From: Thauera chlorobenzoica
Lineage (GTDB): Bacteria; Pseudomonadota; Gammaproteobacteria; Burkholderiales; Rhodocyclaceae
Direction of reading: 5' to 3'
Assembly (NCBI RefSeq): GCF_001922305.1
Contig: NZ_CP018839.1
Span: 1,612,001-1,676,000 of the forward strand
DNA length: 64,000 nt
Part shown: piece after piece, positions 1 through 64,000 of the stretch
Layout: the number at the start of each line of letters is the position of its first letter
How positions within the stretch are numbered: the stretch's first letter is position 1
Position numbers and translations under genes: made by a program
The notes under the pieces: model-generated
What the model was told of the DNA's origin: nothing
Databases searched by the model: none
What the model saw: only the letters and a program-made list of their open reading frames with translations

Positions 1-741
1 GCCGACCTCCAGCTGTCGTCGATCTCGGGCGGCACCGACATCGCCTCCTGCTTCGTCCTCGGCTCCCCGGTGCGGCCGGTGTGGCGCGGCGAGATCCAGT
101 GCCGCGGCCTGGGGATGGCGGTCGAGGTGTGGGACGAGGACGGCCGCCCGCTGCGCGGGGAAAAGGGCGAGCTGGTGTGCACGCGGCCGTTCCCGGCGAT
201 GCCGGTCGGCTTCTGGAACGACGCCGACGGCAGCAAGTACCGCGCCGCCTACTTCGAGCGCTTTCCCGGAGTGTGGTGCCATGGCGACTTCTGCGAGCTC
301 ACCGCGCACGACGGCGTAGTGATCTACGGGCGCTCGGACGCGACCCTGAACCCGGGCGGGGTGCGCATCGGCACCGCCGAGATCTACCGCCAGGTCGAGC
401 AGCTCGCCGAAGTGGTCGAATCCCTGGTGATCGGCCAGGACTGGCCGCCGCAGAACCCCAACGACGTGCGCGTGGTGCTGTTCGTCAAGCTGCGCGAAGG
501 CCTCGTGCTCGACGAGGCGCTCGTCGAGCGCATCCGGCGCACCATCCGCGAGCACACCACGCCGCGCCACGTGCCGGCGAAAGTGCTGCAGGTGGCGGAC
601 ATTCCGCGCACCAAGAGCGGCAAGATCGTCGAACTGGCGGTGCGCAACGTGGTGCACGGCCGTCCGGTGAAGAACCAGGAAGCGCTCGCCAACCCCGAGG
701 CGCTGGCGCACTTCCGCAATCGTGCCGAGCTCGATGCCTGA
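1..741 (+). CDS. aacS: Acetoacetyl-CoA synthetase, C-terminal part (5' end outside window)
   Basis: The open frame enters from base 1 and ends at the TGA at 739-741, so only the last 246 residues are present. The fragment shows the C-terminal half of an acyl-adenylate ligase: an SGGTDIAS stretch near its start, the YGRSD...[14 protein letters not shown] hinge region, and a C-terminal catalytic lysine context ([11 protein letters not shown]). The LNPGGVRIG and [12 protein letters not shown] wording is typical of acetoacetate-CoA ligases rather than acetyl-CoA synthetases. The enzyme activates acetoacetate with ATP and CoA in the cytosol. That fits the leucine-degradation and PHA genes at the other end of the window, but this link is inference. 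The following transporter gene overlaps its stop codon by 8 bases, so the two are probably co-transcribed. Confidence 0.88.
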
Positions 742-1984
742 AAACAATCCCCCCCTGTCGGCGCTGGCCGACCCCGAGCGCAGGGCGGCCGCAGCCGGGC
801 AGGTGATGAGCAGCGGGTTGGTGGTGCTCGCCCTGTCGCTGCTGCTCGGCATCCAGCCGGTGACCACCGACCTCTACCTGCCCGCGCTGCCGGCGATCAC
901 CGCCGAGTTCGGCGCCTCGCTGGCGCAGGCCCAGCTCACCCTGTCGGGGATGCTGCTGGCGTTCGGTCTGTCCCAGCTCGTGTGGGGGCCGGTTTCCGAC
1001 CGCTTCGGCCGCCGCCCGGTGCTGCTCGCCGGGCTCGCCGGCTATACCGTCGCGGCGGCTGCCAGTGCGCTCGCCCAGTCGATGGAAGCGCTCGTCGTCT
1101 GGCGCATCGTCCAGGGGGCGGCGATGGGGGCGTCGGTGATGTGCGCGCGGGCCCTGGTCCGCGATCTCTACTGCCCTGAGCTCGGCGCGCGGGTGATCAG
1201 CAAGGGGCTCACCGGCCTCGGCGTGATCGCCTGCCTGAACCTGCCCCTCGGCGGCTTCCTTGCCGAGGCGTTCGGCTGGCGCATCACCTTGCTGGCGCCG
1301 GCGCTGTTTGCCGCCGCTGCGCTCGGCCTGGTCGCGCTGCGCTTCAGGGAGACGCTGGGCACGCCCAATCCGCGCGCCCTGGCGCCGTCCGTTCTGCTGC
1401 GGACGTGGAGGCAGATCCTCGCTCATCCGACCTTCTGGGCGTTCACCCTGCTGTCGGCGGCGTCTTACGGAGGACTGTTCACGATCCTGGCGATGTCGTC
1501 CTTCGTCTTCATCACCCTGATGGGGATGTCGAAATTCGGCTACGGCCTGCTGATGGTGTCGATGACCGCCTCCTACCTGTTCGGCACCGTGTATTGCCGC
1601 CATCTGCTGGTGCGCGTCGGCGTGCGCCGTGCGGTGACGATCGGTGGCGGCTTTTCCGCGCTCGGCGGCACCTTGCTCGGCGTGCTGGCGCTGGCCGGGG
1701 TGGACACGCCGTGGGGGCTGATGCCGGCGGTGTGGCTGTTCGCCATCGGCCATGGCATCCACCAGGCCTGCGGCCAGGCCGGTGCGGTCGGTCCGTTCCC
1801 GCAGGCGGCCGGTGCGGCGTCGGCCTTGAGCGGCTTCCTGATGATGCTGGTGGCTTTCGGCATGGGCAGCTGGCTGGGGCTGACGGTCGACGGCAGCTTG
1901 TTCCCGATGGCCAGCGGCGTGTGGTTCTGGGGCGTGGTGACGGCGCTGGTGGCGTGGGGGATGGTGCGGCGCGTGCGTCTCTGA
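734..1984 (+). CDS. MFS drug-resistance transporter, Bcr/CflA type
   Basis: A 416-residue protein with about twelve hydrophobic segments. The MFS loop 2-3 signature [12 protein letters not shown] follows the second membrane segment. The [12 protein letters not shown] segment after TM1 is characteristic of Bcr/CflA drug:H+ antiporters (family knowledge: bicyclomycin, sulfonamide or chloramphenicol export). I chose ATG 734, which overlaps the upstream stop; an in-frame GTG at 722 is an alternative and neither has a strong ribosome-binding site. The substrate cannot be told from sequence. The tight overlap suggests co-expression with the acetoacetyl-CoA synthetase, although a functional link is not evident. 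Confidence 0.85.
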
Positions 1985-1993
1985 GCGCCCCCT

Positions 1994-2030
1994 GGAAACG
2001 GTTTCACCGTTTCCGCCCCCCGAGGGGGAC
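1994..2030. repeat. Tandem palindromes in the gap between convergent genes
   Basis: A perfect inverted repeat, GGAAACGGT-TTC-ACCGTTTCC (1994-2014), is followed at once by a second hairpin, CCCCC-(C)GA-GGGGG. They lie just after the transporter stop and before the end of the convergent DUF1840 gene. A bidirectional terminator or a dispersed intergenic repeat are both possible. A related string (GTTTGCCGCCCCCGAGGGG) occurs at 60205-60223, also just after a stop codon. Confidence 0.6.
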
Positions 2031-2112
2031 AAGAAAACTGAGGGCGGCCCTGCGTTTTCCTGAGAGCGCATCCCGGAGGCCGCGTCCCGCGGTCGCCGCG
2101 GCGGGAGCGCCT

Positions 2113-2460
2113 TCAGGTGCCCCAGACCACCGGCACGTTCTCGCGCAGCGACGCTTCGAGCATGTTGAGCAGCGGCCAGGCGCGCTGGGCCAGGCCGACC
2201 GGGGCGACCATGGCGCTGCGGCCGGCTTCGTTCTCTTCGGCGCCGGCGTCGGCGTCCTCGTCGTGCGGGCGTTCGGCCTGGCGGGCGCGGTCTTCCTCGA
2301 TCGCCTTCTTCAGGCGGGTGATGGCTTCGGGCAGCTGGGTTACGGTGATGATGCCGCTGCCCTCGTCCGAAGTCTTGCCGAGAATGCCGAGGAGCGTCTG
2401 TGCGACTGCGCCGAACATGATGACGTCGGCGCTGGCGGCCGACTTGAACGTGACCAGCAT
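2113..2460 (-). CDS. DUF1840 domain protein
   Basis: A 115-residue protein opening with MLVTFKSAASADVIMFG and carrying an acidic linker (DEDADAGAEENEAG). This matches the small uncharacterised DUF1840 family common in beta-proteobacteria. No signal peptide or membrane segment is seen, so it is probably cytosolic. It starts 24 bases after the stop of hpt on the same strand, so the two are likely co-transcribed. Its function is unknown. Confidence 0.75.
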   Translation of the reverse strand: MLVTFKSAASADVIMFGAVAQTLLGILGKTSDEGSGIITVTQLPEAITRLKKAIEEDRARQAERPHDEDADAGAEENEAGRSAMVAPVGLAQRAWPLLNMLEASLRENVPVVWGT

Positions 2461-2484
2461 CGGATGTGTGCTCCCTTGTCTTGC

Positions 2485-3042
2485 TTATAAACCCCGGACG
2501 GCGTAGATGCCGGGGGCGTTGCGCCAGTAGCCCTTGTAGTCCATGCCGCAGCCGAACAGGAAGCGGTCGGCGACGTCCAGGCCGCTGAAGTCGGCACGCA
2601 TCCCGGGGTAGGCCTTGCGCTCATGCAGCTTGTGCACCAGCACCGCCGAGAGGACTTCGCCCGCGCCTTCTTCCTTCAGGTGGCCGATGATCGCGTTCAG
2701 GGTGTGGCCTTCGTCGAGGATGTCGTCGACGACCAGCACGGTGCGCCCGCGCAAGTCATGGGTCGGGCGCACGCGCCAGTCCAGGAGGGTGCCTTGCAGC
2801 GCATGGCCGTAGCGGGTGGCGTGCAGGTAGGCCACTTCGAGCGGGAAGGGCAGGCGCGGCAGGATGCGGCCGGCGAGGATCAGGCCGCCGTTCATCACCG
2901 CGTACACCAGCGGGTTGCTGTCGGCGAGGCGGGCAGTGATCTCGCCCGCCATCCGATCGAGCGCGGCCTCCACCGCGGCGGCATCGGCCAGGCAGTCGGC
3001 CTGTTCGCGGGCACGCTTGATTTCTTCGAGAGCGGAGGGCAT
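2485..3042 (-). CDS. hpt: Hypoxanthine(-guanine) phosphoribosyltransferase
   Basis: A 185-residue type I phosphoribosyltransferase. It has the PRPP-binding signature VLVVDDILDEGHTL near residues 100-113 and the purine-site region DRFLFGCGMDYKGYWRN near the C-terminus. It salvages hypoxanthine and/or guanine to IMP/GMP in the cytosol. The start at 3042 (MPSALEEIKRAR) fits the family length; the frame stays open 26 codons further upstream, but that extension is Arg/Ser-rich and unlike family members. The DUF1840 gene follows on the same strand. Whether it prefers hypoxanthine or guanine cannot be told. Confidence 0.85.
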   Translation of the reverse strand: MPSALEEIKRAREQADCLADAAAVEAALDRMAGEITARLADSNPLVYAVMNGGLILAGRILPRLPFPLEVAYLHATRYGHALQGTLLDWRVRPTHDLRGRTVLVVDDILDEGHTLNAIIGHLKEEGAGEVLSAVLVHKLHERKAYPGMRADFSGLDVADRFLFGCGMDYKGYWRNAPGIYAVRGL

Positions 3043-3129
3043 GGCTGGAACCTGCGCGGAACGGGACGGAACGCGCATTTTACTGTGAAACCACGCCGCC
3101 GCCGCCGTGCGCCTGTGCACCCGGGCGGC

Positions 3130-6100
3130 TCAGCCCCGCTTGATCTGGAGCAGGCGGAGCGAGGCGGCGCTGCGCAGGCGGCTGGCAAACGCGTCGCGGA
3201 TGTGCGAGCGCAGCTCGCGGTCGTCCCAGGGCTTGGCGATGAACTTGTAGATGGTGCCCTCGTTGATGGCACGGATCAGGGTGGTGGCGTTTACGTAGTC
3301 GGAGAGCATGATGCGGGTAGTGTCCGGGTAGAGGTTCTTGACCCGGGCGAAGAACTCGATGCCGTTCATGTCGGGCATGTGCTCGTCGGAGAGGATGACC
3401 TGGACCTGGTGGCAGGCAAGCAGCTCGAGCGCGGCGCGTGCGCTGTGGGCGGTGAGGATCTGGTAGCCGTTGTCTTCCACCGCGCGGGCCAGCGCGGCGT
3501 GGATCGCCGGCTCGTCGTCGACGATCAGCAAGCTGCGGGTAGCGCCCTGGTCCGGGCGGACGAGGCGCTGGTCGGAACCGAGCAGGGACGCCAGCGCGTC
3601 GGCCGGCAGGGGCTTGCTGTAGTAATAACCCTGCATTTCGTCGCACCCCTGGCGGAGCAGGAAGGCGAGTTGGGCTTCGGTTTCCACCCCTTCGGCGACC
3701 ACTTTCAGCCCCATCTGGTGGGCGAGGCCGACGACCGAGCTGGAAATCGCCGCCGCCGCCGGGTTGCTCAGCGCGTCCTGGACGAAGCGCCGGTCGATCT
3801 TCAGCTGGTCGACAGGGAATTTGCTGAGGTAGGCGAGGCTCGAGTAACCGGTGCCGAAATCGTCGATCGCCAGATGCAGGCCGAGCTGCTTGAGCCGGGC
3901 CAGGGTGTCGTTGGCCTGGTCGGGGTCCTCCATCAGCGCGCTTTCAGTCAGTTCGAGCTCGAGCAGCTCGGGAGACAGGCCGCTGCCTTCAAGTGCCGCG
4001 GCGACGGTTTCGACCAGGTCGGGCTGGTGCAGCTGGGCGGCCGACAGGTTGACGGCGACGACGATCGGGCGCAGGCCGGCTTCCTGCCAGGCCTTGTTCT
4101 GGCGGCAGGCTTCATTGAGCGCCCAGGCGCCGAGCTGCTGGATCAGGCCGCTTTCCTCCGCGATCGGGATGAAGCGTGCTGGCGAGACGTATTCGCGGGT
4201 CATCGGATGGCGCCAGCGCGCCAGCGCCTCGACCGCGATCATGCGCCCGCTGTTCAGGTCGACCTTGGGCTGGTAGTGCAGTTCGAGCTCGTCGCGCGAC
4301 AGCGACAGGCGCAAGGCGTTTTCCATCGACAGCCGCTCCTGGCTGTCGCGGTTGAGCGCCTCGGTGTAGATGCAGTGGGGAATGCCCTGGGCTTCGGCGT
4401 GGTGCAGCGCGACCGCGGCCTTGTGCAGCAGCACCTCGAAGTTGTCGCCGTCGGCCGGCAGCAGGCTGACGCCGGCGGCCACCGAAGGCTGCAGCTTTTC
4501 GCCCTTGACGATCACCGGCACGTGGAGGATGTCGACGATGTGCTCCAGGATCGGCTGGATGTCTTCGGCCTGGCTGAGCCCGCTGAACATCAGCATGAAC
4601 TCGGCGCCGCTGTGGCGGGCGACGACATCGCGCTCGGTGGCGCACTGGCTCAGGCGGCGGGAAAGCTTTTCCAGCAGTTCGTCGCCGGCACTGCGTCCGA
4701 GGCTGTCGTTGATCTGCTTGAAGCGGCCCAGCCCGAGCGATACCAGCGCGATACAGGTGCCGTCGCGCTGCGCTTCGGCGCTGGCCTGCTCGAATTTTTC
4801 CTTCAGCAGGTTGCGGTTGGGGAGGCCGGTGAGTTCGTCATAGCTGGCGAGGAAGGCGAGGCGGTCCTCAATCCGGCGGCGGGCGCTGATGTCGTGCTGG
4901 ACACCGATGAAATGGGTGATTTCGCCTTTCTCGTCGATCACCGGAGTGATCTGCACCGAGGCCCAGTAGAGTGAGCCGTTCTTGTGGCGGTTGATCAGCT
5001 CGCCCTGCCAGACCTTGCCTTTCTGGATTGTTTCCCACATTTCGTGGTACTGGGCCTGGGCGTTCAGCCCCGAGGTCCAGAACCCCGCCTTGCGGCCGAG
5101 GGCATCACCGTTTTCGTGCCCGGTGATGTCGACGAAGCAGGCGTTGGTGTACTGGATGACGCCCTGGGTGTCGGTGATGCAGACCGCGCTGGCGCTGTGC
5201 TTGATGACGGTGTTGAGCTTGCGCAGTTCGAGCGCGTCGGCCTCGCGCCGGCCGATGTCGGCAAGCAGGGCCTGGCGCATGTGTTCGAACGCCTGCGAGA
5301 GGCGGCCGAGCTCGTCTGTGTCACCTGCTTCCAGCGGCTGGGCGAGGTCGCCGGCGGAAATCCGGGTGGCGGCCTGTTCGAGCGATTTCAGCGGCTGCAG
5401 GACGCGCTTCCTGAGGGTGAATACCGCCTGCCAGAACAGCAGGGTCAGGGCAAGGACGATGAAGGCGAGCAGGCTCAGGGTGCGCTCGGCCTGCTGGCGC
5501 AGGTCCTTGACGTCGCGGCCGAAGTGGGCGCTCACCGCCGAGGACAGGTCGGCGATGGCGTCGATCCCCCGGGTCGCCTCGGCGTACCAGTCCTCGGCGC
5601 TGATCGGGTAGGGGCGCTCGGCCACGCCCCGCTCGTACACTTCGGCGCGGATTTCGCTGTAGCGCTTCAGGTTGTCCCAGTAAGCGGCTTGTGCCGCAGC
5701 CAGCCGGGGGGTGGCGGGCAGGTATCTGAGCATCGCTTCGATCCGCCGGCGGGCGTGGCTGGCCACGATCCTGTATTCCAGAAGCATGTGCTGGGCAACG
5801 CTGTCGAGCGCCCTGCCTTGGGCGATCGTGGTGCTGATCAGGGCGCGTTCGCGCCCCAGCTGCTCGGCGAGGGTGAACAGCACGTCGGTGATCACCGGGG
5901 CGGAGGCATAGGTGTAGATGTTGCCGGGCAGGGGCAGTGTGCCAACCACGATCAGGTCCTGCAGCTCTTCGATCTGGCGCGTCATCAGCGCGATCCACTG
6001 GTCGGCGCCGAGGCTGTTGGTGCTGCCGCGCAGCTGCGCGTCGGTCAGGGTGCGGAACTGGGCCATTTCCTCCCGGGTCTTGTCGACCCGGGCGAGCGCG

Positions 6101-6438
6101 GAGAACATCGGATGATCGGGCGCGAGCAGGGCGAGCTCGGTGGTGGTCGCGGCGAGCCGCTGGTGACGGATGTCGACGAGGCTGCGTACGCGCTCGAGTT
6201 CGGCGAGCATCGATGGGGTGGTGTTCTCGGGGCGGGCGAGGATCGCCGCGGTGAGCCCGCGCTCCATCGCGGCGTGGGTGCTGATCTGCTGGGCCGTCGC
6301 AGTCATTTGCGAGGTCAAGTGGATCCATTCGGCGGCAGTAGTCTTGCTGCGGCTGTCGGACAGCTGCCACAGGCCGGCGGCAGAGGACAGCAGCGCGAAA
6401 GCGCCCAGCAGCATGAAGAACCTGCGACTCAGGGTCAT
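3130..6438 (-). CDS. Membrane c-di-GMP phosphodiesterase: sensor-HAMP-PAS-GGDEF*-EAL-REC
   Basis: A 1102-residue protein. Membrane segments at about 7-27 and 322-342 flank a helical periplasmic sensor region. These are followed by HAMP (about 343-395), PAS (405-520), a GGDEF fold (525-690), EAL (705-945) and a C-terminal receiver (968-1085). The GGDEF signature is degenerate (SGAEF, 610-614), so cyclase activity is unlikely. The EAL site is intact (EAL 737-739, DDFGTGYSS 859-867). The receiver keeps the acidic pair D974/D975 and a candidate phospho-acceptor, D1018. The expected role is hydrolysis of c-di-GMP at the membrane, under both a periplasmic and a phosphorelay input. A receiver at the C-terminus is an uncommon domain order. 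A diguanylate cyclase lies just upstream on the same strand. Confidence 0.88.
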   Translation of the reverse strand: MTLSRRFFMLLGAFALLSSAAGLWQLSDSRSKTTAAEWIHLTSQMTATAQQISTHAAMERGLTAAILARPENTTPSMLAELERVRSLVDIRHQRLAATTTELALLAPDHPMFSALARVDKTREEMAQFRTLTDAQLRGSTNSLGADQWIALMTRQIEELQDLIVVGTLPLPGNIYTYASAPVITDVLFTLAEQLGRERALISTTIAQGRALDSVAQHMLLEYRIVASHARRRIEAMLRYLPATPRLAAAQAAYWDNLKRYSEIRAEVYERGVAERPYPISAEDWYAEATRGIDAIADLSSAVSAHFGRDVKDLRQQAERTLSLLAFIVLALTLLFWQAVFTLRKRVLQPLKSLEQAATRISAGDLAQPLEAGDTDELGRLSQAFEHMRQALLADIGRREADALELRKLNTVIKHSASAVCITDTQGVIQYTNACFVDITGHENGDALGRKAGFWTSGLNAQAQYHEMWETIQKGKVWQGELINRHKNGSLYWASVQITPVIDEKGEITHFIGVQHDISARRRIEDRLAFLASYDELTGLPNRNLLKEKFEQASAEAQRDGTCIALVSLGLGRFKQINDSLGRSAGDELLEKLSRRLSQCATERDVVARHSGAEFMLMFSGLSQAEDIQPILEHIVDILHVPVIVKGEKLQPSVAAGVSLLPADGDNFEVLLHKAAVALHHAEAQGIPHCIYTEALNRDSQERLSMENALRLSLSRDELELHYQPKVDLNSGRMIAVEALARWRHPMTREYVSPARFIPIAEESGLIQQLGAWALNEACRQNKAWQEAGLRPIVVAVNLSAAQLHQPDLVETVAAALEGSGLSPELLELELTESALMEDPDQANDTLARLKQLGLHLAIDDFGTGYSSLAYLSKFPVDQLKIDRRFVQDALSNPAAAAISSSVVGLAHQMGLKVVAEGVETEAQLAFLLRQGCDEMQGYYYSKPLPADALASLLGSDQRLVRPDQGATRSLLIVDDEPAIHAALARAVEDNGYQILTAHSARAALELLACHQVQVILSDEHMPDMNGIEFFARVKNLYPDTTRIMLSDYVNATTLIRAINEGTIYKFIAKPWDDRELRSHIRDAFASRLRSAASLRLLQIKRG

Positions 6439-6505
6439 GTCATTGATCCATCACGGCGTGAAGGAGTGGTTTGTATCAATTCAAACGGCCCCGCTGATGG
6501 CGGCC

Positions 6506-6530
6506 CGGTCCATGCAATATGCATTGACCG
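6506..6530. promoter_or_regulatory. 25-bp near-perfect palindrome upstream of the EAL gene
   Basis: CGGTC-C-ATGCA-ATA-TGCAT-T-GACCG: 11-base arms with one mismatch around a 3-base centre. It lies about 70 bases upstream of the EAL protein start (6438), in the 213-base gap between the two c-di-GMP genes. It could be an operator or an RNA hairpin. No U-tract follows on the minus strand, so a simple terminator is less likely. Confidence 0.5.
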
Positions 6531-6651
6531 TGGGGTGGCGCGGCATCAGGGAGCCGGGAGGAGGTAGCTGCCGTTATGCTAACAGAAAGCCCTTTGGACC
6601 GTGTCTGGAGTGTCGCGAAGAATGCACATGGGCGCGGCGTGCCTCATGCGC

Positions 6652-9315
6652 TCACTGCGCCACGCCGTCGCCCGCCGGGGCCGGCAGCGCCTTTTCAGGT
6701 TGTGATACCGAAACGCGGTTGCGGCCGCTGTTTTTTGCCGCGTAGAGCGCCCGGTCGGCGCGGCTGAACAGCAGGTTGGGGTCGTCGCCGGTGAGGGGGG
6801 TGAGGCCAATGCTGATGCTGACTTCGATCTTGCCGGCGTCGGTCGAGGCCGGGCGCCCGGCGAGCGTGCGGCGCAGGCGCTCGGCCAGCGCCTTGCCGTC
6901 CTGCAGATTGATGGCGGGGAGCACGGCGCCGAATTCTTCGCCGCCGAGGCGGCCGGCGCTGTCCGTCTGGCGCAGGCTGCTGCGGATCACTTCGGCGGCA
7001 TGCTGGAGTACGGCATCGCCGACCGGATGTCCGTAGCTGTCGTTGATGCGCTTGAAGTGGTCGATGTCCATCATCAGCAGCACGCCGCCGCGCTCGGGGT
7101 GGCCGCGGACGTCGGCGATCGCCGCATCCAGGCTGGCCATGAAGCTGCGCCGGTTGGGCAGGCCGGTGAGGGTGTCGGTGGTGGCGAGGCGGGCGAGCTC
7201 GGCTTCGCGCTGCTTGCGTTCGCTGATGTCGCGGACCAGCCAGACCCGACCGAGCGTGTCGGTGTCGCGCACGATCGGCACCCATTCGACCGCCAGCGTC
7301 TTCGCAGGACCTTCGTTGACCTCGATGGTGCGGCGCTTTTCGATGCTGTGCTCGCTGTCGGGCAGGTGCAGCCAGCGGGAATGGACTTCGTCGAGCCGGG
7401 TGCACAGCTGGACGTGGTCGAGGCCTTCCAGGCTGGCGGCTTCGACGCCCAGCGCGAGCAGGGTGCAGAACTTCTGGTTGACCATCACCACCCGGCCGCT
7501 GCCGTCCTCCATCAGGACGCCGCCGGGATAGCGCTCCAGCAGGGTGATCATGCGCAGGCGCTCGGTGGCGAGCGCAGTTTCCGCTTCGCGGCGCTCGGTG
7601 ATGTCGATCAGGGTCCACACGATGTCGCTGTCGGGGTCTTCCGGGTCGCTCGGCGTACCGTGCATGTCGAACCAGCGCGCGCGCCCGCTGGCATCGCGCA
7701 GTGGATATTCGCAGCGTACCTGGCCGCCCGCGCGCAGGGTCGCGTAGTGCTGGTTCATCGTCTGCAGGTCGGCCCATTCCACGTGCAGGCCGAGCTCCCT
7801 GACGTTTCGGCCCACCGGGTCGATGCCGCCGGAACCGAAGATTTCACGGGCGCGGGAATTGACGGAGCGGATCTCCCGCGTGCTCGTGAACAGGGCGATC
7901 GCGGCCGCACTCTGGTCGAGCAGGGCGGTGCGCAGACGGGCTTCGGCGACGCGCGCGCTGACGTTTTGCAGCGTCCCTGCGACCTGCACGGGGCGGCCGT
8001 CGCGGGCGCGCGCGGCGATCCGGCAGCGGCCATGGACCCAGATCCAGTGGCCATCGCGGTGACGCAGGCGGTATTCCCCCTCGGCGCTGGTGGATGCCCC
8101 CTGCAGCAGGGCGTCGAGCGCTTGGCGGGTGTGCTGCAGGTCGGCCGGGTGGATGCGCGATTCCCAGGTGGAAGCCTGGCGGGGAAGCTCATCCTCGGCG
8201 TAGCCGAGCATGGCCGCCCAGCGTTCGTCGAACTGGATTTTTCCGGTGTCGGGTTCCCAACTCCAGGTTCCGAGACCACCGGCCTCGAGCGACAGCTCGA
8301 GTTGATCGGCCATCGCGGCGAGACGGGCCCCTTGGCGGTGGCCGTACAGGAACATGGCGCTCACCGCCACTGCGACCAGGATCAGCAGTGCGGTGCCGAA
8401 GGCGTTTTGCGTGCTGTTCTCGCGCAGCACGGCGAGCACCGGGCGGAGGGCTTCGTGCTTGTCCAGGCCGTGGATGACCGTGACCGGGTAAGTCGGGGCG
8501 CGCTGCCAGGCGAAATGGCGCAGCACGCCGTCCAGCGGGGTCCGCCATGCGAAACTGCCGGAGTGGCTGTTGCGCTCGGTCCGGATCGGACTCGATTCGG
8601 GAAGGGACTTTCCCAGCGCTTCATCCATCTGCTGGGAGTGGGCGAGGTAGCGCCCGTCGTCGTCGACCAGCGCGGCGACGTCCACGGGGCCGGGAAAGAT
8701 GCGGCGCAAGGCGAGGGACAGGGACTCGGCGGTGATCGACACCGCGATCACTCCGGCAAAGTGTCCGTCGCGCAGCAGGGGGCGGGAAAGCTGGATTGTC
8801 CATTGCCGGGTGAAACGGTCGAACAGCGGTTCGCTGATGAAGGCCCGCGTGCGATGTTCGGGACCGTGGGCCTGGAAATAGGCGCGCCCCGCGACCGAAG
8901 GCGTTGCCGCCGCTTCGTCGGCGCCGGCGCTGGAAAACAGGACCTTGCCGCGGGGGTCGGCGATCAGCACATGGGCCAGGGTGCCTTCGGGGAGCGCACT
9001 GCGGGCCAGGGCCAGGTCGTCGAGGAACGCGTGCCTGCCCGCCCCCGCCCAGCGCTCGGCGAGGTGGCGGGCGATGTAGTCGGCATTGCCGATGAGGGCG
9101 TCGAACTGCACCGCGAGCGCATGGGCGGTTTCGGCGGCGCGCAGCTGGATCTGCTTTTCGGCGGCCTGCAGCTGGCTGCGATGAGAGGCCTGCAACTGGC
9201 TCCAGTGGATCGCCAGCGCCAGCACCAGCGCCAGCCAGCCGAGCGCGACGATGAGAGTCGCGTTTCGTGGCGTTTCGTGGCTACGGTCGGGAACGGAAGC
9301 GGGGAGGAAGGACAC
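6652..9315 (-). CDS. Membrane diguanylate cyclase with Cache-like sensor and three PAS domains
   Basis: An 887-residue protein. TM segments at about 20-38 and 305-323 bracket a periplasmic double-Cache-like domain. Three PAS/PAC modules follow (about 340-458, 462-578, 582-702), then a GGDEF domain (705-870). The active site is intact (GGEEF 791-795), and an RxxD inhibitory I-site (RQTD 782-785) sits exactly five residues before it. The protein should therefore make c-di-GMP and be subject to product inhibition. Its stop lies 213 bases upstream of the EAL protein's start, which gives an opposed synthesis/degradation pair. The ligand of the sensor is unknown. Confidence 0.88.
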   Translation of the reverse strand: MSFLPASVPDRSHETPRNATLIVALGWLALVLALAIHWSQLQASHRSQLQAAEKQIQLRAAETAHALAVQFDALIGNADYIARHLAERWAGAGRHAFLDDLALARSALPEGTLAHVLIADPRGKVLFSSAGADEAAATPSVAGRAYFQAHGPEHRTRAFISEPLFDRFTRQWTIQLSRPLLRDGHFAGVIAVSITAESLSLALRRIFPGPVDVAALVDDDGRYLAHSQQMDEALGKSLPESSPIRTERNSHSGSFAWRTPLDGVLRHFAWQRAPTYPVTVIHGLDKHEALRPVLAVLRENSTQNAFGTALLILVAVAVSAMFLYGHRQGARLAAMADQLELSLEAGGLGTWSWEPDTGKIQFDERWAAMLGYAEDELPRQASTWESRIHPADLQHTRQALDALLQGASTSAEGEYRLRHRDGHWIWVHGRCRIAARARDGRPVQVAGTLQNVSARVAEARLRTALLDQSAAAIALFTSTREIRSVNSRAREIFGSGGIDPVGRNVRELGLHVEWADLQTMNQHYATLRAGGQVRCEYPLRDASGRARWFDMHGTPSDPEDPDSDIVWTLIDITERREAETALATERLRMITLLERYPGGVLMEDGSGRVVMVNQKFCTLLALGVEAASLEGLDHVQLCTRLDEVHSRWLHLPDSEHSIEKRRTIEVNEGPAKTLAVEWVPIVRDTDTLGRVWLVRDISERKQREAELARLATTDTLTGLPNRRSFMASLDAAIADVRGHPERGGVLLMMDIDHFKRINDSYGHPVGDAVLQHAAEVIRSSLRQTDSAGRLGGEEFGAVLPAINLQDGKALAERLRRTLAGRPASTDAGKIEVSISIGLTPLTGDDPNLLFSRADRALYAAKNSGRNRVSVSQPEKALPAPAGDGVAQ

Positions 9316-9357
9316 GGGAGGGCACGGCAGGGGAAGGGGCTGGATGCTGGGAATGGC

Positions 9358-10140
9358 TTAGTGCTGGAAATCGTAGTCGATCGTCAGCGGGGCATGGTCC
9401 GAGAAGCGCTGGTGCTTGTAGACGCTGCCGCTGCGGGCCGTGGCGGCCAGTGCCGGGGTGGCGATCTGGTAGTCCAGGCGCCAGCCGACATTCTTTGCCC
9501 AGGCCTGGCCGCGATTGGACCACCAAGTGTAGCAGGCGTCGGTGGCGTCGGGGTGGAGGCGGCGATAGACGTCCACCCAGCCCTGCTCGTCGAACAGGCG
9601 GCCGAGCCAGGCGCGCTCCGCGGGCAGGAAGCCGGAGTTCTTCTGGTTCGATTTCCAGTTCTTCAGGTCGATTTCGCGGTGGGCGATGTTCCAGTCGCCG
9701 CACACCACGACTTCGCGCCCGCTGGCGTAGAGCGCGGCCATGTGGGGCAGGAAGCGTTCCATGAAGCGGAACTTGATCTGCAGGCGCTCCTCCGAACTGG
9801 AACCCGAAGGCAGGTACAGCGACACCACCGACAGCCTGCCGAAGTCGAGCTGCAGGAAGCGGCCTTCGGCATCGATATCGGCGATGCCCAGCCCTTCGGT
9901 CACGCGCTCCGGTTGGTGCCGGCTGTAGATGCCGACCCCGCTGTAGCCTTTCTTCTCGGCGTGGTGGAACCAGCCTTGCAACCCGGCCGGCGCCCGCATC
10001 GCGGCGCTGAGGTCGGCGTCCTGCGCCTTCAGTTCCTGGACGCAGACGATGTCGGCGTGCTGCTGCGGCAGCCAGTCGAGAAAGCCCTTGGCGACCGCCG
10101 AGCGGATGCCGTTGAGGTTGAGGGAGATGATGCGTAACAT
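9358..10140 (-). CDS. xthA: Exodeoxyribonuclease III
   Basis: A 260-residue protein opening [15 protein letters not shown], the N-terminus usual for the ExoIII/APE1 family. It has [15 protein letters not shown] in the middle and the catalytic [12 protein letters not shown] at the end. It cleaves at abasic sites and removes 3' nucleotides during base-excision repair in the cytosol. The frame is open for 42 codons upstream, but those run into pyrE on the other strand; ATG 10140 gives the family length. It is divergent from pyrE, with only 40 bases between the starts. Confidence 0.9.
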
Positions 10141-10180
10141 GGGCACTTCCGAAATGATGCTGCACTGCGGCAGACAAACC

Positions 10181-10825
10181 ATGAATTTTAGCCGGGATTT
10201 CATCGCCCTCGCCTGTCGCAAAGGGGTACTGCGCTTCGGCGCCTTCGTCACCAAGGCCGGGCGCAATTCGCCCTATTTCTTCAACGCCGGACTGTTCGAC
10301 GACGGCGCTTCGTTCCGCGAACTGTGCGGCTACTACGCGCGCGCGATCCGCGCCTCGGGGCTCGCCTGCGACATGCTGTTCGGGCCGGCCTACAAGGGCA
10401 TTCCACTGGTCGCGGGCACCGCGATCCGGCTCGCCGAGGACGGCGTCGACCTGCCTTTCGCCTTCAACCGCAAGGAGGCCAAGGACCACGGCGAGGGCGG
10501 GACCCTGATCGGCGCGCCGCTCGCGGGCCGGGTGCTGATCCTCGACGACGTGATCTCGGCGGGCACGTCGGTGCGCGAGTCGGTGGAACTGATCCGCGCT
10601 GCCGGGGCGGTACCGGCGGGTGTGGTGATCGCGCTCGATCGCATGGAAAGAGGGAATAGTTCCTTGTCGGCGGTCGAAGAGGTGAAGCAGAATTTCGGCA
10701 TTCCGGTGATCGCGGTCGCCACCCTCGAGGATCTCATCGCCTACCTCGGGGACGCGCCCGAGCTTGCCGCCAACCTCGAGGCCGTGAAGGCGTATCGGCA
10801 ACAGTATGGGATCTCTTCGCGTTGA
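10181..10825 (+). CDS. pyrE: Orotate phosphoribosyltransferase
   Basis: A 214-residue type I PRTase. The PRPP signature [17 protein letters not shown] lies near residues 117-133, and the N-terminal [19 protein letters not shown] and AYKGIPL regions are diagnostic of PyrE. It converts orotate plus PRPP to OMP in pyrimidine synthesis. ATG 10181 ([11 protein letters not shown]) matches family starts; the open frame further upstream belongs to the antisense of xthA. The next gene begins 20 bases before its stop, so translation is probably coupled. Confidence 0.92.
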
Positions 10826-11465
10826 GCCCTTTCCCGCCGGACCCGGCGCCAGTCTGCTGCCGGCCGCCCTGCTTCTGGCTGCGGCGTTGCTGGTGGGCGA
10901 GGCTGCGGCGCAGTCGTCCGCTGCCCGCACCATCTACTGCTGTGATGTCGGCGGCCAGCCGGTGTGCGGCGACATCCTGCCGGCGGCCTGCTATGGCCGC
11001 GCGTACCGGGAGCTGAGCCCTTCGGGCATCGTGCGCCGCACCGTACCCGCGCCGCTCACCGCCGACGAAGTCACCCGCCGCGCCGAACTCGAACGCCAGC
11101 GTCGCGCCGACGAGGCCGAACGCCAGCGCCAGCAGCGCCTGGACCAGGCGCTGCTCGAAACCTACCGCAGCCTGGACGATCTCGATCGCCGCCGCGACCG
11201 CGAACTGCGCGACGTCGACCGCACGCTGCACGAGCTGCGCGCGCGCGAGGCGGCATTGCTCGAGCACCAGCGCGTCCTCATCCAGGATGCGACCCAGACC
11301 GACAAAAGCGATGTCGCCGCCAGTCTGGAGCGCGACATCCGCACCCTCGACAGCGAGATCATCGCCCAGCGCGGAGTCATCGAGGCGAAGGCCAAGGAGC
11401 GCGCGGCGGTGTTCGAGCGCTTCGCCGAGGATCGCCGGCGCTATCTCGAGCTGACCGCGGAATGA
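10806..11465 (+). CDS. Secreted or anchored coiled-coil protein of unknown function
   Basis: A 219-residue protein with a hydrophobic signal-like segment ([20 protein letters not shown], residues 17-36). A short Cys-rich module follows, with cysteines at [13 protein letters not shown] and AACYG. Two charged coiled-coil stretches come next (about 88-155 and 165-215), rich in Arg, Glu, Gln and Ala. I do not recognise a characterised family. It overlaps pyrE by 20 bases, and its TGA shares bases with the sirtuin ATG, so it forms the middle of a tight three-gene chain. It is likely periplasmic. The paired cysteines suggest disulfides, but that is inference. Confidence 0.65.
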
Positions 11466-12280
11466 GGGCGGGGCCCGGGCGGGATTTCGCCGCCGGCATG
11501 ACCACGCTGGCCGCGCTCGATGCCGTGGCCGCCTGCATGGTCCGCGCGCAGCGCCTGTTGTTCATCACCGGTGCCGGGATCTCGGCCGACTCCGGGTTGC
11601 CGACCTACCGCGGCATCGGCGGGCTGTACCATGACCGCCTCACCGCCGACGGCCTCTGCATCGAGGAGGCCTTGTCGGGGGCGACGATGGCGGCGCGACC
11701 GGAACTGGCATGGAAGCACCTCGCCGAGATCGAAGCCCGCTGCCGCGGCGCGCAGCCCAACGCCGCGCACCGCCTGATCGCCGCGCTCGAACAGGAAAAG
11801 CCGATGGTCTGCGTGCTGACGCAGAACGTCGATGGCCTGCACCGCGCCGCCGGTTCGCGCAACCTCATCGAACTGCACGGCACGCTCCACCGGCTGCGCT
11901 GCACGGCCTGCCATCATGGGCGCACGGTGGCCGATTACGCCGGCCTGCAGATCCCGCCCGAATGCCCGCTGTGCGGCGCGCTGATGCGCCCGGACGTGGT
12001 GCTGTTCGGCGAGTCCCTGCCGCTGCGCTCGCTCGCGCGCCTCGAGGCCGTGCTCGGCGAAGGGGTGGACATCGTGCTGGCGGTCGGCACCTCCAGCGTG
12101 TTCCCGTATATTTCCGCGCCGGTGCTCCGGGCGCTGCAGTGCGGCATCCCTACGGTCGAGATCAATCCCGGGGAGACCGCACTCAGCGCCGTCGTCACCC
12201 ACCGCCTGCGCCTGCGCGCGGCCGAGGCCTTGCCCGAGCTCTGGCGCCGCATGCATCCGCCCGAGCCGGCGGAGGGCTGA
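11462..12280 (+). CDS. Sir2-family NAD-dependent protein deacylase
   Basis: A 272-residue sirtuin. It has the NAD-binding GAGISADSGLPTYRG, TQNVDGLHRAAG, the catalytic-His motif ELHGTLH, a zinc-finger pair CTAC...CPLC, and GTSSVFPY. It removes acyl groups from protein lysines while consuming NAD. The Tyr/Arg pair of SIRT5-like desuccinylases is not evident, so plain deacetylation is the more likely activity. The start at 11462 overlaps the upstream TGA (ATGA); an internal ATG at 11498 (MTTLAAL) is a good alternative. It is the third gene of the pyrE chain. Confidence 0.85.
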   Translation: MRAGPGRDFAAGMTTLAALDAVAACMVRAQRLLFITGAGISADSGLPTYRGIGGLYHDRLTADGLCIEEALSGATMAARPELAWKHLAEIEARCRGAQPNAAHRLIAALEQEKPMVCVLTQNVDGLHRAAGSRNLIELHGTLHRLRCTACHHGRTVADYAGLQIPPECPLCGALMRPDVVLFGESLPLRSLARLEAVLGEGVDIVLAVGTSSVFPYISAPVLRALQCGIPTVEINPGETALSAVVTHRLRLRAAEALPELWRRMHPPEPAEG

Positions 12281-12317
12281 ACGGGGACGTCGCTGCCCCC
12301 GCTGTCCTGCGGCTGCG

Positions 12318-15300
12318 TTACAGCAGCACGCGCTCGATGCCGCCGCTGTTGGCCTTGGCGACGTACTCGGGCAACCAGTTCTCGCCCAGCAGGTGGCGTG
12401 CCAGTTCGATGACGATGTAGTCGGGCTCGATGCCCCCGGCGTCGTCGGCGAAGCGGTGCATGCCCTGCAGGCAGCTCGGGCAGGAGGTGAGGATCTTCAC
12501 CTTCGCCCCCGGGGCGTCCTCGCGGAGCCTGGCCGCGCCCTTCTCGATTTCCTCCTGCTTGCGGAAGCGCACCTGGGTCGAGATGTCGGGGCGGGCCACT
12601 GCCAGGGTGCCGGATTCGCCGCAGCAGCGGTCCGACAGATCGACGCGGGTGCCCATCAGCGCGTTGGCGACCTTGATCCCCGGATGCACTTTCATCGGCG
12701 TGTGGCAGGGCTCGTGGTACATGTACCTGACCCCCTGCACGCCGTCGAGCCTGACCCCCTTCTCCATCAGGTACTCGTGGATGTCGAGCAGGCGGCAGCC
12801 GGGGAAGATCTTGTCGAATTCGTACTTCTGCAGCTGGTCCATGCAGGTGCCGCAGGACACGATCACGGTCTTGATGTCGAGGTAGTTCAGGGTGTTGGCG
12901 ACGCGGTGGAAGAGCACGCGGTTGTCGGTGGTGATCTTCTGGCCCTTGTCGTCCTCGCCGGCGGAGGTCTGCGGGTAGCCGCAGCACAGGTAGCCCGGCG
13001 GCAGCACGGTGTGCGCGCCGACGTGGTAGAGCATCGCCTGGGTGGCGAGCCCGACCTGGCTGAACAGACGCTCGGAGCCGCAGCCGGGGAAGTAGAACAC
13101 CGCTTCCGAATCGCCGTTGGCCTTGTGCGGGTCGCGGATCACCGGGATGACCTTGTCGTCCTCGATGTCGAGCAGGGCGCGGCTGGTCTTCTTCGGCAGG
13201 TTGCCCGGCATCGGCTTGTTGATGAAGTGGATCACCTGGGCGCGGATCGTCGGTGCAACCAGTGGCGGCTTGCCGAGGGTGGCCGGCGGCGCCGCGAGCT
13301 GGGGCTGGATGAGGCCGAACTTCTTGCCCAGGCCGTGTGCCCAGCGCTGGGCCTTGTAGCCCCACTCGATCATGCCGGCGCGGATCAGCTTGATCGTGGC
13401 CGGGTCCTTCACCGTGAGGAAGGCCATCGCCGCGGCCTTGCCCGGGTTGAACGACTTCTTGCCTTCCTTGCGCAGCAGGTTGCGCATCTTGATCGAGACG
13501 TCGCCGAAGTCGATGTCCACCGGGCAGGGTTTTTCGCACTTGTGGCAGATCGTGCAGTGGTCGGCGACGTCCTCGAACTCGGCCCAGTGCGCCAGCGACA
13601 CCCCGCGCCGGGTCTGTTCCTCGTAGAGGAAGGCTTCGATCAGCAGCGAGGTCGACAGGATCTTGTTGCGCGGGGAATACAGCAGGTTGGCGCGCGGGAC
13701 ATGGGTCGAGCACACCGGCTTGCACTTGCCGCAGCGCAGGCAGTCCTTGATGTCGTGCGCGATCTCGCCGACCGCGGTCTGCTCCATGATCAGCGACTCG
13801 TGGCCCATCAGGTTGAAGCTGGGGGTGTAGGCGTTGGCGAGGTTGCCGCCTTTCATCAGCTTGCCGCGGTTGAAGCGGCCTTCCGGGTCGACCCTTTCCT
13901 TGTAGGCCCAGAACTCGGCCATCTGCTCGTCGCTCAGGTAGTCGAGCTTGGTGATGCCGATGCCGTGCTCGCCGGAAATCACCCCGTCGAGGCTCTTCGC
14001 CAGCGCCATGATGCGATCGACGGCACGGTTGGCGCGCTGCAGCATCTCGTAGTGGTCGGAGTTGACCGGGAGATTGGTGTGCACGTTGCCGTCGCCGGCG
14101 TGCATGTGGAGGGCGACGAAGACGCGGCCGCGCAGGACTTCCTGGTGGATTTCGCTGATGCGGGCGAGGATGCGGGCGAACAGCGCGCCGTCGAAAATGT
14201 GCTCGAGCCGCGGGCGAAGCTCGCCCTTCCATGACACACGGATCGAGTAGTCCTGCAGGCGGTGGAACAGCAGGGGATGTTCGGTGCGGTTGGAGAGCTC
14301 GCCGGCGTCGATGCTGTATTCGGCGAAGCGGCGTTCGGCTTCGGCGAGGGGGACGTCAAGGTTGTCCAGCAGCCATTGCCAGCGCCGGCGCACCTGGGCG
14401 ATCTGCTCGAGTGCCTGGGCGCGGTGGTCGGCGATCAGGGTGTCGCGATCGACGATCTCGTCCTTGAGATCGAGCGGCAATTCCCCCTGCAGGAAGGCGG
14501 CCAGGGTGTCGCACAGTTCGAGCTTGTTGTGGATCGACAGCTCGATGTTGATCCGCTCGATGCCGTCGCAGTATTCACCCATGCGCGGCAGCGGGATCAC
14601 GACGTCCTCGTTGATCTTGAACGCATTGGTGTGGCGCGAGATCGCCGCGGTGCGGCTGCGCTCGAGCCAGAAGCGCTTGCGCTGCTCGGGGCTGACGGCG
14701 ATGAAGCCTTCCGCGCCGCGGGTATTGGTCATGCGCACGACGGCGGAGGCGGCGGCCATCACCGCGTCCTCGTCGTGGCCGACGATGTCGCCGATCAGCA
14801 CCATCTTCGGCCGGCCGTGGCGCTTGGCCTTGGTGGCGTAGCCCACCGCCTTGACGTAGCGTTCGTCGAGGTGCTCGAGGCCGGCGAGCTGCACCCCCGC
14901 GGCATGGCCGGCACCGCCGGGCTTGAACCAGTCGGTGATCTCGACGATCGCCGGCACCGCCTCGCGCACCTGGCCGAAGAATTCGAGGCACACGGTGCGG
15001 GTGACCGGCGGCATCTGGTGCAGCACCCAGCGCGCGGCGACGATCAAACCGTCGGTGCCTTCCTTCTGCACCCCGGGGACGCCGCCGAGGAACTTGTCGG
15101 TGACGTCCTTGCCGAGGCCGACCTTGCGACAGCTCGCGCCCGGCAGGGCGAGGATCTCCTCGCCGAGCGGGCGGTAGCTGAGGCCGTCGAAGCGGCGCAG
15201 GCGGAAGCGCACCGTCTCCTGCTCGTGGATCTTGCCGAAGTTGTGGTCGAGGCGCTCGACTTCGAGCCAGTCGCCGTCGGGCGTGACCATCTTCCACCAC

Positions 15301-16199
15301 GCCAGGTTGTCGAGCGCGGTGCCCCACAGCACGGCCTTTTTGCCGCCGGCGTTCATCGCGATGTTGCCGCCGATGCACGACGCGCTGGCCGAGGTCGGGT
15401 CGACCGCGAACACGCGCCCGGCCGCGGCCGCGGCTTCGGCGACGCGCTCGGTGACGACCCCGGCGCCGGTGCGGATGGTGGCGTAGGGCGCGGGCAGCGG
15501 ACCGTCGACCCCGGGCAGGAGTGTGTCTTCGACCGCGCTCATGGCGAGCAGCTTCTCGGTGTTGATCACCACCGAGTTCGCATCGAGCGGCACCGCACCG
15601 CCGGTGTAGCCGGTGCCGCCGCCGCGCGGGATGATGGTCAGGCCGAGCGTGATGCACTCCCGCACCAGCGGCGCCATTTCCTCTTCGGTGTCGGGGTAGA
15701 GCACGGCGAAGGGGTATTCGACGCGCCAGTCGGTGGCGTCGGTGACGTGAGAGACGCGGGCGTGGCCGTCGAAGCAGATGTTGTCGCGACGGGTGTGCTT
15801 TGCCAGGGCCTTGAGCACCGCCTTGCGCCGCCGCGCGGTGTCGTCGAACCAGTGCTCGAAGTCGGACACCGCCTCGCGCGCGCGCGCCACCAGCAGGGCG
15901 ACGCGGTCGTTGCCCTGGCGGCGCTTGTCGATCTCGTTGAGACGGTGGTTGAGCGCGCCGATCAGCGCGTTGCGGCGCTCGTGGCTGGTGAGCAGGTCGT
16001 CTTCGAGATAAGGGTTGCGGCGCACCACCCAGATGTCGCCGAGCACCTCGTACAGCATGCGCGCCGAGCGGCCGGTGACGCGTTCGGCGCGCAGCTCGTC
16101 GAGCGCCGACCAGGTTTCGGCGCCGAGCAGGCGGATGATGATCTCGCGGTCCGAGAATGAAGTGTAGTTATACGGGATTTCGCGCAGACGTTGGGTCAT
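12318..16199 (-). CDS. Giant FAD-linked oxidase / Fe-S / CCG-domain oxidoreductase (DUF3683/DUF3400-type)
   Basis: A 1293-residue protein. After an N-terminal region of about 160 residues (the DUF3683/DUF3400 type of extension) comes an FAD_binding_4 domain with GGGTGYTGG at 193-201, then an FAD-oxidase C-terminal region (about 400-790, including [12 protein letters not shown] and SGEHGIG). Two ferredoxin-like cysteine sets follow (C820/823/826/830 and C882/885/888/892), then two cysteine-rich CCG domains (PGCGS...LCCGYP; EPCHTP...CCGESG). This resembles GlcD/D-lactate dehydrogenase fused to a GlpC/LldE-like subunit. It probably oxidises a 2-hydroxyacid and passes electrons to quinone at the membrane. 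The exact substrate cannot be told. Confidence 0.85.
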
Positions 16200-16375
16200 T
16201 GGAGTACCGGAAAAACTGCTGCTGGGGAACGGATCATTCTAGCGAACTGCAGTGCACCATGCAGAAAAAACCAAGGCCTTGTGCGTGCTGCGGTCGTGCC
16301 GGGGCTGCGGGCGGGGGCGGGGGGCGGTGCGGTTCGTTCCCGCTGAGAACCGGGCGTGCCGCTGGCCGGGGGCGT

Positions 16376-16777
16376 TCAGGATGCCGCCCACACCACGGCA
16401 GCGTAGCGCAGGCCCTTGCCGGCCGCCATCCATAGCAGGCAGGCCAGCCCGTTCAGGCGCAGCACGCCGGCTGCGGCGCACAGGGCATCGCCGATCAGCG
16501 GCACCCACGACAGCAGCAGGCAAAGGCTGCCCCAGCGGTGCACGACGGCGAGCCGTGACGGCACTTCCTTGCGCGGCACGATGCGGCCGAGGAGGTAGGT
16601 GCTCATCCCGCCGGCGGTGTTGGCCAGCGTGGCGACAAGCAGCGCCTGGAACGTGAGCTCGGGGCGGAGGGCGACGAGCCCGGCGAGCACCACCTCCGAT
16701 CCGCCGGGTAGCAGGGTGGCGGCGAGGAAGGCCGCCAGCGCCAGCCCGCCGAGTGCGGCCAGCTCAGTGCCGGGCAT
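16376..16777 (-). CDS. YqaA/DedA-like small membrane protein
   Basis: A 133-residue protein with three to four hydrophobic segments. LPGGSEVVLAGLVALRPE and ANTAGGMSTYLLGR resemble the YqaA branch of the VTT/DedA superfamily. ATG 16777 (MPGTELAALGG) was chosen because the longer open frame (to 16882) would start inside the promoter region of the divergent PsiF-type gene. It is an inner-membrane protein. Its function is not established, although family members are tied to lipid scrambling and membrane homeostasis. Confidence 0.7.
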   Translation of the reverse strand: MPGTELAALGGLALAAFLAATLLPGGSEVVLAGLVALRPELTFQALLVATLANTAGGMSTYLLGRIVPRKEVPSRLAVVHRWGSLCLLLSWVPLIGDALCAAAGVLRLNGLACLLWMAAGKGLRYAAVVWAAS

Positions 16778-16850
16778 GACGAGGGCCGCCGGGAGTGGGC
16801 GTGGTGCTGGGGGGCGAGGCTTCCCGCTCGCCGCCAGGCAAATCTGGAAT

Positions 16851-16878
16851 TGACATGTAAATATGACGATAGCAAAAT
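16851..16878 (+). promoter_or_regulatory. Sigma-70 type promoter for the PsiF-like gene
   Basis: A perfect -35 TTGACA (16851-16856) is followed after 16 bases by CAAAAT (16873-16878), four of six matches to a -10. The start codon lies 46 bases further on, with AGGAGG as the ribosome-binding site. The downstream half overlaps a palindrome. Confidence 0.6.
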
Positions 16879-16900
16879 GCATTTACGCATTTTGCGTAAA
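16872..16900. promoter_or_regulatory. Two overlapping, mutually exclusive perfect inverted repeats
   Basis: GCAAAATGC-ATTTAC-GCATTTTGC (16872-16895) overlaps TTTACGCA-TTT-TGCGTAAA (16882-16900). The right arm of the first is shared with the second, so only one can form at a time. They cover the predicted -10 and transcription start of the PsiF-like gene. This position fits an operator or a switching leader. Confidence 0.6.
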
Positions 16901-16923
16901 TTGGATATCGAGGAGGCTGTCTC

Positions 16924-17349
16924 ATGAAGACCATTCTGTCCGCTGTCGCCGCAAGTCTTGCGTTGTCCGTGCTGCTGCCTGCGCAGGCCTGGGCCAACCC
17001 CCAGCATGAGCGCATGAAGCGCTGCAATGCGGAGGCGAAAACACAGGCCCTGAAGGGCGAAGAGCGCAAGGCGTTCATGAGCACCTGCCTGAAAGGGAAG
17101 CACGAGGGGAGCGCGGTGCAGGCCGAAGCCGGCGCGGGCCAGCCGGCGCCTGCCGGGCAAGCGCCGGAGGCGGCGAAACCCGTCGCCGCTGCGGCCTCGG
17201 CGCCGCCAGTGACGGCCGCCGCCGCTGCGGGGGAGGTAAAGGCGGTCGATGACCAGGCCAGGGCGACGGCGTGCAACCAGTCGGCAACCGAGCAATCGCT
17301 CAAGGGTGCCAAGCGCAAGGCTTTCGTCAGTGAGTGCCTGAAAGGCTGA
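16924..17349 (+). CDS. PsiF-repeat secreted protein
   Basis: A 141-residue protein. Residues 1-24 are a clear signal peptide (cut after AWA). Two copies of the PsiF repeat follow, each of the form C-N-x-x-A-(9-10)-LKG-x-x-RKAF-(M/V)-S-x-C-LKG (about 34-57 and 118-141). An Ala/Pro-rich linker of roughly 55 residues separates them. E. coli PsiF is phosphate-starvation inducible but of unknown function. No Pho box is seen here; instead there is a TTGACA promoter with palindromes. It is probably periplasmic. Confidence 0.82.
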   Translation: MKTILSAVAASLALSVLLPAQAWANPQHERMKRCNAEAKTQALKGEERKAFMSTCLKGKHEGSAVQAEAGAGQPAPAGQAPEAAKPVAAAASAPPVTAAAAAGEVKAVDDQARATACNQSATEQSLKGAKRKAFVSECLKG

Positions 17350-17391
17350 CGTCCTGCGGCGGGCGCCGGCGCTGCCGCGTCGGCGCGGTGT

Positions 17392-18324
17392 TCAGTGCGC
17401 GTCGCCGGGGCCCTGCAGGCGGACCACGCTGGTGCGCGCCGGCGGTAGCTCGGGTGGATCGAAGACGGTGTCACCTTCGGCGACGACCGTCTGCTGGGTC
17501 AGGCTGACGAAATCGAACAGGCGCGAATCGGCCAGATGCGAGGGCACGACGTTCTTCAGCGCGGTGGCGAGCGACTCGATGCGGCCCGGGAACTCGCGCC
17601 CCCAGCCCTGCAGCATGGCCTTGATCTGCTTGCGCTGGGCTTGTTCCAGTGAACCGCACAGGTTGCACGGGATGATCGGGTAATCCATCGCCCGGGCGAA
17701 GCGGGTGATGTCGGCCTCGGCGCAGTAGGCGAGCGGGCGGATCACGACGTGGTTGCCGTCGTCGCTGACGAGCTTCGGTGGCATGGCCTTGATCTTGCCG
17801 CCGAAGAACATGTTCAGGAACAGCGTCTCGAGCATGTCGTCGCGGTGATGGCCGAGGGCGATCCGGGTGGCGCCGATCTCCTTCGCGGTGCGGTAGATGA
17901 TGCCGCGGCGCAGGCGCGAGCACAGCGAGCAGGTGGTCTTGCCCTCGGGGATCTTGTCCTTGACGATCGAGTAGGTGTCTTCGGTGACGATGCGGTAGTC
18001 GACGCCGATCGACTCGAAATAGGCCGGCAGAACGTGATCGGGGAAGCCGGGCTGCTTCTGGTCGAGGTTCATCGCCACGATGCGGAAATCCACCGGCGCG
18101 CGCTCGCGCAGTGCGAGCAGGCAGGACAGCAGGGTGTAGGAGTCCTTGCCGCCGGACACGCACACCAGCACGGTGTCGCCGTCGCCGATCATGTTGTAGT
18201 CGCCGATCGCCTCGCCGACGCTGCGCTCGAGCTTCTTCTTGAGGCGCAGGAAGGTGTTCGAATGGCGGGCTTCGACGCCGTTTGCGGCGGGATGCGGGTC
18301 GGCAGGAGCGGTGGCTGCGGTCAC
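17392..18324 (-). CDS. ttcA: tRNA 2-thiocytidine-32 synthetase TtcA
   Basis: A 310-residue PP-loop ATPase. SGGKDS at 57-62 binds ATP. Cysteines C132/C135 (CSLC) and C220/C223 (CNLC) are in the positions used by TtcA for its Fe-S cluster and sulfur transfer, and [10 protein letters not shown] is also typical. It thiolates C32 of certain tRNAs. The gene stands alone, with its own candidate promoter just upstream. Confidence 0.93.
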
Positions 18325-18357
18325 GATGGGGGTCCGATCGGCGGGAAAAGGCGCGCA

Positions 18358-18363
18358 ATTATA
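18358..18363 (-). promoter_or_regulatory. -10 element upstream of ttcA
   Basis: A perfect TATAAT on the minus strand, 33 bases before the ttcA start codon. No good -35 is visible at 16-18 bases, so the promoter may need an activator or may be weak. Confidence 0.4.
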
Positions 18364-18429
18364 CCCGCGGGGCGAAATTCACGTCCCCTGCCTGCCTGCG
18401 CGCGCGGCTGCCGATCGGCGGGCGCGCAT

Positions 18430-19185
18430 TCAGAGATGGGCGCTGCGCCCGCCATCCACGGCGATGATCTGCCCGGTGATGTAGGGCGCGTCGAAAAGCA
18501 GGAAGCGCACCGTGCGCGCGATGTCGGCGGCGCTGCCGATGCGTTTGAGCAAGGTGTGGTCGATGATGTACTGGCGTTCGGCGGCCGGGAACTGCCCATC
18601 TTCGGGCCACTCGATCGGCCCTGGGGAAACGCCGTTGACCCGTACTGCGGGGGCCAGCTCGACGGCCAGGGCGCGGGTGAGTCCGGCCAGCCCGGCCTTG
18701 GCCGCGCTGTACAGCGGATAGCGTGGCAGCGGGCGCTCGGCGTGGATGTCGACGAGGTTGACGATGGCGCCGCCGCTGGCCCGCAGTGCCGGGGCCAGGG
18801 CCTGCGACAGGAATAGCGGACCCATCAGGTTGGAGCCGATGAGTTCGTCCCAGGCGGCGCGGTCGATGCTGCCGACGGGGGTGGGGAAGAAGCTCGAAGC
18901 GTTGTTGACCAGACCGTCGAGGCGGCCGCCGAGGGCCAGCACGCGGGAGGCCAGTTCCTCGGCGGCGCCGAAGCGGGCGAGGTCGGCACCGACGGTGAAC
19001 GCGGAATCCGGGCGCCGGGTGTTGAAGTCGGCGGCGAGGGCGGTTGCAGCCTCGGCGCTGTGCCGGTAGTGGAGGGCGATACGGGCGCCTGCGGCGTGGA
19101 GTTCGCGGGCGATGCTGGCGCCGACGCGGCGTGCCGCGCCGGTGACGAGGATGATCGGAGCGGGGGAAGGAGAAGGAAGTGTCAT
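18430..19185 (-). CDS. Pteridine reductase-like short-chain dehydrogenase
   Basis: A 251-residue SDR. The cofactor motif is TGAARRVG; the TGxxxRxG form marks pteridine reductases such as FolM/PTR1, in place of the usual TGxxxGxG. It has NNAS, the catalytic YSAAK and a C-terminal GQIIAVDGG. It is likely an NADPH-dependent reduction of dihydro- to tetrahydro-pterin or folate. ATG 19185 (MTLPSPSPAP) was chosen; the open frame upstream reads Arg/His-rich. It is divergent from the methyltransferase gene at 19385. Confidence 0.8.
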   Translation of the reverse strand: MTLPSPSPAPIILVTGAARRVGASIARELHAAGARIALHYRHSAEAATALAADFNTRRPDSAFTVGADLARFGAAEELASRVLALGGRLDGLVNNASSFFPTPVGSIDRAAWDELIGSNLMGPLFLSQALAPALRASGGAIVNLVDIHAERPLPRYPLYSAAKAGLAGLTRALAVELAPAVRVNGVSPGPIEWPEDGQFPAAERQYIIDHTLLKRIGSAADIARTVRFLLFDAPYITGQIIAVDGGRSAHL

Positions 19186-19384
19186 CGTGTGCAGTGTCCT
19201 GGTGATCCGGCCTGTAGCGTGGCGGGCAAGGGGGTGTCCCCGGGGGGAGTGCCGCCGCGGGCGGCGGCACTGGTGGGAGCCCGGGCCCAGGGCGGGAAGG
19301 ACAGGCCGATGCGAAATCGCGCGCATGGGTGATCCGGCCTGCCCTTACAATCGCCGCTTTGTGTCGCACCGGACCCTTCTCCTC

Positions 19385-20560
19385 ATGTCTTCCCTGCCCG
19401 AACCGTCCGCCGCTGCGCTCGCCCAGAGCGCCCGCCTGCTCGAATCCGTTGCTGCCGAGATCGACACCGCGGGCGGCTGGATTCCGTTCTCGCGCTACAT
19501 GGAGCTGGCCCTGTATGCGCCGGGCCTAGGCTATTACAGCGGCGGCGCACGAAAGTTCGGCCCCGGTGGCGATTTCATTACCGCGCCCGAGCTGACGCCG
19601 CTGTTCGGCCAGGCGCTGGCGGCGCAACTCGAGCAGGTGATGCGGGCGAGCGCGGCGCAGGTGATCGAGGTCGGCGCCGGCACCGGCCTGCTCGCCGCCG
19701 ACCTGCTGCTCGAGCTTGAGCGCCGCGGCTGTCTGCCGGAACAGTACGGCATTCTCGAGCTGTCGGGCGAGTTGCGCGCCCGCCAGGCCGACACCCTGAT
19801 GCACAAGGCGCCGCGGCTGGCGGCCCGGGTGCATTGGCTGGAGGCGCTGCCGGAGCGCTTTTCCGGTGCGGTGGTGGCCAACGAGGTGCTCGACGTGATG
19901 CCGGTGCACCTGCTGGTGTCGCGCGCCGACGGGCTGTTCGAGCGCGGCGTCGCCTGCGCCGCGGAGGGCGCAGGCGACCCCCGGCTGTGCTGGGCCGACG
20001 TCCCGGCGGCCGGCGCGGTGCGTGCGGCTGCACAGGCGCTGGCGCTGCCGGCACCGGCGGGCGGCGAGTACGTCACCGAGCTCAACCTCGCCGGCCGCGC
20101 CTGGGTCGCGGCGTGGGCTGAGCGCCTGCAGACGGGGGCGATGCTGCTGATCGACTACGGCTACCCGCGCGCCGAGTATTACCTGCCGTCGCGCGCCAGC
20201 GGCACCCTGCTGTGCTACTACCGCCATCATGCGCACGGCGATCCTTTTCTGTGGCCGGGGCTCAACGACATCACCGCCTTCGTCGATTTCACCGCGGTGG
20301 CCGAGGCCGGGTTCGAGGCCGGCCTCGACGTGCAGGGCTACACCACCCAGGCCCGGTTCCTGTTCAACTGCGGCGTGCTGCAGTGCCTGGAGCGTCGTGG
20401 GCCGCGCGAAGGGGCGGATTACATCCGCGCCGCGCGCGCGGTGCAGCGCCTGACCGCGCCGCAGGAAATGGGCGAACTGTTCAAGGTGCTGGCGCTGGGC
20501 CGCGGCCTCGACGGCCCCCTGCTGGGGTTCGCGGGCGGGGACCGGGTGCATGCGTTGTAA
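19385..20560 (+). CDS. SAM-dependent methyltransferase, MidA/NDUFAF7 type
   Basis: A 391-residue protein of the Methyltransf_28 family. YMELALYAPGLGYYSGG and KFGPGGDFITAPE are near the N-terminus, the SAM motif VIEVGAGTGLLAADLL around 95-110, and LIDYGYPRAEYY further on. The mitochondrial relative NDUFAF7 methylates an arginine of a complex I subunit. A protein arginine methyltransferase role here is inference from the family. ATG 19385 fits family starts. Confidence 0.82.
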   Translation: MSSLPEPSAAALAQSARLLESVAAEIDTAGGWIPFSRYMELALYAPGLGYYSGGARKFGPGGDFITAPELTPLFGQALAAQLEQVMRASAAQVIEVGAGTGLLAADLLLELERRGCLPEQYGILELSGELRARQADTLMHKAPRLAARVHWLEALPERFSGAVVANEVLDVMPVHLLVSRADGLFERGVACAAEGAGDPRLCWADVPAAGAVRAAAQALALPAPAGGEYVTELNLAGRAWVAAWAERLQTGAMLLIDYGYPRAEYYLPSRASGTLLCYYRHHAHGDPFLWPGLNDITAFVDFTAVAEAGFEAGLDVQGYTTQARFLFNCGVLQCLERRGPREGADYIRAARAVQRLTAPQEMGELFKVLALGRGLDGPLLGFAGGDRVHAL

Positions 20561-20598
20561 GGCCTTGCCGGGGACGCATTCTCTCCGACCGGGAAGAT

Positions 20599-22620
20599 TC
20601 AGGCGTTGAGCAGCGCCATCGCGGGCCGGCGGACAGGGGCGCTGCTCGAATGCTCCTCGGGCAGCGCCTGGTCCTCGAGCCGGGCCTGGTCGACGCGGAA
20701 AACGCTCATCGAGCGCACCAGTTCCTGCGCCTGCTCGTTGAGGCTCGACGCTGCCGCGGCCATTTCTTCCACCAGCGCGGCATTCTGCTGGGTGGATTGA
20801 TCCATCTGGGTGACGGCTTGCCCGACATGGGTCACGCCGATGCTCTGCTCGACGCTGGCGGAGCTGATCTCGCCCATGATGTCGGTGACGCGGTGGATGC
20901 TGGCGACGACCTCCTTCATCGTGTCGCCGGCGCGGTCGACCAGCGCGCTGCCCCGTTCGGTGCGCGCGACGCTGGACGTGATCAGCTGCTTGATTTCCTT
21001 GGCGGCTTCGGCGCTGCGCTGGGCGAGGCTGCGCACTTCGCTGGCCACCACGGCGAAGCCCCGTCCCTGGTCGCCGGCGCGTGCGGCTTCGACCGCGGCA
21101 TTGAGGGCGAGGATGTTGGTCTGGAATGCGATGCCGTCGATGACGCCGATGATGTCGGCGATGCGGCGCGCGCTGTCGCTGATGTCCTTCATCGTGGCGA
21201 CCACTTCGAAGACGATCTCGCCTCCCTTGCTCGCCACGGCCGAAGCATTCTGCGCGAGGGCGTTGGCCTGGCCGGCGTTGTCCGCGTTCTGCCGGACGGT
21301 GGTGCTGAGCTGTTCCATGGCTGCTGCGGTTTTCTCCAGCGCGCCGGCCTGTTTTTCGGTGCGCGAGGCGAGATCGCCATTGCCCTGGGCGATCTGCCCG
21401 GATGCGGTGGCGATGGCTTCGGCGCTGTGGCGCACGGTATGGACGATCCCGTGCAGCGCCGCCTGCATTCTCGCCATCGCCGCCATGATGCTGTGCGGAT
21501 TATGGCGGGAGGCCGGAATGGCGCTGCCGAGGTCGCCCTCGGCGACGGCGCTGGCGATGTCCACGACGATACCGGGCTCGCCCCCGAGCTGGCGGGTGAT
21601 GGAGCGCGCGGCCAGCATGCCGACGACTCCGGCTGCGGCCGCCAGCGCCAGGAGGAACGCGAGGAGCAGGTAGAGCTGGGTGCTCAGGCTCGAGGCTCGG
21701 CTTTCGAGCAGGGTTTCGAGCACGTCCATGGCCTCGTTGTTGAGCTTGACGTGGGCGTCGATCGCCCGGGTGAATTGGGTGAAATACGGTGCGGCGGGGG
21801 CGGAGAGCTGGGCTGCCTGGATGATGTCCGCGCCCGCCAGCTTCAATGCCTCGCGGGTCAGCTCGGAGGCTTCCTGGAGGTGGGCGCCGAGGCTGCGCTT
21901 GATGGTCGAGTTTGCGTGGGACGCCTTGTCGAGGGCGAGCGTCATGCGCTCGAGCTCGCCGCGGGCGCGCGCCACATACACCGCCAGCTGCTGGAGGTCC
22001 GCGGCGCTGGCCGTCCCCGTTGTCAGCAGTGCGGCACCGGTGGCGCGTGCCTTGCCCAGCTCTTCGGTGAGGGCGGGCAGGGCATAGAGCATCGCCAGGA
22101 TCAGTTGGGAACTATCGATTTGAGGATCGCGCGACAGGCCGTAGGCATCGGACAGCAGGTCCGTGGTCTTGAACAGTTCGTCGATCAGGGCAGTGTGCGC
22201 GGTGAAGCTTTCCGCCGGGTCGATGTCGCCCTTGGCGATCCGCCCGGTCAGGCTTTTCCAGCTTTGCCGGGCCCGGGCCCAGGTGGCCTCGATCGCCGGA
22301 GTGCCGAGATCCGCGCCGATCAGGGGAGACAGGGCATCGATGGCCCGAGCCACCTCGATCTGTTTGGCGCCGCGCTGGGCGAGGGCCCCGGTATTGCCGC
22401 TGAGCGCCATCGACGTCAGGCCGCGGTGCTGCTGGGTGAGCTGGATCAGCTTCAGGGCGGCTTTCGAGGGCGCGGTGCCGCTCGCTTCGAGGCGCGCCGA
22501 GCGCATGCCGTCTGCCGCGGCCTGGACGAACAACAGGGTCGGCGCCAGCGTCAGCACGAGCGCCATCGCTCCGATCAGGCCGAACCGATGGCCGACTTTC
22601 AGTCTTTCGATGAAATTCAT
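20599..22620 (-). CDS. Methyl-accepting chemotaxis protein
   Basis: A 673-residue chemoreceptor. TM segments at about 12-33 and 317-338 enclose a long helical periplasmic sensor of some 280 residues. A short HAMP-like linker follows, then a cytoplasmic coiled coil. Its hairpin tip ([20 protein letters not shown]) binds CheA/CheW. It signals an unknown ligand to the flagellar motor. No che or fli genes are in the window, so this is an orphan receptor. A CRP-like palindrome lies upstream. Confidence 0.92.
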
Positions 22621-22702
22621 GGTCTCCTCGCCATTTGGAAGCGCCTTCTTGACTGCCGGTGGGGTCGGTTACGGCACGGGGCTTTCGCTGTGGATGGGTT
22701 GA

Positions 22703-22720
22703 ATGTGCTTTATAGCACAT
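22703..22720. promoter_or_regulatory. CRP/Vfr-like palindrome upstream of the chemoreceptor
   Basis: ATGTGCT-TTAT-AGCACAT is a perfect 18-bp palindrome containing TGTGC-N6-GCACA. This is one base per half-site away from the CRP consensus TGTGA-N6-TCACA. It lies in an AT-rich patch 83-100 bases before the receptor start. Confidence 0.5.
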
Positions 22721-22821
22721 GAACATGAATTTTATAGGCGAATTAAATAAGCGTATGAAATTACGACCGGACTACATCATATGACGATGCGGTTGAAGGC
22801 GAAGCTCGCGGAATGGCCGTG

Positions 22822-23625
22822 CTACAGGTTGCGTTCGCCGAGCCAGGCTTCGATATGCGCTGCGACCTTTTCCCAGCCGCGCTCGAGCATCAGGCCGTGG
22901 CCCAGGTCGGGGAAGATCTCGGCCTGGCGGCCATAGGTGACGGCAGTCATATGCACCTGGTCGGGTGGGATCAGCGCGTCGTGGGCGGCGCCCAGGATCA
23001 GCATCGGCACCTGGTGCATGCGCAGCGGGTGGGGCAGGTTGAACAGCGACATGTCCCAGATCGCGCGGTGCGACTCGGGCTGGCTGAGCCGGTAGTAGCG
23101 GCGCAGGTCGGCTGGCGGCACCGGCTGGTGGAAGAGGGCTTCGCGCAGACTGTCGATGTTGACGTCGCTGCCCGCCATGATGCGGTTGAGGTCGGCGAGC
23201 AGGGCAGGACGCTTGAGCATCAGTCCGAAGGCCGAGCCCATCAGGCCCTGGGGGGGGACCGAAGACATCAGCACCGCGGCGGGGGCATCGTGTTGTTCGA
23301 GGTATTTCTGCACCACCATGCCGCCCATCGAATGGCCGATCAGGATCGGCGGCGCCGGCAGGCGGGCGGCGACTTCGGCGACGTCGCGCACGTAGTCGTC
23401 GATCGAATAGGTATCGAGGTGGTCGCGACGACGGCTGCCGCCGTGGCCCGACAGCGACAGCGCGTAGCTGGTCCAGCCGCGCGCGGCGAACCAGGGCAGG
23501 AAGTGTTCGTCCCAGCACCAGGCCGAAACGTAGGCGCCATGCACGAACAGCAGCGGGCTGGCGTGGGCCGGGTGCTGCGGCGCCCGGCACAGCACCTCGA
23601 GCTCGCCGAAGCGGGTGGAGTTCAT
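22822..23625 (-). CDS. Alpha/beta-fold hydrolase
   Basis: A 267-residue protein. It has the oxyanion-side HGAYVSAWCW, the nucleophile elbow GHSMGG, a likely acid in GAAHDALIPP, and the catalytic His in DLGHGLMLE. It is a soluble serine hydrolase (esterase or lipase-like) with unknown substrate. ATG 23625 overlaps the stop of the upstream GST gene by four bases (ATGA), so the two are translationally coupled. Confidence 0.8.
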   Translation of the reverse strand: MNSTRFGELEVLCRAPQHPAHASPLLFVHGAYVSAWCWDEHFLPWFAARGWTSYALSLSGHGGSRRRDHLDTYSIDDYVRDVAEVAARLPAPPILIGHSMGGMVVQKYLEQHDAPAAVLMSSVPPQGLMGSAFGLMLKRPALLADLNRIMAGSDVNIDSLREALFHQPVPPADLRRYYRLSQPESHRAIWDMSLFNLPHPLRMHQVPMLILGAAHDALIPPDQVHMTAVTYGRQAEIFPDLGHGLMLERGWEKVAAHIEAWLGERNL

Positions 23626-24242
23626 TGCGGGACGTCCAGTCCGCGCTGCACCGCAGGGCGCGCGGCGATGGTGTCGAACCAGCGCTTCACGTTGGGATGG
23701 CGGGCGAGGTCGACGCCCTGCCATTCGTGGCGCCGGACCCACGGGAAGGTGGCGATGTCAGCGATCGAGTATTCGGCGCCGGCGAGCCAGTCACAACCGG
23801 CGAGGCGGGTGTCGAGCACCTTGTACAGGCGCGCGGCCTCCTTCGAGTAGCGCTCGATGGCGTAGGGCACGATGTCGGGGGCGAAGCGCAGGAAGTGATG
23901 GGCCTGGCCCAGCATCGGCCCGATGCTGGCCATCTGGAACATCAGCCATTGCAGGGTTTCGTAGCGCGGCCGCGGCGCGGCCGGTAGCAGGCGCCCGGTC
24001 TTTTCGGCGAGGTAGATGAGGATCGCACCCGACTCGAACAGCGCAATCGGGGTGCCGTCCGGGCCGTCCTCGTCGACGATCGCAGGAATCTTGTTGTTCG
24101 GGCTGATGGCGAGAAAGTCCGGAGCGAATTGTTCCTCGCGGCGCAGGTCGATCTTTCGCACCGCGTACTCGAGGCCCAGCTCTTCGAGCGCGATCGAGAT
24201 CTTGTAGCCGTTGGGGGTGCCCCAGGTGTGCAGAGTGATCAT
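23622..24242 (-). CDS. Glutathione S-transferase, YfcG/Ure2-like
   Basis: A 206-residue protein opening MITLHTWGTPNGYKISIALEE, with SPNNKIPAIVDEDG and FESGAILIYLAEKTG. These are the N-terminal thioredoxin-fold features of the YfcG group (glutathione disulfide-bond oxidoreductases). It has the helical C-terminal GST domain. It is probably cytosolic and in thiol redox or detoxification. It shares four bases with the hydrolase gene. Confidence 0.82.
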   Translation of the reverse strand: MITLHTWGTPNGYKISIALEELGLEYAVRKIDLRREEQFAPDFLAISPNNKIPAIVDEDGPDGTPIALFESGAILIYLAEKTGRLLPAAPRPRYETLQWLMFQMASIGPMLGQAHHFLRFAPDIVPYAIERYSKEAARLYKVLDTRLAGCDWLAGAEYSIADIATFPWVRRHEWQGVDLARHPNVKRWFDTIAARPAVQRGLDVPQ

Positions 24243-24360
24243 GTGCGTATCATGTTCCGGAAGTGCCGGCGCCGGCCTGTAGAGCGCTTTTCCGGGCCGG
24301 GAACGAAGGTGCCCGGCAATCGCCGTCGCGTTCGAGGATACCACCCCGGCGCGGGCGGGA

Positions 24361-25659
24361 TCATGCCGCGGGGTCGGTCTTGCCGCGGAACGGCGGGGCT
24401 GCGGGGCGGGATGGCGCCTCGCCGCGGTCCAGGGCGGTGGTGTTGTCGAGGGTGCGCACCGCAGCGACCCGGGCGGCATGGAGGGCGTGGGCGATGCCGC
24501 TCTTGTCGCGACAGCCGCGGGCGATTGCGCCTGCGTCGAGCGCGCGCACCGCCTGCGCGGCTGCGCGCCAGCGCGCCAGCGGCGGCCAGCTCGCGGTCTG
24601 GTTCGGCGCGGCGGCGCCGCGGCCGGCATGGTCGCAGGCGGCGGCCTGGAGCATCCGCTCGAAGCGTTCGGGGCGGCGCAGGACGTCGCAGCGCTCGAGC
24701 AGTTCCACCACCGTCTGCGGGCGCAGCACCGCCACCTGGCCGAGGATGCCGTGTTCGCGCGCGACCATCTCGGCGAGTTCGCGGCACTCGGCCGGCGCCT
24801 TCAGGCGGATCGAGACTTCACGCGCGCGCCGCGCACTGGCGGCTTCATGGCCGTAGTGGTGCGGCAGGACGTGGGCGGGAGTGTCGCCCTTGCCGAGGTC
24901 GTGCATCAGGCAGGCCCAGCGCACCGCCAGCGGCAGGGCGCAGGCGGCGGCATGGTCGAGCACCTGCAGCACGTGTTCGCCGGTGTCGATCTCAGGGTGG
25001 TACTGGGCCGGCTGGGGAATGCCGAACAGGCGGTCGAGCTCGGGCAGCAGGCGGGCCAGTGCGCCGCAGTCGCGCAGGCTGCGGATCATGCGCGAAGGCC
25101 GCGCCTCCATCAGACCGCGGGCGAATTCCTGCCAGACGCGCTCGGCGACGAGGTGGTCGACCTCGCCGCTTGCGACCATCCGGCGCATCAGCGCCAGGGT
25201 TTCGGGCGCCACGGTAAACGCGGTGAAGCGCGCGGCAAAGCGTGCCACGCGCAGGATGCGCAGCGGATCCTCGGCGAAGGCCGGGGAGACGTGGCGGAAT
25301 ATGCGTGCTTCGAGGTCGCGCACGCCGCCGTAGGGGTCGATCAGGCGGCCTTCGCCGTCACGCGCGATGGCGTTGATGGTGAGGTCGCGGCGCAGCAGGT
25401 CTTGTTCGAGGGTGACCTCCGGGGAAGCGTGGCAGACGAAGCCGGTGTAGCCGTGGCCGGATTTGCGCTCGGTGCGGGCGAGCGCGTACTCCTCATTGGT
25501 TTCGGGATGGAGAAAAACCGGGAAATCCCGCCCCACCGGGCGGAAGCCCTGCGCGAGCATGGCTTCTGGGGTGCTGCCGACCACCACCCAGTCGCGGTCC
25601 TGGACCGGCAGCCCGAGCAGGGCGTCGCGCACGGCGCCGCCGACGACGTACGCCTGCAT
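24361..25659 (-). CDS. cca: CCA-adding tRNA nucleotidyltransferase with HD domain
   Basis: A 432-residue protein. It has the N-terminal nucleotidyltransferase motif [17 protein letters not shown] and [10 protein letters not shown], followed by the RNA-binding head. An HD domain (HVLQVLDH...LMHDLGKG) covers about 225-330. This is the bacterial multifunctional type (CCA addition plus phosphohydrolase). It builds or repairs the tRNA 3' CCA end. Its ATG shares one base with the stop of the upstream GST gene (TGATG). The C-terminal tail of about 70 residues is Ala/Arg-rich. Confidence 0.9.
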
Positions 25660-26303
25660 CAGCCGTACAAGTCCTCTTCCGCAATCGACTCGCTTTCGCT
25701 GTGCGCCGCCGCGGCCCAATCCTGCATGTGGGGGTTGGCGAGCAGGGTGGCGAGATAGTCGCCGGCGGCGCCCGCGGGCTTCACGCCGAAGGTGCGGAAG
25801 CGGAACGCGACCGGGGCGAAGGCGGCGTCGGCGAGGCTGAAGGCGCCGAACAGGTAGGGGCCGCCCGCGCCGAAGCGGCTGCGGCAGTCGCTCCAGATCG
25901 TGCCGACGCGGGCGATGTCGGCGTCCACCTCGGGGCTGTGGCCGAAGCCGGCATAGTCCTTGCGGATGTTCATCGGCATGCGCCCGCGCAGATTCTGGAA
26001 GCCGGAGTGCATCTCGGCGGTGACGGCGCGGGCGACGGCGCGCGCGGTGCCGTCGGCGGGCAGCAGCGCGGGGTTCTTTTCGGCGAGGTATTCGCCGATC
26101 GCCAGCGAATCCCAGACCGCGAGGCCGTGATCGATCAGGCAGGGCACCTTGCCCGAAGGCGAATGCGACAGGATGCGCTCACGGCTGCCGGGGATGAACA
26201 GCGGGATGCGGATCTCCTCGAAGGTGAAGCCGCCCTCGCGCGCCGCCAGCCAGGCGCGCAGGGACCAGGACGAGTAGTTCTTGTTGCCGATGATCAGTTT
26301 CAT
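25659..26303 (-). CDS. Glutathione S-transferase family protein
   Basis: A 214-residue protein. It opens [20 protein letters not shown], with [21 protein letters not shown] (the cis-Pro and glutathione-binding region) and a helical C-terminal domain. It belongs to the YfcF/maleylacetoacetate isomerase-like group. The catalytic Ser is likely in NYSSWS. ATG 26303 is chosen by homology; 19 upstream codons are not convincing. It is co-transcribed with cca by a one-base overlap. Confidence 0.8.
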
Positions 26304-26346
26304 CGCAGACTCCGGGTCACGGGAAAAAGGAGGAAAGGTTCGGGGG

Positions 26347-27303
26347 TCAGCGTCGTGCATGGCCGCGGAACGGGGGGTAGTGGGCGCGCGCCGCCTTCGG
26401 GCCGAGCCAGCCCGGCACCGCCGCTTCGATCGCGGTCGGCTGCAGGCCGAAGGGCAGCGGCACGCCGTGGGCGACGTTGTCGACTCTCATCGAGCGCACG
26501 TTGTCGCGACTCATCAGCGGTTGCGGTGCGAGCTCCATCAGGCGTGCCTGCAGCAACGCCAGGCTTTCGGGCAGGGGCAGCACGAGGCGCGGCCTGGCGG
26601 TCAGCGCGGCGACGTAGTCGACGAGCTGGCGCAGGGTGTAGACGGTGGGGCCGGCGAGCTCATAGGTCTGGCCGGCGGCTTCGGGGCGGACCAGGCACTG
26701 ATACATGACTTCGGCGACGTCCTCCACGTGCACCGGCTGGAAGCGCGTGCCGGCGCCGGCCAGCGGCAGGACCGGGAACAGGGCGACGAGCCCGGCGAAC
26801 AGGTTGAGGAAGTGGTCGCCGCGGCCGAACACCACCGAGGGACGCAGGATCGTCCAGGCGATGTCCGTGCCGGCGGCGCGGATCGCCGTTTCCCCGGCGG
26901 CCTTCGAGCGCTGGTATTCGGAAGGACCGTCGCTGCTGGCGCCCAGCGCGCTGATGTGCACCAGCCGGGGCACGGCGGCGGCGCGACAGGCGGCGACGAT
27001 CTTCTGCGGTAGCTCGACGTGGGCACGGGCGAAATCCGGGCCGTAGGGGGTGCCCGGGCGCGAGTGGAGGATGCCGACCATGCTGACCACCGCGTCGGCG
27101 CCGTCGACCAGGCTGGCGAGGGTGGCGGGGTCATGGACGTCGGCCTCGATCACCTCCACCGTGGGCAGCAGCAGCAGGGCGCCGGCGCGGCTGCGGCGGC
27201 GGGTCGCAACGAGCACGCTCATGCCCGCTGCGGACAGGCGGTTGGCGATGGCGCCGCCGATAAAGCCGGAACCGCCGATGAGGACGACGCGTTGGGGAAT
27301 CAT
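26347..27303 (-). CDS. NAD(P)-binding NDUFA9-like epimerase-family protein
   Basis: A 318-residue extended-SDR protein. The N-terminal Rossmann motif is GGSGFIGGAI, with HISALGA, YQRSKAAGE (catalytic-type YxxxK) and ILRPSVVFGRGDHF. The combination is typical of the complex I NDUFA9 subunit-like family, whose bacterial members have no proven role. No complex I genes are nearby. It is cytosolic and may bind NADPH. It is followed by the GST-cca pair on the same strand. Confidence 0.78.
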   Translation of the reverse strand: MIPQRVVLIGGSGFIGGAIANRLSAAGMSVLVATRRRSRAGALLLLPTVEVIEADVHDPATLASLVDGADAVVSMVGILHSRPGTPYGPDFARAHVELPQKIVAACRAAAVPRLVHISALGASSDGPSEYQRSKAAGETAIRAAGTDIAWTILRPSVVFGRGDHFLNLFAGLVALFPVLPLAGAGTRFQPVHVEDVAEVMYQCLVRPEAAGQTYELAGPTVYTLRQLVDYVAALTARPRLVLPLPESLALLQARLMELAPQPLMSRDNVRSMRVDNVAHGVPLPFGLQPTAIEAAVPGWLGPKAARAHYPPFRGHARR

Positions 27304-27396
27304 GGCCTGGCTCGCTCGATGAGGTTGGTCGGGGGCCGCTGCGCGGAAATCGCGCCGGCGGCGGTGGCAAGGATGCGAGGTGCGTTTTCCGGAAGC

Positions 27397-29340
27397 TTAC
27401 TCGCTGGCGAGGCTGGGGGCGACCGTGCCGAGCCGTGCCTGCAGCGACTGCGGCTTTTTTTCCAGCATCGCCGAATACACCACGGCGTTGGCCAGCACTT
27501 TCTTCACGTAGTCGCGGGTTTCGTCGAAGGGGATGGTTTCGATGTAGATCGCGCCTTCGAGCGGTACGGCATCGCGCCAGCGCCGGGCGCGGCTCGGGCC
27601 GGCGTTGTAGCCGGCGCTGGCCAGCACCGGGTGGCGGTCGAGCCCTTCCATGATCAGGCGCATGTAGCTGGTGCCGAGCAGGACGTTGGTGTGCGGATCA
27701 CTCAGCCGGCGCGGATGATAGTCGCTCAGCCCGATCTTGCCGGCGACCCACTTGGCGGTAGCGGGCATTACCTGCATCAGCCCCTGGGCGCCAGCGCTGG
27801 AGCGCGCCGGTGCGGCAAAGCGGCTTTCCTGGCGCATCAGCCCATACACCCAGCCCAGGTCCAGCCCCTGGGCGTGGACCTGGGGTTCGATCAGGTCGCG
27901 GTACGGAGTCAGGAAGCGCAGCTCGAAGTTGCTGCGCGGGTTGGCCAGTTCGGCGGTGTTGATCGTGCGATCGTAGAGCTCGTGGCGCAGTGCCAGGTGG
28001 GCGGCGGCAAGGCGGAAGGCTTCGTCGCGGTCGCGCACCCCCCAGATCCATTCGCGCAGGGCTTCGGTGCGCAGCTCGAGCCGGTAGAGCGCGAGCGCAC
28101 GGCGCAGGCTGGGGTCGCGCTCGGCTTCTTCCAGGCGCGCGCGCGGCAGCGGTGCGGTGGCCGGCGGCGGGGCGAAGGCGTGGCCGAGGGCTTCGCCCGC
28201 CAGCATGCCGTAGAAGTGGGCTTCGCCGGCGATGCGGCGGAACAGGGCCTCGGCCTGCCCGGCCTCGCCGGACGCTGCGTAGGCACGGCCGAGCCAGTAG
28301 GTCCAGTCGGCACTGTCGCGCTCGTCGACGGGCATCTGCTCGATGGCGCTGCGCACCGCCTGCCAGTCCTGCACGCGCAGCGCCGCCCGCACTCGCCAGG
28401 CGCGCTGCAGCGGGGTGCTGTCGATGGTGCCGGCGGCGGCGAAGAGGGCGCCGGCCTCGGGCAGCTGGTCGATCGCGGCATGGGTGGCGATGACCAGATG
28501 GGCGTAGCCGCGCTCGTCGGCGCCGAGGCGGTCCTGGATGCGCAGCAGGCGGACGTGCGCCGCGCGCGCATCCTCGCGCGCCAGGCGTGCCAGTGCGGCC
28601 AGTGCCAGTTCGCGCCCGGCGCGGGTGACGGCGAAATTGGCCGGCAGGCGGTCGAGCCAGGGGGCAGGGGAGCGGATGGCCTGCTCCAGGCTGGGCGCGG
28701 CCGGTGCCGAGGCGGGAGGCAGCAGGGACAGGCTGGCGAGTGCGGTGTTCGGCGTGCGGCTGTCGATCTGGCGACGGATCCGCCACCAGACGCGCTCTTC
28801 GTCCACCTGGCCGCTTGCTGCGGCGTTGCGGAGCGGCAGTTCGCAGGCGGCGGGGGCGTCGCTCAGCGTCTCCCAGCGGGAGGCGACTTCGCTGGCGGCG
28901 TTGGCGTCGCCGGTCAGCAGGCGCGCTGTCCACGCGGTGCAGCGCAGCTCGGCATCGGGGTTCTGGAGCGCCGGGTAAAGCGCCATGAATGCGGCCCAGT
29001 CGCCGTCGCCGGCAAGGCGGCGCAGCCAGTCGGCGCGCAGGCGTTCGGCGAGGTTGCTGCCCGCCGCGGCGGTGAGGAAGGCCTGCAACTCGGCCGTCGG
29101 TGGTGGCTCGCTGCGGGCGAGCTTGTTGACCAGCAGCCAGTAGCGCGGGTAGATGTCGAGCGGGTGAGCGGTGGATACCGCGGCGAGCCGCTCCAGGGTG
29201 TTGCGGTCGCCGCTGCGCAGGGCCTCGCGGGCGGCGAGGATGCGTTGTTCCGCCTCGTCGGTGACGGGGGATTGTGCGTGGAGTACGCCGGGAAACAGGG
29301 AAACCGCGGCAAACAGGCTTGCCCAGAACGTTTTTTTCAT
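27397..29340 (-). CDS. slt: Soluble lytic murein transglycosylase
   Basis: A 647-residue protein with a signal peptide (MKKTFWASLFAAVSLFPGV, cut near LHAQ). A long alpha-superhelical U/L-domain follows, then a C-terminal SLT domain (about 490-620). The catalytic Glu is E505 in RQESRF, with GLMQVMPATAKW and AGYNAGPSRARRW also present. It cleaves peptidoglycan glycan strands in the periplasm, leaving 1,6-anhydro ends. An in-frame ATG at 29373 would lengthen it but spoil the signal peptide. It is divergent from the cyclo-ligase gene. Confidence 0.9.
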   Translation of the reverse strand: MKKTFWASLFAAVSLFPGVLHAQSPVTDEAEQRILAAREALRSGDRNTLERLAAVSTAHPLDIYPRYWLLVNKLARSEPPPTAELQAFLTAAAGSNLAERLRADWLRRLAGDGDWAAFMALYPALQNPDAELRCTAWTARLLTGDANAASEVASRWETLSDAPAACELPLRNAAASGQVDEERVWWRIRRQIDSRTPNTALASLSLLPPASAPAAPSLEQAIRSPAPWLDRLPANFAVTRAGRELALAALARLAREDARAAHVRLLRIQDRLGADERGYAHLVIATHAAIDQLPEAGALFAAAGTIDSTPLQRAWRVRAALRVQDWQAVRSAIEQMPVDERDSADWTYWLGRAYAASGEAGQAEALFRRIAGEAHFYGMLAGEALGHAFAPPPATAPLPRARLEEAERDPSLRRALALYRLELRTEALREWIWGVRDRDEAFRLAAAHLALRHELYDRTINTAELANPRSNFELRFLTPYRDLIEPQVHAQGLDLGWVYGLMRQESRFAAPARSSAGAQGLMQVMPATAKWVAGKIGLSDYHPRRLSDPHTNVLLGTSYMRLIMEGLDRHPVLASAGYNAGPSRARRWRDAVPLEGAIYIETIPFDETRDYVKKVLANAVVYSAMLEKKPQSLQARLGTVAPSLASE

Positions 29341-29382
29341 GCCTAGTGATGCTTCTGATCGGGTAATCAACATAGCACAGCG

Positions 29383-29994
29383 ATGACGTCTGCTCTCTCC
29401 TCCAGAACCGACAGCGACGCGCGCCGCAAGCGGATGCGCGAGCATGCCCTGAAGCTGCGCCAGGCATTGCCCGCGGAGACCCGCGCCGCGCTCACCCTGC
29501 GCCTGGGTCGGCACCTCGACCGGCTGATCGCCGATTTGCAGCCGGCTTCGGTGGGGTTTTGCTGGCCGTACCGCGCCGAACCCGACCTGCGCGACTGGGT
29601 CCGGTGCTGGCTGGCGGCGGCCTCGGGGCGGGTGGCGGCCCTGCCGGTGGTGGTGGAACGCCACGCGCCGATGCTGTTTCGCGCGTGGACGCCGGGCGTG
29701 CCGATGCCGCTCGACCGCCATGGCATTCCTCATCCGGCTGCGGGCGAGAGCCTGGTGCCCGACGTGCTGCTGGTGCCGCTCAATGCCTTCGACGACCGCG
29801 GCTACCGCCTCGGTTACGGCGGCGGCTACTTCGACCGCACCCTCGCGGTGATGTCGACCGTTGCGGTCGGTGTCGGTTTCGAACTCGGGCGGGTTCCGGA
29901 CACCCTGCCGCAGGCGCACGACCGGCCGATGGACTGGCTTGCGACCGAGGCCGGGGTGATGAGGGCACGGTGCCCGCCGGGGGCGTGTCGCTAG
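29383..29994 (+). CDS. 5-formyltetrahydrofolate cyclo-ligase
   Basis: A 203-residue protein with the family signature RLGYGGGYFDRTLA near residues 145-158. An N-terminal basic helix (ARRKRMREHALKLRQAL) and VPLNAFDDRGYR are also present. It converts 5-formyl-THF to 5,10-methenyl-THF with ATP. It has its own orientation between slt and ilvA. In many bacteria this gene follows the 6S RNA gene; I looked upstream, but the gap to slt is only 42 bases and holds no such RNA. Confidence 0.87.
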   Translation: MTSALSSRTDSDARRKRMREHALKLRQALPAETRAALTLRLGRHLDRLIADLQPASVGFCWPYRAEPDLRDWVRCWLAAASGRVAALPVVVERHAPMLFRAWTPGVPMPLDRHGIPHPAAGESLVPDVLLVPLNAFDDRGYRLGYGGGYFDRTLAVMSTVAVGVGFELGRVPDTLPQAHDRPMDWLATEAGVMRARCPPGACR

Positions 29995-30031
29995 TTCCCC
30001 GCCGGTGCGCCCCTTCCCGCCGCCCGCGTGC

Positions 30032-31561
30032 TCAGTCGCCGGTGCCGGAGAGGAACAGGCGATAGGCCGGGTTGTCGCTTTCGGCGACGTATTCGTAGCC
30101 CAGGCGCTGGAGGAAGCCGGCGAACGCCGGCTTGTCCGCGGGGGGGACCTGCATGCCGACGAGCACGCGGCCGAAGTCCGAGCCGTGGTTGCGGTAATGG
30201 AACAGCGAGATGTTCCAGTCCGAGCGCAGATTGGAGAGAAACTTCATCAGTGCGCCGGGACGTTCGGGGAAGGTGAACCGGTACACGACCTCGTTGTCGG
30301 CCTGCGGCGAGCGCCCGCCCACCATGTAGCGGACGTGGGTTTTCGCCATCTCGTCGTCGGTGAGATCGAGCGCAGGCAATTCGTGGCGCGCGAGCATCTC
30401 GACCAGGCGGCCGACTTCACCGCGATTGTGCACGGTGACGCCGACGAAGATGTGGGCGAGCTCGGTGTCGGCGTAGCGGTAGTTGAACTCGGTGATGTTG
30501 CGGTTGCCGATCACGCTGATGAATTTCCGGAACGAGCCGGGCTTTTCCGGGATCGTCACCGCCAGCAGCGCTTCGCGCTGTTCGCCGAGCTCGGCGCGTT
30601 CGGCGATGAAGCGCAGGCGGTCGAAGTTCATGTTTGCCCCCGAAGCCACCGCGACCAGGTTCTTGTCGCGCAACTTGTGACGGCGGGCGTATTCCTTGGC
30701 GCCGGCGACGGCGAGCGCGCCGGAGGGTTCGAGGATGGAGCGGGTGTCCTCGAAGACGTCCTTGATCGCCGCGCAGATGGCGTCGTTGTCGACCAGGATC
30801 ATCTCGTCCACGTACTGCTGGCAGAGGCGGAAGGTCTCGTCGCCGACGCGCTTGACCGCGGTGCCGTCGGCAAAGATGCCGACCTGCTCGAGTTCCACCG
30901 GCCGTCCCTCGGCGAGCGACAGCGTCATCGCGTTGGCATCGACGGTCTCGACTCCGATGACTTTCGTCTCCGGGCGCAGGCGCTTGATGTAGGCAGCCAC
31001 CCCGGCGAGCAGGCCGCCGCCGCCGACCGCGCAGAACACCGCGTGGATCGGTTTCGGGTGGGCGCGCAGGATTTCCATGCCGATGGTGCCCTGGCCGGCG
31101 ATCACGTCGGGGTCGTCGAAGGGGTGGACGAACGTCAGCTTCTCGTTCTTTTCCAGCTCCTTGGCATGGGTGTAGGCGTCGGAGTAGGACTCTCCGGCGA
31201 GCACCACTTCGCCGCCGCGGGCCTTGACCGCATCGACCTTGATCTGGGGCGTGGTGTCCGGCATCACGATTACTGCGCGCACGCCCAGCTTCGCGGCCGA
31301 TAGTGCCACGCCCTGGGCGTGGTTGCCGGCCGAGGCGCAGATCACCCCCCGGCGCAGGGCCTGCGGCGACAGCCTGGCCATCTTGTTGTAGGCGCCGCGG
31401 ATCTTGAAGCTGAACACCGGCTGCATGTCCTCGCGCTTCAGGTAGATGCGGTTGTGGGTGCGCGCCGACAGGTTGGTGGCGAGGTCGAGCGGGGTTTCGA
31501 CGGCGACGTCGTACACCTGCGCGGTGAGGATGCGTTCCAGGTAATCCGTGGGGGTGCTCAT
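30032..31561 (-). CDS. ilvA: Threonine ammonia-lyase, biosynthetic
   Basis: A 509-residue protein. The PLP domain (about 15-330) has the Schiff-base lysine in FSFKIRGAYN, CASAGNHAQGVA and the phosphate loop CAVGGGGLLAG. Two C-terminal ACT-like regulatory regions follow (about 335-410 and 430-505), as in E. coli IlvA, so feedback inhibition by isoleucine is expected. It deaminates threonine to 2-oxobutanoate for isoleucine. ATG 31561 fits family length; the frame stays open upstream but overlaps hprK. Confidence 0.92.
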   Translation of the reverse strand: MSTPTDYLERILTAQVYDVAVETPLDLATNLSARTHNRIYLKREDMQPVFSFKIRGAYNKMARLSPQALRRGVICASAGNHAQGVALSAAKLGVRAVIVMPDTTPQIKVDAVKARGGEVVLAGESYSDAYTHAKELEKNEKLTFVHPFDDPDVIAGQGTIGMEILRAHPKPIHAVFCAVGGGGLLAGVAAYIKRLRPETKVIGVETVDANAMTLSLAEGRPVELEQVGIFADGTAVKRVGDETFRLCQQYVDEMILVDNDAICAAIKDVFEDTRSILEPSGALAVAGAKEYARRHKLRDKNLVAVASGANMNFDRLRFIAERAELGEQREALLAVTIPEKPGSFRKFISVIGNRNITEFNYRYADTELAHIFVGVTVHNRGEVGRLVEMLARHELPALDLTDDEMAKTHVRYMVGGRSPQADNEVVYRFTFPERPGALMKFLSNLRSDWNISLFHYRNHGSDFGRVLVGMQVPPADKPAFAGFLQRLGYEYVAESDNPAYRLFLSGTGD

Positions 31562-31698
31562 GGCCGGCTTGTGCTCTGCTGCAAAGCGTTCGAGCGTAAC
31601 AGCCGATCCTGCACCGCGGCAAGCCCGGGGCCGACAGTGCGGGGCCGGAGCGGGGCGCAGGGGCGCCTCCGGCGGCAGAGGCCTGTCCGTGCCCGCGC

Positions 31699-32646
31699 TC
31701 AGGTGTCGCTGGCGCCCGGAATGCCCTGCATGGCCCGGGCCTGGCGATCGATGAACTCCTGGGTGGAATCGATGCCGCGCAGCTGGAGGATGGTCGAGCG
31801 CACTGCGGCTTCGAGCAGGACCGCGAGGTTGCGACCGGCGGCGACCGGCAGCACCACGCGTGCGACGCGCACGCCGAGGATGTCCTGCTGTTCCTGCTGC
31901 AGCGGCAGGCGGCTGGGGTCGCCGGCACCGGGCTGGCGGCGCTCGAGGTGGCACACCAGGCGCAGGCGCATCTTCCGCCGGCACGCCGTTTCGCCGAAGA
32001 TGGTGCGGATGTTGAGGATCCCCAGGCCGCGCACTTCGATGAAGTCCTGCAGCATCTCGGGGGAGCGTCCTTCCAGCACCGCGGGGGCGATGCGCGACAG
32101 CTCGACGATGTCGTCGGCGACCAGTCCGTGCCCGCGCGAAATCAGCTCGAGGGCGAGTTCGGACTTGCCCGCCCCCGAATCACCGGTGATCAGCACGCCG
32201 AGGCCGAGCACGTCCATGAACACCCCATGCAGGGAGATCTTTTCGGCGAGCTCGCGCGACAGATGCAGGCGCAGCAGGTCGATCACGCTGGCCGACGGCT
32301 GCGGTGTGGTAAACAGCGCCACGTCGTAGGTCTGGCAGGCGCCCAGGAGGACGGCCACCGCTTCGCAGCCATCGGCGACGATGATCGCCGGCGGCCGTGC
32401 GGCGAGGATTTCCTTGATGTGGTGCGAAACCTTGTCGTGGGACTGACGCAGGGACCAGGCCAGTTCCGCCGCACCGAGGACCTGCAGGCGGGAAGGGTGG
32501 ATCAGGTTGAGGTGGCCGACCAGGTCGGCGGGCCAGATGCGTTCGTCGGCGACCGAAATGCGGGCGTCGAGCCGGCCGCTCACATGGGTGAGCTGCAGGC
32601 TGTGGCGGTGGGCTTCATACAGCCGCGCGACGCTGGTCTGACGCAT
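31699..32646 (-). CDS. hprK: HPr kinase/phosphorylase
   Basis: A 315-residue protein. The Walker A loop is GDSGAGKS (155-162), LHGVFMDVLGLG lies just before it, and the family-specific EVRGLGILNI comes later. It phosphorylates and dephosphorylates HPr on a serine. In proteobacteria it accompanies an incomplete, regulatory PTS. It overlaps ptsN by 32 bases, so the two are translated together, and it ends the rpoN-hpf-ptsN-hprK run. No ptsH or ptsI is in the window. Confidence 0.92.
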   Translation of the reverse strand: MRQTSVARLYEAHRHSLQLTHVSGRLDARISVADERIWPADLVGHLNLIHPSRLQVLGAAELAWSLRQSHDKVSHHIKEILAARPPAIIVADGCEAVAVLLGACQTYDVALFTTPQPSASVIDLLRLHLSRELAEKISLHGVFMDVLGLGVLITGDSGAGKSELALELISRGHGLVADDIVELSRIAPAVLEGRSPEMLQDFIEVRGLGILNIRTIFGETACRRKMRLRLVCHLERRQPGAGDPSRLPLQQEQQDILGVRVARVVLPVAAGRNLAVLLEAAVRSTILQLRGIDSTQEFIDRQARAMQGIPGASDT

Positions 32647-33100
32647 CGGCGCCCCAGTTCAGGAACATCCGGTGGATGGTGGCCGCGTCCGGAGCGTTCT
32701 GCAGGGTGTCGCGGAAATCGCGGTCGCTGAACATCTGGGCAAGCTCGGAGAGCAGTTGCAGGTGGGTTTCGTTCGCCTGCTCGGGAACCAGCAGGACGAA
32801 CAGCATGTTCACCGGGCGGCCGTCGGGGGCGTCGAACTGCACGGGGGTGGCCAGGCGCAGGAAGGCGCCGGCGGCTTCCTTGAGTCCCTTGATGCGGCCG
32901 TGGGGAATGGCGATACCCTGGCCGAGGCCGGTGGAACCGAGGCGTTCGCGGGTGAAAAGGCTGTCGAACACCGTGCTGCGGGCGATGCCCTGGTTGTTCT
33001 CGAAAAGAAGGCCAGCCTGTTCGAAGACGCGTTTCTTGCTGCTGGCTTCGAGGTCGACCACCACGTTGGACAGTGGCAGGAGTTGGGGTATGAGGCTCAT
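32615..33100 (-). CDS. ptsN: Nitrogen-regulatory PTS EIIA(Ntr)
   Basis: A 161-residue PTS_EIIA type 2 domain. The phosphorylated histidine is H67 in GIAIPHGRIKG. GLLFENNQGI and LFVLLVPEQAN are typical. It takes phosphate from NPr and regulates nitrogen and potassium pathways rather than transporting sugar. It overlaps hprK at its 3' end. Confidence 0.92.
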   Translation of the reverse strand: MSLIPQLLPLSNVVVDLEASSKKRVFEQAGLLFENNQGIARSTVFDSLFTRERLGSTGLGQGIAIPHGRIKGLKEAAGAFLRLATPVQFDAPDGRPVNMLFVLLVPEQANETHLQLLSELAQMFSDRDFRDTLQNAPDAATIHRMFLNWGADASDQRRAAV

Positions 33101-33196
33101 TCGCTGGGAAATTTGTGCAGTGCCCGTGCCGCGGGTGCCTGGTGAGGCAGGGGAGCGGCCCGGGCCGCATGTAAACGGCGGCGTGAAAACGCGCGC

Positions 33197-33202
33197 ATTA
33201 TA
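33197..33202 (-). promoter_or_regulatory. Possible -10 for ptsN-hprK
   Basis: TATAAT on the minus strand in the 136-base gap between hpf and ptsN, 97 bases before the ptsN start. No convincing -35 is visible at 16-18 bases. Confidence 0.3.
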
Positions 33203-33236
33203 AACGTAGCCCGGGCCTTGAACTGCAAAGAAAGCG

Positions 33237-33560
33237 TCAGGCTTCGGGAACCTGGTGCTTCAGCGCATCGTGGTTGTGCTCGGCCTGCTTCTGCTTGTAT
33301 TTCTGCACCTGGCGGTCGAGCTTGTCGGCCATGGCGTCGATCGCCGCGTACAGGTCGGCATCGTCGCTTTCGACGAAGATGTCCTTGCCGCGCACGTGCA
33401 GGGTGACTTCGGCTTTCTGCCTGAGCTTTTCCACCGAGAGGATCACCGCAACGCTGGTGACGTTGTCGAAGTGGCGGATCACGCGATCCAGCTTCGAGCT
33501 CACGTAGTCACGGATGGCCGGGGTGACTTCGATATGGTGCCCGGTGATGTTGAGGTTCAT
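33237..33560 (-). CDS. hpf: Ribosome hibernation promoting factor
   Basis: A 107-residue protein opening MNLNITGHHIEVTPAIRDYV, with the RaiA/HPF fold and a charged C-terminal tail ending in EHNHDALKHQ. The length matches the short HPF form that helps pair 70S ribosomes into inactive dimers at stationary phase. A good ribosome-binding site (AGGAG, five bases before ATG 33560) decides the start. It follows rpoN by 17 bases. Confidence 0.9.
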   Translation of the reverse strand: MNLNITGHHIEVTPAIRDYVSSKLDRVIRHFDNVTSVAVILSVEKLRQKAEVTLHVRGKDIFVESDDADLYAAIDAMADKLDRQVQKYKQKQAEHNHDALKHQVPEA

Positions 33561-33577
33561 GCTAACTCCTGTTGATG

Positions 33578-35017
33578 TCAGATGGACTTGCGCAGACTGA
33601 CCGGCGGAATATTCAGTGATTCGCGGTACTTGGCGATCGTCCGCCGCGCGACCACGATACCCTGCTGGCCCAGAACTTCTGCAATCCTGGCGTCGGATAG
33701 CGGTTTCTTGCTGTCTTCGGCATCGACCAACTGGCGAATCAGCGCACGAATCGCCGTCGAGGATGCCGCTCCACCGGTGTCGGTGGCGACGTGGCTGCCG
33801 AAGAAATACTTGAGTTCGAATACGCCGCGCGGGGTCGCCATGAATTTCTGCGTGGTGACGCGCGATACGGTGGATTCGTGCAGCTCGAGCTGGTCTGCGA
33901 TCTCCCGGAGAGTGAGTGGCCGCATCGCCACGTCTCCATGATCGAAGAACTGCCGCTGCTGGTCAACGATCGCCTGGGAAACGCGCAGGATGGTGTCGAA
34001 GCGCTGCTGCACGTTCTTGATCAGCCAGCGCGCTTCCTGCAACTGGGCACCGAGTCCGCCGCCCTGGGCGCGGTTCTGTTGCAGCAGGCTGGCGTACAGG
34101 CGGTTGATCCGCAAGCGCGGCATGGCTTCCTGGTTGAGGCGTACCGTCCACTGCCCGCGCAGCTTGCGCACGATGACGTCGGGCAGCACGTAGCGGGTTT
34201 CGTGCAGGCTGTAGCGCATGCCCGGATGCGGGTCGAGGCTGCAGATCAGCGCCTGGGCGGCGCGCAGGCTGTCGTCGTCGCAGCCGGTGAGCTTCTTCAG
34301 CTTGGCGAAATTGCGCTCGGCGAGCAGCGCGAGGTGCCTGTCGACGATCTCCAGTGCCAGCGTCCGGGTGCGGTCCTCGGGCAGGGTGCGCAGCTGCAGC
34401 GACAGGCATTCCTGCGGTGTGCGCGCGGCGATGCCGACCGGATCGAGGTGCTGCACGTGGTGCAACGCGATCGCCAGGTCGTCGAGCTCGACGCCGGACT
34501 CGGGGACGAGCAGCTCGAGGAGTTCTTCCAGCGGCTGATGCAGGTAGCCGTCGTCGTCCAGGGCCTCGATGATCAGCCGCGCCAGCGTGCGGTCGCGGTC
34601 CGACAGCGGGGACAGGGCGATCTGCTGGTCGAGGTGCTCGCGCAGCGAGATGCCGGCGGCCTGAAGATCCTGGTAGTCGGTGTCGTCGTCTTCGCCGCGG
34701 CTGCCGGCGCCCTGGCCGACGTTCGACCAGTCGATGCCTTCGTCCTCGGTGCCGTCGTGCGCGCGGGTGTCGGCCTCGCCCTCGCCGGGGGCGGGCGAGG
34801 GGTCGTGCACGGGTGCGGCGCCGGGCGAGGACGGGAGGCCATCCCCGCCTTCGCCGTCCTCGCCGTCCTCGCGCTCGAGCATCGGGTTCTCGAGCAGGAA
34901 ACGCTCGATTTCCTGGTTCAGCTCGATCGTCGACAGCTGCAGCAGCTTGATCGACTGCTGCAGCTGCGGGGTCAGCGTGAGGTGCTGGGAAAGCTTGAGC
35001 TGGAGGCTGGTTTTCAT
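33578..35017 (-). CDS. rpoN: RNA polymerase sigma-54 factor
   Basis: A 479-residue protein. The Gln/Leu-rich activator-contact region I is at the N-terminus (LKLSQHLTLTPQLQQSIKLLQ), followed by an acidic region II (about 50-125) and the core-binding domain. An HTH comes near residue 385, and the RpoN box ARRTIAKYRE is close to the C-terminus. It directs transcription from -24/-12 promoters that need enhancer-binding ATPases. It sits between lptB and hpf, the usual proteobacterial order. Confidence 0.95.
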   Translation of the reverse strand: MKTSLQLKLSQHLTLTPQLQQSIKLLQLSTIELNQEIERFLLENPMLEREDGEDGEGGDGLPSSPGAAPVHDPSPAPGEGEADTRAHDGTEDEGIDWSNVGQGAGSRGEDDDTDYQDLQAAGISLREHLDQQIALSPLSDRDRTLARLIIEALDDDGYLHQPLEELLELLVPESGVELDDLAIALHHVQHLDPVGIAARTPQECLSLQLRTLPEDRTRTLALEIVDRHLALLAERNFAKLKKLTGCDDDSLRAAQALICSLDPHPGMRYSLHETRYVLPDVIVRKLRGQWTVRLNQEAMPRLRINRLYASLLQQNRAQGGGLGAQLQEARWLIKNVQQRFDTILRVSQAIVDQQRQFFDHGDVAMRPLTLREIADQLELHESTVSRVTTQKFMATPRGVFELKYFFGSHVATDTGGAASSTAIRALIRQLVDAEDSKKPLSDARIAEVLGQQGIVVARRTIAKYRESLNIPPVSLRKSI

Positions 35018-35039
35018 CGGCTGGGAGGCGCCCGGTGGA

Positions 35040-35765
35040 TCACAGGCGGAAATGCTCGCCGAGATAGACCTGGCGCACCCGTTCGTTGTCGATAATGTCG
35101 GAGGGCAGGCCGCTGGCGAGGACCCGGCCTTCGCTGATGATGTAGGCGTGGTCGCAGATGCCGAGCGTCTCGCGCACGTTGTGGTCGGTGATCAGCACGC
35201 CGATGCCGCGCTCCTTGAGGAAGCGGATGATCTTCTGGATATCGATGACGGCGATCGGGTCGACCCCGGCAAAGGGTTCGTCGAGCAGGATCAGGCGCGG
35301 GTCGGTGGCCAGCGCCCGGGCGATCTCGCAGCGCCGGCGCTCGCCGCCGGACAGCGAGATCGCGCTGTTGTTGCGCAGGTGGCTGATCCCCAGCTCGTGC
35401 AGCAGCTCGTCGAGGCGGGCGTCGATCTGGCGGCTGTCGCGTTCGCCCTGGAGTTCGAGTACGGCGCGGATGTTGTCGGCCACGCTGAGCTTGCGGAACA
35501 CGCTCATTTCCTGCGGCAGGTAGGACAGGCCGAGGCGGGCGCGGGCGTGGATCGGCAGATGGGTGAGATCGGCGCCGTCCAGTTCGATCTGGCCGCCGTC
35601 GGCACGCACCAGGCCGACGATCATGTAGAAACAGGTGGTCTTGCCGGCACCGTTGGGGCCGAGCAGGCCGACGACTTCGCCGGCGCCGACTTCGAAGCCG
35701 ACGTCGTGGACCACGGTGCGCGCCTTGTAGCGCTTTTGCAGGCCGGTGACCTTAAGCAGACTCAT
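35040..35765 (-). CDS. lptB: LPS export ABC transporter ATPase
   Basis: A 241-residue ABC ATPase. Walker A is GPNGAGKTT near 36-44, the signature is LSGGERRR, and Walker B is [28 protein letters not shown] and the C-terminal YLGEHFRL are LptB hallmarks. With LptFG it powers LPS extraction to the LptCA bridge. lptC and lptA, which normally precede lptB, are absent; recX overlaps its start by 14 bases instead. Confidence 0.93.
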
Positions 35766-36201
35766 CGTAGGGCTCTTTCAGCAGTTTGCGGATCAACTCC
35801 GGTGCAAAACCGCGGGTTTGCAGGAAACGCGCCTGGCGCGCCCAGGCGCGGGCGTCGGCGGGCGCCTGGGCGAAGCGGCTGTGGAGTACGGCGCGCGCAC
35901 GCTCGATGTCGGCGGCCGGGCATTCGCTTGCGAGGGCCTGCTCGATCAGCTCGCGGGCGATGCCGCGCCGGCCCAGCTCCAGGCGCAGGCGCGCATTGCC
36001 GAAGCGGCCTGCCTTGCTGCGCACGAAGGCTTCGGCGTAACGGGCGTCGGACTGCAGGCCGAGCTCGCCCATGCGGGTGATCAGGGCCTCGATTTCGTCG
36101 GCGCTGCCGTGGGCAGCGAGCTTCTTCGTCAGCTCGGCGCGCGAGTGGTCGCGCCGGGCCAGGTGGCGAAGTGCGCGCTCGCGCAGGCTCGGCTCGCCCA
36201 T
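35752..36201 (-). CDS. recX: RecA regulator RecX
   Basis: A 149-residue helical-repeat protein. [20 protein letters not shown] and [13 protein letters not shown] are typical of RecX repeats. It binds RecA filaments and limits their activity. It starts 16 bases after the recA stop, so both are under the same SOS promoter, and it runs 14 bases into lptB. Confidence 0.88.
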
Positions 36202-36217
36202 CGCTTTTCCGGCGCGG

Positions 36218-37258
<1,041 letters not shown>

Positions 37259-37333
37259 GGAGGTCGTTCCTGTGTGGTTGGCGGATTATGGCACAAAGGT
37301 TGCAGGCGTGCGGTGGGGCAGGCCGCTGGCGAC

Positions 37334-37362
37334 AGTGTATTAGCTGTATGAAAATACAGCAA
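37334..37362 (-). promoter_or_regulatory. recA promoter
   Basis: On the minus strand, -35 TTGCTG (37362-37357), a 17-base spacer and -10 TACACT (37339-37334). The start codon is about 75 bases downstream. The LexA operator covers part of the -35 and most of the spacer. Confidence 0.6.
37344..37359. promoter_or_regulatory. LexA (SOS) operator
   Basis: CTGTATGAAAATACAG: the CTG-N10-CAG form of the proteobacterial LexA box, with the TATG...ATA core. It overlaps the recA promoter, where LexA would block polymerase. Confidence 0.85.
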
Positions 37363-37517
37363 ACGGGGCGTGCGACCGGCGCCCTCCCCGAGGCCGGGGG
37401 GCACCATCGGCGCCGTGCCGCACAATGGCGTCCGGCGCGCCGCCCAGTATATGCCATCAAGATAGACTGGGCGTCCCTGCCGCCGCAGTCGGGGCCCGGG
37501 CGGCATGTGGGCAGCGC

Positions 37518-38006
37518 TCAGGCAGCGAGCTCGATAAGGATGCGCAGGGCACGGAGGACGGTCTGCCGGCGCACGGCTTCACGGTCGCCGGCGAAGTGCA
37601 GGGTTTCGCTCCGGGAAGGCTGGCCTTTCGCCGCCCAGCCCAGGCAGACCGTGCCTACCGGTTTGGCGGCGCTGCCGCCGCTGGGGCCGGCGATGCCCGA
37701 CACGGCGATGCTGATCTCGGCCCGGCTGCGCCCGAGCGCGCCTTCGGCCATTTCGCGCACGGTCGCCTCGCTGACCGCGCCGTGTGCGGCGAGGGTCTGC
37801 GGCGATACCCCGAGCATGTCGGTTTTGGCTTCGTTCGAGTAGGTCACGAAGCCGCGCTCGAACCACGCGGAGCTGCCGCCGATCGCGGTCACCGCGGCGG
37901 CGATCCCGCCCCCGGTGCAGGATTCGGCGGTGGCGAGGCGCCAGCCGCGCGCGGCAAGCGTGTCACCCAGGCGGCGGGCGAGGGCATCGAGTTCGGGGTC
38001 GGTCAT
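37518..38006 (-). CDS. pncC: Nicotinamide-nucleotide amidase (CinA C-terminal domain)
   Basis: A 162-residue protein with only the CinA C-terminal domain. It has TAESCTGGGIAAAVT, YSNEAKTDMLGV and SIAVSGIAGPSGGSAAKPVGTV. It deamidates NMN to NaMN, recycling NAD. ATG 38006 matches family starts; the open frame upstream would need TTG 38078. It follows pgpA by 52 bases. The frequent pairing of pncC-type genes with recA is also seen here, about 260 bases away. Confidence 0.88.
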   Translation of the reverse strand: MTDPELDALARRLGDTLAARGWRLATAESCTGGGIAAAVTAIGGSSAWFERGFVTYSNEAKTDMLGVSPQTLAAHGAVSEATVREMAEGALGRSRAEISIAVSGIAGPSGGSAAKPVGTVCLGWAAKGQPSRSETLHFAGDREAVRRQTVLRALRILIELAA

Positions 38007-38058
38007 CGCGGGCAGTGCTCCATTGCGGTTTCCGTGCGGCGATGGGGCCGGGCGGGGT

Positions 38059-38541
38059 TCAGGCGCCGATGAGGGCAACGAGGATCGCCAGCACCAGCAG
38101 GGTGTAGCCGGCGGCGAAAAGATCGTCGAGCATCACGCCGAAGCCGCCCTTGAAGGCGCGGTCGGCCCAGCGCACCGGTGGCGGCTTGACGATGTCGAAA
38201 AAGCGGAACAGCGCCACCGCAATGGCCTGCCAGAGCAGGCCCTGCGGCGTAAACAGCAGCACCAGCCAGGTCGCGACCATCTCGTCCCAGACGATGCCGC
38301 CATGGTCGGGTACGCCGAGCGCGCGCCCGGTGCGCTCGGCGGCGAGGGTGCCGGCGACGAACAGGCCGGTGAGGAGGGCGAGGAAGACGAACTCGGAGAG
38401 CGGCGCGCGGATCAGCGGGTAGAGTGCCCACGCCAGCAGCGTGCCTGCCGTGCCCGGCGCCCAGGGGGACAGCCCGGCGCCGAAACCGAGGGAGATGAAG
38501 TGGGCGGGGTGGCTCATCAGCAGGCGGGGAGTCGGGCGCAT
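38059..38541 (-). CDS. pgpA: Phosphatidylglycerophosphatase A
   Basis: A 160-residue membrane protein with about four hydrophobic segments. The family signatures are SPWAPGTAGTL near the N-terminus, GIVWDEMVATWLVL and DIVKPPPVRWADR. It dephosphorylates PGP to phosphatidylglycerol. ATG 38541 was chosen; an in-frame opening to 38775 is Arg-rich and overlaps thiL. It usually follows thiL, as it does here after a 167-base gap with no recognisable feature. Confidence 0.9.
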   Translation of the reverse strand: MRPTPRLLMSHPAHFISLGFGAGLSPWAPGTAGTLLAWALYPLIRAPLSEFVFLALLTGLFVAGTLAAERTGRALGVPDHGGIVWDEMVATWLVLLFTPQGLLWQAIAVALFRFFDIVKPPPVRWADRAFKGGFGVMLDDLFAAGYTLLVLAILVALIGA

Positions 38542-38708
38542 GGCGGGTCGAGGGGCGGTGTGGTCGAGTTGGACAAGGGCGGGCCGAAGAACGGCATCAC
38601 CAAAACGGCATCGGCGGAACCGGGTCAGCGCACCGCGCACGGGGCGAAGCCGGTGGTCGGTGGCGAACCGCCGCGGCCCGTGCCCGGTTGCGTTCCGGGT
38701 GACGCGGT

Positions 38709-39710
38709 TCAGCCGAAATGATCGTAGCCGGTGCGCGTCGTCGCCGCCAGGGTGCCGTCCGCTTCGCGCAGCCACAGTTCGCCCGAGGCCGCGGTCAGGG
38801 TGCCGATGCGATGCAGTGGCAGGGCGAGGCGGCGGCCGAGCTCTTCGATCCGGGGGCGGGCGGTGGCAGGGGCGGTAAACAGCAGCTCGTAGTCGTCGCC
38901 GCCGGACAGCAGGCTGCGGCGGCAGTGCTCGTCGCCGGCGCCGGTGCGGCGCAGTGCGGCCAGCGGCAGGGCGGCGACGTCGATCACGGCACCGCTGGCG
39001 GAACGTTCGAGGAGGTGGCCGAGGTCACCGAGCAGGCCGTCGGAGACGTCGAGCATCGCGCTCGCCAGCCCGCGCAGGGCGAGGCCGAGCGCCACGCGCG
39101 GCTGCGGGCGCTGCAAGGCGGCGATGCAGTCGGCGCGTGCCGCCGGGTTCAGCTCGACTTCACCACGCAGCGCTGCCAGCCCGAGCGCCGCGCGGCCGGG
39201 CTGGCCGGAGATCCACAGATCGTCTCCAGCGCGGGCGCCGGCACGGGTGATCGCCTGTCCCTGCGGCACCTCGCCGATGATGGTGACAGACAACGTCAGC
39301 GGGCCGCGGGTGGTGTCGCCGCCGGCCAGGTCGACCGCAAAGGCTTCGGCGCAGGCGAACAGGCCGCGTGCGAAGGCGGCGATCCAGGCCTCGTCGGCCG
39401 CCGGCAGGGCGGCGGCGAGCAGGGCCCAGCGCGGCTCGGCGCCCATCGCGGCGAGATCGGAGAGATTGACGGCAAGGGTCTTCCAGCCCAGGTCTTCGGG
39501 GTCGGTGTCGGGCAGGAAGTGGGTGCCGGCGACCAGCATGTCGGTGGACACGGCGAGCTGCATGCCGGGGCGGGCGCGGAAGAGCGCCGCATCGTCGCCG
39601 ACGGCGAGGTCGGTGTGGTGCGCGGCGCGGTCGAAATGGCGCCGGATGAGGTCGAACTCCGACACCGGGGCGGCAGGGGCGGAGGGTGGGGGGGGTGGTA
39701 CGAGGGGCAT
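38709..39710 (-). CDS. thiL: Thiamine-monophosphate kinase
   Basis: A 333-residue AIR-synthase-fold protein. SEFDLIRRHF is at the N-terminus, then VGDDAALF, STDMLVAGTHF, NLSDLAAMGA and LDVSDGLLGDL. It makes thiamine pyrophosphate from TMP. The extra Pro-rich N-terminus (MPLVPPPPPSAPAAP) is unusual, and a GTG before SEFDLI might be the real start. Confidence 0.9.
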   Translation of the reverse strand: MPLVPPPPPSAPAAPVSEFDLIRRHFDRAAHHTDLAVGDDAALFRARPGMQLAVSTDMLVAGTHFLPDTDPEDLGWKTLAVNLSDLAAMGAEPRWALLAAALPAADEAWIAAFARGLFACAEAFAVDLAGGDTTRGPLTLSVTIIGEVPQGQAITRAGARAGDDLWISGQPGRAALGLAALRGEVELNPAARADCIAALQRPQPRVALGLALRGLASAMLDVSDGLLGDLGHLLERSASGAVIDVAALPLAALRRTGAGDEHCRRSLLSGGDDYELLFTAPATARPRIEELGRRLALPLHRIGTLTAASGELWLREADGTLAATTRTGYDHFG

Positions 39711-39861
39711 GAGGTGGCTGGCGTGCGGCGCGCGGACGGCGCCCGGTAAGGGGGCAGCAAGCTTACCGCAGGCGCCGCGGGGTGTGAGCGCGTGCTTCCG
39801 GCCGGAGCATGCGTGTGTACTCTGCCCGGAAGCGCGGCGCGCAGCCGCCCGCGTGGTGCGC

Positions 39862-40395
39862 TCAGCCGCTGCGGCGGCCGACCAGTTTGGTCTTGAGGGC
39901 GTCCCAGTCCACCGCGTCGAGCGTGTTCTTGACCAGCAGGCCGAGCTCGGTGTCGCCCTCCATGCGCAGGCGGCGACTGAAGAACAGGGTGTCGGGGTCT
40001 TCTTCGCGCAACGCCAGGGCGAGGAAGTCGCGGGTTGTGGCGGAGATCACCAGATCGGGCCTGGCGGTTGCGGCGGCACGGCAAAAACCGCTGGCGGCGA
40101 GGGTGAAATCGAGCCGCAGGCCGGCGTCGAGCACGCGTATCTGCAGATGGCGGCCGGTCAGCGGCTCGAGCGCGTCGCGCGGCAGGATGCGGCCGAGGGC
40201 GAGATTCAGCGCCAGGGTCAGGGCGTGGGTGGGCGGTTGCTGCGGCAGGCGGGCGACGATCCGGGCGATCGGCGCCGGCACGGTGAAGCTCGGCACACGG
40301 AAGTCGTTCAGGCGCGCGCCGATGCGCTGGCGCAGGCTGCCGGGCAGCAGTGCGGACAGCATCGACGGGCGGGGCAGGGCGGGGAGCGCGGGCAT
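39862..40395 (-). CDS. ubiT: Oxygen-independent ubiquinone synthesis accessory protein UbiT (SCP2 domain)
   Basis: A 177-residue protein with an SCP2 lipid-binding fold (about 55-150), like E. coli UbiT/YhbT. Linkage to ubiV and ubiU supports the assignment. It is thought to hold polyprenyl intermediates or organise the anaerobic Ubi complex. Two nearby ATGs compete: GGAG lies seven bases before ATG 40395 but only one base before ATG 40401, so 40395 is preferred. Confidence 0.82.
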   Translation of the reverse strand: MPALPALPRPSMLSALLPGSLRQRIGARLNDFRVPSFTVPAPIARIVARLPQQPPTHALTLALNLALGRILPRDALEPLTGRHLQIRVLDAGLRLDFTLAASGFCRAAATARPDLVISATTRDFLALALREEDPDTLFFSRRLRMEGDTELGLLVKNTLDAVDWDALKTKLVGRRSG

Positions 40396-40466
40396 CGTCA
40401 TTCTCCGGCGGGATGGGCTTGAAGCGGGGATGAGTCGATCGGGGATCTGGGCCGGGGCGGCGGCGC

Positions 40467-41363
40467 TTAGGCCGCCACGTACTGTTCGACGCCGGCGCGG
40501 CCGTGCCAGAAACCGTTGCAGGGCTCGGCGACCATCCACGCGCGGCTGGCGGCGAGGGCCTCGGCCGGGGTCGTGTCGCCGTCGAGCGCGGCGCGAAAGA
40601 GCGCGACCACCCGGGCGGTGTCGGCACCCTGCGGGCTGATGCGCAGCACTTCGCTGTGCGCGCGTACCGCAGGCAGGTCACCGAGCAGGTTGTGCACCCG
40701 CGCCGACTGCGTCTGCACCCCGTTCAGGGTCAGGAAGGGTTCGCCTTCGCGGGTGCGCAAGGTGATGCCGTCCATGATCGACAGGCAGCGGAACTCGCAG
40801 GTGTCCTTCTGCAGGTTGAAGTGACGGGCGGTGAAGCAGCGCGCCGAGTGCGCCAGCGGCAGGCGGCCGTAGGCATAGACTTCGGTCTCGATCGGCGCGG
40901 CGAGGCCGGCGCGCAGCTCGGCGAGGGTGGCGCCGGACAGCTCGGGGGCCACCGCCCAGCGCGTGGCGCCGGTGTCGATCAGCAGCTGCAGGGTGTGCGG
41001 GTTGAAGATGTTCAGGGTCGGGCCGGCGACCCAGTCCTTCACCCCGGCTTCGGCGAGCAGGCGTACCGCGCCCATGTCGTTGGCTTCGACGCGGAAGTCG
41101 GTCTGGCGCACGATGCGGCGCAGCGCCTTGAGGTCGGATTCGGATTCGATCAGGCCCTGGGTGCTGAGTACCACTTCCTTGCCCGCGGCGGCGAGCATGT
41201 GGCCGACTTCGAACCAGTCGTCGAGGCGCAGCTCATGGCGGCGCGAGCATACGGTTTCGCCCAGATAGACGCTGTCGACCGGGCTGTCGGCGAGGCCGGC
41301 GTAGAAATCGAGCACGCTCTGGCGCGGCCAGTAGTAGAGCAGGGGGCCGAGGGCGAGTTTCAT
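40467..41363 (-). CDS. ubiV: Oxygen-independent ubiquinone hydroxylase subunit UbiV
   Basis: A 298-residue U32-peptidase-family protein. Cysteines C39, C176, C189 and C193 have the 13- and 4-residue spacing of the E. coli UbiV 4Fe-4S ligands. With UbiU it hydroxylates the quinone ring using prephenate rather than O2 (family knowledge). It lies 49 bases after ubiU on the same strand. Confidence 0.9.
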   Translation of the reverse strand: MKLALGPLLYYWPRQSVLDFYAGLADSPVDSVYLGETVCSRRHELRLDDWFEVGHMLAAAGKEVVLSTQGLIESESDLKALRRIVRQTDFRVEANDMGAVRLLAEAGVKDWVAGPTLNIFNPHTLQLLIDTGATRWAVAPELSGATLAELRAGLAAPIETEVYAYGRLPLAHSARCFTARHFNLQKDTCEFRCLSIMDGITLRTREGEPFLTLNGVQTQSARVHNLLGDLPAVRAHSEVLRISPQGADTARVVALFRAALDGDTTPAEALAASRAWMVAEPCNGFWHGRAGVEQYVAA

Positions 41364-41412
41364 CGTTGGAGTCTCGTTGAATCGGGGTTGTACGGCAGGG
41401 CGCGGCGCGGGC

Positions 41413-42426
41413 TCACTTCCAGGGGCGGTAATAGGCGCCCAGGGTGTGGGCCTGGCCTTCCGAGACCTTGTTGAGCTCGGCCATCCACGCCGGCAGCACG
41501 GTGAACGATTCGGGCCCCGCCCGCAGCTTGTCGAGCGCGGCGCGCCAGACCTTGGTGACCTGGGTGACGTAGGCCGGGCTGCGCTGGCGGCCCTCGATCT
41601 TGATCGCGCGGATGCCGATGCGGGCCAGTTCGGGGAGCAGCTCCAGGGTGTTGAGGCTGGTCGGCTCCTCGAGCGCGTAATAGGTCTCGTCGTTGACTTC
41701 GAAGCGGCCCTTGCACAGCGTCGGGTAGCCGGCACGCTCGCCCTCGGCGAAGCGGTCGATGAGGATGCCGTTGAGGCGGGTTTCCATCCCCTGCGGGGTG
41801 TCTTCCCAGCGCACGTGCTTGCCCGGCGAGCAGGCGCCGTTGCAGTTGGGCGATTCGCCGGTGGCATAGGCCGACAGCGCGCAGCGGCCCTCGACCATCA
41901 CGCACAGGCCGCCGAAGCCGAACACTTCGATTTCCACCGGCGAGTTGGCGATGACGTTCTCGACCTGGGCGAGCGAGAGCACCCGCGGCAGCACCGCGCG
42001 CTGGATGCCGAAGCGCTCGTGGTAGAAGTTGATCGCCTCGTAGCTGGTGGCCGAGCCCTGCACCGACAGGTGCAGGCGCAGACCCGGGTGGGTCTTGGCG
42101 GCGTAGGCCATCAGCCCGGGATCGGCGAGGATCAGCGCATCGAGGCCGAATTCCGCGGCGCGGTCGATGGCGGCGGTCCAGCTCGACCAGTTGCCGGCCT
42201 GCGGGTAGGTGTTGAGCGCGAGCAGCACCTTGCGGCTGCGGGCGTGGGCGTAGGCGATGCCTTCGCGCATCTGCGCCGGATCGAAATTCAAGCCGGTGAA
42301 GTTGCGCGCGTTGGTGGCGTCCTTGAAGCCGAGATAGACGCAATCGGCGCCGTGGTCGATGGCGGTCTTGAGGGCCGGCAGGCTGCCGGCGGGGCAGACG
42401 AGCTCGATCGGGGGGCGGACGGTCAT
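41413..42426 (-). CDS. ubiU: Oxygen-independent ubiquinone hydroxylase subunit UbiU
   Basis: A 337-residue U32 protein opening MTVRPPIELVCPAGS. C175, C182, C199 and C238 have exactly the 7/17/39 spacing of the E. coli UbiU cluster ligands. It is the UbiV partner in ring hydroxylation without oxygen and the first gene of ubiU-ubiV-ubiT. ATG 42426 is supported by homology and by a promoter and FNR-type site 30-75 bases upstream. Confidence 0.92.
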   Translation of the reverse strand: MTVRPPIELVCPAGSLPALKTAIDHGADCVYLGFKDATNARNFTGLNFDPAQMREGIAYAHARSRKVLLALNTYPQAGNWSSWTAAIDRAAEFGLDALILADPGLMAYAAKTHPGLRLHLSVQGSATSYEAINFYHERFGIQRAVLPRVLSLAQVENVIANSPVEIEVFGFGGLCVMVEGRCALSAYATGESPNCNGACSPGKHVRWEDTPQGMETRLNGILIDRFAEGERAGYPTLCKGRFEVNDETYYALEEPTSLNTLELLPELARIGIRAIKIEGRQRSPAYVTQVTKVWRAALDKLRAGPESFTVLPAWMAELNKVSEGQAHTLGAYYRPWK

Positions 42427-42458
42427 GGTGTGCGGGAGCGGGGGAGAAGAACCCTGCA

Positions 42459-42464
42459 ACCATA
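42459..42464 (-). promoter_or_regulatory. -10 element of the ubiUVT promoter
   Basis: TATGGT on the minus strand (four of six). It implies a start near 42452, which puts the FNR-type palindrome centre at -41.5, the class II activator position. The -35 region is occupied by the FNR site, as expected. Confidence 0.5.
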
Positions 42465-42486
42465 GTCCACCGCCGCCCGCCTCGCG

Positions 42487-42500
42487 TTGATCGCCATCAA
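42487..42500. promoter_or_regulatory. FNR/Dnr-type operator upstream of ubiU
   Basis: TTGATCGCCATCAA is a perfect match to TTGAT-N4-ATCAA. It is centred 67-68 bases before the ubiU start codon. Confidence 0.82.
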
Positions 42501-42565
42501 ACGCTGCCGTGGTTGTCCGCTCGGCAGGTTGCGGCAAGGCGCCTGCCAGAGGGGCGGAGTGCCGC

Positions 42566-44026
42566 TCAGCGCGGTTGGTGATAGGTGCCTGCGGCGGCGT
42601 GGTGGCCGCCGATGTGCGGGCGGTGGTGGGGGCGGGCGCCGAGGTAGCCGCCGATCAGCATCCCGAGGGCGCTCGCCGCGAGGCCGTAGAGCTGGGGCTC
42701 GACATCGCCTTCGGCGACGAAATTCTCCAGCAGCAGCCAGGTCGCCAGGCCGAGCACGATCGCCAGCGCCGCCCCCAGGTTGTTCGCGCGCCGCCAGAAC
42801 AGGCCGGCGGCAAGGGGCACGAAGGCGCCGGCCAGGGTCACGCGGTAGGCGTTCTCGACCATCTCGTGGATGCTCGATTCGGTGGCGGTGGCGTACCAGG
42901 TGACCAGCGCGGTGAACAGCACCACGGTGAGACGCGTGCTCCACAGGAACTGGCGGTCGTTCATGCCCGGCAGGAAGCCGCGGAGGACGTTTTCGGAGAA
43001 GGTCACCGAGGGCGCCAGCAGGGTGCCCGAGGCAGTGCTCATGATCACCGACAGCAGGGCGCCGAAGAAGATCACCTGGGCGTAGAACGGCATGTATTGC
43101 AGGATCAGGGTCGGCAGGATCAGCTGCGAGTCCTGTGCCATCAGGCGCTCGACCATCGCGGGGTCGATGATGTTGGCGGTGTAGGCGAGGAACAGCGGCA
43201 CTGCGGCGAAGAAGAAGTAGCTCACGCCGCCGAGCGTCGTGCCCCACACCGCGACGGTCTCGTTCTTCGATGAATTGACGCGCTGGAAGACGTCCTGCTG
43301 CGGGATCGAACCCAGCGCCATGGTGGCGAAGGCGGCGATCCAGGCGATCAGGTCGACGATGTCGAGGGTGGGCAGGAAGTCGAACTTGCCTTCGGCCGCA
43401 GCTCTGGAAATCACCGTCTCGAAGCCTCCGGCCATGTCGCCGGCGATCCAGGTCACCCAGAGCAGGCCGAGGATGATCACGATCATCTGGACGAAGGTGG
43501 TCATTGCCACCGACCACATGCCGCCGAACAGGGTATAGACCAGCACCACGCCGGCGCCGATCAGCATGCCTTCGTTCATCGATACGACGTCGGCCGACAG
43601 CACGTTGAACACCAGGCCGAGCGCGGTGACCTGCGCCGCGACCCAGCCCAGGTAGGACAGCACGATGCAGATCGACAGCACCAGCTCGGTGCTGCGGTTG
43701 TAGCGCATGCGAAAGAAGTCGCCCAGGGTGAGCAGGTTCATGCGGTACAGCGGGCGGGCGAAGACGAGGCCGAACAGCACCAGGCACACCGAGGCGCCGA
43801 GCGGATCGGAGATCAGGCCGCGAAAGCCCTCTTCGAGGAAGGTGGCGGAGATGCCGAGCACGGTCTCGGCCCCGAACCAGGTGGCGAACACCATCGCCAG
43901 CACTACCACCATCGGCAGGTTGCGCCCGGCGGTGATGTAGTCGCGGGCGTTGTGCACCCGGGTGGCGGCATACAGGCCGATGCCGATGGAGACGATCAGA
44001 TAGGCGACGACAAGCCAGAGCAGCAT
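42566..44026 (-). CDS. Sodium/solute symporter (SSS family)
   Basis: A 486-residue protein with about thirteen hydrophobic segments. SSS features include YITAGRNLP, ATWFGAETVLG, FGGMWSVAMTTFVQ and GSIPQQDVFQR. It uses a sodium gradient to import an organic solute; the substrate (proline, pantothenate, acetate and so on) cannot be read from sequence. The C-terminal tail is His-rich (PHHRPHIGGHHAAAGTYHQ), which is odd for the family. It follows the arginase/aminotransferase gene by 174 bases on the same strand, so an amino-acid substrate is a reasonable guess. Confidence 0.82.
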   Translation of the reverse strand: MLLWLVVAYLIVSIGIGLYAATRVHNARDYITAGRNLPMVVVLAMVFATWFGAETVLGISATFLEEGFRGLISDPLGASVCLVLFGLVFARPLYRMNLLTLGDFFRMRYNRSTELVLSICIVLSYLGWVAAQVTALGLVFNVLSADVVSMNEGMLIGAGVVLVYTLFGGMWSVAMTTFVQMIVIILGLLWVTWIAGDMAGGFETVISRAAAEGKFDFLPTLDIVDLIAWIAAFATMALGSIPQQDVFQRVNSSKNETVAVWGTTLGGVSYFFFAAVPLFLAYTANIIDPAMVERLMAQDSQLILPTLILQYMPFYAQVIFFGALLSVIMSTASGTLLAPSVTFSENVLRGFLPGMNDRQFLWSTRLTVVLFTALVTWYATATESSIHEMVENAYRVTLAGAFVPLAAGLFWRRANNLGAALAIVLGLATWLLLENFVAEGDVEPQLYGLAASALGMLIGGYLGARPHHRPHIGGHHAAAGTYHQPR

Positions 44027-44153
44027 GGTGGGAGCCCTTCGTGGTGGTGCATCTGCGCGGGGTGGGCAGGAGTGTCGAGCGGAAAAAGTGCGCGCGAGTT
44101 TAGCAACAGAATGCCCTTCGGGGGGTGTCGAGACGCAGGCGGCCCGGGGCGTG

Positions 44154-44193
44154 CCGCCGCCGCGGCGGGCAGGGCGCCGGTCCGCGGCGGCGG
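44154..44193. repeat. Strong stem-loop between the arginase fusion and the symporter
   Basis: Twelve-base perfect arms, CCGCCGCCGCGG and CCGCGGCGGCGG, with a 16-base loop, just after the arginase/aminotransferase stop. There is no U-tract on the minus strand, so it is more likely an RNA-stability or processing hairpin than a terminator. Confidence 0.45.
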
Positions 44194-44200
44194 GCAGGGC

Positions 44201-46366
44201 TCACTGGATGAAGGCCGGATGCGGGTGCGGCACGCTGGTGTGCGGGCCGGGATAGGTGCGCAGCACGGTGATGATGGTCTGTGCGGCAGCGTCAAGCACG
44301 TCCTCGTCGATCACCAGGGGGGGGGCGAGGCGGACCACGTTGCCATTGGTGTCGCGGGTGGCGATGCCGGCGGTGAGCAGACGTTCGGCGACTTCGCCGG
44401 CATCGGCGAATGCCGGGTCGAGGGCGACGCCGACGAGCAGGCCGCGACCACGGATTTCGCGAACGCCGGGAAGCTTCGCCTGGCGCAGTTGTGCGATCAG
44501 CTTCGCCCCGAGGCGCTCGGCGTGCTCCCAGGGACGCGTTTCGGCAAGCAGGGCGAGCACTTCGGTGCCGACCGCGGCAGCCAGCGGGTTGCCGCCGAAG
44601 GTGGAGCCGTGGTCGCCGGGGCGGAATACGTCCATCACCGCGCGGTCGGCGAGGAAGGCGGAGGCCGGCAGCAGGCCGCCGCCGAGCGCCTTGCCCAGGA
44701 TCAGGCCGTCCGGGCGCACGCCTTCATGCTCGCAGGCGAGCAGGCGGCCGGTGCGGCCGAGCCCGGTCTGCACTTCGTCGGCGATCAGCAGCACGTGATG
44801 GCGGCGGCAGATCTCGGCGCAGCGCGACAGGTAGCCCGGGGGCGGGACGATGATGCCGCCTTCGCCCTGGATCGGCTCGACCAGGAACGCCGCGGTTTCG
44901 GGCGTGATCGCGGCTTCGAGGGCGTCGGCGTCGCCGAAGGGCACACGCTCGAGCCCGGCGGGGAAGGGGCCGAAGCCGGCACGGTAGCGCGCGTTGGAGG
45001 ACAGGCCGATGATCGCGATCGAGCGGCCGTGGAAATTACCCTCGCAGGCGATGATCCGGGCGCGCTCGGGGGCGATGCCCTTGACCTCGTGGCCCCACTT
45101 GCGCGCGGCCTTGAGCGCGGTCTCCACCGCCTCCAGCCCGGTATTGACCGGCAGCGCGCGCTCGAAGCCGAAGGTGGTGCACAGGCGCTCGAGGAAGACC
45201 GGCAGGCGGTCGCTGAAAAAAGCGCGCGAGGTCAGCGCCAGGCGCTGCGCCTGGGTGACGAGCGCGTCTACCAGGCGCGGGTGGCTGTGGCCGAAGCTCA
45301 CCGCCGAGTAGGCGCTCATCATGTCGAGGTAGCGCCGGCCATCGACGTCCCACAGCCAGACGCCCTCGCCGCGCTGGAATACCGCCGGGAGCGGGGCGTA
45401 GTTGGCGGCGCCGTAACGCCTTTCCCTGGCCTGCAGGCTGGTGCCGTCAGGGCCGAGGGCGGCGACGGCGAATTCCGCGATCCACCGTGCGCCGTGCCGC
45501 TCGGGGTCGAGGTCGGGGCGGTATTCGACGATTTCCAGCCCGACCAGGTCGGGGCAGGTGCGCAGGCGCATCAGCGCCTCGGCGAGGGCGCGCGGGTCGA
45601 GGCCGTCGGCCTCCGGGCAGGTCACCGCGGGGAAGGCCTGTGGGTCGAGCGCGTCGAGATCGAGGCTGAGCCCGAAGCCGGCCTCGGGGTCGGCGCGCGC
45701 GATCGCCATCGCCTCGGCGAACACCGCGGCGAGGCCGCGGCGATCGATCTCGGCCATCTCGAACACGCGCACGCCCAGGCGCGCGAGCAAGGCCTGCTCT
45801 TCCGGCTCCCAGGCGCGCGCGCCGATGATGCAGGTGCGCGCGGGGTCGAGCGCCGGTCCGGGGATCGCGGTGAGGGACGGGTGGCCGGTGCCGAGCAGGG
45901 CAGCCAGCGGCATGCCGTGGATGTTGCCCGAATGGGTGCTGCGCTCGGTGTGGCTGTCGAGGTGGGCGTCGACCCAGATCAGTCCGGGGGCGCGCCCGCA
46001 TCGCCGCCCGAGCCCGCGCCAGGTGCCGGTGGCGATCGCATGGTCGCCGCCGAGCACGAGCGGGAAACGGCCAGCGGGCAAGGCCGCGAGGCGGTCGGCA
46101 AGGCAGCGTGCAAAGCTGGCGCAGGCCTCGATCCGGCTGTGCATGTCGGGCGCTGGCGAGGGCGGCGGCAGCGGATGCAGGGGGTCGAGCCATTCGGCGG
46201 CGACCCCGATCGCGTTCAGGCGCTGCGCCACGGCACCCTCGCGTAGCGCTTCCGGTGCGCTCGCAGGGCCGGCATGCGGAGCGCCGAGCGCCGAGGCGGC
46301 GCCGATGATCGCTACGGTTGAATGCGGAGAGCGTAGTTCGGCGGGGTCGTTTCGGGCTGTCGTCAT
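44201..46366 (-). CDS. Fused arginase-ornithine aminotransferase
   Basis: A single 721-residue frame with two complete enzymes. Residues about 16-305 are an arginase. The metal ligands H109 (GGDH), D133/H135/D137 (DAHLD) and D236/D238 (DLD) are intact, as are the THSGNIHG loop with H150 and E281. Residues about 315-710 are ornithine 5-aminotransferase. They carry SAYSAVSFGHSHPR, NTGLEAVETALKAARKWG, IADEVQTGLGRTG, PLP lysine K559 and HGSTFGGNP. The tyrosine that gives OAT its ornithine preference in the human enzyme corresponds to F384. The product would convert arginine to urea and glutamate semialdehyde. I find no frameshift or stop at the junction. The symporter gene downstream may feed it. 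Confidence 0.9.
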   Translation of the reverse strand: MTTARNDPAELRSPHSTVAIIGAASALGAPHAGPASAPEALREGAVAQRLNAIGVAAEWLDPLHPLPPPSPAPDMHSRIEACASFARCLADRLAALPAGRFPLVLGGDHAIATGTWRGLGRRCGRAPGLIWVDAHLDSHTERSTHSGNIHGMPLAALLGTGHPSLTAIPGPALDPARTCIIGARAWEPEEQALLARLGVRVFEMAEIDRRGLAAVFAEAMAIARADPEAGFGLSLDLDALDPQAFPAVTCPEADGLDPRALAEALMRLRTCPDLVGLEIVEYRPDLDPERHGARWIAEFAVAALGPDGTSLQARERRYGAANYAPLPAVFQRGEGVWLWDVDGRRYLDMMSAYSAVSFGHSHPRLVDALVTQAQRLALTSRAFFSDRLPVFLERLCTTFGFERALPVNTGLEAVETALKAARKWGHEVKGIAPERARIIACEGNFHGRSIAIIGLSSNARYRAGFGPFPAGLERVPFGDADALEAAITPETAAFLVEPIQGEGGIIVPPPGYLSRCAEICRRHHVLLIADEVQTGLGRTGRLLACEHEGVRPDGLILGKALGGGLLPASAFLADRAVMDVFRPGDHGSTFGGNPLAAAVGTEVLALLAETRPWEHAERLGAKLIAQLRQAKLPGVREIRGRGLLVGVALDPAFADAGEVAERLLTAGIATRDTNGNVVRLAPPLVIDEDVLDAAAQTIITVLRTYPGPHTSVPHPHPAFIQ

Positions 46367-46462
46367 CGCACACCTCCCATGGCACGTGTGGTTGGGGATG
46401 GCCGAAGCTTCAGTCCGTTGGATGGAGGCGGGCGGGAATCGTTCAGCCGCCCCGGGCGCGGC

Positions 46463-47992
46463 TCAGCCGAGCAGGCGATGGAGCTCGAGGGCGAGCACGG
46501 CGGCGGCGGCGACGCCGACGAGGGCGAGCAGCCAGCCCTGCTGACGCTGGCCGGCGGCGAGCTGGTCGAGGCGTTGCTGCTGGGCGGCCTGCTGGCGGGG
46601 GGCGTCGCTGAGGGCCTGATGCACCAGGCGCGGCAACTGCGGCAGGGTGCCGGCCCAGGCCGGGGCTTCTTCCTTGAAGCCGCGGGCGAGCGCGCGCCAG
46701 CCCATCTGCTCGTCCATCCAGCGCTCGAGGAAGGGCTTCGCCGTCTTCCACAGGTCGAGCTCGGGGTCGAGCTGGCGGCCCAGGCCCTCGATGTTGAGCA
46801 GGGTCTTTTGCAGCAGCACGAGCTGCGGCTGCACTTCCATCTCGAAGCGGCGCGCGGTCTGGAACAGGCGCAGCAGGGTCTTGCCGAAGGAGATGTCCTT
46901 CAGTGGCTTGTCGAAGATCGGCTCGCACACGGTGCGGATCGCCGCCTCGAACTCGTCGACGCGGGTCTTCGCCGGCACCCAGCCGGCCTCGATGTGGGCG
47001 AGCGCGACGCGGCGGTAGTCGCGCTGGAAGAAGGCGAGGAAGTTCTGCGCGAGGTAGTTCTTGTCCACCTCGTTGAGCGTGCCCATGATCCCGAAGTCGA
47101 GCGCGATGTAGCGCCCGTCCTGATGCACGAAAATGTTGCCCGGGTGCATGTCGGCGTGGAAGAAGCCGTCGCGGAACACCTGGGTGAAGAAGATCTCGAC
47201 CCCGGCGCGCGACAGTGCCTTCATGTCGGTGCCCTGGGCGAGCAGCGCCGGGGTCTGCGAGATCGGCACGCCGTGCATGCGCTCCATCACCATGACCTTG
47301 CGCCCGCACCAGTCCCAGTACACTTCGGGCACGATCAGGAGTGCGGAGTCCTTGAAGTTGCGCCGCAGCTGCGAGCAGTTGGCGGCCTCGCGCATCAGGT
47401 CGAGCTCGTCGTGCAGGTACTTGCTGAATTCGGCGACCACTTCGCGCGGCTTCAGGCGGCGCCCTTCGGGCCAGATCTTCTCCAGCAGCAGGGCGGCGGC
47501 GTCGAGCAGGGCGAGGTCGTGCTCGATGACGCGCTCGATGCCGGGGCGCAGCACCTTGACCGCCACTTCGGTGCCGTCGGGGAGGCGGGCGAAGTGCACC
47601 TGGGCGACCGAGGCCGAGGCCACCGGGATGCGTTCGAAGTCGTCGAAGACGGTGTCGATCGGCTTGCCGTAGAAGCCTTCGAGCACGGCGAGGGCCTGCT
47701 CGGTGGGGAAGGGCGGCACCCGGTCCTGGAGCAGCGCGAGTTCGTCGGCGAGGTCGGTCGGCAGCAGATCGCGCCGGGTGGACAGCATCTGGCCGAATTT
47801 GACGAAGATCGGCCCAAGCGACTCCAGCGCGCGGCGCAGGCGCACCGCGCGCGGCTCGGAAAAACCGCGCCAGAAATAGACCACGTGCCAGATGCGCGCC
47901 AGCCGGCCGCTGGCGTCGGCGTCGAGCACCATGCGGTCGAGGCCGAAGCGCAGGCTGACGGAAACGATCTTGGCGAGGCGGAAAAGGCGCAC
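46463..47992 (-). CDS. ubiB: Ubiquinone biosynthesis kinase-like protein UbiB
   Basis: About 509 residues from GTG 47992 ([19 protein letters not shown]). The open frame continues to 48100, but the extra codons are Pro/Arg-rich and unlike UbiB starts. [14 protein letters not shown] carries the family KxGQ motif; [21 protein letters not shown] and ALDFGIMG are ABC1/ADCK signatures. A Gln-rich C-terminal part precedes one final membrane segment ([15 protein letters not shown]). It supports coenzyme Q assembly, probably by extracting lipid intermediates. It is divergent from argS. Confidence 0.88.
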
Positions 47993-48129
47993 GGTGCGAT
48001 GCCGGACGGGGAAAGGCCGGACTTTAGCCGGAAAGGGGGGGCGGGGAAAGGGCGCCTCCGGCGGCCGGCGGCCGGTCCCAGCCGCAACGACTGCACACAA
48101 GCTGTGCCGGGCGGGGCGGAGCGATCCGT

Positions 48130-48135
48130 TATAAT
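48130..48135 (+). promoter_or_regulatory. -10 element of argS
   Basis: A perfect TATAAT 28 bases before ATG 48164. No good -35 at 16-18 bases. It implies a very short leader. Confidence 0.5.
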
Positions 48136-48163
48136 CGCGCGTTTAGATTCCATGCCGAGTGCC

Positions 48164-49927
48164 ATGAGCGCCGATCCAAAAGTCCATCTTGCCGACCTGT
48201 TGCGTACTGCGCTCAGAAGCGTCGCCCCCGACCACGCCGATATCACGATCCTGCTGGAACGCCCGAAACAGGCGGGCCATGGCGACTTCGCCGCCAACCT
48301 CGCGCTGCAGCTGGCGAAGCCGCTCAAGCGCAGCCCGCGCGATCTCGCCGCCCTGCTGCTGGCGGAGCTGCCCGCTTCGAAGCTGGTGGCGAAGGTGGAG
48401 GTGGCCGGTGCCGGCTTCATCAACTTCACCCTTGCGGCCGGCGCCAAGACCGTGGTGGTCCGGGAGGTGCTGGGCAAGGGCGCCGATTTTGGCCGCGGCG
48501 CGAGCAAGAACGTGAAGGTGCAGGTCGAGTTCGTCTCCGCCAATCCCACCGGCCCGCTGCATGTCGGCCACGGCCGCGGTGCCGCCTACGGCGCCTCGCT
48601 CGCCGACGTCCTCGCCTTCGCCGGGTACGACGTCACCCGCGAGTACTACGTGAACGACGCCGGCCGCCAGATGGACATCCTGGCGTTGTCGACCTGGCTG
48701 CGCTACCTCGCCTTTTTCGGCGTGGAGATTCCCTTCCCGCCCAACGCCTACCAGGGCGACTACGTCATCGACATGGGGCGCGAAATGCGCGACGCGCACC
48801 AGGACCGCTTTGCCCGGGTCACGCGCGAGCAGGTCCTGGCCGGCACACCGGGGCTGCCGCCCGCCGTGCGCAAGGACGACGAGGCCAAGGCGCAGCGCGA
48901 GTTGCATCTGGACGCGCTGATCGCCAACGCCAAGGGCCTGCTCGGCGAGGACTATCCCTTCGTGCACGGCTTCGCCCTCAACGAGCAGCTCGGCGACGGC
49001 CGCGACGACCTGCAGGAATTCGGCGTGCGCTTCGACAAGTGGTTCTCGGAGCAGAGCCTGTTCGACACCGGCCTGGTCGAGCGCGCCGTGACCCAGCTCG
49101 AGAAGGCTGGCCACCTCTACCTGCAGGACGGTGCGAAGTGGTTCCGGTCGACGGCCTTCGGCGACGAGAAGGACCGCGTCGTGCAGCGCGAGAACGGCCT
49201 CTACACCTACTTCGCCTCCGACATCGCCTACCACCTCAACAAGTACGAGCGCGGCTTCGACCGCATCATCGACATCTGGGGCGCCGACCACCATGGCTAC
49301 ATCCCGCGGGTGAAGGGCGCGATCGCCGCCCTCGGCCTGGCGCCGGAAAAACTCGAAGTGGCGCTGGTGCAGTTCGCCGTGCTGTACCGCAACGGGCAGA
49401 AGACTTCGATGTCGACGCGCTCGGGCGAGTTCGTCACCCTGCGCGAGCTGCGCCGCGAAGTCGGCAACGACGCCTGCCGTTTCTTCTACGTCCTGCGCAA
49501 GTCCGACCAGCACCTCGACTTCGACCTCGACCTGGCCAAGAGCCAGAGCAACGAGAACCCCGTCTACTACGTGCAGTATGCGCATGCCCGGGTGTGCTCG
49601 GTGCTCGCCCAGTGGGGCGGCGAAGCAGCCGGACTCGCCGCGGCCGACCTGGGCCTGCTGCAGCACGAGCGCGAGCTGGCGCTGTGCGCCCGCCTGGCGA
49701 GCTTCCCCGAACTGGTGCAGAACGCCGCCGCCGACTACGCGCCGCACCAGATCGCGTTCTACCTGAAGGATCTCGCCGCCGATTTCCATGGCTGGTACAA
49801 CGCCGAACGCATGCTGGTCGAGGACGAGGCGCTCAAGTGCGCCCGTCTCGCCCTGGCTGCCGCGGTGCGCCGGGTGCTGGCGACGGGGTTGATGCTGCTC
49901 GGCGTGTCGGCGCCGGAGGCGATGTGA
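48164..49927 (+). CDS. argS: Arginyl-tRNA synthetase
   Basis: A 587-residue class I synthetase. SANPTGPLHVGHGRGAAYG contains the HIGH-type motif (HVGH). The N-terminal Add-1 domain is present, then GADHHGYIPR, a KMSKS-like SMSTRSGEFVTL, and a C-terminal anticodon-binding DALR domain. It charges tRNA-Arg. ATG 48164 (MSADPKVHLADLL) is preferred, with ATG 48152 four codons upstream as an alternative. The SPOR and dsbA genes follow on the same strand. Confidence 0.95.
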   Translation: MSADPKVHLADLLRTALRSVAPDHADITILLERPKQAGHGDFAANLALQLAKPLKRSPRDLAALLLAELPASKLVAKVEVAGAGFINFTLAAGAKTVVVREVLGKGADFGRGASKNVKVQVEFVSANPTGPLHVGHGRGAAYGASLADVLAFAGYDVTREYYVNDAGRQMDILALSTWLRYLAFFGVEIPFPPNAYQGDYVIDMGREMRDAHQDRFARVTREQVLAGTPGLPPAVRKDDEAKAQRELHLDALIANAKGLLGEDYPFVHGFALNEQLGDGRDDLQEFGVRFDKWFSEQSLFDTGLVERAVTQLEKAGHLYLQDGAKWFRSTAFGDEKDRVVQRENGLYTYFASDIAYHLNKYERGFDRIIDIWGADHHGYIPRVKGAIAALGLAPEKLEVALVQFAVLYRNGQKTSMSTRSGEFVTLRELRREVGNDACRFFYVLRKSDQHLDFDLDLAKSQSNENPVYYVQYAHARVCSVLAQWGGEAAGLAAADLGLLQHERELALCARLASFPELVQNAAADYAPHQIAFYLKDLAADFHGWYNAERMLVEDEALKCARLALAAAVRRVLATGLMLLGVSAPEAM

Positions 49928-49943
49928 GCGACGGAGGTCGGCC

Positions 49944-50555
49944 GTGAGTCGAGAGCGCAAACCGGTCCGCAGGCCCGCCCGCAAGCCGTCGGGCAGTGCG
50001 GGCAGCACCCTGATCGGGATCTTCATCGGGCTGGTGTTCGGCGCCCTGATCGCCGCCGGTGCCGCGTGGTATTTCACCCGCTCCAGCCCCTTCCAGCCGG
50101 CGCCGGCGGCGCCGCGCGTGCAGGCCCCGGCCCAGGGACCGGCGGATCTGCCGGGCAAGCCAGGCGATCAGCCGGTGGTGAAGCAGGACTTCGAGTTCTA
50201 CCGCATCCTGCCCCAGGGCGACAACGTACCGGCGCCGGTAGCGGGCGGGCAGCCTCCTGCCAAGGCTGCGCCGCCGCCGGGCGCGGCTCCGGTGGTGGAG
50301 GCCGTGCCGCAGCCGGTCGAGCGCCTGTATCTGCAGGTCGGCGCCTTCGAGAACCCGAGCGAGGCTGACAATCTCAAGGCGCGCCTGGCGCTGTCGGGCA
50401 TCCAGGCCAGCGCACAGCGCACGCAGCTGGGCGATGGCCGGGTCGTGCACCGGGTGCGCATCGGTCCGTTTTCCCGTCCCGAGGACATGAACCCGATGCG
50501 CGCGCGCCTGGCCGAGGCCGGGTTTACCGCTTCGGTCAGCCGCAGCGCACCCTGA
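49944..50555 (+). CDS. SPOR-domain membrane protein (FtsN-like)
   Basis: A 203-residue protein. It has a short basic cytoplasmic N-terminus, one TM segment (about 22-44), a Pro/Ala-rich linker, and a C-terminal SPOR domain (about 126-200; LYLQVGAFENPSEADNLKARL). SPOR domains bind denuded peptidoglycan at the division septum, so a divisome role is likely. It starts with GTG 49944, fixed by GGAGG six bases upstream. The argS-SPOR-dsbA order is a common beta-proteobacterial arrangement. Confidence 0.85.
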   Translation: MSRERKPVRRPARKPSGSAGSTLIGIFIGLVFGALIAAGAAWYFTRSSPFQPAPAAPRVQAPAQGPADLPGKPGDQPVVKQDFEFYRILPQGDNVPAPVAGGQPPAKAAPPPGAAPVVEAVPQPVERLYLQVGAFENPSEADNLKARLALSGIQASAQRTQLGDGRVVHRVRIGPFSRPEDMNPMRARLAEAGFTASVSRSAP

Positions 50556-50624
50556 GCCGCCCTGTACGGGGAACGCTTCGCGCCGCAGCGCATCTTATCC
50601 AGTCCATTTCCAACGGAGCCCTAC

Positions 50625-51257
50625 ATGAACCGCCGTGATGCCCTCAAGCTGGCCGCGCTCGCCCTGACCCTGCCCTCCGCATCCGTCGCCTGGGCGAAGG
50701 ATGCGTTCACGGTGCTGAACCCGCCGCAAAAGAGCGACGATCCGTCGAAGATCGAGGTCATCGAGTTCTTTCACTACGGCTGCCCGCACTGTCGCGATTT
50801 CGATCCCCTGGTCGCCGTCTGGAAGAAGAAGCTGCCGGCCGACGTCGCCTTCCGCCATGTGCCGGCGATCTGGAACAATGCCCAGCTCGGCGGACTGGCC
50901 CGCCTGTATTACGCCGCCGAAGCGTCGGGCACGCTCGACGCCCTGCACGCCGGCATCTTCGGCGCGGTGCAGGACGACAAGCGCCCGCTGTTTACCGAGG
51001 AGCAGGTGCGCGAATGGATCGACGGCAAGGTCGCCGATCCGGTGAAATTCATCGAAACCTACAAGTCCTTCGGCGTCAACTCGATGGTGCAGCGCGCCGA
51101 CCAGCTCGCCCGGGCGATGAAGATCCAGGGCGTGCCGACGGTCGTCGTCGACGGCAAGTACGTCACCTCCGCATCGCTCACCGGCAGCCATGAGGACACC
51201 CTCAAAGTCACCGACGAGCTGATCGCCCGGGTGCGCAAGGAGCGCAGCGCGAAATAA
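50625..51257 (+). CDS. dsbA: Thiol:disulfide interchange protein DsbA
   Basis: A 210-residue protein. The signal peptide (residues 1-24) starts MNRRDALKLAALAL; its twin arginine is suggestive but is not a full Tat motif. The active site is C53-P-H-C56 in FFHYGCPHCRDF, and the cis-proline lies in IQGVPTVVVDG. It introduces disulfides into periplasmic proteins. A rho-independent terminator follows. Confidence 0.92.
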   Translation: MNRRDALKLAALALTLPSASVAWAKDAFTVLNPPQKSDDPSKIEVIEFFHYGCPHCRDFDPLVAVWKKKLPADVAFRHVPAIWNNAQLGGLARLYYAAEASGTLDALHAGIFGAVQDDKRPLFTEEQVREWIDGKVADPVKFIETYKSFGVNSMVQRADQLARAMKIQGVPTVVVDGKYVTSASLTGSHEDTLKVTDELIARVRKERSAK

Positions 51258-51328
51258 GCGGAAACCCGCGATTGGCGCCGCACCGGCGGTCGGAAGACTG
51301 CGGCCGCCAGCGCCCGAGCCTGCTTGAA

Positions 51329-51360
51329 GCCGCCGCCCCGGCAAGGGGCGGCGGCTTTTT
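51329..51360 (+). terminator. Rho-independent terminator after dsbA
   Basis: An 11-bp perfect stem, GCCGCCGCCCC / GGGGCGGCGGC, with a five-base loop (GGCAA), followed by TTTTT, 72 bases after the dsbA stop. Confidence 0.9.
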
Positions 51361-51381
51361 GCTGCAGCGTGCCGTCCCGCT

Positions 51382-54009
51382 TCAGGCGGAGGGCGACGGC
51401 GCGGTCGGCCGCTTGCGCCGGGTCCGCGGCTTTTGCATCGCCCACACCAGCGCGAGCAAGGCGAAGGCGGGGATGAACATCCATTCCTTGGCCGGGCGTT
51501 CGCCCGAAGGCAGCTCGATCGCGGTGACCGCGAAGCCCTGCTCGAGGCCCAGCTTCTCGGCCTGGCTGCCGAAGCGCACGGCCGCGACCTGGACTTCGTC
51601 GCCGAGGGCCATCACCGTCAGTCCCATGCGGGCGAGGCGGGCGCTGGCGCTGTCCGCCTTGTCGCCGAGCGGCAGCAGGACGCCCTTGGACACGTCCTTG
51701 CCTTCCAGGCTCAGCCCTTCCACCCACACCCTCAGATTGGCGTTGCGCGGCGCCTCCTCGACCAGGCGGCTCAGCTCGGTGGGCGGGATTTCCTCGTAAG
51801 GGGGGTAGAGCATGTCCATCCAGAAGCCGGGACGGAACAGGGTGAAGGTCACCAGCAGCAGCAGTGCGCTCTCGTGGATGCGGCTGCGGGCGATGAAGAA
51901 GCCCTGGGTGGCGGCGGCGAACATCATGCTCGCCAGCGTTGCGGTGACGATCGTCAGCGCGAGCTGGAACAGGTTGCCGATGCCGATCAGCAGCAGCTGG
52001 GTGTTGAAGATGAACATGAACGGCAGGATTGCGGTTCGTGCGCTGTAGCCGAACGCGGTGAGGCCGGTCCTGATCGGGTCGCTCTTGGCGATGCCGGCGG
52101 CGGCGTAGGAGGCGAGCCCCACCGGCGGGGTGACGTCGGCCATCAGGCCGAAGTAGAACACGAACAGGTGCACCGCGATCAGCGGTACCAGCAGGCCGGT
52201 CTGCGCGCCGAGTTCGACGATCACCGGCGCCATCAGGGTCGACACCACGATGTAGTTGGCGGTGGTCGGCAGGCCCATCCCCAGCACCAGGCAGATCACG
52301 GCCACCAGCACCAGCATGATCATCAGGTTGCCGCCGGAGAGGATTTCCACCAGCTCGGTCATCGCCAGGCCGATGCCGGTCAGCGTCACCGTGCCGACGA
52401 TGATGCCGGCGGTGGCGGTGGCGATGGCGATGCCGATCATGTTGCGCGCGCCGGTGACCAGGCCGCTGAGGAGGTCGGAGAAGCCCTCTCGCGCGGCGGC
52501 GCCCAGTCCGCCGGTGCCGCGGAACAAGGCGAACAGCGGGCGCTGGGTGACGAGGATGAACATCAGGAACAGCGTCGCCCAGAACGCCGACAGCGCCGGT
52601 GAGAGCTGCTCGACCATCAGGTTCCAGATCAGCGCCGCCACCGGCAGCAGGAAGTGCAGGCCGGATTTCAGCGTGGGGCCGATTTCGGGCAGGTACTCCA
52701 TCACTTCGTCGGGCTTTTCCATGTGCAGCTCGGGATACTTCGCCCCATAGCGGACGATCGCGATATAGGCCCCCAGCATCAGCAGGCCGATCACCACGAA
52801 GGCGGCGTCACCGAACAGGTCCTTGATCCAGCCGAAGCCCCAGTAGATCAGCGCGGACAGGATCACCAGCCCGGAGAAGGTCATCAGCGTGGTGATCGTC
52901 GCCCGCTGCCAGGGCAGCGGCTCGCGCCGCGGCAGGCCCTGCAGGTCCATCTTCAGCGCTTCCAGGTGCACGATGTAGAACAGCGCGATGTAGGAGATCA
53001 GCGCCGGCAGGATGGCGTGCTTCATGACCTCGATGTAGGTGATGCCGACGTACTCGACCATGAGGAAGGCCGCCGCCCCCATCACCGGCGGCATGATCTG
53101 GCCGTTGACCGAGGAGGCGACTTCGACCGAGGCGGCCTTGTCGCTGCGGTAGCCGACGCTCTTCATCAGCGGAATGGTGAAGGTGCCGGTGGTCACCACG
53201 TTGGCGATCGACGAGCCCGAGATCAGGCCGGTGCTGGCCGAGGCCACCACTGCGGCCTTGGCCGGGCCGCCGCGCATGTGGCCGAGGAGCGCGATCGCCG
53301 ACTTGATGAAGTAGGCACCGGCGCCCGCGGTCTCGAGCAGGGCGCCGAACAGCACGAAGAGGAAGATGAAGCTCGTCGACACGCCGACGGCGACGCCGAA
53401 CACGCCTTCGGTGCTCAGCCACATGTGGCTCATGCCCTTGGACAGCGAGGCGCCGCGGTGGGAAATGACCTCCGGCATGTAGGGGCCGAAGAAGATGTAG
53501 ATCAGGAAGACCACCGCCAGGATCACCATCGGCAGGCCGAGGGCGCGCCGTGCGGCTTCCAGCAACAGGATCAGGCCGATCACGGCGGCGGCCATGTCGG
53601 CATCGGTCGGCAGGCCGGGCCGGGTCGCCAGTTCGGCGTAGAACAGGAACAGGTAGGCGGCGCAGAAGGCCCCGACCGCGGCCAATGCCCAGTCCTGGAG
53701 CGGAACGTAGTCGCGCGGAGAGCGTTTCAGCGCGGGATAGGCGGCAAAGGCCAGGAACACCGCGAAGGCGAGGTGGATGGCGCGGGCCTCGGTGTCGTTG
53801 AACACGAAGACGCCGAGCGAGAACGGCAGCGGCGACGCGATCCAGAGCTGGAACAGCGACCACGCCAGCGCCGTCAGCAGCAGCAGGCGGGCGGTGATAC
53901 CGGTGGGCCGGCGCCCGCCGGTATCGGCTTCGGCGACGATTTTTTTCAGTTCCTCGTCGGAGAGCTCGAAGCTGTCTTGCTTTTGATCGTCCGGGCGGGT
54001 CATGGGCAA
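51382..54009 (-). CDS. TRAP transporter fused permease with C-terminal DUF3394/PDZ-like extension
   Basis: An 875-residue protein. The small (DctQ-like) and large (DctM-like) subunits are fused, giving roughly 18 hydrophobic segments. GAYFIKSAIALLGHMRGGPAKAAVVAS, SGSSIANVVTTG and GMGLPTTANYIVVSTL are typical of TRAP-TAXI permeases. The last 140 residues or so form the DUF3394-type extension and contain a PDZ-like VAAVRFGSQAEKLGLEQGFAV string. It imports carboxylates or glutamate-like solutes with Na+ or H+. It is paired with the TAXI binding protein upstream; a stem-loop lies between them. Confidence 0.88.
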   Translation of the reverse strand: MPMTRPDDQKQDSFELSDEELKKIVAEADTGGRRPTGITARLLLLTALAWSLFQLWIASPLPFSLGVFVFNDTEARAIHLAFAVFLAFAAYPALKRSPRDYVPLQDWALAAVGAFCAAYLFLFYAELATRPGLPTDADMAAAVIGLILLLEAARRALGLPMVILAVVFLIYIFFGPYMPEVISHRGASLSKGMSHMWLSTEGVFGVAVGVSTSFIFLFVLFGALLETAGAGAYFIKSAIALLGHMRGGPAKAAVVASASTGLISGSSIANVVTTGTFTIPLMKSVGYRSDKAASVEVASSVNGQIMPPVMGAAAFLMVEYVGITYIEVMKHAILPALISYIALFYIVHLEALKMDLQGLPRREPLPWQRATITTLMTFSGLVILSALIYWGFGWIKDLFGDAAFVVIGLLMLGAYIAIVRYGAKYPELHMEKPDEVMEYLPEIGPTLKSGLHFLLPVAALIWNLMVEQLSPALSAFWATLFLMFILVTQRPLFALFRGTGGLGAAAREGFSDLLSGLVTGARNMIGIAIATATAGIIVGTVTLTGIGLAMTELVEILSGGNLMIMLVLVAVICLVLGMGLPTTANYIVVSTLMAPVIVELGAQTGLLVPLIAVHLFVFYFGLMADVTPPVGLASYAAAGIAKSDPIRTGLTAFGYSARTAILPFMFIFNTQLLLIGIGNLFQLALTIVTATLASMMFAAATQGFFIARSRIHESALLLLVTFTLFRPGFWMDMLYPPYEEIPPTELSRLVEEAPRNANLRVWVEGLSLEGKDVSKGVLLPLGDKADSASARLARMGLTVMALGDEVQVAAVRFGSQAEKLGLEQGFAVTAIELPSGERPAKEWMFIPAFALLALVWAMQKPRTRRKRPTAPSPSA

Positions 54010-54084
54010 CGCCTCTCAGGAGGGAAACGGAGACGAAAACGGCGGGGGCTGGTGGCCGCCGCCGTTTGTGCAGGGAGGTCCGGC

Positions 54085-54102
54085 GCCCCGCGAAGGCGGG
54101 GC
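54085..54102. repeat. Stem-loop between TAXI gene and permease gene
   Basis: GCCCCGC-GAAG-GCGGGGC, a perfect 7-bp stem flanked by further G/C pairing, 11 bases after the TAXI stop. It could stabilise the upstream mRNA so that more binding protein than permease is made. Confidence 0.5.
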
Positions 54103-54113
54103 CGGGCGGCGGA

Positions 54114-55082
54114 TTACATCCAGCCCTTTTCCTTGTAGTACTTCACCGCGCCCTCGTGCAGCGGCGCGGACAGGCCGTCCTTGACCATGTTCTTCGGTTC
54201 GAGATTGGCGAATGCCGGGTGCAGCTTCTTGAAGTCCTCGAAGTTTTCGAACACCGCCTTGACCAGGGTATACACCGTGTCCGCGGGCACTTTCGACGAA
54301 CTCACGAAGCTGGCCACGACGCCGAAGGTCTTGGTCGGGTCCGGGTTGTTCGCGTACAGGCCGCCGGGAATGCTGACGTGGGCGAAATAGGGGTGGTCGG
54401 CGACCAGCTTGTCGACACCGGCGCCGGTGACCGACACCAGCTTGGCACCGCAGGTCGTGGTCGGGTCCTGGATGTTGGCTGCGGGGTGGCCGACGACATA
54501 GGCGAAGCCGTCGATCTTGTTGTCGCACAGGGCGGCGCTGTGCTCGTCCGGCTTGAGCTCGGAAACGAGCGAGAAGTCGGCAGTCGACATGCCCAGTGCC
54601 GGCAGCAGCATGTCCATCGTCGCGCGCTGGCCCGAGCCCGGGTTGCCGACGTTGAAGCGCTTGCCCTTGAAGTCCTCGAACTTGGTGATGCGGGCTTCCT
54701 TGCGCGACAGGATGGTCAGTGGCTCGGGGTGGATCGAGAACACCGCACGCAGGTCGGCGACCGGGCCGCCGTCGGCGAACTGCGCGAGGCCCTTGATGGC
54801 GTTGAACTGCACGTCGGACTGGGCGACGCCGAAATCGAGCTCGCCGCCCTTGATCGTATTGACGTTGTACACCGAGCCGCCGGTGCTCTCGACCGAGCAG
54901 CGCAGGCCGTGCTGGGCGCGGTCCTTGTTGATCAGGCGGCAGATCGCGCCGCCGGCGGCGTAGTAGACGCCGGTGACGCCGCCGGTGCCGATGGTGATGA
55001 ACTTCTGCTGGGCGTGGGCGGGGATTGCGCCGAAAGTGCTGGAGAGGGCGAGCGCGGCAGCCAGTGCGGTGGTTTTTTTCAT
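54114..55082 (-). CDS. TAXI-family TRAP solute-binding protein
   Basis: A 322-residue protein. The signal peptide [18 protein letters not shown] is cut near AHA. The mature part starts [23 protein letters not shown], the TAXI family hallmark. It binds the solute in the periplasm and hands it to the fused permease. ATG 55082 is chosen because the 14 upstream in-frame codons would bury the signal sequence. Confidence 0.9.
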
Positions 55083-55212
55083 GGGGCCTCCTTGGCAAAT
55101 CGGTGGGAACGTCGATGCGAGCATGGCCGGGGGCGAGCCGGCGAGGGCGGTGCGTCCGCCATCATCTTGATGTCATCGGAAGCGAAACTTTGCACAAAAA
55201 GCATGCAGGCCG

Positions 55213-55728
55213 CTACTCGGGTTTCCCCGCAACGGCAGCGTGGGCCGGGGATGGACAAGGCGACGATGCCGCATCGATGAAGCGCTCCGGCGTCAGGATC
55301 GAGAAGTGCGGGCGGATGGCGCGGTGGCGTGCCAGTGCGAGCAGGGCGCGGTCGCGGGTCAAGAGGTGGGTGGCGGCGTGACGGAGTGCGATCTCGAGGA
55401 ATTTCTGGTCGTCGGGGTCGCGGCAGTTCGGCAGGGCCGCTGCCGCTTCCGCTGCGGGGGCGAAGTCCGCGGGTTCGAGACGGGCGAGGTAGCCGTGCCA
55501 CAGTGCGGCCTGTTCGTCCGGCCCCAGTCCGAACTGGCGGTAGGCGAGGACACGGCGCAGTTCTTCGCTGGCGTCCTCGCGCCCGAGCAGGCGGTAGCGG
55601 CCCTCCTCGATGGCGGTTCGCAGCACCCGCAGCCGGGGGTCGCGAAACATCCACAGGGCGAGCACGGTGTTGGTATCGAGCACCAGGCGGATCGCTTCGG
55701 GCGCTGGGGCGGGAGAGGGCGGCGGCAT
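55213..55728 (-). CDS. PIN-domain protein, putative toxin component
   Basis: A 171-residue protein of the COG1569-type PIN family. The acidic site is D18 (LVLDTN), a Glu near 56 (ASEELRRVL), D104/D106/D107 (CRDPDDQKFLE) and D126 (TRDRALL). PIN proteins of this sort are magnesium-dependent RNases and often VapC-like toxins. No antitoxin-sized gene adjoins it on either strand. It is therefore either an orphan or not a toxin. Confidence 0.75.
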   Translation of the reverse strand: MPPPSPAPAPEAIRLVLDTNTVLALWMFRDPRLRVLRTAIEEGRYRLLGREDASEELRRVLAYRQFGLGPDEQAALWHGYLARLEPADFAPAAEAAAALPNCRDPDDQKFLEIALRHAATHLLTRDRALLALARHRAIRPHFSILTPERFIDAASSPCPSPAHAAVAGKPE

Positions 55729-55754
55729 CGGGGGCGGTCGGGCGGGCGTGGACG

Positions 55755-55781
55755 AAAAAACGGGGAGGTCGCCCTCCCCGT
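55755..55781 (-). terminator. Rho-independent terminator after phaC
   Basis: On the minus strand, ACGGGGAGG-GCGA-CCTCCCCGT is followed by TTTTT, 18 bases after the phaC stop. The stem is 9 bp and perfect. Confidence 0.9.
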
Positions 55782-55798
55782 CATCGCGTGCGGCAGGA

Positions 55799-57622
55799 TC
55801 AGTCCGCCTTCTTCGCGTCGATGCGGATCTTGACGAACGAGCCGGGAGCGTCTTCCAGCGCCTTCAGCTTGCCCGCGGCGGGGTCGCGTGGAGCCGTCTG
55901 TTCGTTGTCCTGGGTGGTGATCCAGGCGTTCCAGTCGGTCCACCACGAGCCCGGGTGCTGCTGCGCGCCTTCGAACCAGTCATCGGCGCTCGCCGGCAGC
56001 TTGGGCGCCGGATTGACCCAGTAGCCGTACTTGTTCGCCGATGGTGGATTGACGATGCCGGCGATGTGGCCGGAGCCGCCGAGCACGAAGCGCACCGGGC
56101 CGCCGAGGTAGTGCGCGCCCATGTAGGTGCTCTTCCACGGTGCGATGTGGTCTTCGATGGTGGAGATGAAATAGCACGGCACCTTGATCTTGCCGAGGTC
56201 GATCGCTACGCCGTCGATCTCGATGCCGCCGGGCTCGATCAGGCGGTTCTCCATGTACATGTTGCGCAGGTAGTAGCTGTGCATCTTCGCCGGCATGCGG
56301 GTGGAATCGGAATTCCAGTACAGCAGGTCGAAGGGGAAGGGGTCCTTGCCGAGCAGGTAGTTGTTCACCACGAAGGACCAGATCAGGTCGTTGGCGCGCA
56401 GCATGTTGAAGGTGCCCGCCATCTCCGAGCCTTCGAGGTAGCCGCGCTCGGCCATTTTCTTTTCGAGGCTGGAGACCTGGCCTTCGTCGATGAACACGCC
56501 GAGTTCGCCCGGCTCGGTGAAGTCGGTCATCGCGGTGAAGAAGGTCGCCGTGGCGATGCGCTTCTGGCGCTTGGCGGCGAGGTAGGCCAGCGCGGTGGCG
56601 AGCAGGGTGCCGCCCAGGCAGTAGCCGATGGCGTTGATTTCCTTCTCCCCGGTCTGCGCTTCGATGGCGTCGAGCGCGGCGATGATGCCTTCCTGGAGGT
56701 AGGCGTCGAAGCTCTTTTCGGCGAGCGTTTCATCCGGGTTGACCCAGGAGATCACGAACACGGTGTGGCCCTGGTCCACGCACCACTTGATGTAGGAGTT
56801 CTTCTCGCGCAGGTCGAGGATGTAGAACTTGTTGATCCACGGCGGCACGATCAGCAGCGGCTTCTTCAGCACGGTGCCGGTGCTGGGGGTGTACTGCAGC
56901 AGCTGCATCATGTCGGTCTGGAACACGACCTTGCCCGGCGTGGTGGCGACGTTCTTGCCGAGTTCGAAGGCCGTGGTGTCGGTCATCTTCACGCGCAGGT
57001 TGCCGTTGCCGTCCTCGACGTCGCGCAGCAGGTTGTTGAGGCCCTTGAGCAGGTTCTGGCCGTGGCTCTTGACCGTCTCGCGGAAGACTTCCGGGTTGGT
57101 GACGGCGAAGTTCGACGGCGACAGCGCATCGATGTACTGGCGGGTGTAGAAGTTGACCTTCTTCTGGGTCTGCTCGTCGAGCCCGTCGACACAGCATACG
57201 GTGTCGTGGATGTGGCGGGCGGCGATGAGGTAGGACTGCTTGATGAAGTCGAACAGGAAGTGTTGCTCCCATTCCTCGTCCTTGAAGCGGCGGTCGGATT
57301 TTTCCGGCGCGGCCACCGGCGCGGCGTTGACGCCGGCAAAGCGCAGCATCGAATGCTGCCACAGCGAGAAGTAGTCCCACACCAGGCTCATCTGGGCCTG
57401 GGCGAGCTTGTACGGGTTGGCCAGCAGCTTGGCCATCATGTCCATGAAGGCCTGGGCGATGCCGAGTTCGTCGGCGGGGGTGGCGACGCCTTTCTTGAGC
57501 TGGCGCTGGACGTGGTCGCTGATCAGCGAAGAGGCGCGGCGCGCCACTTCGGCATAGGTCTGGGCGACTTCCTGCGGGTCGGGCAGTTCGGCCGTGGGGG
57601 TCTCGATCTTGGGTGCAGCCAT
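55799..57622 (-). CDS. phaC: Class I poly(3-hydroxyalkanoate) synthase
   Basis: A 607-residue protein. The lipase-like box is GYCLGG with catalytic C335; D491 (TIEDHIAPW) and H519 (GGSGHIAG) complete the triad. A typical class I N-terminal domain covers about 1-200. It polymerises hydroxyacyl-CoA (mainly 3-hydroxybutyryl-CoA) into storage granules. No phaA, phaB or phaE is adjacent. It follows the MBL-fold gene by 41 bases and ends at a strong terminator, so the two form a small transcription unit. Confidence 0.95.
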   Translation of the reverse strand: MAAPKIETPTAELPDPQEVAQTYAEVARRASSLISDHVQRQLKKGVATPADELGIAQAFMDMMAKLLANPYKLAQAQMSLVWDYFSLWQHSMLRFAGVNAAPVAAPEKSDRRFKDEEWEQHFLFDFIKQSYLIAARHIHDTVCCVDGLDEQTQKKVNFYTRQYIDALSPSNFAVTNPEVFRETVKSHGQNLLKGLNNLLRDVEDGNGNLRVKMTDTTAFELGKNVATTPGKVVFQTDMMQLLQYTPSTGTVLKKPLLIVPPWINKFYILDLREKNSYIKWCVDQGHTVFVISWVNPDETLAEKSFDAYLQEGIIAALDAIEAQTGEKEINAIGYCLGGTLLATALAYLAAKRQKRIATATFFTAMTDFTEPGELGVFIDEGQVSSLEKKMAERGYLEGSEMAGTFNMLRANDLIWSFVVNNYLLGKDPFPFDLLYWNSDSTRMPAKMHSYYLRNMYMENRLIEPGGIEIDGVAIDLGKIKVPCYFISTIEDHIAPWKSTYMGAHYLGGPVRFVLGGSGHIAGIVNPPSANKYGYWVNPAPKLPASADDWFEGAQQHPGSWWTDWNAWITTQDNEQTAPRDPAAGKLKALEDAPGSFVKIRIDAKKAD

Positions 57623-57663
57623 GTTGTTTGGACTCCAGTTTGGCGACGGGGCGGGTGGGTTCG

Positions 57664-58716
57664 TCAGCGACGAAGGGTAAAACGGATCAGGCCATCGGCG
57701 CCGACACTCCGTGTCAGCGCGCCCTGGGCTTCGAGGTGGTTGAGGTGGGCGATCGCCTCGCCCATGGCGAACATGACCTGATGGGTATCGAGCTCGCGCG
57801 GGAACAGCGTCGGCAGCAGCTCTCCGGCACAGCGTGGCGCGGCGCATTCTGCAAGCAGCGCGGCGCAGCGCTCGCGGTGATGCTCGACGAGCTGATCCAC
57901 GCGGGTGCGGATTCCCCGGAAAGGGTGACCATGGGATGGTAGCACGAGGGTGTCTTCGGGCAGTTCGCACAATGCCTGCAGCGAGGTGAGGAACCAACCC
58001 AGCGGGTCGGCGCCGGGGGTGGCGGCGTAGACGCTGATATTGGTCGAGATCCGTGGCAGCAGCATGTCGCCCGAGATCAGGATGCCGAGTTCGGCACAGT
58101 ACAGGCTGGCGTGCTCGGGAGCGTGGCCGTAGCCGACGATCACGCGCCAGCGGTGAGCACCGATCTGCAGCGTGTCGCCGGCGAACAGGCGCTGGTAGTG
58201 CGCCGGCAGCTCGGGGGCGCCGCGGCGGTAGGCCGGGCCGCGGGCGGACAAGGCGGCGAGGCGGGTGTCGTCCAGGCCGTGGCTGCGGAACTGCGCCACC
58301 ATGTCGGTGATGCAGTGGCCGGGGAGCTGGTTCCAGACCGCGTGGGCGGAGAGGAATTCGCCCTGGGTCATCAGCACCGTGGCCCGCTCGCGCGCTGCCA
58401 GCCAGGCGGCGAGACCGATGTGGTCCGGGTGGTGGTGGGTCACGATCACCCGCCGGATCGGCCGCGGATCGGCGCCCAGCACCTGCTCCCAGGCCGCGCG
58501 GGTGCGGTCGATGCCGAAGCCGCTATCGACCACGGTGAGGGCGTCGCCGTCGTCGAGCAGCCACAGGTTGATGTGGTTGAGCGCGAACGGCAGGTGCATG
58601 CGGACCCAGCCGATGCCGGGGGCGAGTTCGAGGCACTGGCCTTCGGCGGGCAGCTCGTGGCGGGGGTAGTGCAGGGCGGGTGGGGCGGAGGAGGAAGAAC
58701 TCATCATGTCGTCCAT
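57664..58716 (-). CDS. MBL-fold metallo-hydrolase
   Basis: A 350-residue protein with the metal motif THHHPDHIG, plus GHAPEHASLYC, LISGDMLLPRI and LPSHGHPFRG. It resembles the beta-lactamase-like hydrolases with a C-terminal winged-helix-like region (LACTB2 type). It is likely a thioester or phosphodiester hydrolase. The start is uncertain: ATG 58716, 58707 or 58704. It precedes phaC on the same strand; a role in CoA-thioester clearance near PHA synthesis is speculation. Confidence 0.8.
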   Translation of the reverse strand: MDDMMSSSSSAPPALHYPRHELPAEGQCLELAPGIGWVRMHLPFALNHINLWLLDDGDALTVVDSGFGIDRTRAAWEQVLGADPRPIRRVIVTHHHPDHIGLAAWLAARERATVLMTQGEFLSAHAVWNQLPGHCITDMVAQFRSHGLDDTRLAALSARGPAYRRGAPELPAHYQRLFAGDTLQIGAHRWRVIVGYGHAPEHASLYCAELGILISGDMLLPRISTNISVYAATPGADPLGWFLTSLQALCELPEDTLVLPSHGHPFRGIRTRVDQLVEHHRERCAALLAECAAPRCAGELLPTLFPRELDTHQVMFAMGEAIAHLNHLEAQGALTRSVGADGLIRFTLRR

Positions 58717-58892
58717 CGGATGCGGGCCGGTGTGCGGCAAGCGCGGGCGGAGTGCCCTCGAATCTACGCGACCCTTGCATGGGGTTGGTTTTGTGTTTTT
58801 AATCAAAACAACGATTTGTGCTTATGGATCGGGCGTCCGCCGGATTCCGGCTGCCTGCTCGCAAGCGGTGAAACCAGAAACCTACACCAATA

Positions 58893-58918
58893 CTCGACCG
58901 CTACGAAAGGCGGTCGAG
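58893..58918. promoter_or_regulatory. Perfect inverted repeat in the ivd leader region
   Basis: CTCGACCGC-(8 bases)-GCGGTCGAG, 72 bases before ATG 58990. Upstream is an AT-rich stretch (58790-58830), the likely divergent promoter zone for ivd and the MBL-fold gene. Confidence 0.45.
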
Positions 58919-58989
58919 CGCGTGCGGGACGACTCCGCTGGCGGGAATGGCGGGCGGCGTGCCCGGCGGGCTGGACAAGGAGACCGGAG

Positions 58990-60186
58990 ATGAACCTTCC
59001 CTCCCTCGACTTCGGACTCGGTGAAACCATCGACGCGCTACGTGACTCGGTGCAGGCTTTCTGTGCTGCCGAAATCGCCCCGCGCGCGGCCGGGATCGAC
59101 CGTGACAACGCGTTCCCCGCCGATCTGTGGGCCAAGCTCGGTGCGCTCGGGGTCCATGGCATCACGGTCGAAGAAGAGTACGGTGGCACGGCTCTCGGCT
59201 ATCTGGCACACATCGTCGCAATGGAGGAAATTTCCCGCGTCTCGGCGGCGGTCGGCCTGTCCTATGCTGCCCACTCCAACCTGTGCATCAACCAGATCCA
59301 CCGCCACGGCACCGAGCTCCAGAAGCGCCGCTTCCTGCCGCCGCTGATCGCCGGCGACTACGTCGGCGCGCTCGCGATGTCCGAATCCGAGGCCGGCTCC
59401 GACGTCCTCGGCATGCGGCTGCGCGCCGAGCGCAAGGGTGATCGTTTCGTCCTCAACGGCAGCAAGATGTGGATCACCAACGGCGGCGACGCCGACGTCC
59501 TGGTGGTGTATGCGCGGACCGGGAACGAAGGGTGCCGCGCGCGTGGGGAGGACGGAATCACCGCGTTTCTGGTCGAAAAGGGGATGAAGGGGTTCAGTCA
59601 CGGTACCCACCTCGACAAGCTCGGGATGCGCGGCTCCAACACCTATCCGCTGTTTTTCGACGATGTCGAGGTGGCGGTGGACAGCGTCCTCGGCGGCGAG
59701 GTGAACATCGGCCGCGGCGTCCGGGTGCTGATGTCCGGGCTCGATTACGAGCGCGCGGTGCTGGCGGGCGGGCCGCTCGGCATCATGGCGGCGTGCATGG
59801 ACGTGGTCCTGCCCTATGTGCATGAGCGCAGGCAGTTCGGCGCCCCGATCGGCGAGTTCGAGCTGATGCAGGGCAAGATCGCCGACATGTACGCGACCTG
59901 GTCGGCGTGCCGCGCCTATGCCTATGCCGTCGGCCGGGCCTGCGACCGCGGCGACCATGCGCGCGGCCTGAGGAAGGATGCCGCCGGGGTGATCCTGTAC
60001 ACCGCCGAGAAGGCGACCTGGATGGCCGGCGAGGCGATCCAGGCCCTCGGTGGCGTCGGCTACACCAGCGAATACGCCACCGGCCGGTTGTGGCGCGATG
60101 CCAAGCTGTACGAGATCGGCGCCGGCACCAGCGAGATCCGGCGCATGCTGATCGGCCGCGAACTGTTCGCCGAGACGCAGGGATGA
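58990..60186 (+). CDS. ivd: Isovaleryl-CoA dehydrogenase
   Basis: A 398-residue acyl-CoA dehydrogenase. The catalytic base is at E254 (LDYERAVLAGG), the position used by isovaleryl-CoA dehydrogenases. The position where other family members carry their Glu reads YEIGAGT, with glycine instead. SESEAGSD, KMWITNGG and the C-terminal QALGGVGY are FAD-binding features. It oxidises isovaleryl-CoA to 3-methylcrotonyl-CoA in leucine breakdown and passes electrons to ETF. AAGGAG upstream supports the start. The next leucine-pathway gene lies 2.5 kb away, beyond a leftward operon. Confidence 0.93.
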   Translation: MNLPSLDFGLGETIDALRDSVQAFCAAEIAPRAAGIDRDNAFPADLWAKLGALGVHGITVEEEYGGTALGYLAHIVAMEEISRVSAAVGLSYAAHSNLCINQIHRHGTELQKRRFLPPLIAGDYVGALAMSESEAGSDVLGMRLRAERKGDRFVLNGSKMWITNGGDADVLVVYARTGNEGCRARGEDGITAFLVEKGMKGFSHGTHLDKLGMRGSNTYPLFFDDVEVAVDSVLGGEVNIGRGVRVLMSGLDYERAVLAGGPLGIMAACMDVVLPYVHERRQFGAPIGEFELMQGKIADMYATWSACRAYAYAVGRACDRGDHARGLRKDAAGVILYTAEKATWMAGEAIQALGGVGYTSEYATGRLWRDAKLYEIGAGTSEIRRMLIGRELFAETQG

Positions 60187-60204
60187 CACGCCCCGTGCGC
60201 ACTG

Positions 60205-60223
60205 CGTTTGCCGCCCCCGAGGG
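60205..60223. repeat. Second copy of the GTTTNCCGCCCCCGAGGGG string
   Basis: GTTTGCCGCCCCCGAGGGG lies in the 40-base gap between the convergent ivd and membrane-protein genes. It resembles the string at about 2010-2028. The inner CCCC-CGA-GGGG can form a small hairpin. Confidence 0.4.
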
Positions 60224-60226
60224 GTC

Positions 60227-60763
60227 TCAGTACGCTTGAGGCGGTGCGGTCGGAGCCTTGCCCGGCCTGGCCGCGCCGCCGCTCGGCGGGCGCCCGTCCG
60301 GCAGCGCCCGGCAGGCGACGGCGAGGGCGAGGCCGAACACGAGGTGGGTGAGCAGGGTGGTGCCGCCGCGTGCCACCGCAAACCAGGGAAACAGCACGGT
60401 GAACCCGTGCAGGTTGACGGCGTAGAGGGCGAGGCCGTAGAGCGCCCCGCCGGCAAGGGCGGATATCGTCCCCAGCCGGCGTGCGAAGGGCCGCACGAGC
60501 GCGGCACAGCCGATCGACAGGGCGAAATGGATCAGGGTTGCGGCGAGCAGCACCCCCCAGCGCCACTCCGGCGCCGCTGCGAGCACGGCCTTGCCCATCA
60601 CGATGGCGGCGGTGAGGTGCGCATCGCGCAGCAAGGTGGCGAGCACCGGCGTGCCCTCCAGCCACCACAACAGCATCTGCACCGCGGTCGCCAGGGTGCC
60701 GGCGAAAACGCCCGCGAGCGTCACCGCCGCCAGCGGCGCGCGCCAGCTTCGTGCCCCGTTCAT
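60227..60763 (-). CDS. Four-TM membrane protein of unknown function
   Basis: A 178-residue protein with about four hydrophobic segments (AAVTLAGVFAGTLATAVQML; the GVLLAATLIHFALSIGC region; the ISALAGGALYGLALYAV region; TLLTHLVFGLALAVAC) and a Pro-rich tail. I do not recognise the family with confidence. Its ATG overlaps the stop of the SRPBCC gene by four bases. It is the last gene of the leftward operon. Confidence 0.7.
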   Translation of the reverse strand: MNGARSWRAPLAAVTLAGVFAGTLATAVQMLLWWLEGTPVLATLLRDAHLTAAIVMGKAVLAAAPEWRWGVLLAATLIHFALSIGCAALVRPFARRLGTISALAGGALYGLALYAVNLHGFTVLFPWFAVARGGTTLLTHLVFGLALAVACRALPDGRPPSGGAARPGKAPTAPPQAY

Positions 60764-61281
60764 GGTCCGGGGGGCCGGCAGCCGGCCGCGGACGGCCGCG
60801 TCCCGGGGGGGCTGCCGCGGACCTGCAGGTAGCGGGCGAGGCCGACACCGCCGGCGCGCATCAAGGCGTCGTGGTTCCAGCACAGCAGCGGCTTCGCCAC
60901 TGTGGCGAGCACATTCATCCAGCGTCGCGTGGTGCGGATCTGCCAGTCGTAGCGTACGGCGACGAGGCTGCCACGGCGCTCGAGGCGGAAGCGGCCGCTG
61001 CCCTCGAGTTCGCCCTCGACCCGGCCTTCGAGCAGGTGCAGCGGTTCGATCCGGGTCACCTGCGAGACGAAGCTGAGCCGGTAGGGCAGCACGCTGCGGC
61101 AGAGGTAGTGCCGGCGGGCGCCGACGCCATCCGCATCGCCGCGCTCGAGGGTGCGCACCTGTTCGATGCCGGGCCACCAGCGCGGCCAGCCCTCGGCATC
61201 GAAAACCGCCTCCCACACCGCCTCGAGCGGTGCCTCGAATTCCCAGAAGGTGGTGAGCCGGTAGTGCTCGGCAGCGCGCAT
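60760..61281 (-). CDS. SRPBCC (START-like) superfamily protein
   Basis: A 173-residue protein. It opens with a helix-grip pattern (FWEFEAPLEAVWEAVFDAEGWPRWWPGI) typical of polyketide cyclase/COQ10-like ligand-binding proteins. WNVLATVAKPLL-like C-terminal helix features are seen around 120-150. It probably binds a hydrophobic ligand in the cytosol. It overlaps the membrane-protein gene by four bases (ATGA), so the two are coupled. Confidence 0.75.
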   Translation of the reverse strand: MRAAEHYRLTTFWEFEAPLEAVWEAVFDAEGWPRWWPGIEQVRTLERGDADGVGARRHYLCRSVLPYRLSFVSQVTRIEPLHLLEGRVEGELEGSGRFRLERRGSLVAVRYDWQIRTTRRWMNVLATVAKPLLCWNHDALMRAGGVGLARYLQVRGSPPGTRPSAAGCRPPGP

Positions 61282-61315
61282 ATGGGCCTCGCCGGATGTC
61301 GTCTGTACCGGAGGG

Positions 61316-61948
61316 TCAGGGTTGGAACAAGCGCTCGGGAAGGACCGCGCCGGTTTCGACCTCGCTCAGGTCGACGGTCTCGATCGGCCTGCCGTCGGCG
61401 GCGAAGCTCTCCACGCGGAGCGGAAAGTGGGTGTCGCGCGCGAACCATACCCGGTAGCGATGCACCCCGTCGACGTGCGCGCCCGCTTCGCCCGCGATCT
61501 CCACGCCGATCGCGGCGCGGCCGTCGACCTCGGTCGCGCCCAGTGGCGTGGCGTGGCCCTGCGCGCGCAGCCGCTGCAGGTTGTCGAGCAGGGCGCCGAC
61601 GTGCGAGCGGTCGATGCGATGACCGCGAGGGTCGCGCACCAGGCGGTTGTCGGGCGCCAGCGACAATGACAGCACGTGACCCGTACCGAAGGGCCACAGC
61701 CGCACCCGGCGCGCGTCCGGATCGTAGATCAACACCGCGCCCCGGTACGGACTGAGCATCTCGATCCGCACCCAGCCCGGCTTGCGGTAGAAATAACGCA
61801 TCACCCGGCGCTCGCCATCGGCGGCGACCGTGCGTACCGTCGCCCGATAACTGTCGAGCGCGCGGAAACCCGTTTCGGCTGCGGTCAGCGGGTCGGCCAT
61901 CGCGCTAGCGGCCAGCAGCCAGAGCAGGAGTGGGACCGCCCATGGCAC
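61316..61948 (-). CDS. LolA-like periplasmic lipoprotein-carrier-fold protein
   Basis: A 210-residue protein. A signal peptide (residues 1-18, ending AMADP) precedes repeated beta-strands with YRATVRTVA, YRKPGWVRIEMLSPYRGA and YRVWFARDTHFPLRVE, the pattern of outer-membrane lipoprotein-sorting/LolA-fold proteins. It is likely a periplasmic lipid or ligand carrier. GTG 61948 is the start: GAGGAG sits six bases upstream, inside the end of the cupredoxin gene. True LolA is less likely because the gene context differs. Confidence 0.7.
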   Translation of the reverse strand: MPWAVPLLLWLLAASAMADPLTAAETGFRALDSYRATVRTVAADGERRVMRYFYRKPGWVRIEMLSPYRGAVLIYDPDARRVRLWPFGTGHVLSLSLAPDNRLVRDPRGHRIDRSHVGALLDNLQRLRAQGHATPLGATEVDGRAAIGVEIAGEAGAHVDGVHRYRVWFARDTHFPLRVESFAADGRPIETVDLSEVETGAVLPERLFQP

Positions 61949-61951
61949 GCC

Positions 61952-62365
61952 TCACTCCTCGATGCGCAGCACGCCGCTCATGCCGCGCTCGCGATGGCTG
62001 CTGAAGAACAGCAACCGGTTCGGGCAGTGGAATGCGTACTCTCCGGCGGGCAGTTCGAATCGCAGCGTCTGCGGCTGCTCGGCAAGCGGGACATCGGCGA
62101 GCACGCGCCCGTCGGCCGCCTCGAGCACGAAGCGATGGGGGATGAGGCCGCTTTCCATGCTGACCATGATCTCCAGCGGGGGGGCGCTGCGGGCGACGAT
62201 CCGTGCGGGGCGAAAGAAATAGCTGCCGCCCACGATCGCGATCCGCTGCACGCCATCGGCGCCGCTCACCGCCACCGCGGCGGGCTCGGCCGCGGTGGCG
62301 GGCGCATTGCCGACGAGTACGCTGAAGGTGATGAGCGAGGCGCGGGCCAAAAGGCGCGCTTTCAT
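61952..62365 (-). CDS. Periplasmic cupredoxin-like protein
   Basis: A 137-residue protein. A signal peptide (to about residue 26, ATAAE) precedes a single cupredoxin-like beta-barrel. Candidate type 1 copper ligands are the His in LIPHRFV and the Cys-His-Met set in AFHCPNRLLFFSSHRERGMSG. It could bind copper for electron transfer or sensing. It is the first well-supported gene of the leftward operon, and its stop is three bases from the LolA-like start. Confidence 0.72.
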   Translation of the reverse strand: MKARLLARASLITFSVLVGNAPATAAEPAAVAVSGADGVQRIAIVGGSYFFRPARIVARSAPPLEIMVSMESGLIPHRFVLEAADGRVLADVPLAEQPQTLRFELPAGEYAFHCPNRLLFFSSHRERGMSGVLRIEE

Positions 62366-62370
62366 CGCAA

Positions 62371-62601
62371 TCACAGCCTCCTTTGCGGCTCCGGGCACGG
62401 CGCCCGGGTGTTGCCGCCTTCTTTCATCAAATACCATCCACCGGCCTGGCGGCCGAAAAATTGTTGCGTGATGTAAGGGGGTGCCGGCTCGGTTGCGATC
62501 GACGCGCGCGCATCGGCAAGGCTGCCTGCGTCGCCGCCCCTTGCCTGCGCGTCGCGACTGGCGCAAGGTTTACCAGCGGTCATCCGCGCGATCGCAACCA
62601 T
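62371..62601 (-). CDS. Possible small protein ahead of the cupredoxin gene
   Basis: A 76-residue frame ([17 protein letters not shown]...). It has an aromatic stretch, [21 protein letters not shown], and ends five bases before the cupredoxin ATG, so the AGGAGG near its end may serve the next gene. The composition is not the Arg-rich pattern of antisense shadows, but I know no homologue. It lies in the 360-base gap 62366-62725, which otherwise shows nothing recognisable apart from the AGGAGG serving mccB at its right end. Confidence 0.3.
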
Positions 62602-62725
62602 GATGCCCCCACCTCTGCGGCGCCCTCCGTTGCGGGAAGGTACCGCGGGCGCGGACGGGCACCCCGGAGAAGGGGCGGGTCGGAGCGCCGCGCACGCGGC
62701 AATCCAGGTGAGGAGGGCAGCGCCG

Positions 62726-64000
62726 ATGAGCGTGATCAAATCCGGTGTCGATGCGCGTAGCGCCGAGTTCCAGGCCAACGCCGCGGCGATGCGTGCGCTG
62801 GTGGAGGATCTGCGCGCGAAAGTGGCCGCAGTCGGCCGCGGCGGAGACGAAGCCGCGCGCGCGCGCCACACCGCGCGCGGCAAGCTGCTGGCGCGCGAGC
62901 GCATCGCCGGCCTGCTCGACCCCGGCACGCCCTTCCTCGAGATCGGCCAGCTCGCCGCGCTCGGCCTGTACGACGACGAAGCCCCCTGCGCGGGGCTCGT
63001 TGCCGGCATCGGCCGGGTCGAAGGCAGCGAATGCATGATCGTCGCCAACGACGCCACGGTGAAGGGCGGCACCTATTACCCGCTGACGGTCAAGAAGCAT
63101 CTGCGCGCGCAGGAGATCGCCGCGCAGAACCGGCTGCCCTGCCTCTATCTGGTCGACTCGGGCGGCGCCTTCCTCCCCCGCCAGGACGAGGTCTTCCCCG
63201 ACCGTGAGCACTTCGGCCGCATCTTCTACAACCAGGCCAACCTGTCTGCCCAGGGCATCCCCCAGATCGCGGTGGTGATGGGCTCGTGCACCGCCGGCGG
63301 TGCCTACGTGCCGGCGATGGCGGACGAAGCCGTGATCGTGCGCGACCAGGGCACGATCTTCATCGGCGGCCCGCCGCTGGTGAAGGCGGCCACCGGCGAA
63401 GTGGTGAGCGCCGAGGAACTCGGCGGCGGTGACGTCCATACCCGGGTCTCGGGGGTGGCCGACCATCTCGCCGACGACGATGCCCATGCGCTCCATCTCG
63501 CCCGCCGCATCGTCGCCAACCTCAACCGGGTGAAGACGGTGGGCCTCGCCCTCGGCGACGGCGAGGCGCCGCGCTACGACCCCGAGGAACTCTACGGCAT
63601 CGTCCCCACCGACCTGCGCAAGCCGTTCGACGTGCGCGAGCTCCTCGCCCGCGTGGTCGACGGCTCGCGCCTCGACGAATTCAAGGCGCGCTACGGCACC
63701 ACCCTGGTGTGCGGCTTCGCCCACCTCCACGGCTATCCGCTGGGCATCGTCGCCAACAACGGCATCCTGTTCGGTGAGTCGGCGCAGAAGGGCGCGCACT
63801 TCGTCGAGCTGTGCGGCCAGCGCGGCATCCCGCTGCTGTTCGTGCAGAATGTCACCGGTTTCATGGTCGGGCGCCGTTACGAGAATGCCGGCATCGCCAA
63901 GGACGGCGCCAAGCTGGTGACCGCGGTAGCGACGGTGCAGGTGCCCAAGCTCACCGTGATCGTCGGCGGCAGCTTCGGTGCCGGCAACTACGGCATGTGC
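62726..64000 (+). CDS. mccB: Methylcrotonyl-CoA carboxylase beta subunit (3' end outside window)
   Basis: 425 codons to the window edge, from ATG 62726 with AGGAGG nine to ten bases upstream. It has the acyl-CoA carboxylase carboxyltransferase signatures [42 protein letters not shown] and [11 protein letters not shown]. The sequence and its proximity to ivd support methylcrotonyl-CoA over propionyl-CoA as substrate. It transfers CO2 from biotin on the alpha subunit to 3-methylcrotonyl-CoA. The alpha subunit, hydratase and lyase genes probably follow beyond the window. Confidence 0.9.

Follow-up and report, generated by a model that had tools for sequence, protein, structure and literature searches.

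The window, that is, the whole stretch of 64,000 nucleotides of Thauera chlorobenzoica DNA analysed here, carries a gene in which an arginase-family domain is followed in the same frame by an ornithine aminotransferase (OAT) domain. The gene, its parts and its neighbours are listed below in window coordinates.

41413-42537: ubiU, a gene of anaerobic ubiquinone synthesis, two genes downstream of the fusion (560.9 bits against a cut-off of 440)
42566..44026, minus strand: sodium:solute symporter-like gene, downstream of the fusion (best model 133.8 bits, under its cut-off of 184)
44201..46366, minus strand: the fused gene, arginase-family domain then OAT, complete, 721 aa
44264..45412, minus strand: OAT domain, residues 319-701, with the PLP lysine K559 (Pfam, NCBIfam and alignments)
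45413..45460, minus strand: residues 303-318, which separate the two Pfam matches
45461..46318, minus strand: arginase-family (ureohydrolase) domain, residues 17-302, with H139 and E187 inside (Pfam and alignments)
46371..46378, minus strand: GGGAGGTG, Shine-Dalgarno-like, directly before the ATG (found by eye)
46463..48100, minus strand: ubiB, directly upstream of the fusion (840.4 bits against a cut-off of 667)

As the initial annotation had proposed, positions 44201-46366 hold a single uninterrupted frame of 721 residues, which lies on the minus strand and starts with the ATG at 46366. Its only Pfam domains at E ≤ 0.001 are Arginase (PF00491, residues 17-302, E 4.7e-52, 177.6 bits against a cut-off of 22) and Aminotran_3 (PF00202, residues 319-701, E 7.3e-115). 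The predicted structure of the fused protein has a pTM of 0.83, which suggests a defined arrangement of the two domains; fold searches, with the arginase half folded only as part of the fusion, listed class-III aminotransferase-type folds alone. A 764-aa open reading frame on the plus strand that also crosses the gene was read as a mirror frame of high-GC DNA.

Proteins that align over both halves were found in many genera, by database search as well as by genome surveys. The best 120 of 7576 database matches all have both domains, the first of them being 93% identical and named Thauera aromatica, and the names Azoarcus, Aromatoleum, Zoogloea, Azonexus and Pseudothauera appear among the matches listed. 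A scan of species genomes gave at least 562 relatives, and 13 of the 80 loci retained have the fusion in one frame (five from Zoogloea, two each from Aromatoleum and Azonexus, and one each from Sterolibacterium, Oryzomicrobium, a Rhodocyclales MAG and a Burkholderiales MAG). A profile of the junction, tested on loci, gave at least 284 bits for fused proteins and at most 183 for lone OATs. Within the Rhodocyclaceae, junction-spanning matches occurred in 80 of 297 genomes and 25 of 68 genera (E ≤ 1e-60); five of these matches have their first profile position at 23 or 24, and a further one, whose frame is 443 aa long, has it at 39. At least six genomes of the genus Thauera had no match to the junction profile in this family survey, thus the gene is either patchy or was missed there. 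The order survey gave 12 of 399 genomes (E ≤ 1e-60), five in the same family and seven in four other families. At class level 10 of 321 genomes matched (E ≤ 1e-55), and seven of the nine besides T. chlorobenzoica itself have one to three internal stop codons; the remaining two are L099 (G747), which has no internal stop codon but contains ambiguous bases, including two at the junction, and G743, whose match covers 55-191 only and lies in a 721-aa frame. The phylum survey (3 of 349 genomes, E ≤ 1e-55) gave, besides T. chlorobenzoica, one OAT-only match and one split pair. In reading these counts it must be taken into account that the T. chlorobenzoica genome is included in every survey, that some genomes recur between surveys and that at most 8-11 candidates were scored per genome, so that misses are possible.

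Among plasmids, 2169 records matched; in 29 of them a single place spans 80% or more of the query, always below 60% identity. None of the five that were inspected is an independent fusion, although one may yet occur among the other records: in L110, L111 and L112 a stop codon intervenes, L113 has the OAT before the arginase and L114 has two annotated genes. No confirmed relative was seen in viral contigs.

Residues were compared over 142 fused rows (the window protein, 120 database proteins and 21 loci; near-copies are included and 141 rows are distinct). The distance between E281 and Y323 is 42 residues in 137 of these rows and 44-46 in the others (L020, L092, L093, L094 and L099). This spacing bears on the possibility that an assembly or frameshift artefact joined two genes. 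Same-frame split pairs do exist in related bacteria, and one error could join such a pair; however, the 93% identical fusion named T. aromatica, the fusions in many genera and the nearly constant spacing all speak for a real gene. With the same junction in independent genomes, the artefact appears in practice already refuted, and we give it a negligible probability.

In seven loci (L095-L098, L100, L101 and L103) the two genes are separate, the arginase gene ending in a stop codon and the OAT ATG following 3-21 nt past it. Six of these arginases have His/Glu at the two substrate-contact sites described below and that of L103 has Asn/Asp. The sequence of L058 is the same as that of L096. The reverse order, with the OAT first, was found in Ralstonia (L022), a Burkholderiaceae MAG (L028) and Alicyclobacillus (L083). 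The class and phylum surveys read one frame and split pairs are detectable only where both genes share it, therefore the shared frame of the split pairs is no evidence. In quick trees the fused label required one change on the OAT tree and two on the arginase tree, and a larger OAT tree again required one; support for the fusion branch was 67 in the first OAT tree and 16 in the larger one. The locus L099, counted among the 142 fused rows, was treated as a separate group in the first trees and was left out of the larger OAT tree. The simplest reading would be one fusion of an existing gene pair, and the trees allow a single origin, with weak support. It is likely that an arginase-OAT gene pair lost the stop codon between its genes in an ancestor of these Betaproteobacteria, and the split relatives likely represent the precursor arrangement.

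The arginase half contains H150 and E281, the equivalents of His141 and Glu277, which we take to be the substrate-loop and catalytic positions of arginases. In these proteins, Asn130 contacts the alpha-carboxylate and Asp183 the alpha-amino group of arginine. The sites of Asn130 and Asp183 of human arginase I correspond to H139 and E187 in the fused protein, which the initial annotation had missed. Among the 142 rows the first site is His in 141 and the second is Glu in 140; both hold in 139 rows and at least one in all. Moreover, the half scores 168.8 bits with the NCBIfam arginase equivalog TIGR01229 and does not reach the cut-off of 227.6. The half has the full set of six metal ligands (H109, D133, H135, D137, D236 and D238; ligand list taken from the available part of PMC5648838), and the other residues and blocks named in the initial annotation are found as well, namely the loop His, the Glu, K559 and the SAYSAV and ARKWG motifs. 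The ligands, H150 and E281 are invariant over the fused rows, with the exception of H135 (141/142). In one fused relative, P0113, Arg replaces the metal ligand H135 and Asp occupies the position of E187; this protein is perhaps inactive or a sequencing error.

The loop from D137 to H150 keeps the arginase length of 13 residues and aligns without gaps to solved arginases, therefore arginine is still the likely substrate of the first half. According to the available part of PMC9224512, loop A (129-140) of human arginase I decides between arginine and agmatine, the N130D variant uses both about equally well, and in an agmatine-only chimera three loop residues were also removed. Alternatively, the first half might be a ureohydrolase that acts on a different guanidino compound, for instance agmatine or a modified form of arginine, and the second half might use the resulting product. 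His and Glu at the two positions by which the amino-acid end of arginine is recognised (PMC9224512, same part) and the score under the equivalog cut-off would fit this explanation. However, the loop is as long as in arginases, as opposed to the shortened human chimera, the substrate residues of the OAT half given below are kept and fit ornithine, and unfused His/Glu arginases adjoin OAT genes, with the arginase first in L095-L098, L100 and L101 and the OAT first in L022 and L028. We regard another guanidino substrate as improbable and keep arginine as the likely one. With respect to specificity, the more doubtful half is the arginase and not the OAT, as judged from residues and model scores; the first half may be called an arginase-family member, and provisionally an arginase in the strict sense. 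The single-chain arginase-OAT of the initial annotation is upheld by the fusion in many genera, the same-order split pairs and the OAT equivalog score, but the His/Glu sites and the missed NCBIfam cut-off leave its arginase specificity in doubt.

Some proteobacterial arginases that are not fused share the His/Glu pair and appear to form a group. Of the 67 unfused arginases found in the examined loci, 15 are His/Glu (L016, L018, L019, L021, L022, L025, L026, L028, L032, L033, L047, L049, L058, L079 and L084), 52 are Asn/Asp and none is mixed, a ratio that is no census, as the proteins were gathered by two patterns drawn from the fusions. One branch of the arginase tree, with 52 rows and a support of 100, unites the fused rows with every unfused His/Glu row included. 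Both unfused His/Glu arginases that were scanned, L019 and L022, fall under the NCBIfam arginase cut-off. In a Gammaproteobacteria single-cell genome (L021:3063-5054), the arginase lies in one open frame behind another protein, presumably a ZapE/AFG1-type ATPase from its appearance by eye, which may be a fusion or a missing stop.

The second half passes the OAT equivalog TIGR01885 (ornithine--oxo-acid transaminase) with 488.3 bits against a cut-off of 378.4, and does not reach that of a second OAT model, NF003145 (485.2 against 656). Human OAT residues Tyr55, Tyr85, Arg180, Glu235, Lys292 and Arg413 correspond to Y323, Y353, R448, E502, K559 and R679, all invariant over the 142 fused rows. In human OAT, as described in the available part of PMC13327489, ornithine is held by Tyr55 and Arg180 and the site is lined by Tyr85, Glu235 and Arg413. 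The second half is consistent with an OAT in the residues tested and in one of the two equivalog cut-offs. The initial annotation had claimed that F384 occupies the site of the OAT tyrosine that helps to select ornithine; the alignment places Tyr85 at Y353, which is kept, and F384 on Tyr116. The concern about OAT specificity is not upheld because the residue had been misaligned. In the register used, query position 306 is human residue 38 and the alignment is gapless to query 409, with the same offset in a structural alignment, and the Y353 column is Tyr in all 142 fused rows and in all 254 unfused OATs examined.

Column 384 (human Tyr116; window 45215-45217) differs between the two sets. The 254 unfused OATs have 218 His, 35 Tyr and 1 Arg, and the fused rows have 105 Ser, 11 Phe, 9 Tyr, 9 His, 5 Ala and 3 Gly; Ser, Phe, Ala or Gly is found in 124 of the 142 fused rows as opposed to His or Tyr in 253 of the 254 unfused OATs. 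On the larger OAT tree the fewest changes between His/Tyr/Arg and the rest are six, with repeated switching among the fusions. The alphaproteobacterial OATs of L110-L112 have Arg at this column, as seen by eye. Altogether, 15 columns separate fused OAT halves from unfused OATs by the criterion of the column comparison (142 against 254).

The fusion sits among quinone genes, as its direct upstream neighbour is ubiB and the second gene on the downstream side is ubiU. In seven of the 13 named fused loci (L007-L013) ubiB likewise lies directly upstream; in L023 it is found upstream at a distance of about 2.8 kb, and the available stretches of the other five did not show it. A relative of the symporter-like gene lies downstream in two of the 13 (L007 and L008). 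The T. chlorobenzoica genome has two PF00491 genes, the fusion and hutG (318.7 against 229.15 bits), and four Aminotran_3 genes, the fusion, argD, bioA and hemL; no further arginase or OAT was recognised in it. A frame of 1378 aa, the size of PutA, contains a Pro_dh match. The genome gave no match to urease alpha, AstA or arginine deiminase, and none of 19 urea carboxylase matches was over the cut-off, thus the urea is probably released unused.

According to these data, the fusion is very probably a bifunctional enzyme of arginine breakdown, with both domains complete, the checked catalytic residues kept and the fusion conserved across many genomes. A two-metal centre in the N-terminal half would split L-arginine by hydrolysis into urea and ornithine. 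The C-terminal half, with PLP on K559, would use 2-oxoglutarate as the acceptor for the delta-amino group of ornithine, so that glutamate and glutamate semialdehyde/P5C are formed; oxidation of P5C to glutamate would follow, by an enzyme of the PutA type. We infer both activities, arginine as the first substrate, any internal hand-over of ornithine and the assembly state, and we know of no activity for any member of the fused family. Counting against this proposal are the His/Glu contacts, the missed NCBIfam cut-off, the 15 differing OAT columns, the low branch support, the two changes on the arginase tree and the unmatched Thauera genomes.

It is also conceivable, at slightly less than an even chance, that both activities are present and the fusion only fixes their ratio and co-regulation, with ornithine leaving freely, which is compatible with the bifunctional enzyme. 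Same-order split pairs evidently serve other bacteria, and it is general knowledge that many fused enzymes work without channelling; the almost fixed inter-domain spacing and the defined domain arrangement suggested by the predicted structure point the other way, neither being a demonstration of channelling. In a bolder version of the bifunctional enzyme, which we consider rather unlikely, the fusion would be a machine that retains its substrate. Its first half would belong to a distinct class of proteobacterial His/Glu arginases that read arginine differently, and its OAT half would since have adapted to ornithine delivered by the partner. Such an adaptation is suggested by the fusion-specific changes at several columns. 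Bacterial arginases are hexamers. Since the OAT hexamer seen in crystals consists of three dimers (available part of PMC13327489), the two halves could share one D3 hexamer.

No description of an arginase-OAT fusion was found among the open-licence PMC papers searched. The bifunctional architecture is genuine and conserved, and both chemistries are expected from known families. The listed relatives are named ornithine--oxo-acid transaminase, ornithine aminotransferase or, once, hypothetical protein, and arginase appears in none of the names, which may be because the arginase half misses the NCBIfam cut-off. An annotation gap is thus exposed, in which the arginase half goes unnamed in these database entries. 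With the fusion, Rhodocyclales and their neighbours would have a natural means of converting arginine to glutamate semialdehyde on a single protein. Substrate channelling could be tested directly on it, since split pairs whose arginase is of the same kind still exist for comparison. It also points to an arginase subgroup with altered substrate contacts that can be assayed directly.

Compared with arginase (RocF, EC 3.5.3.1; PDB 2ef4, 1cev and human arginase I), the first half has the same domain, six metal ligands, loop His, catalytic Glu and loop length, but carries His/Glu at the Asn130/Asp183 sites, scores under the TIGR01229 cut-off and is joined to an OAT. The second half shares with OAT (RocD, EC 2.6.1.13; PDB 3ruy and 1oat) the domain, a passed equivalog cut-off and the checked substrate and PLP residues, but has an arginase domain N-terminal to it and several columns unlike those of unfused OATs. 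The adjacent arginase and OAT genes of Rhizobium sp. NLR16a plasmid p3 (rocF-rocD, L114) and of L095-L098 have the same order but encode two proteins; on the Rhizobium plasmid (L114:1923-4640) an Lrp/AsnC regulator, the arginase and the OAT genes lie together. The alphaproteobacterial arginases of L110-L112 are, by eye, of the Asn/Asp type, unlike the fusion. Cyanobacterial AgrE is likewise a single bifunctional protein that takes arginine through ornithine to the next step, but it does so, according to the available part of PMC8262935, with an arginine dihydrolase and an ornithine cyclodeaminase that gives proline, and neither of these domains was found in the fused protein at E ≤ 0.001. AgrE is therefore not a family to which the fusion belongs, but it is the closest known protein by function.
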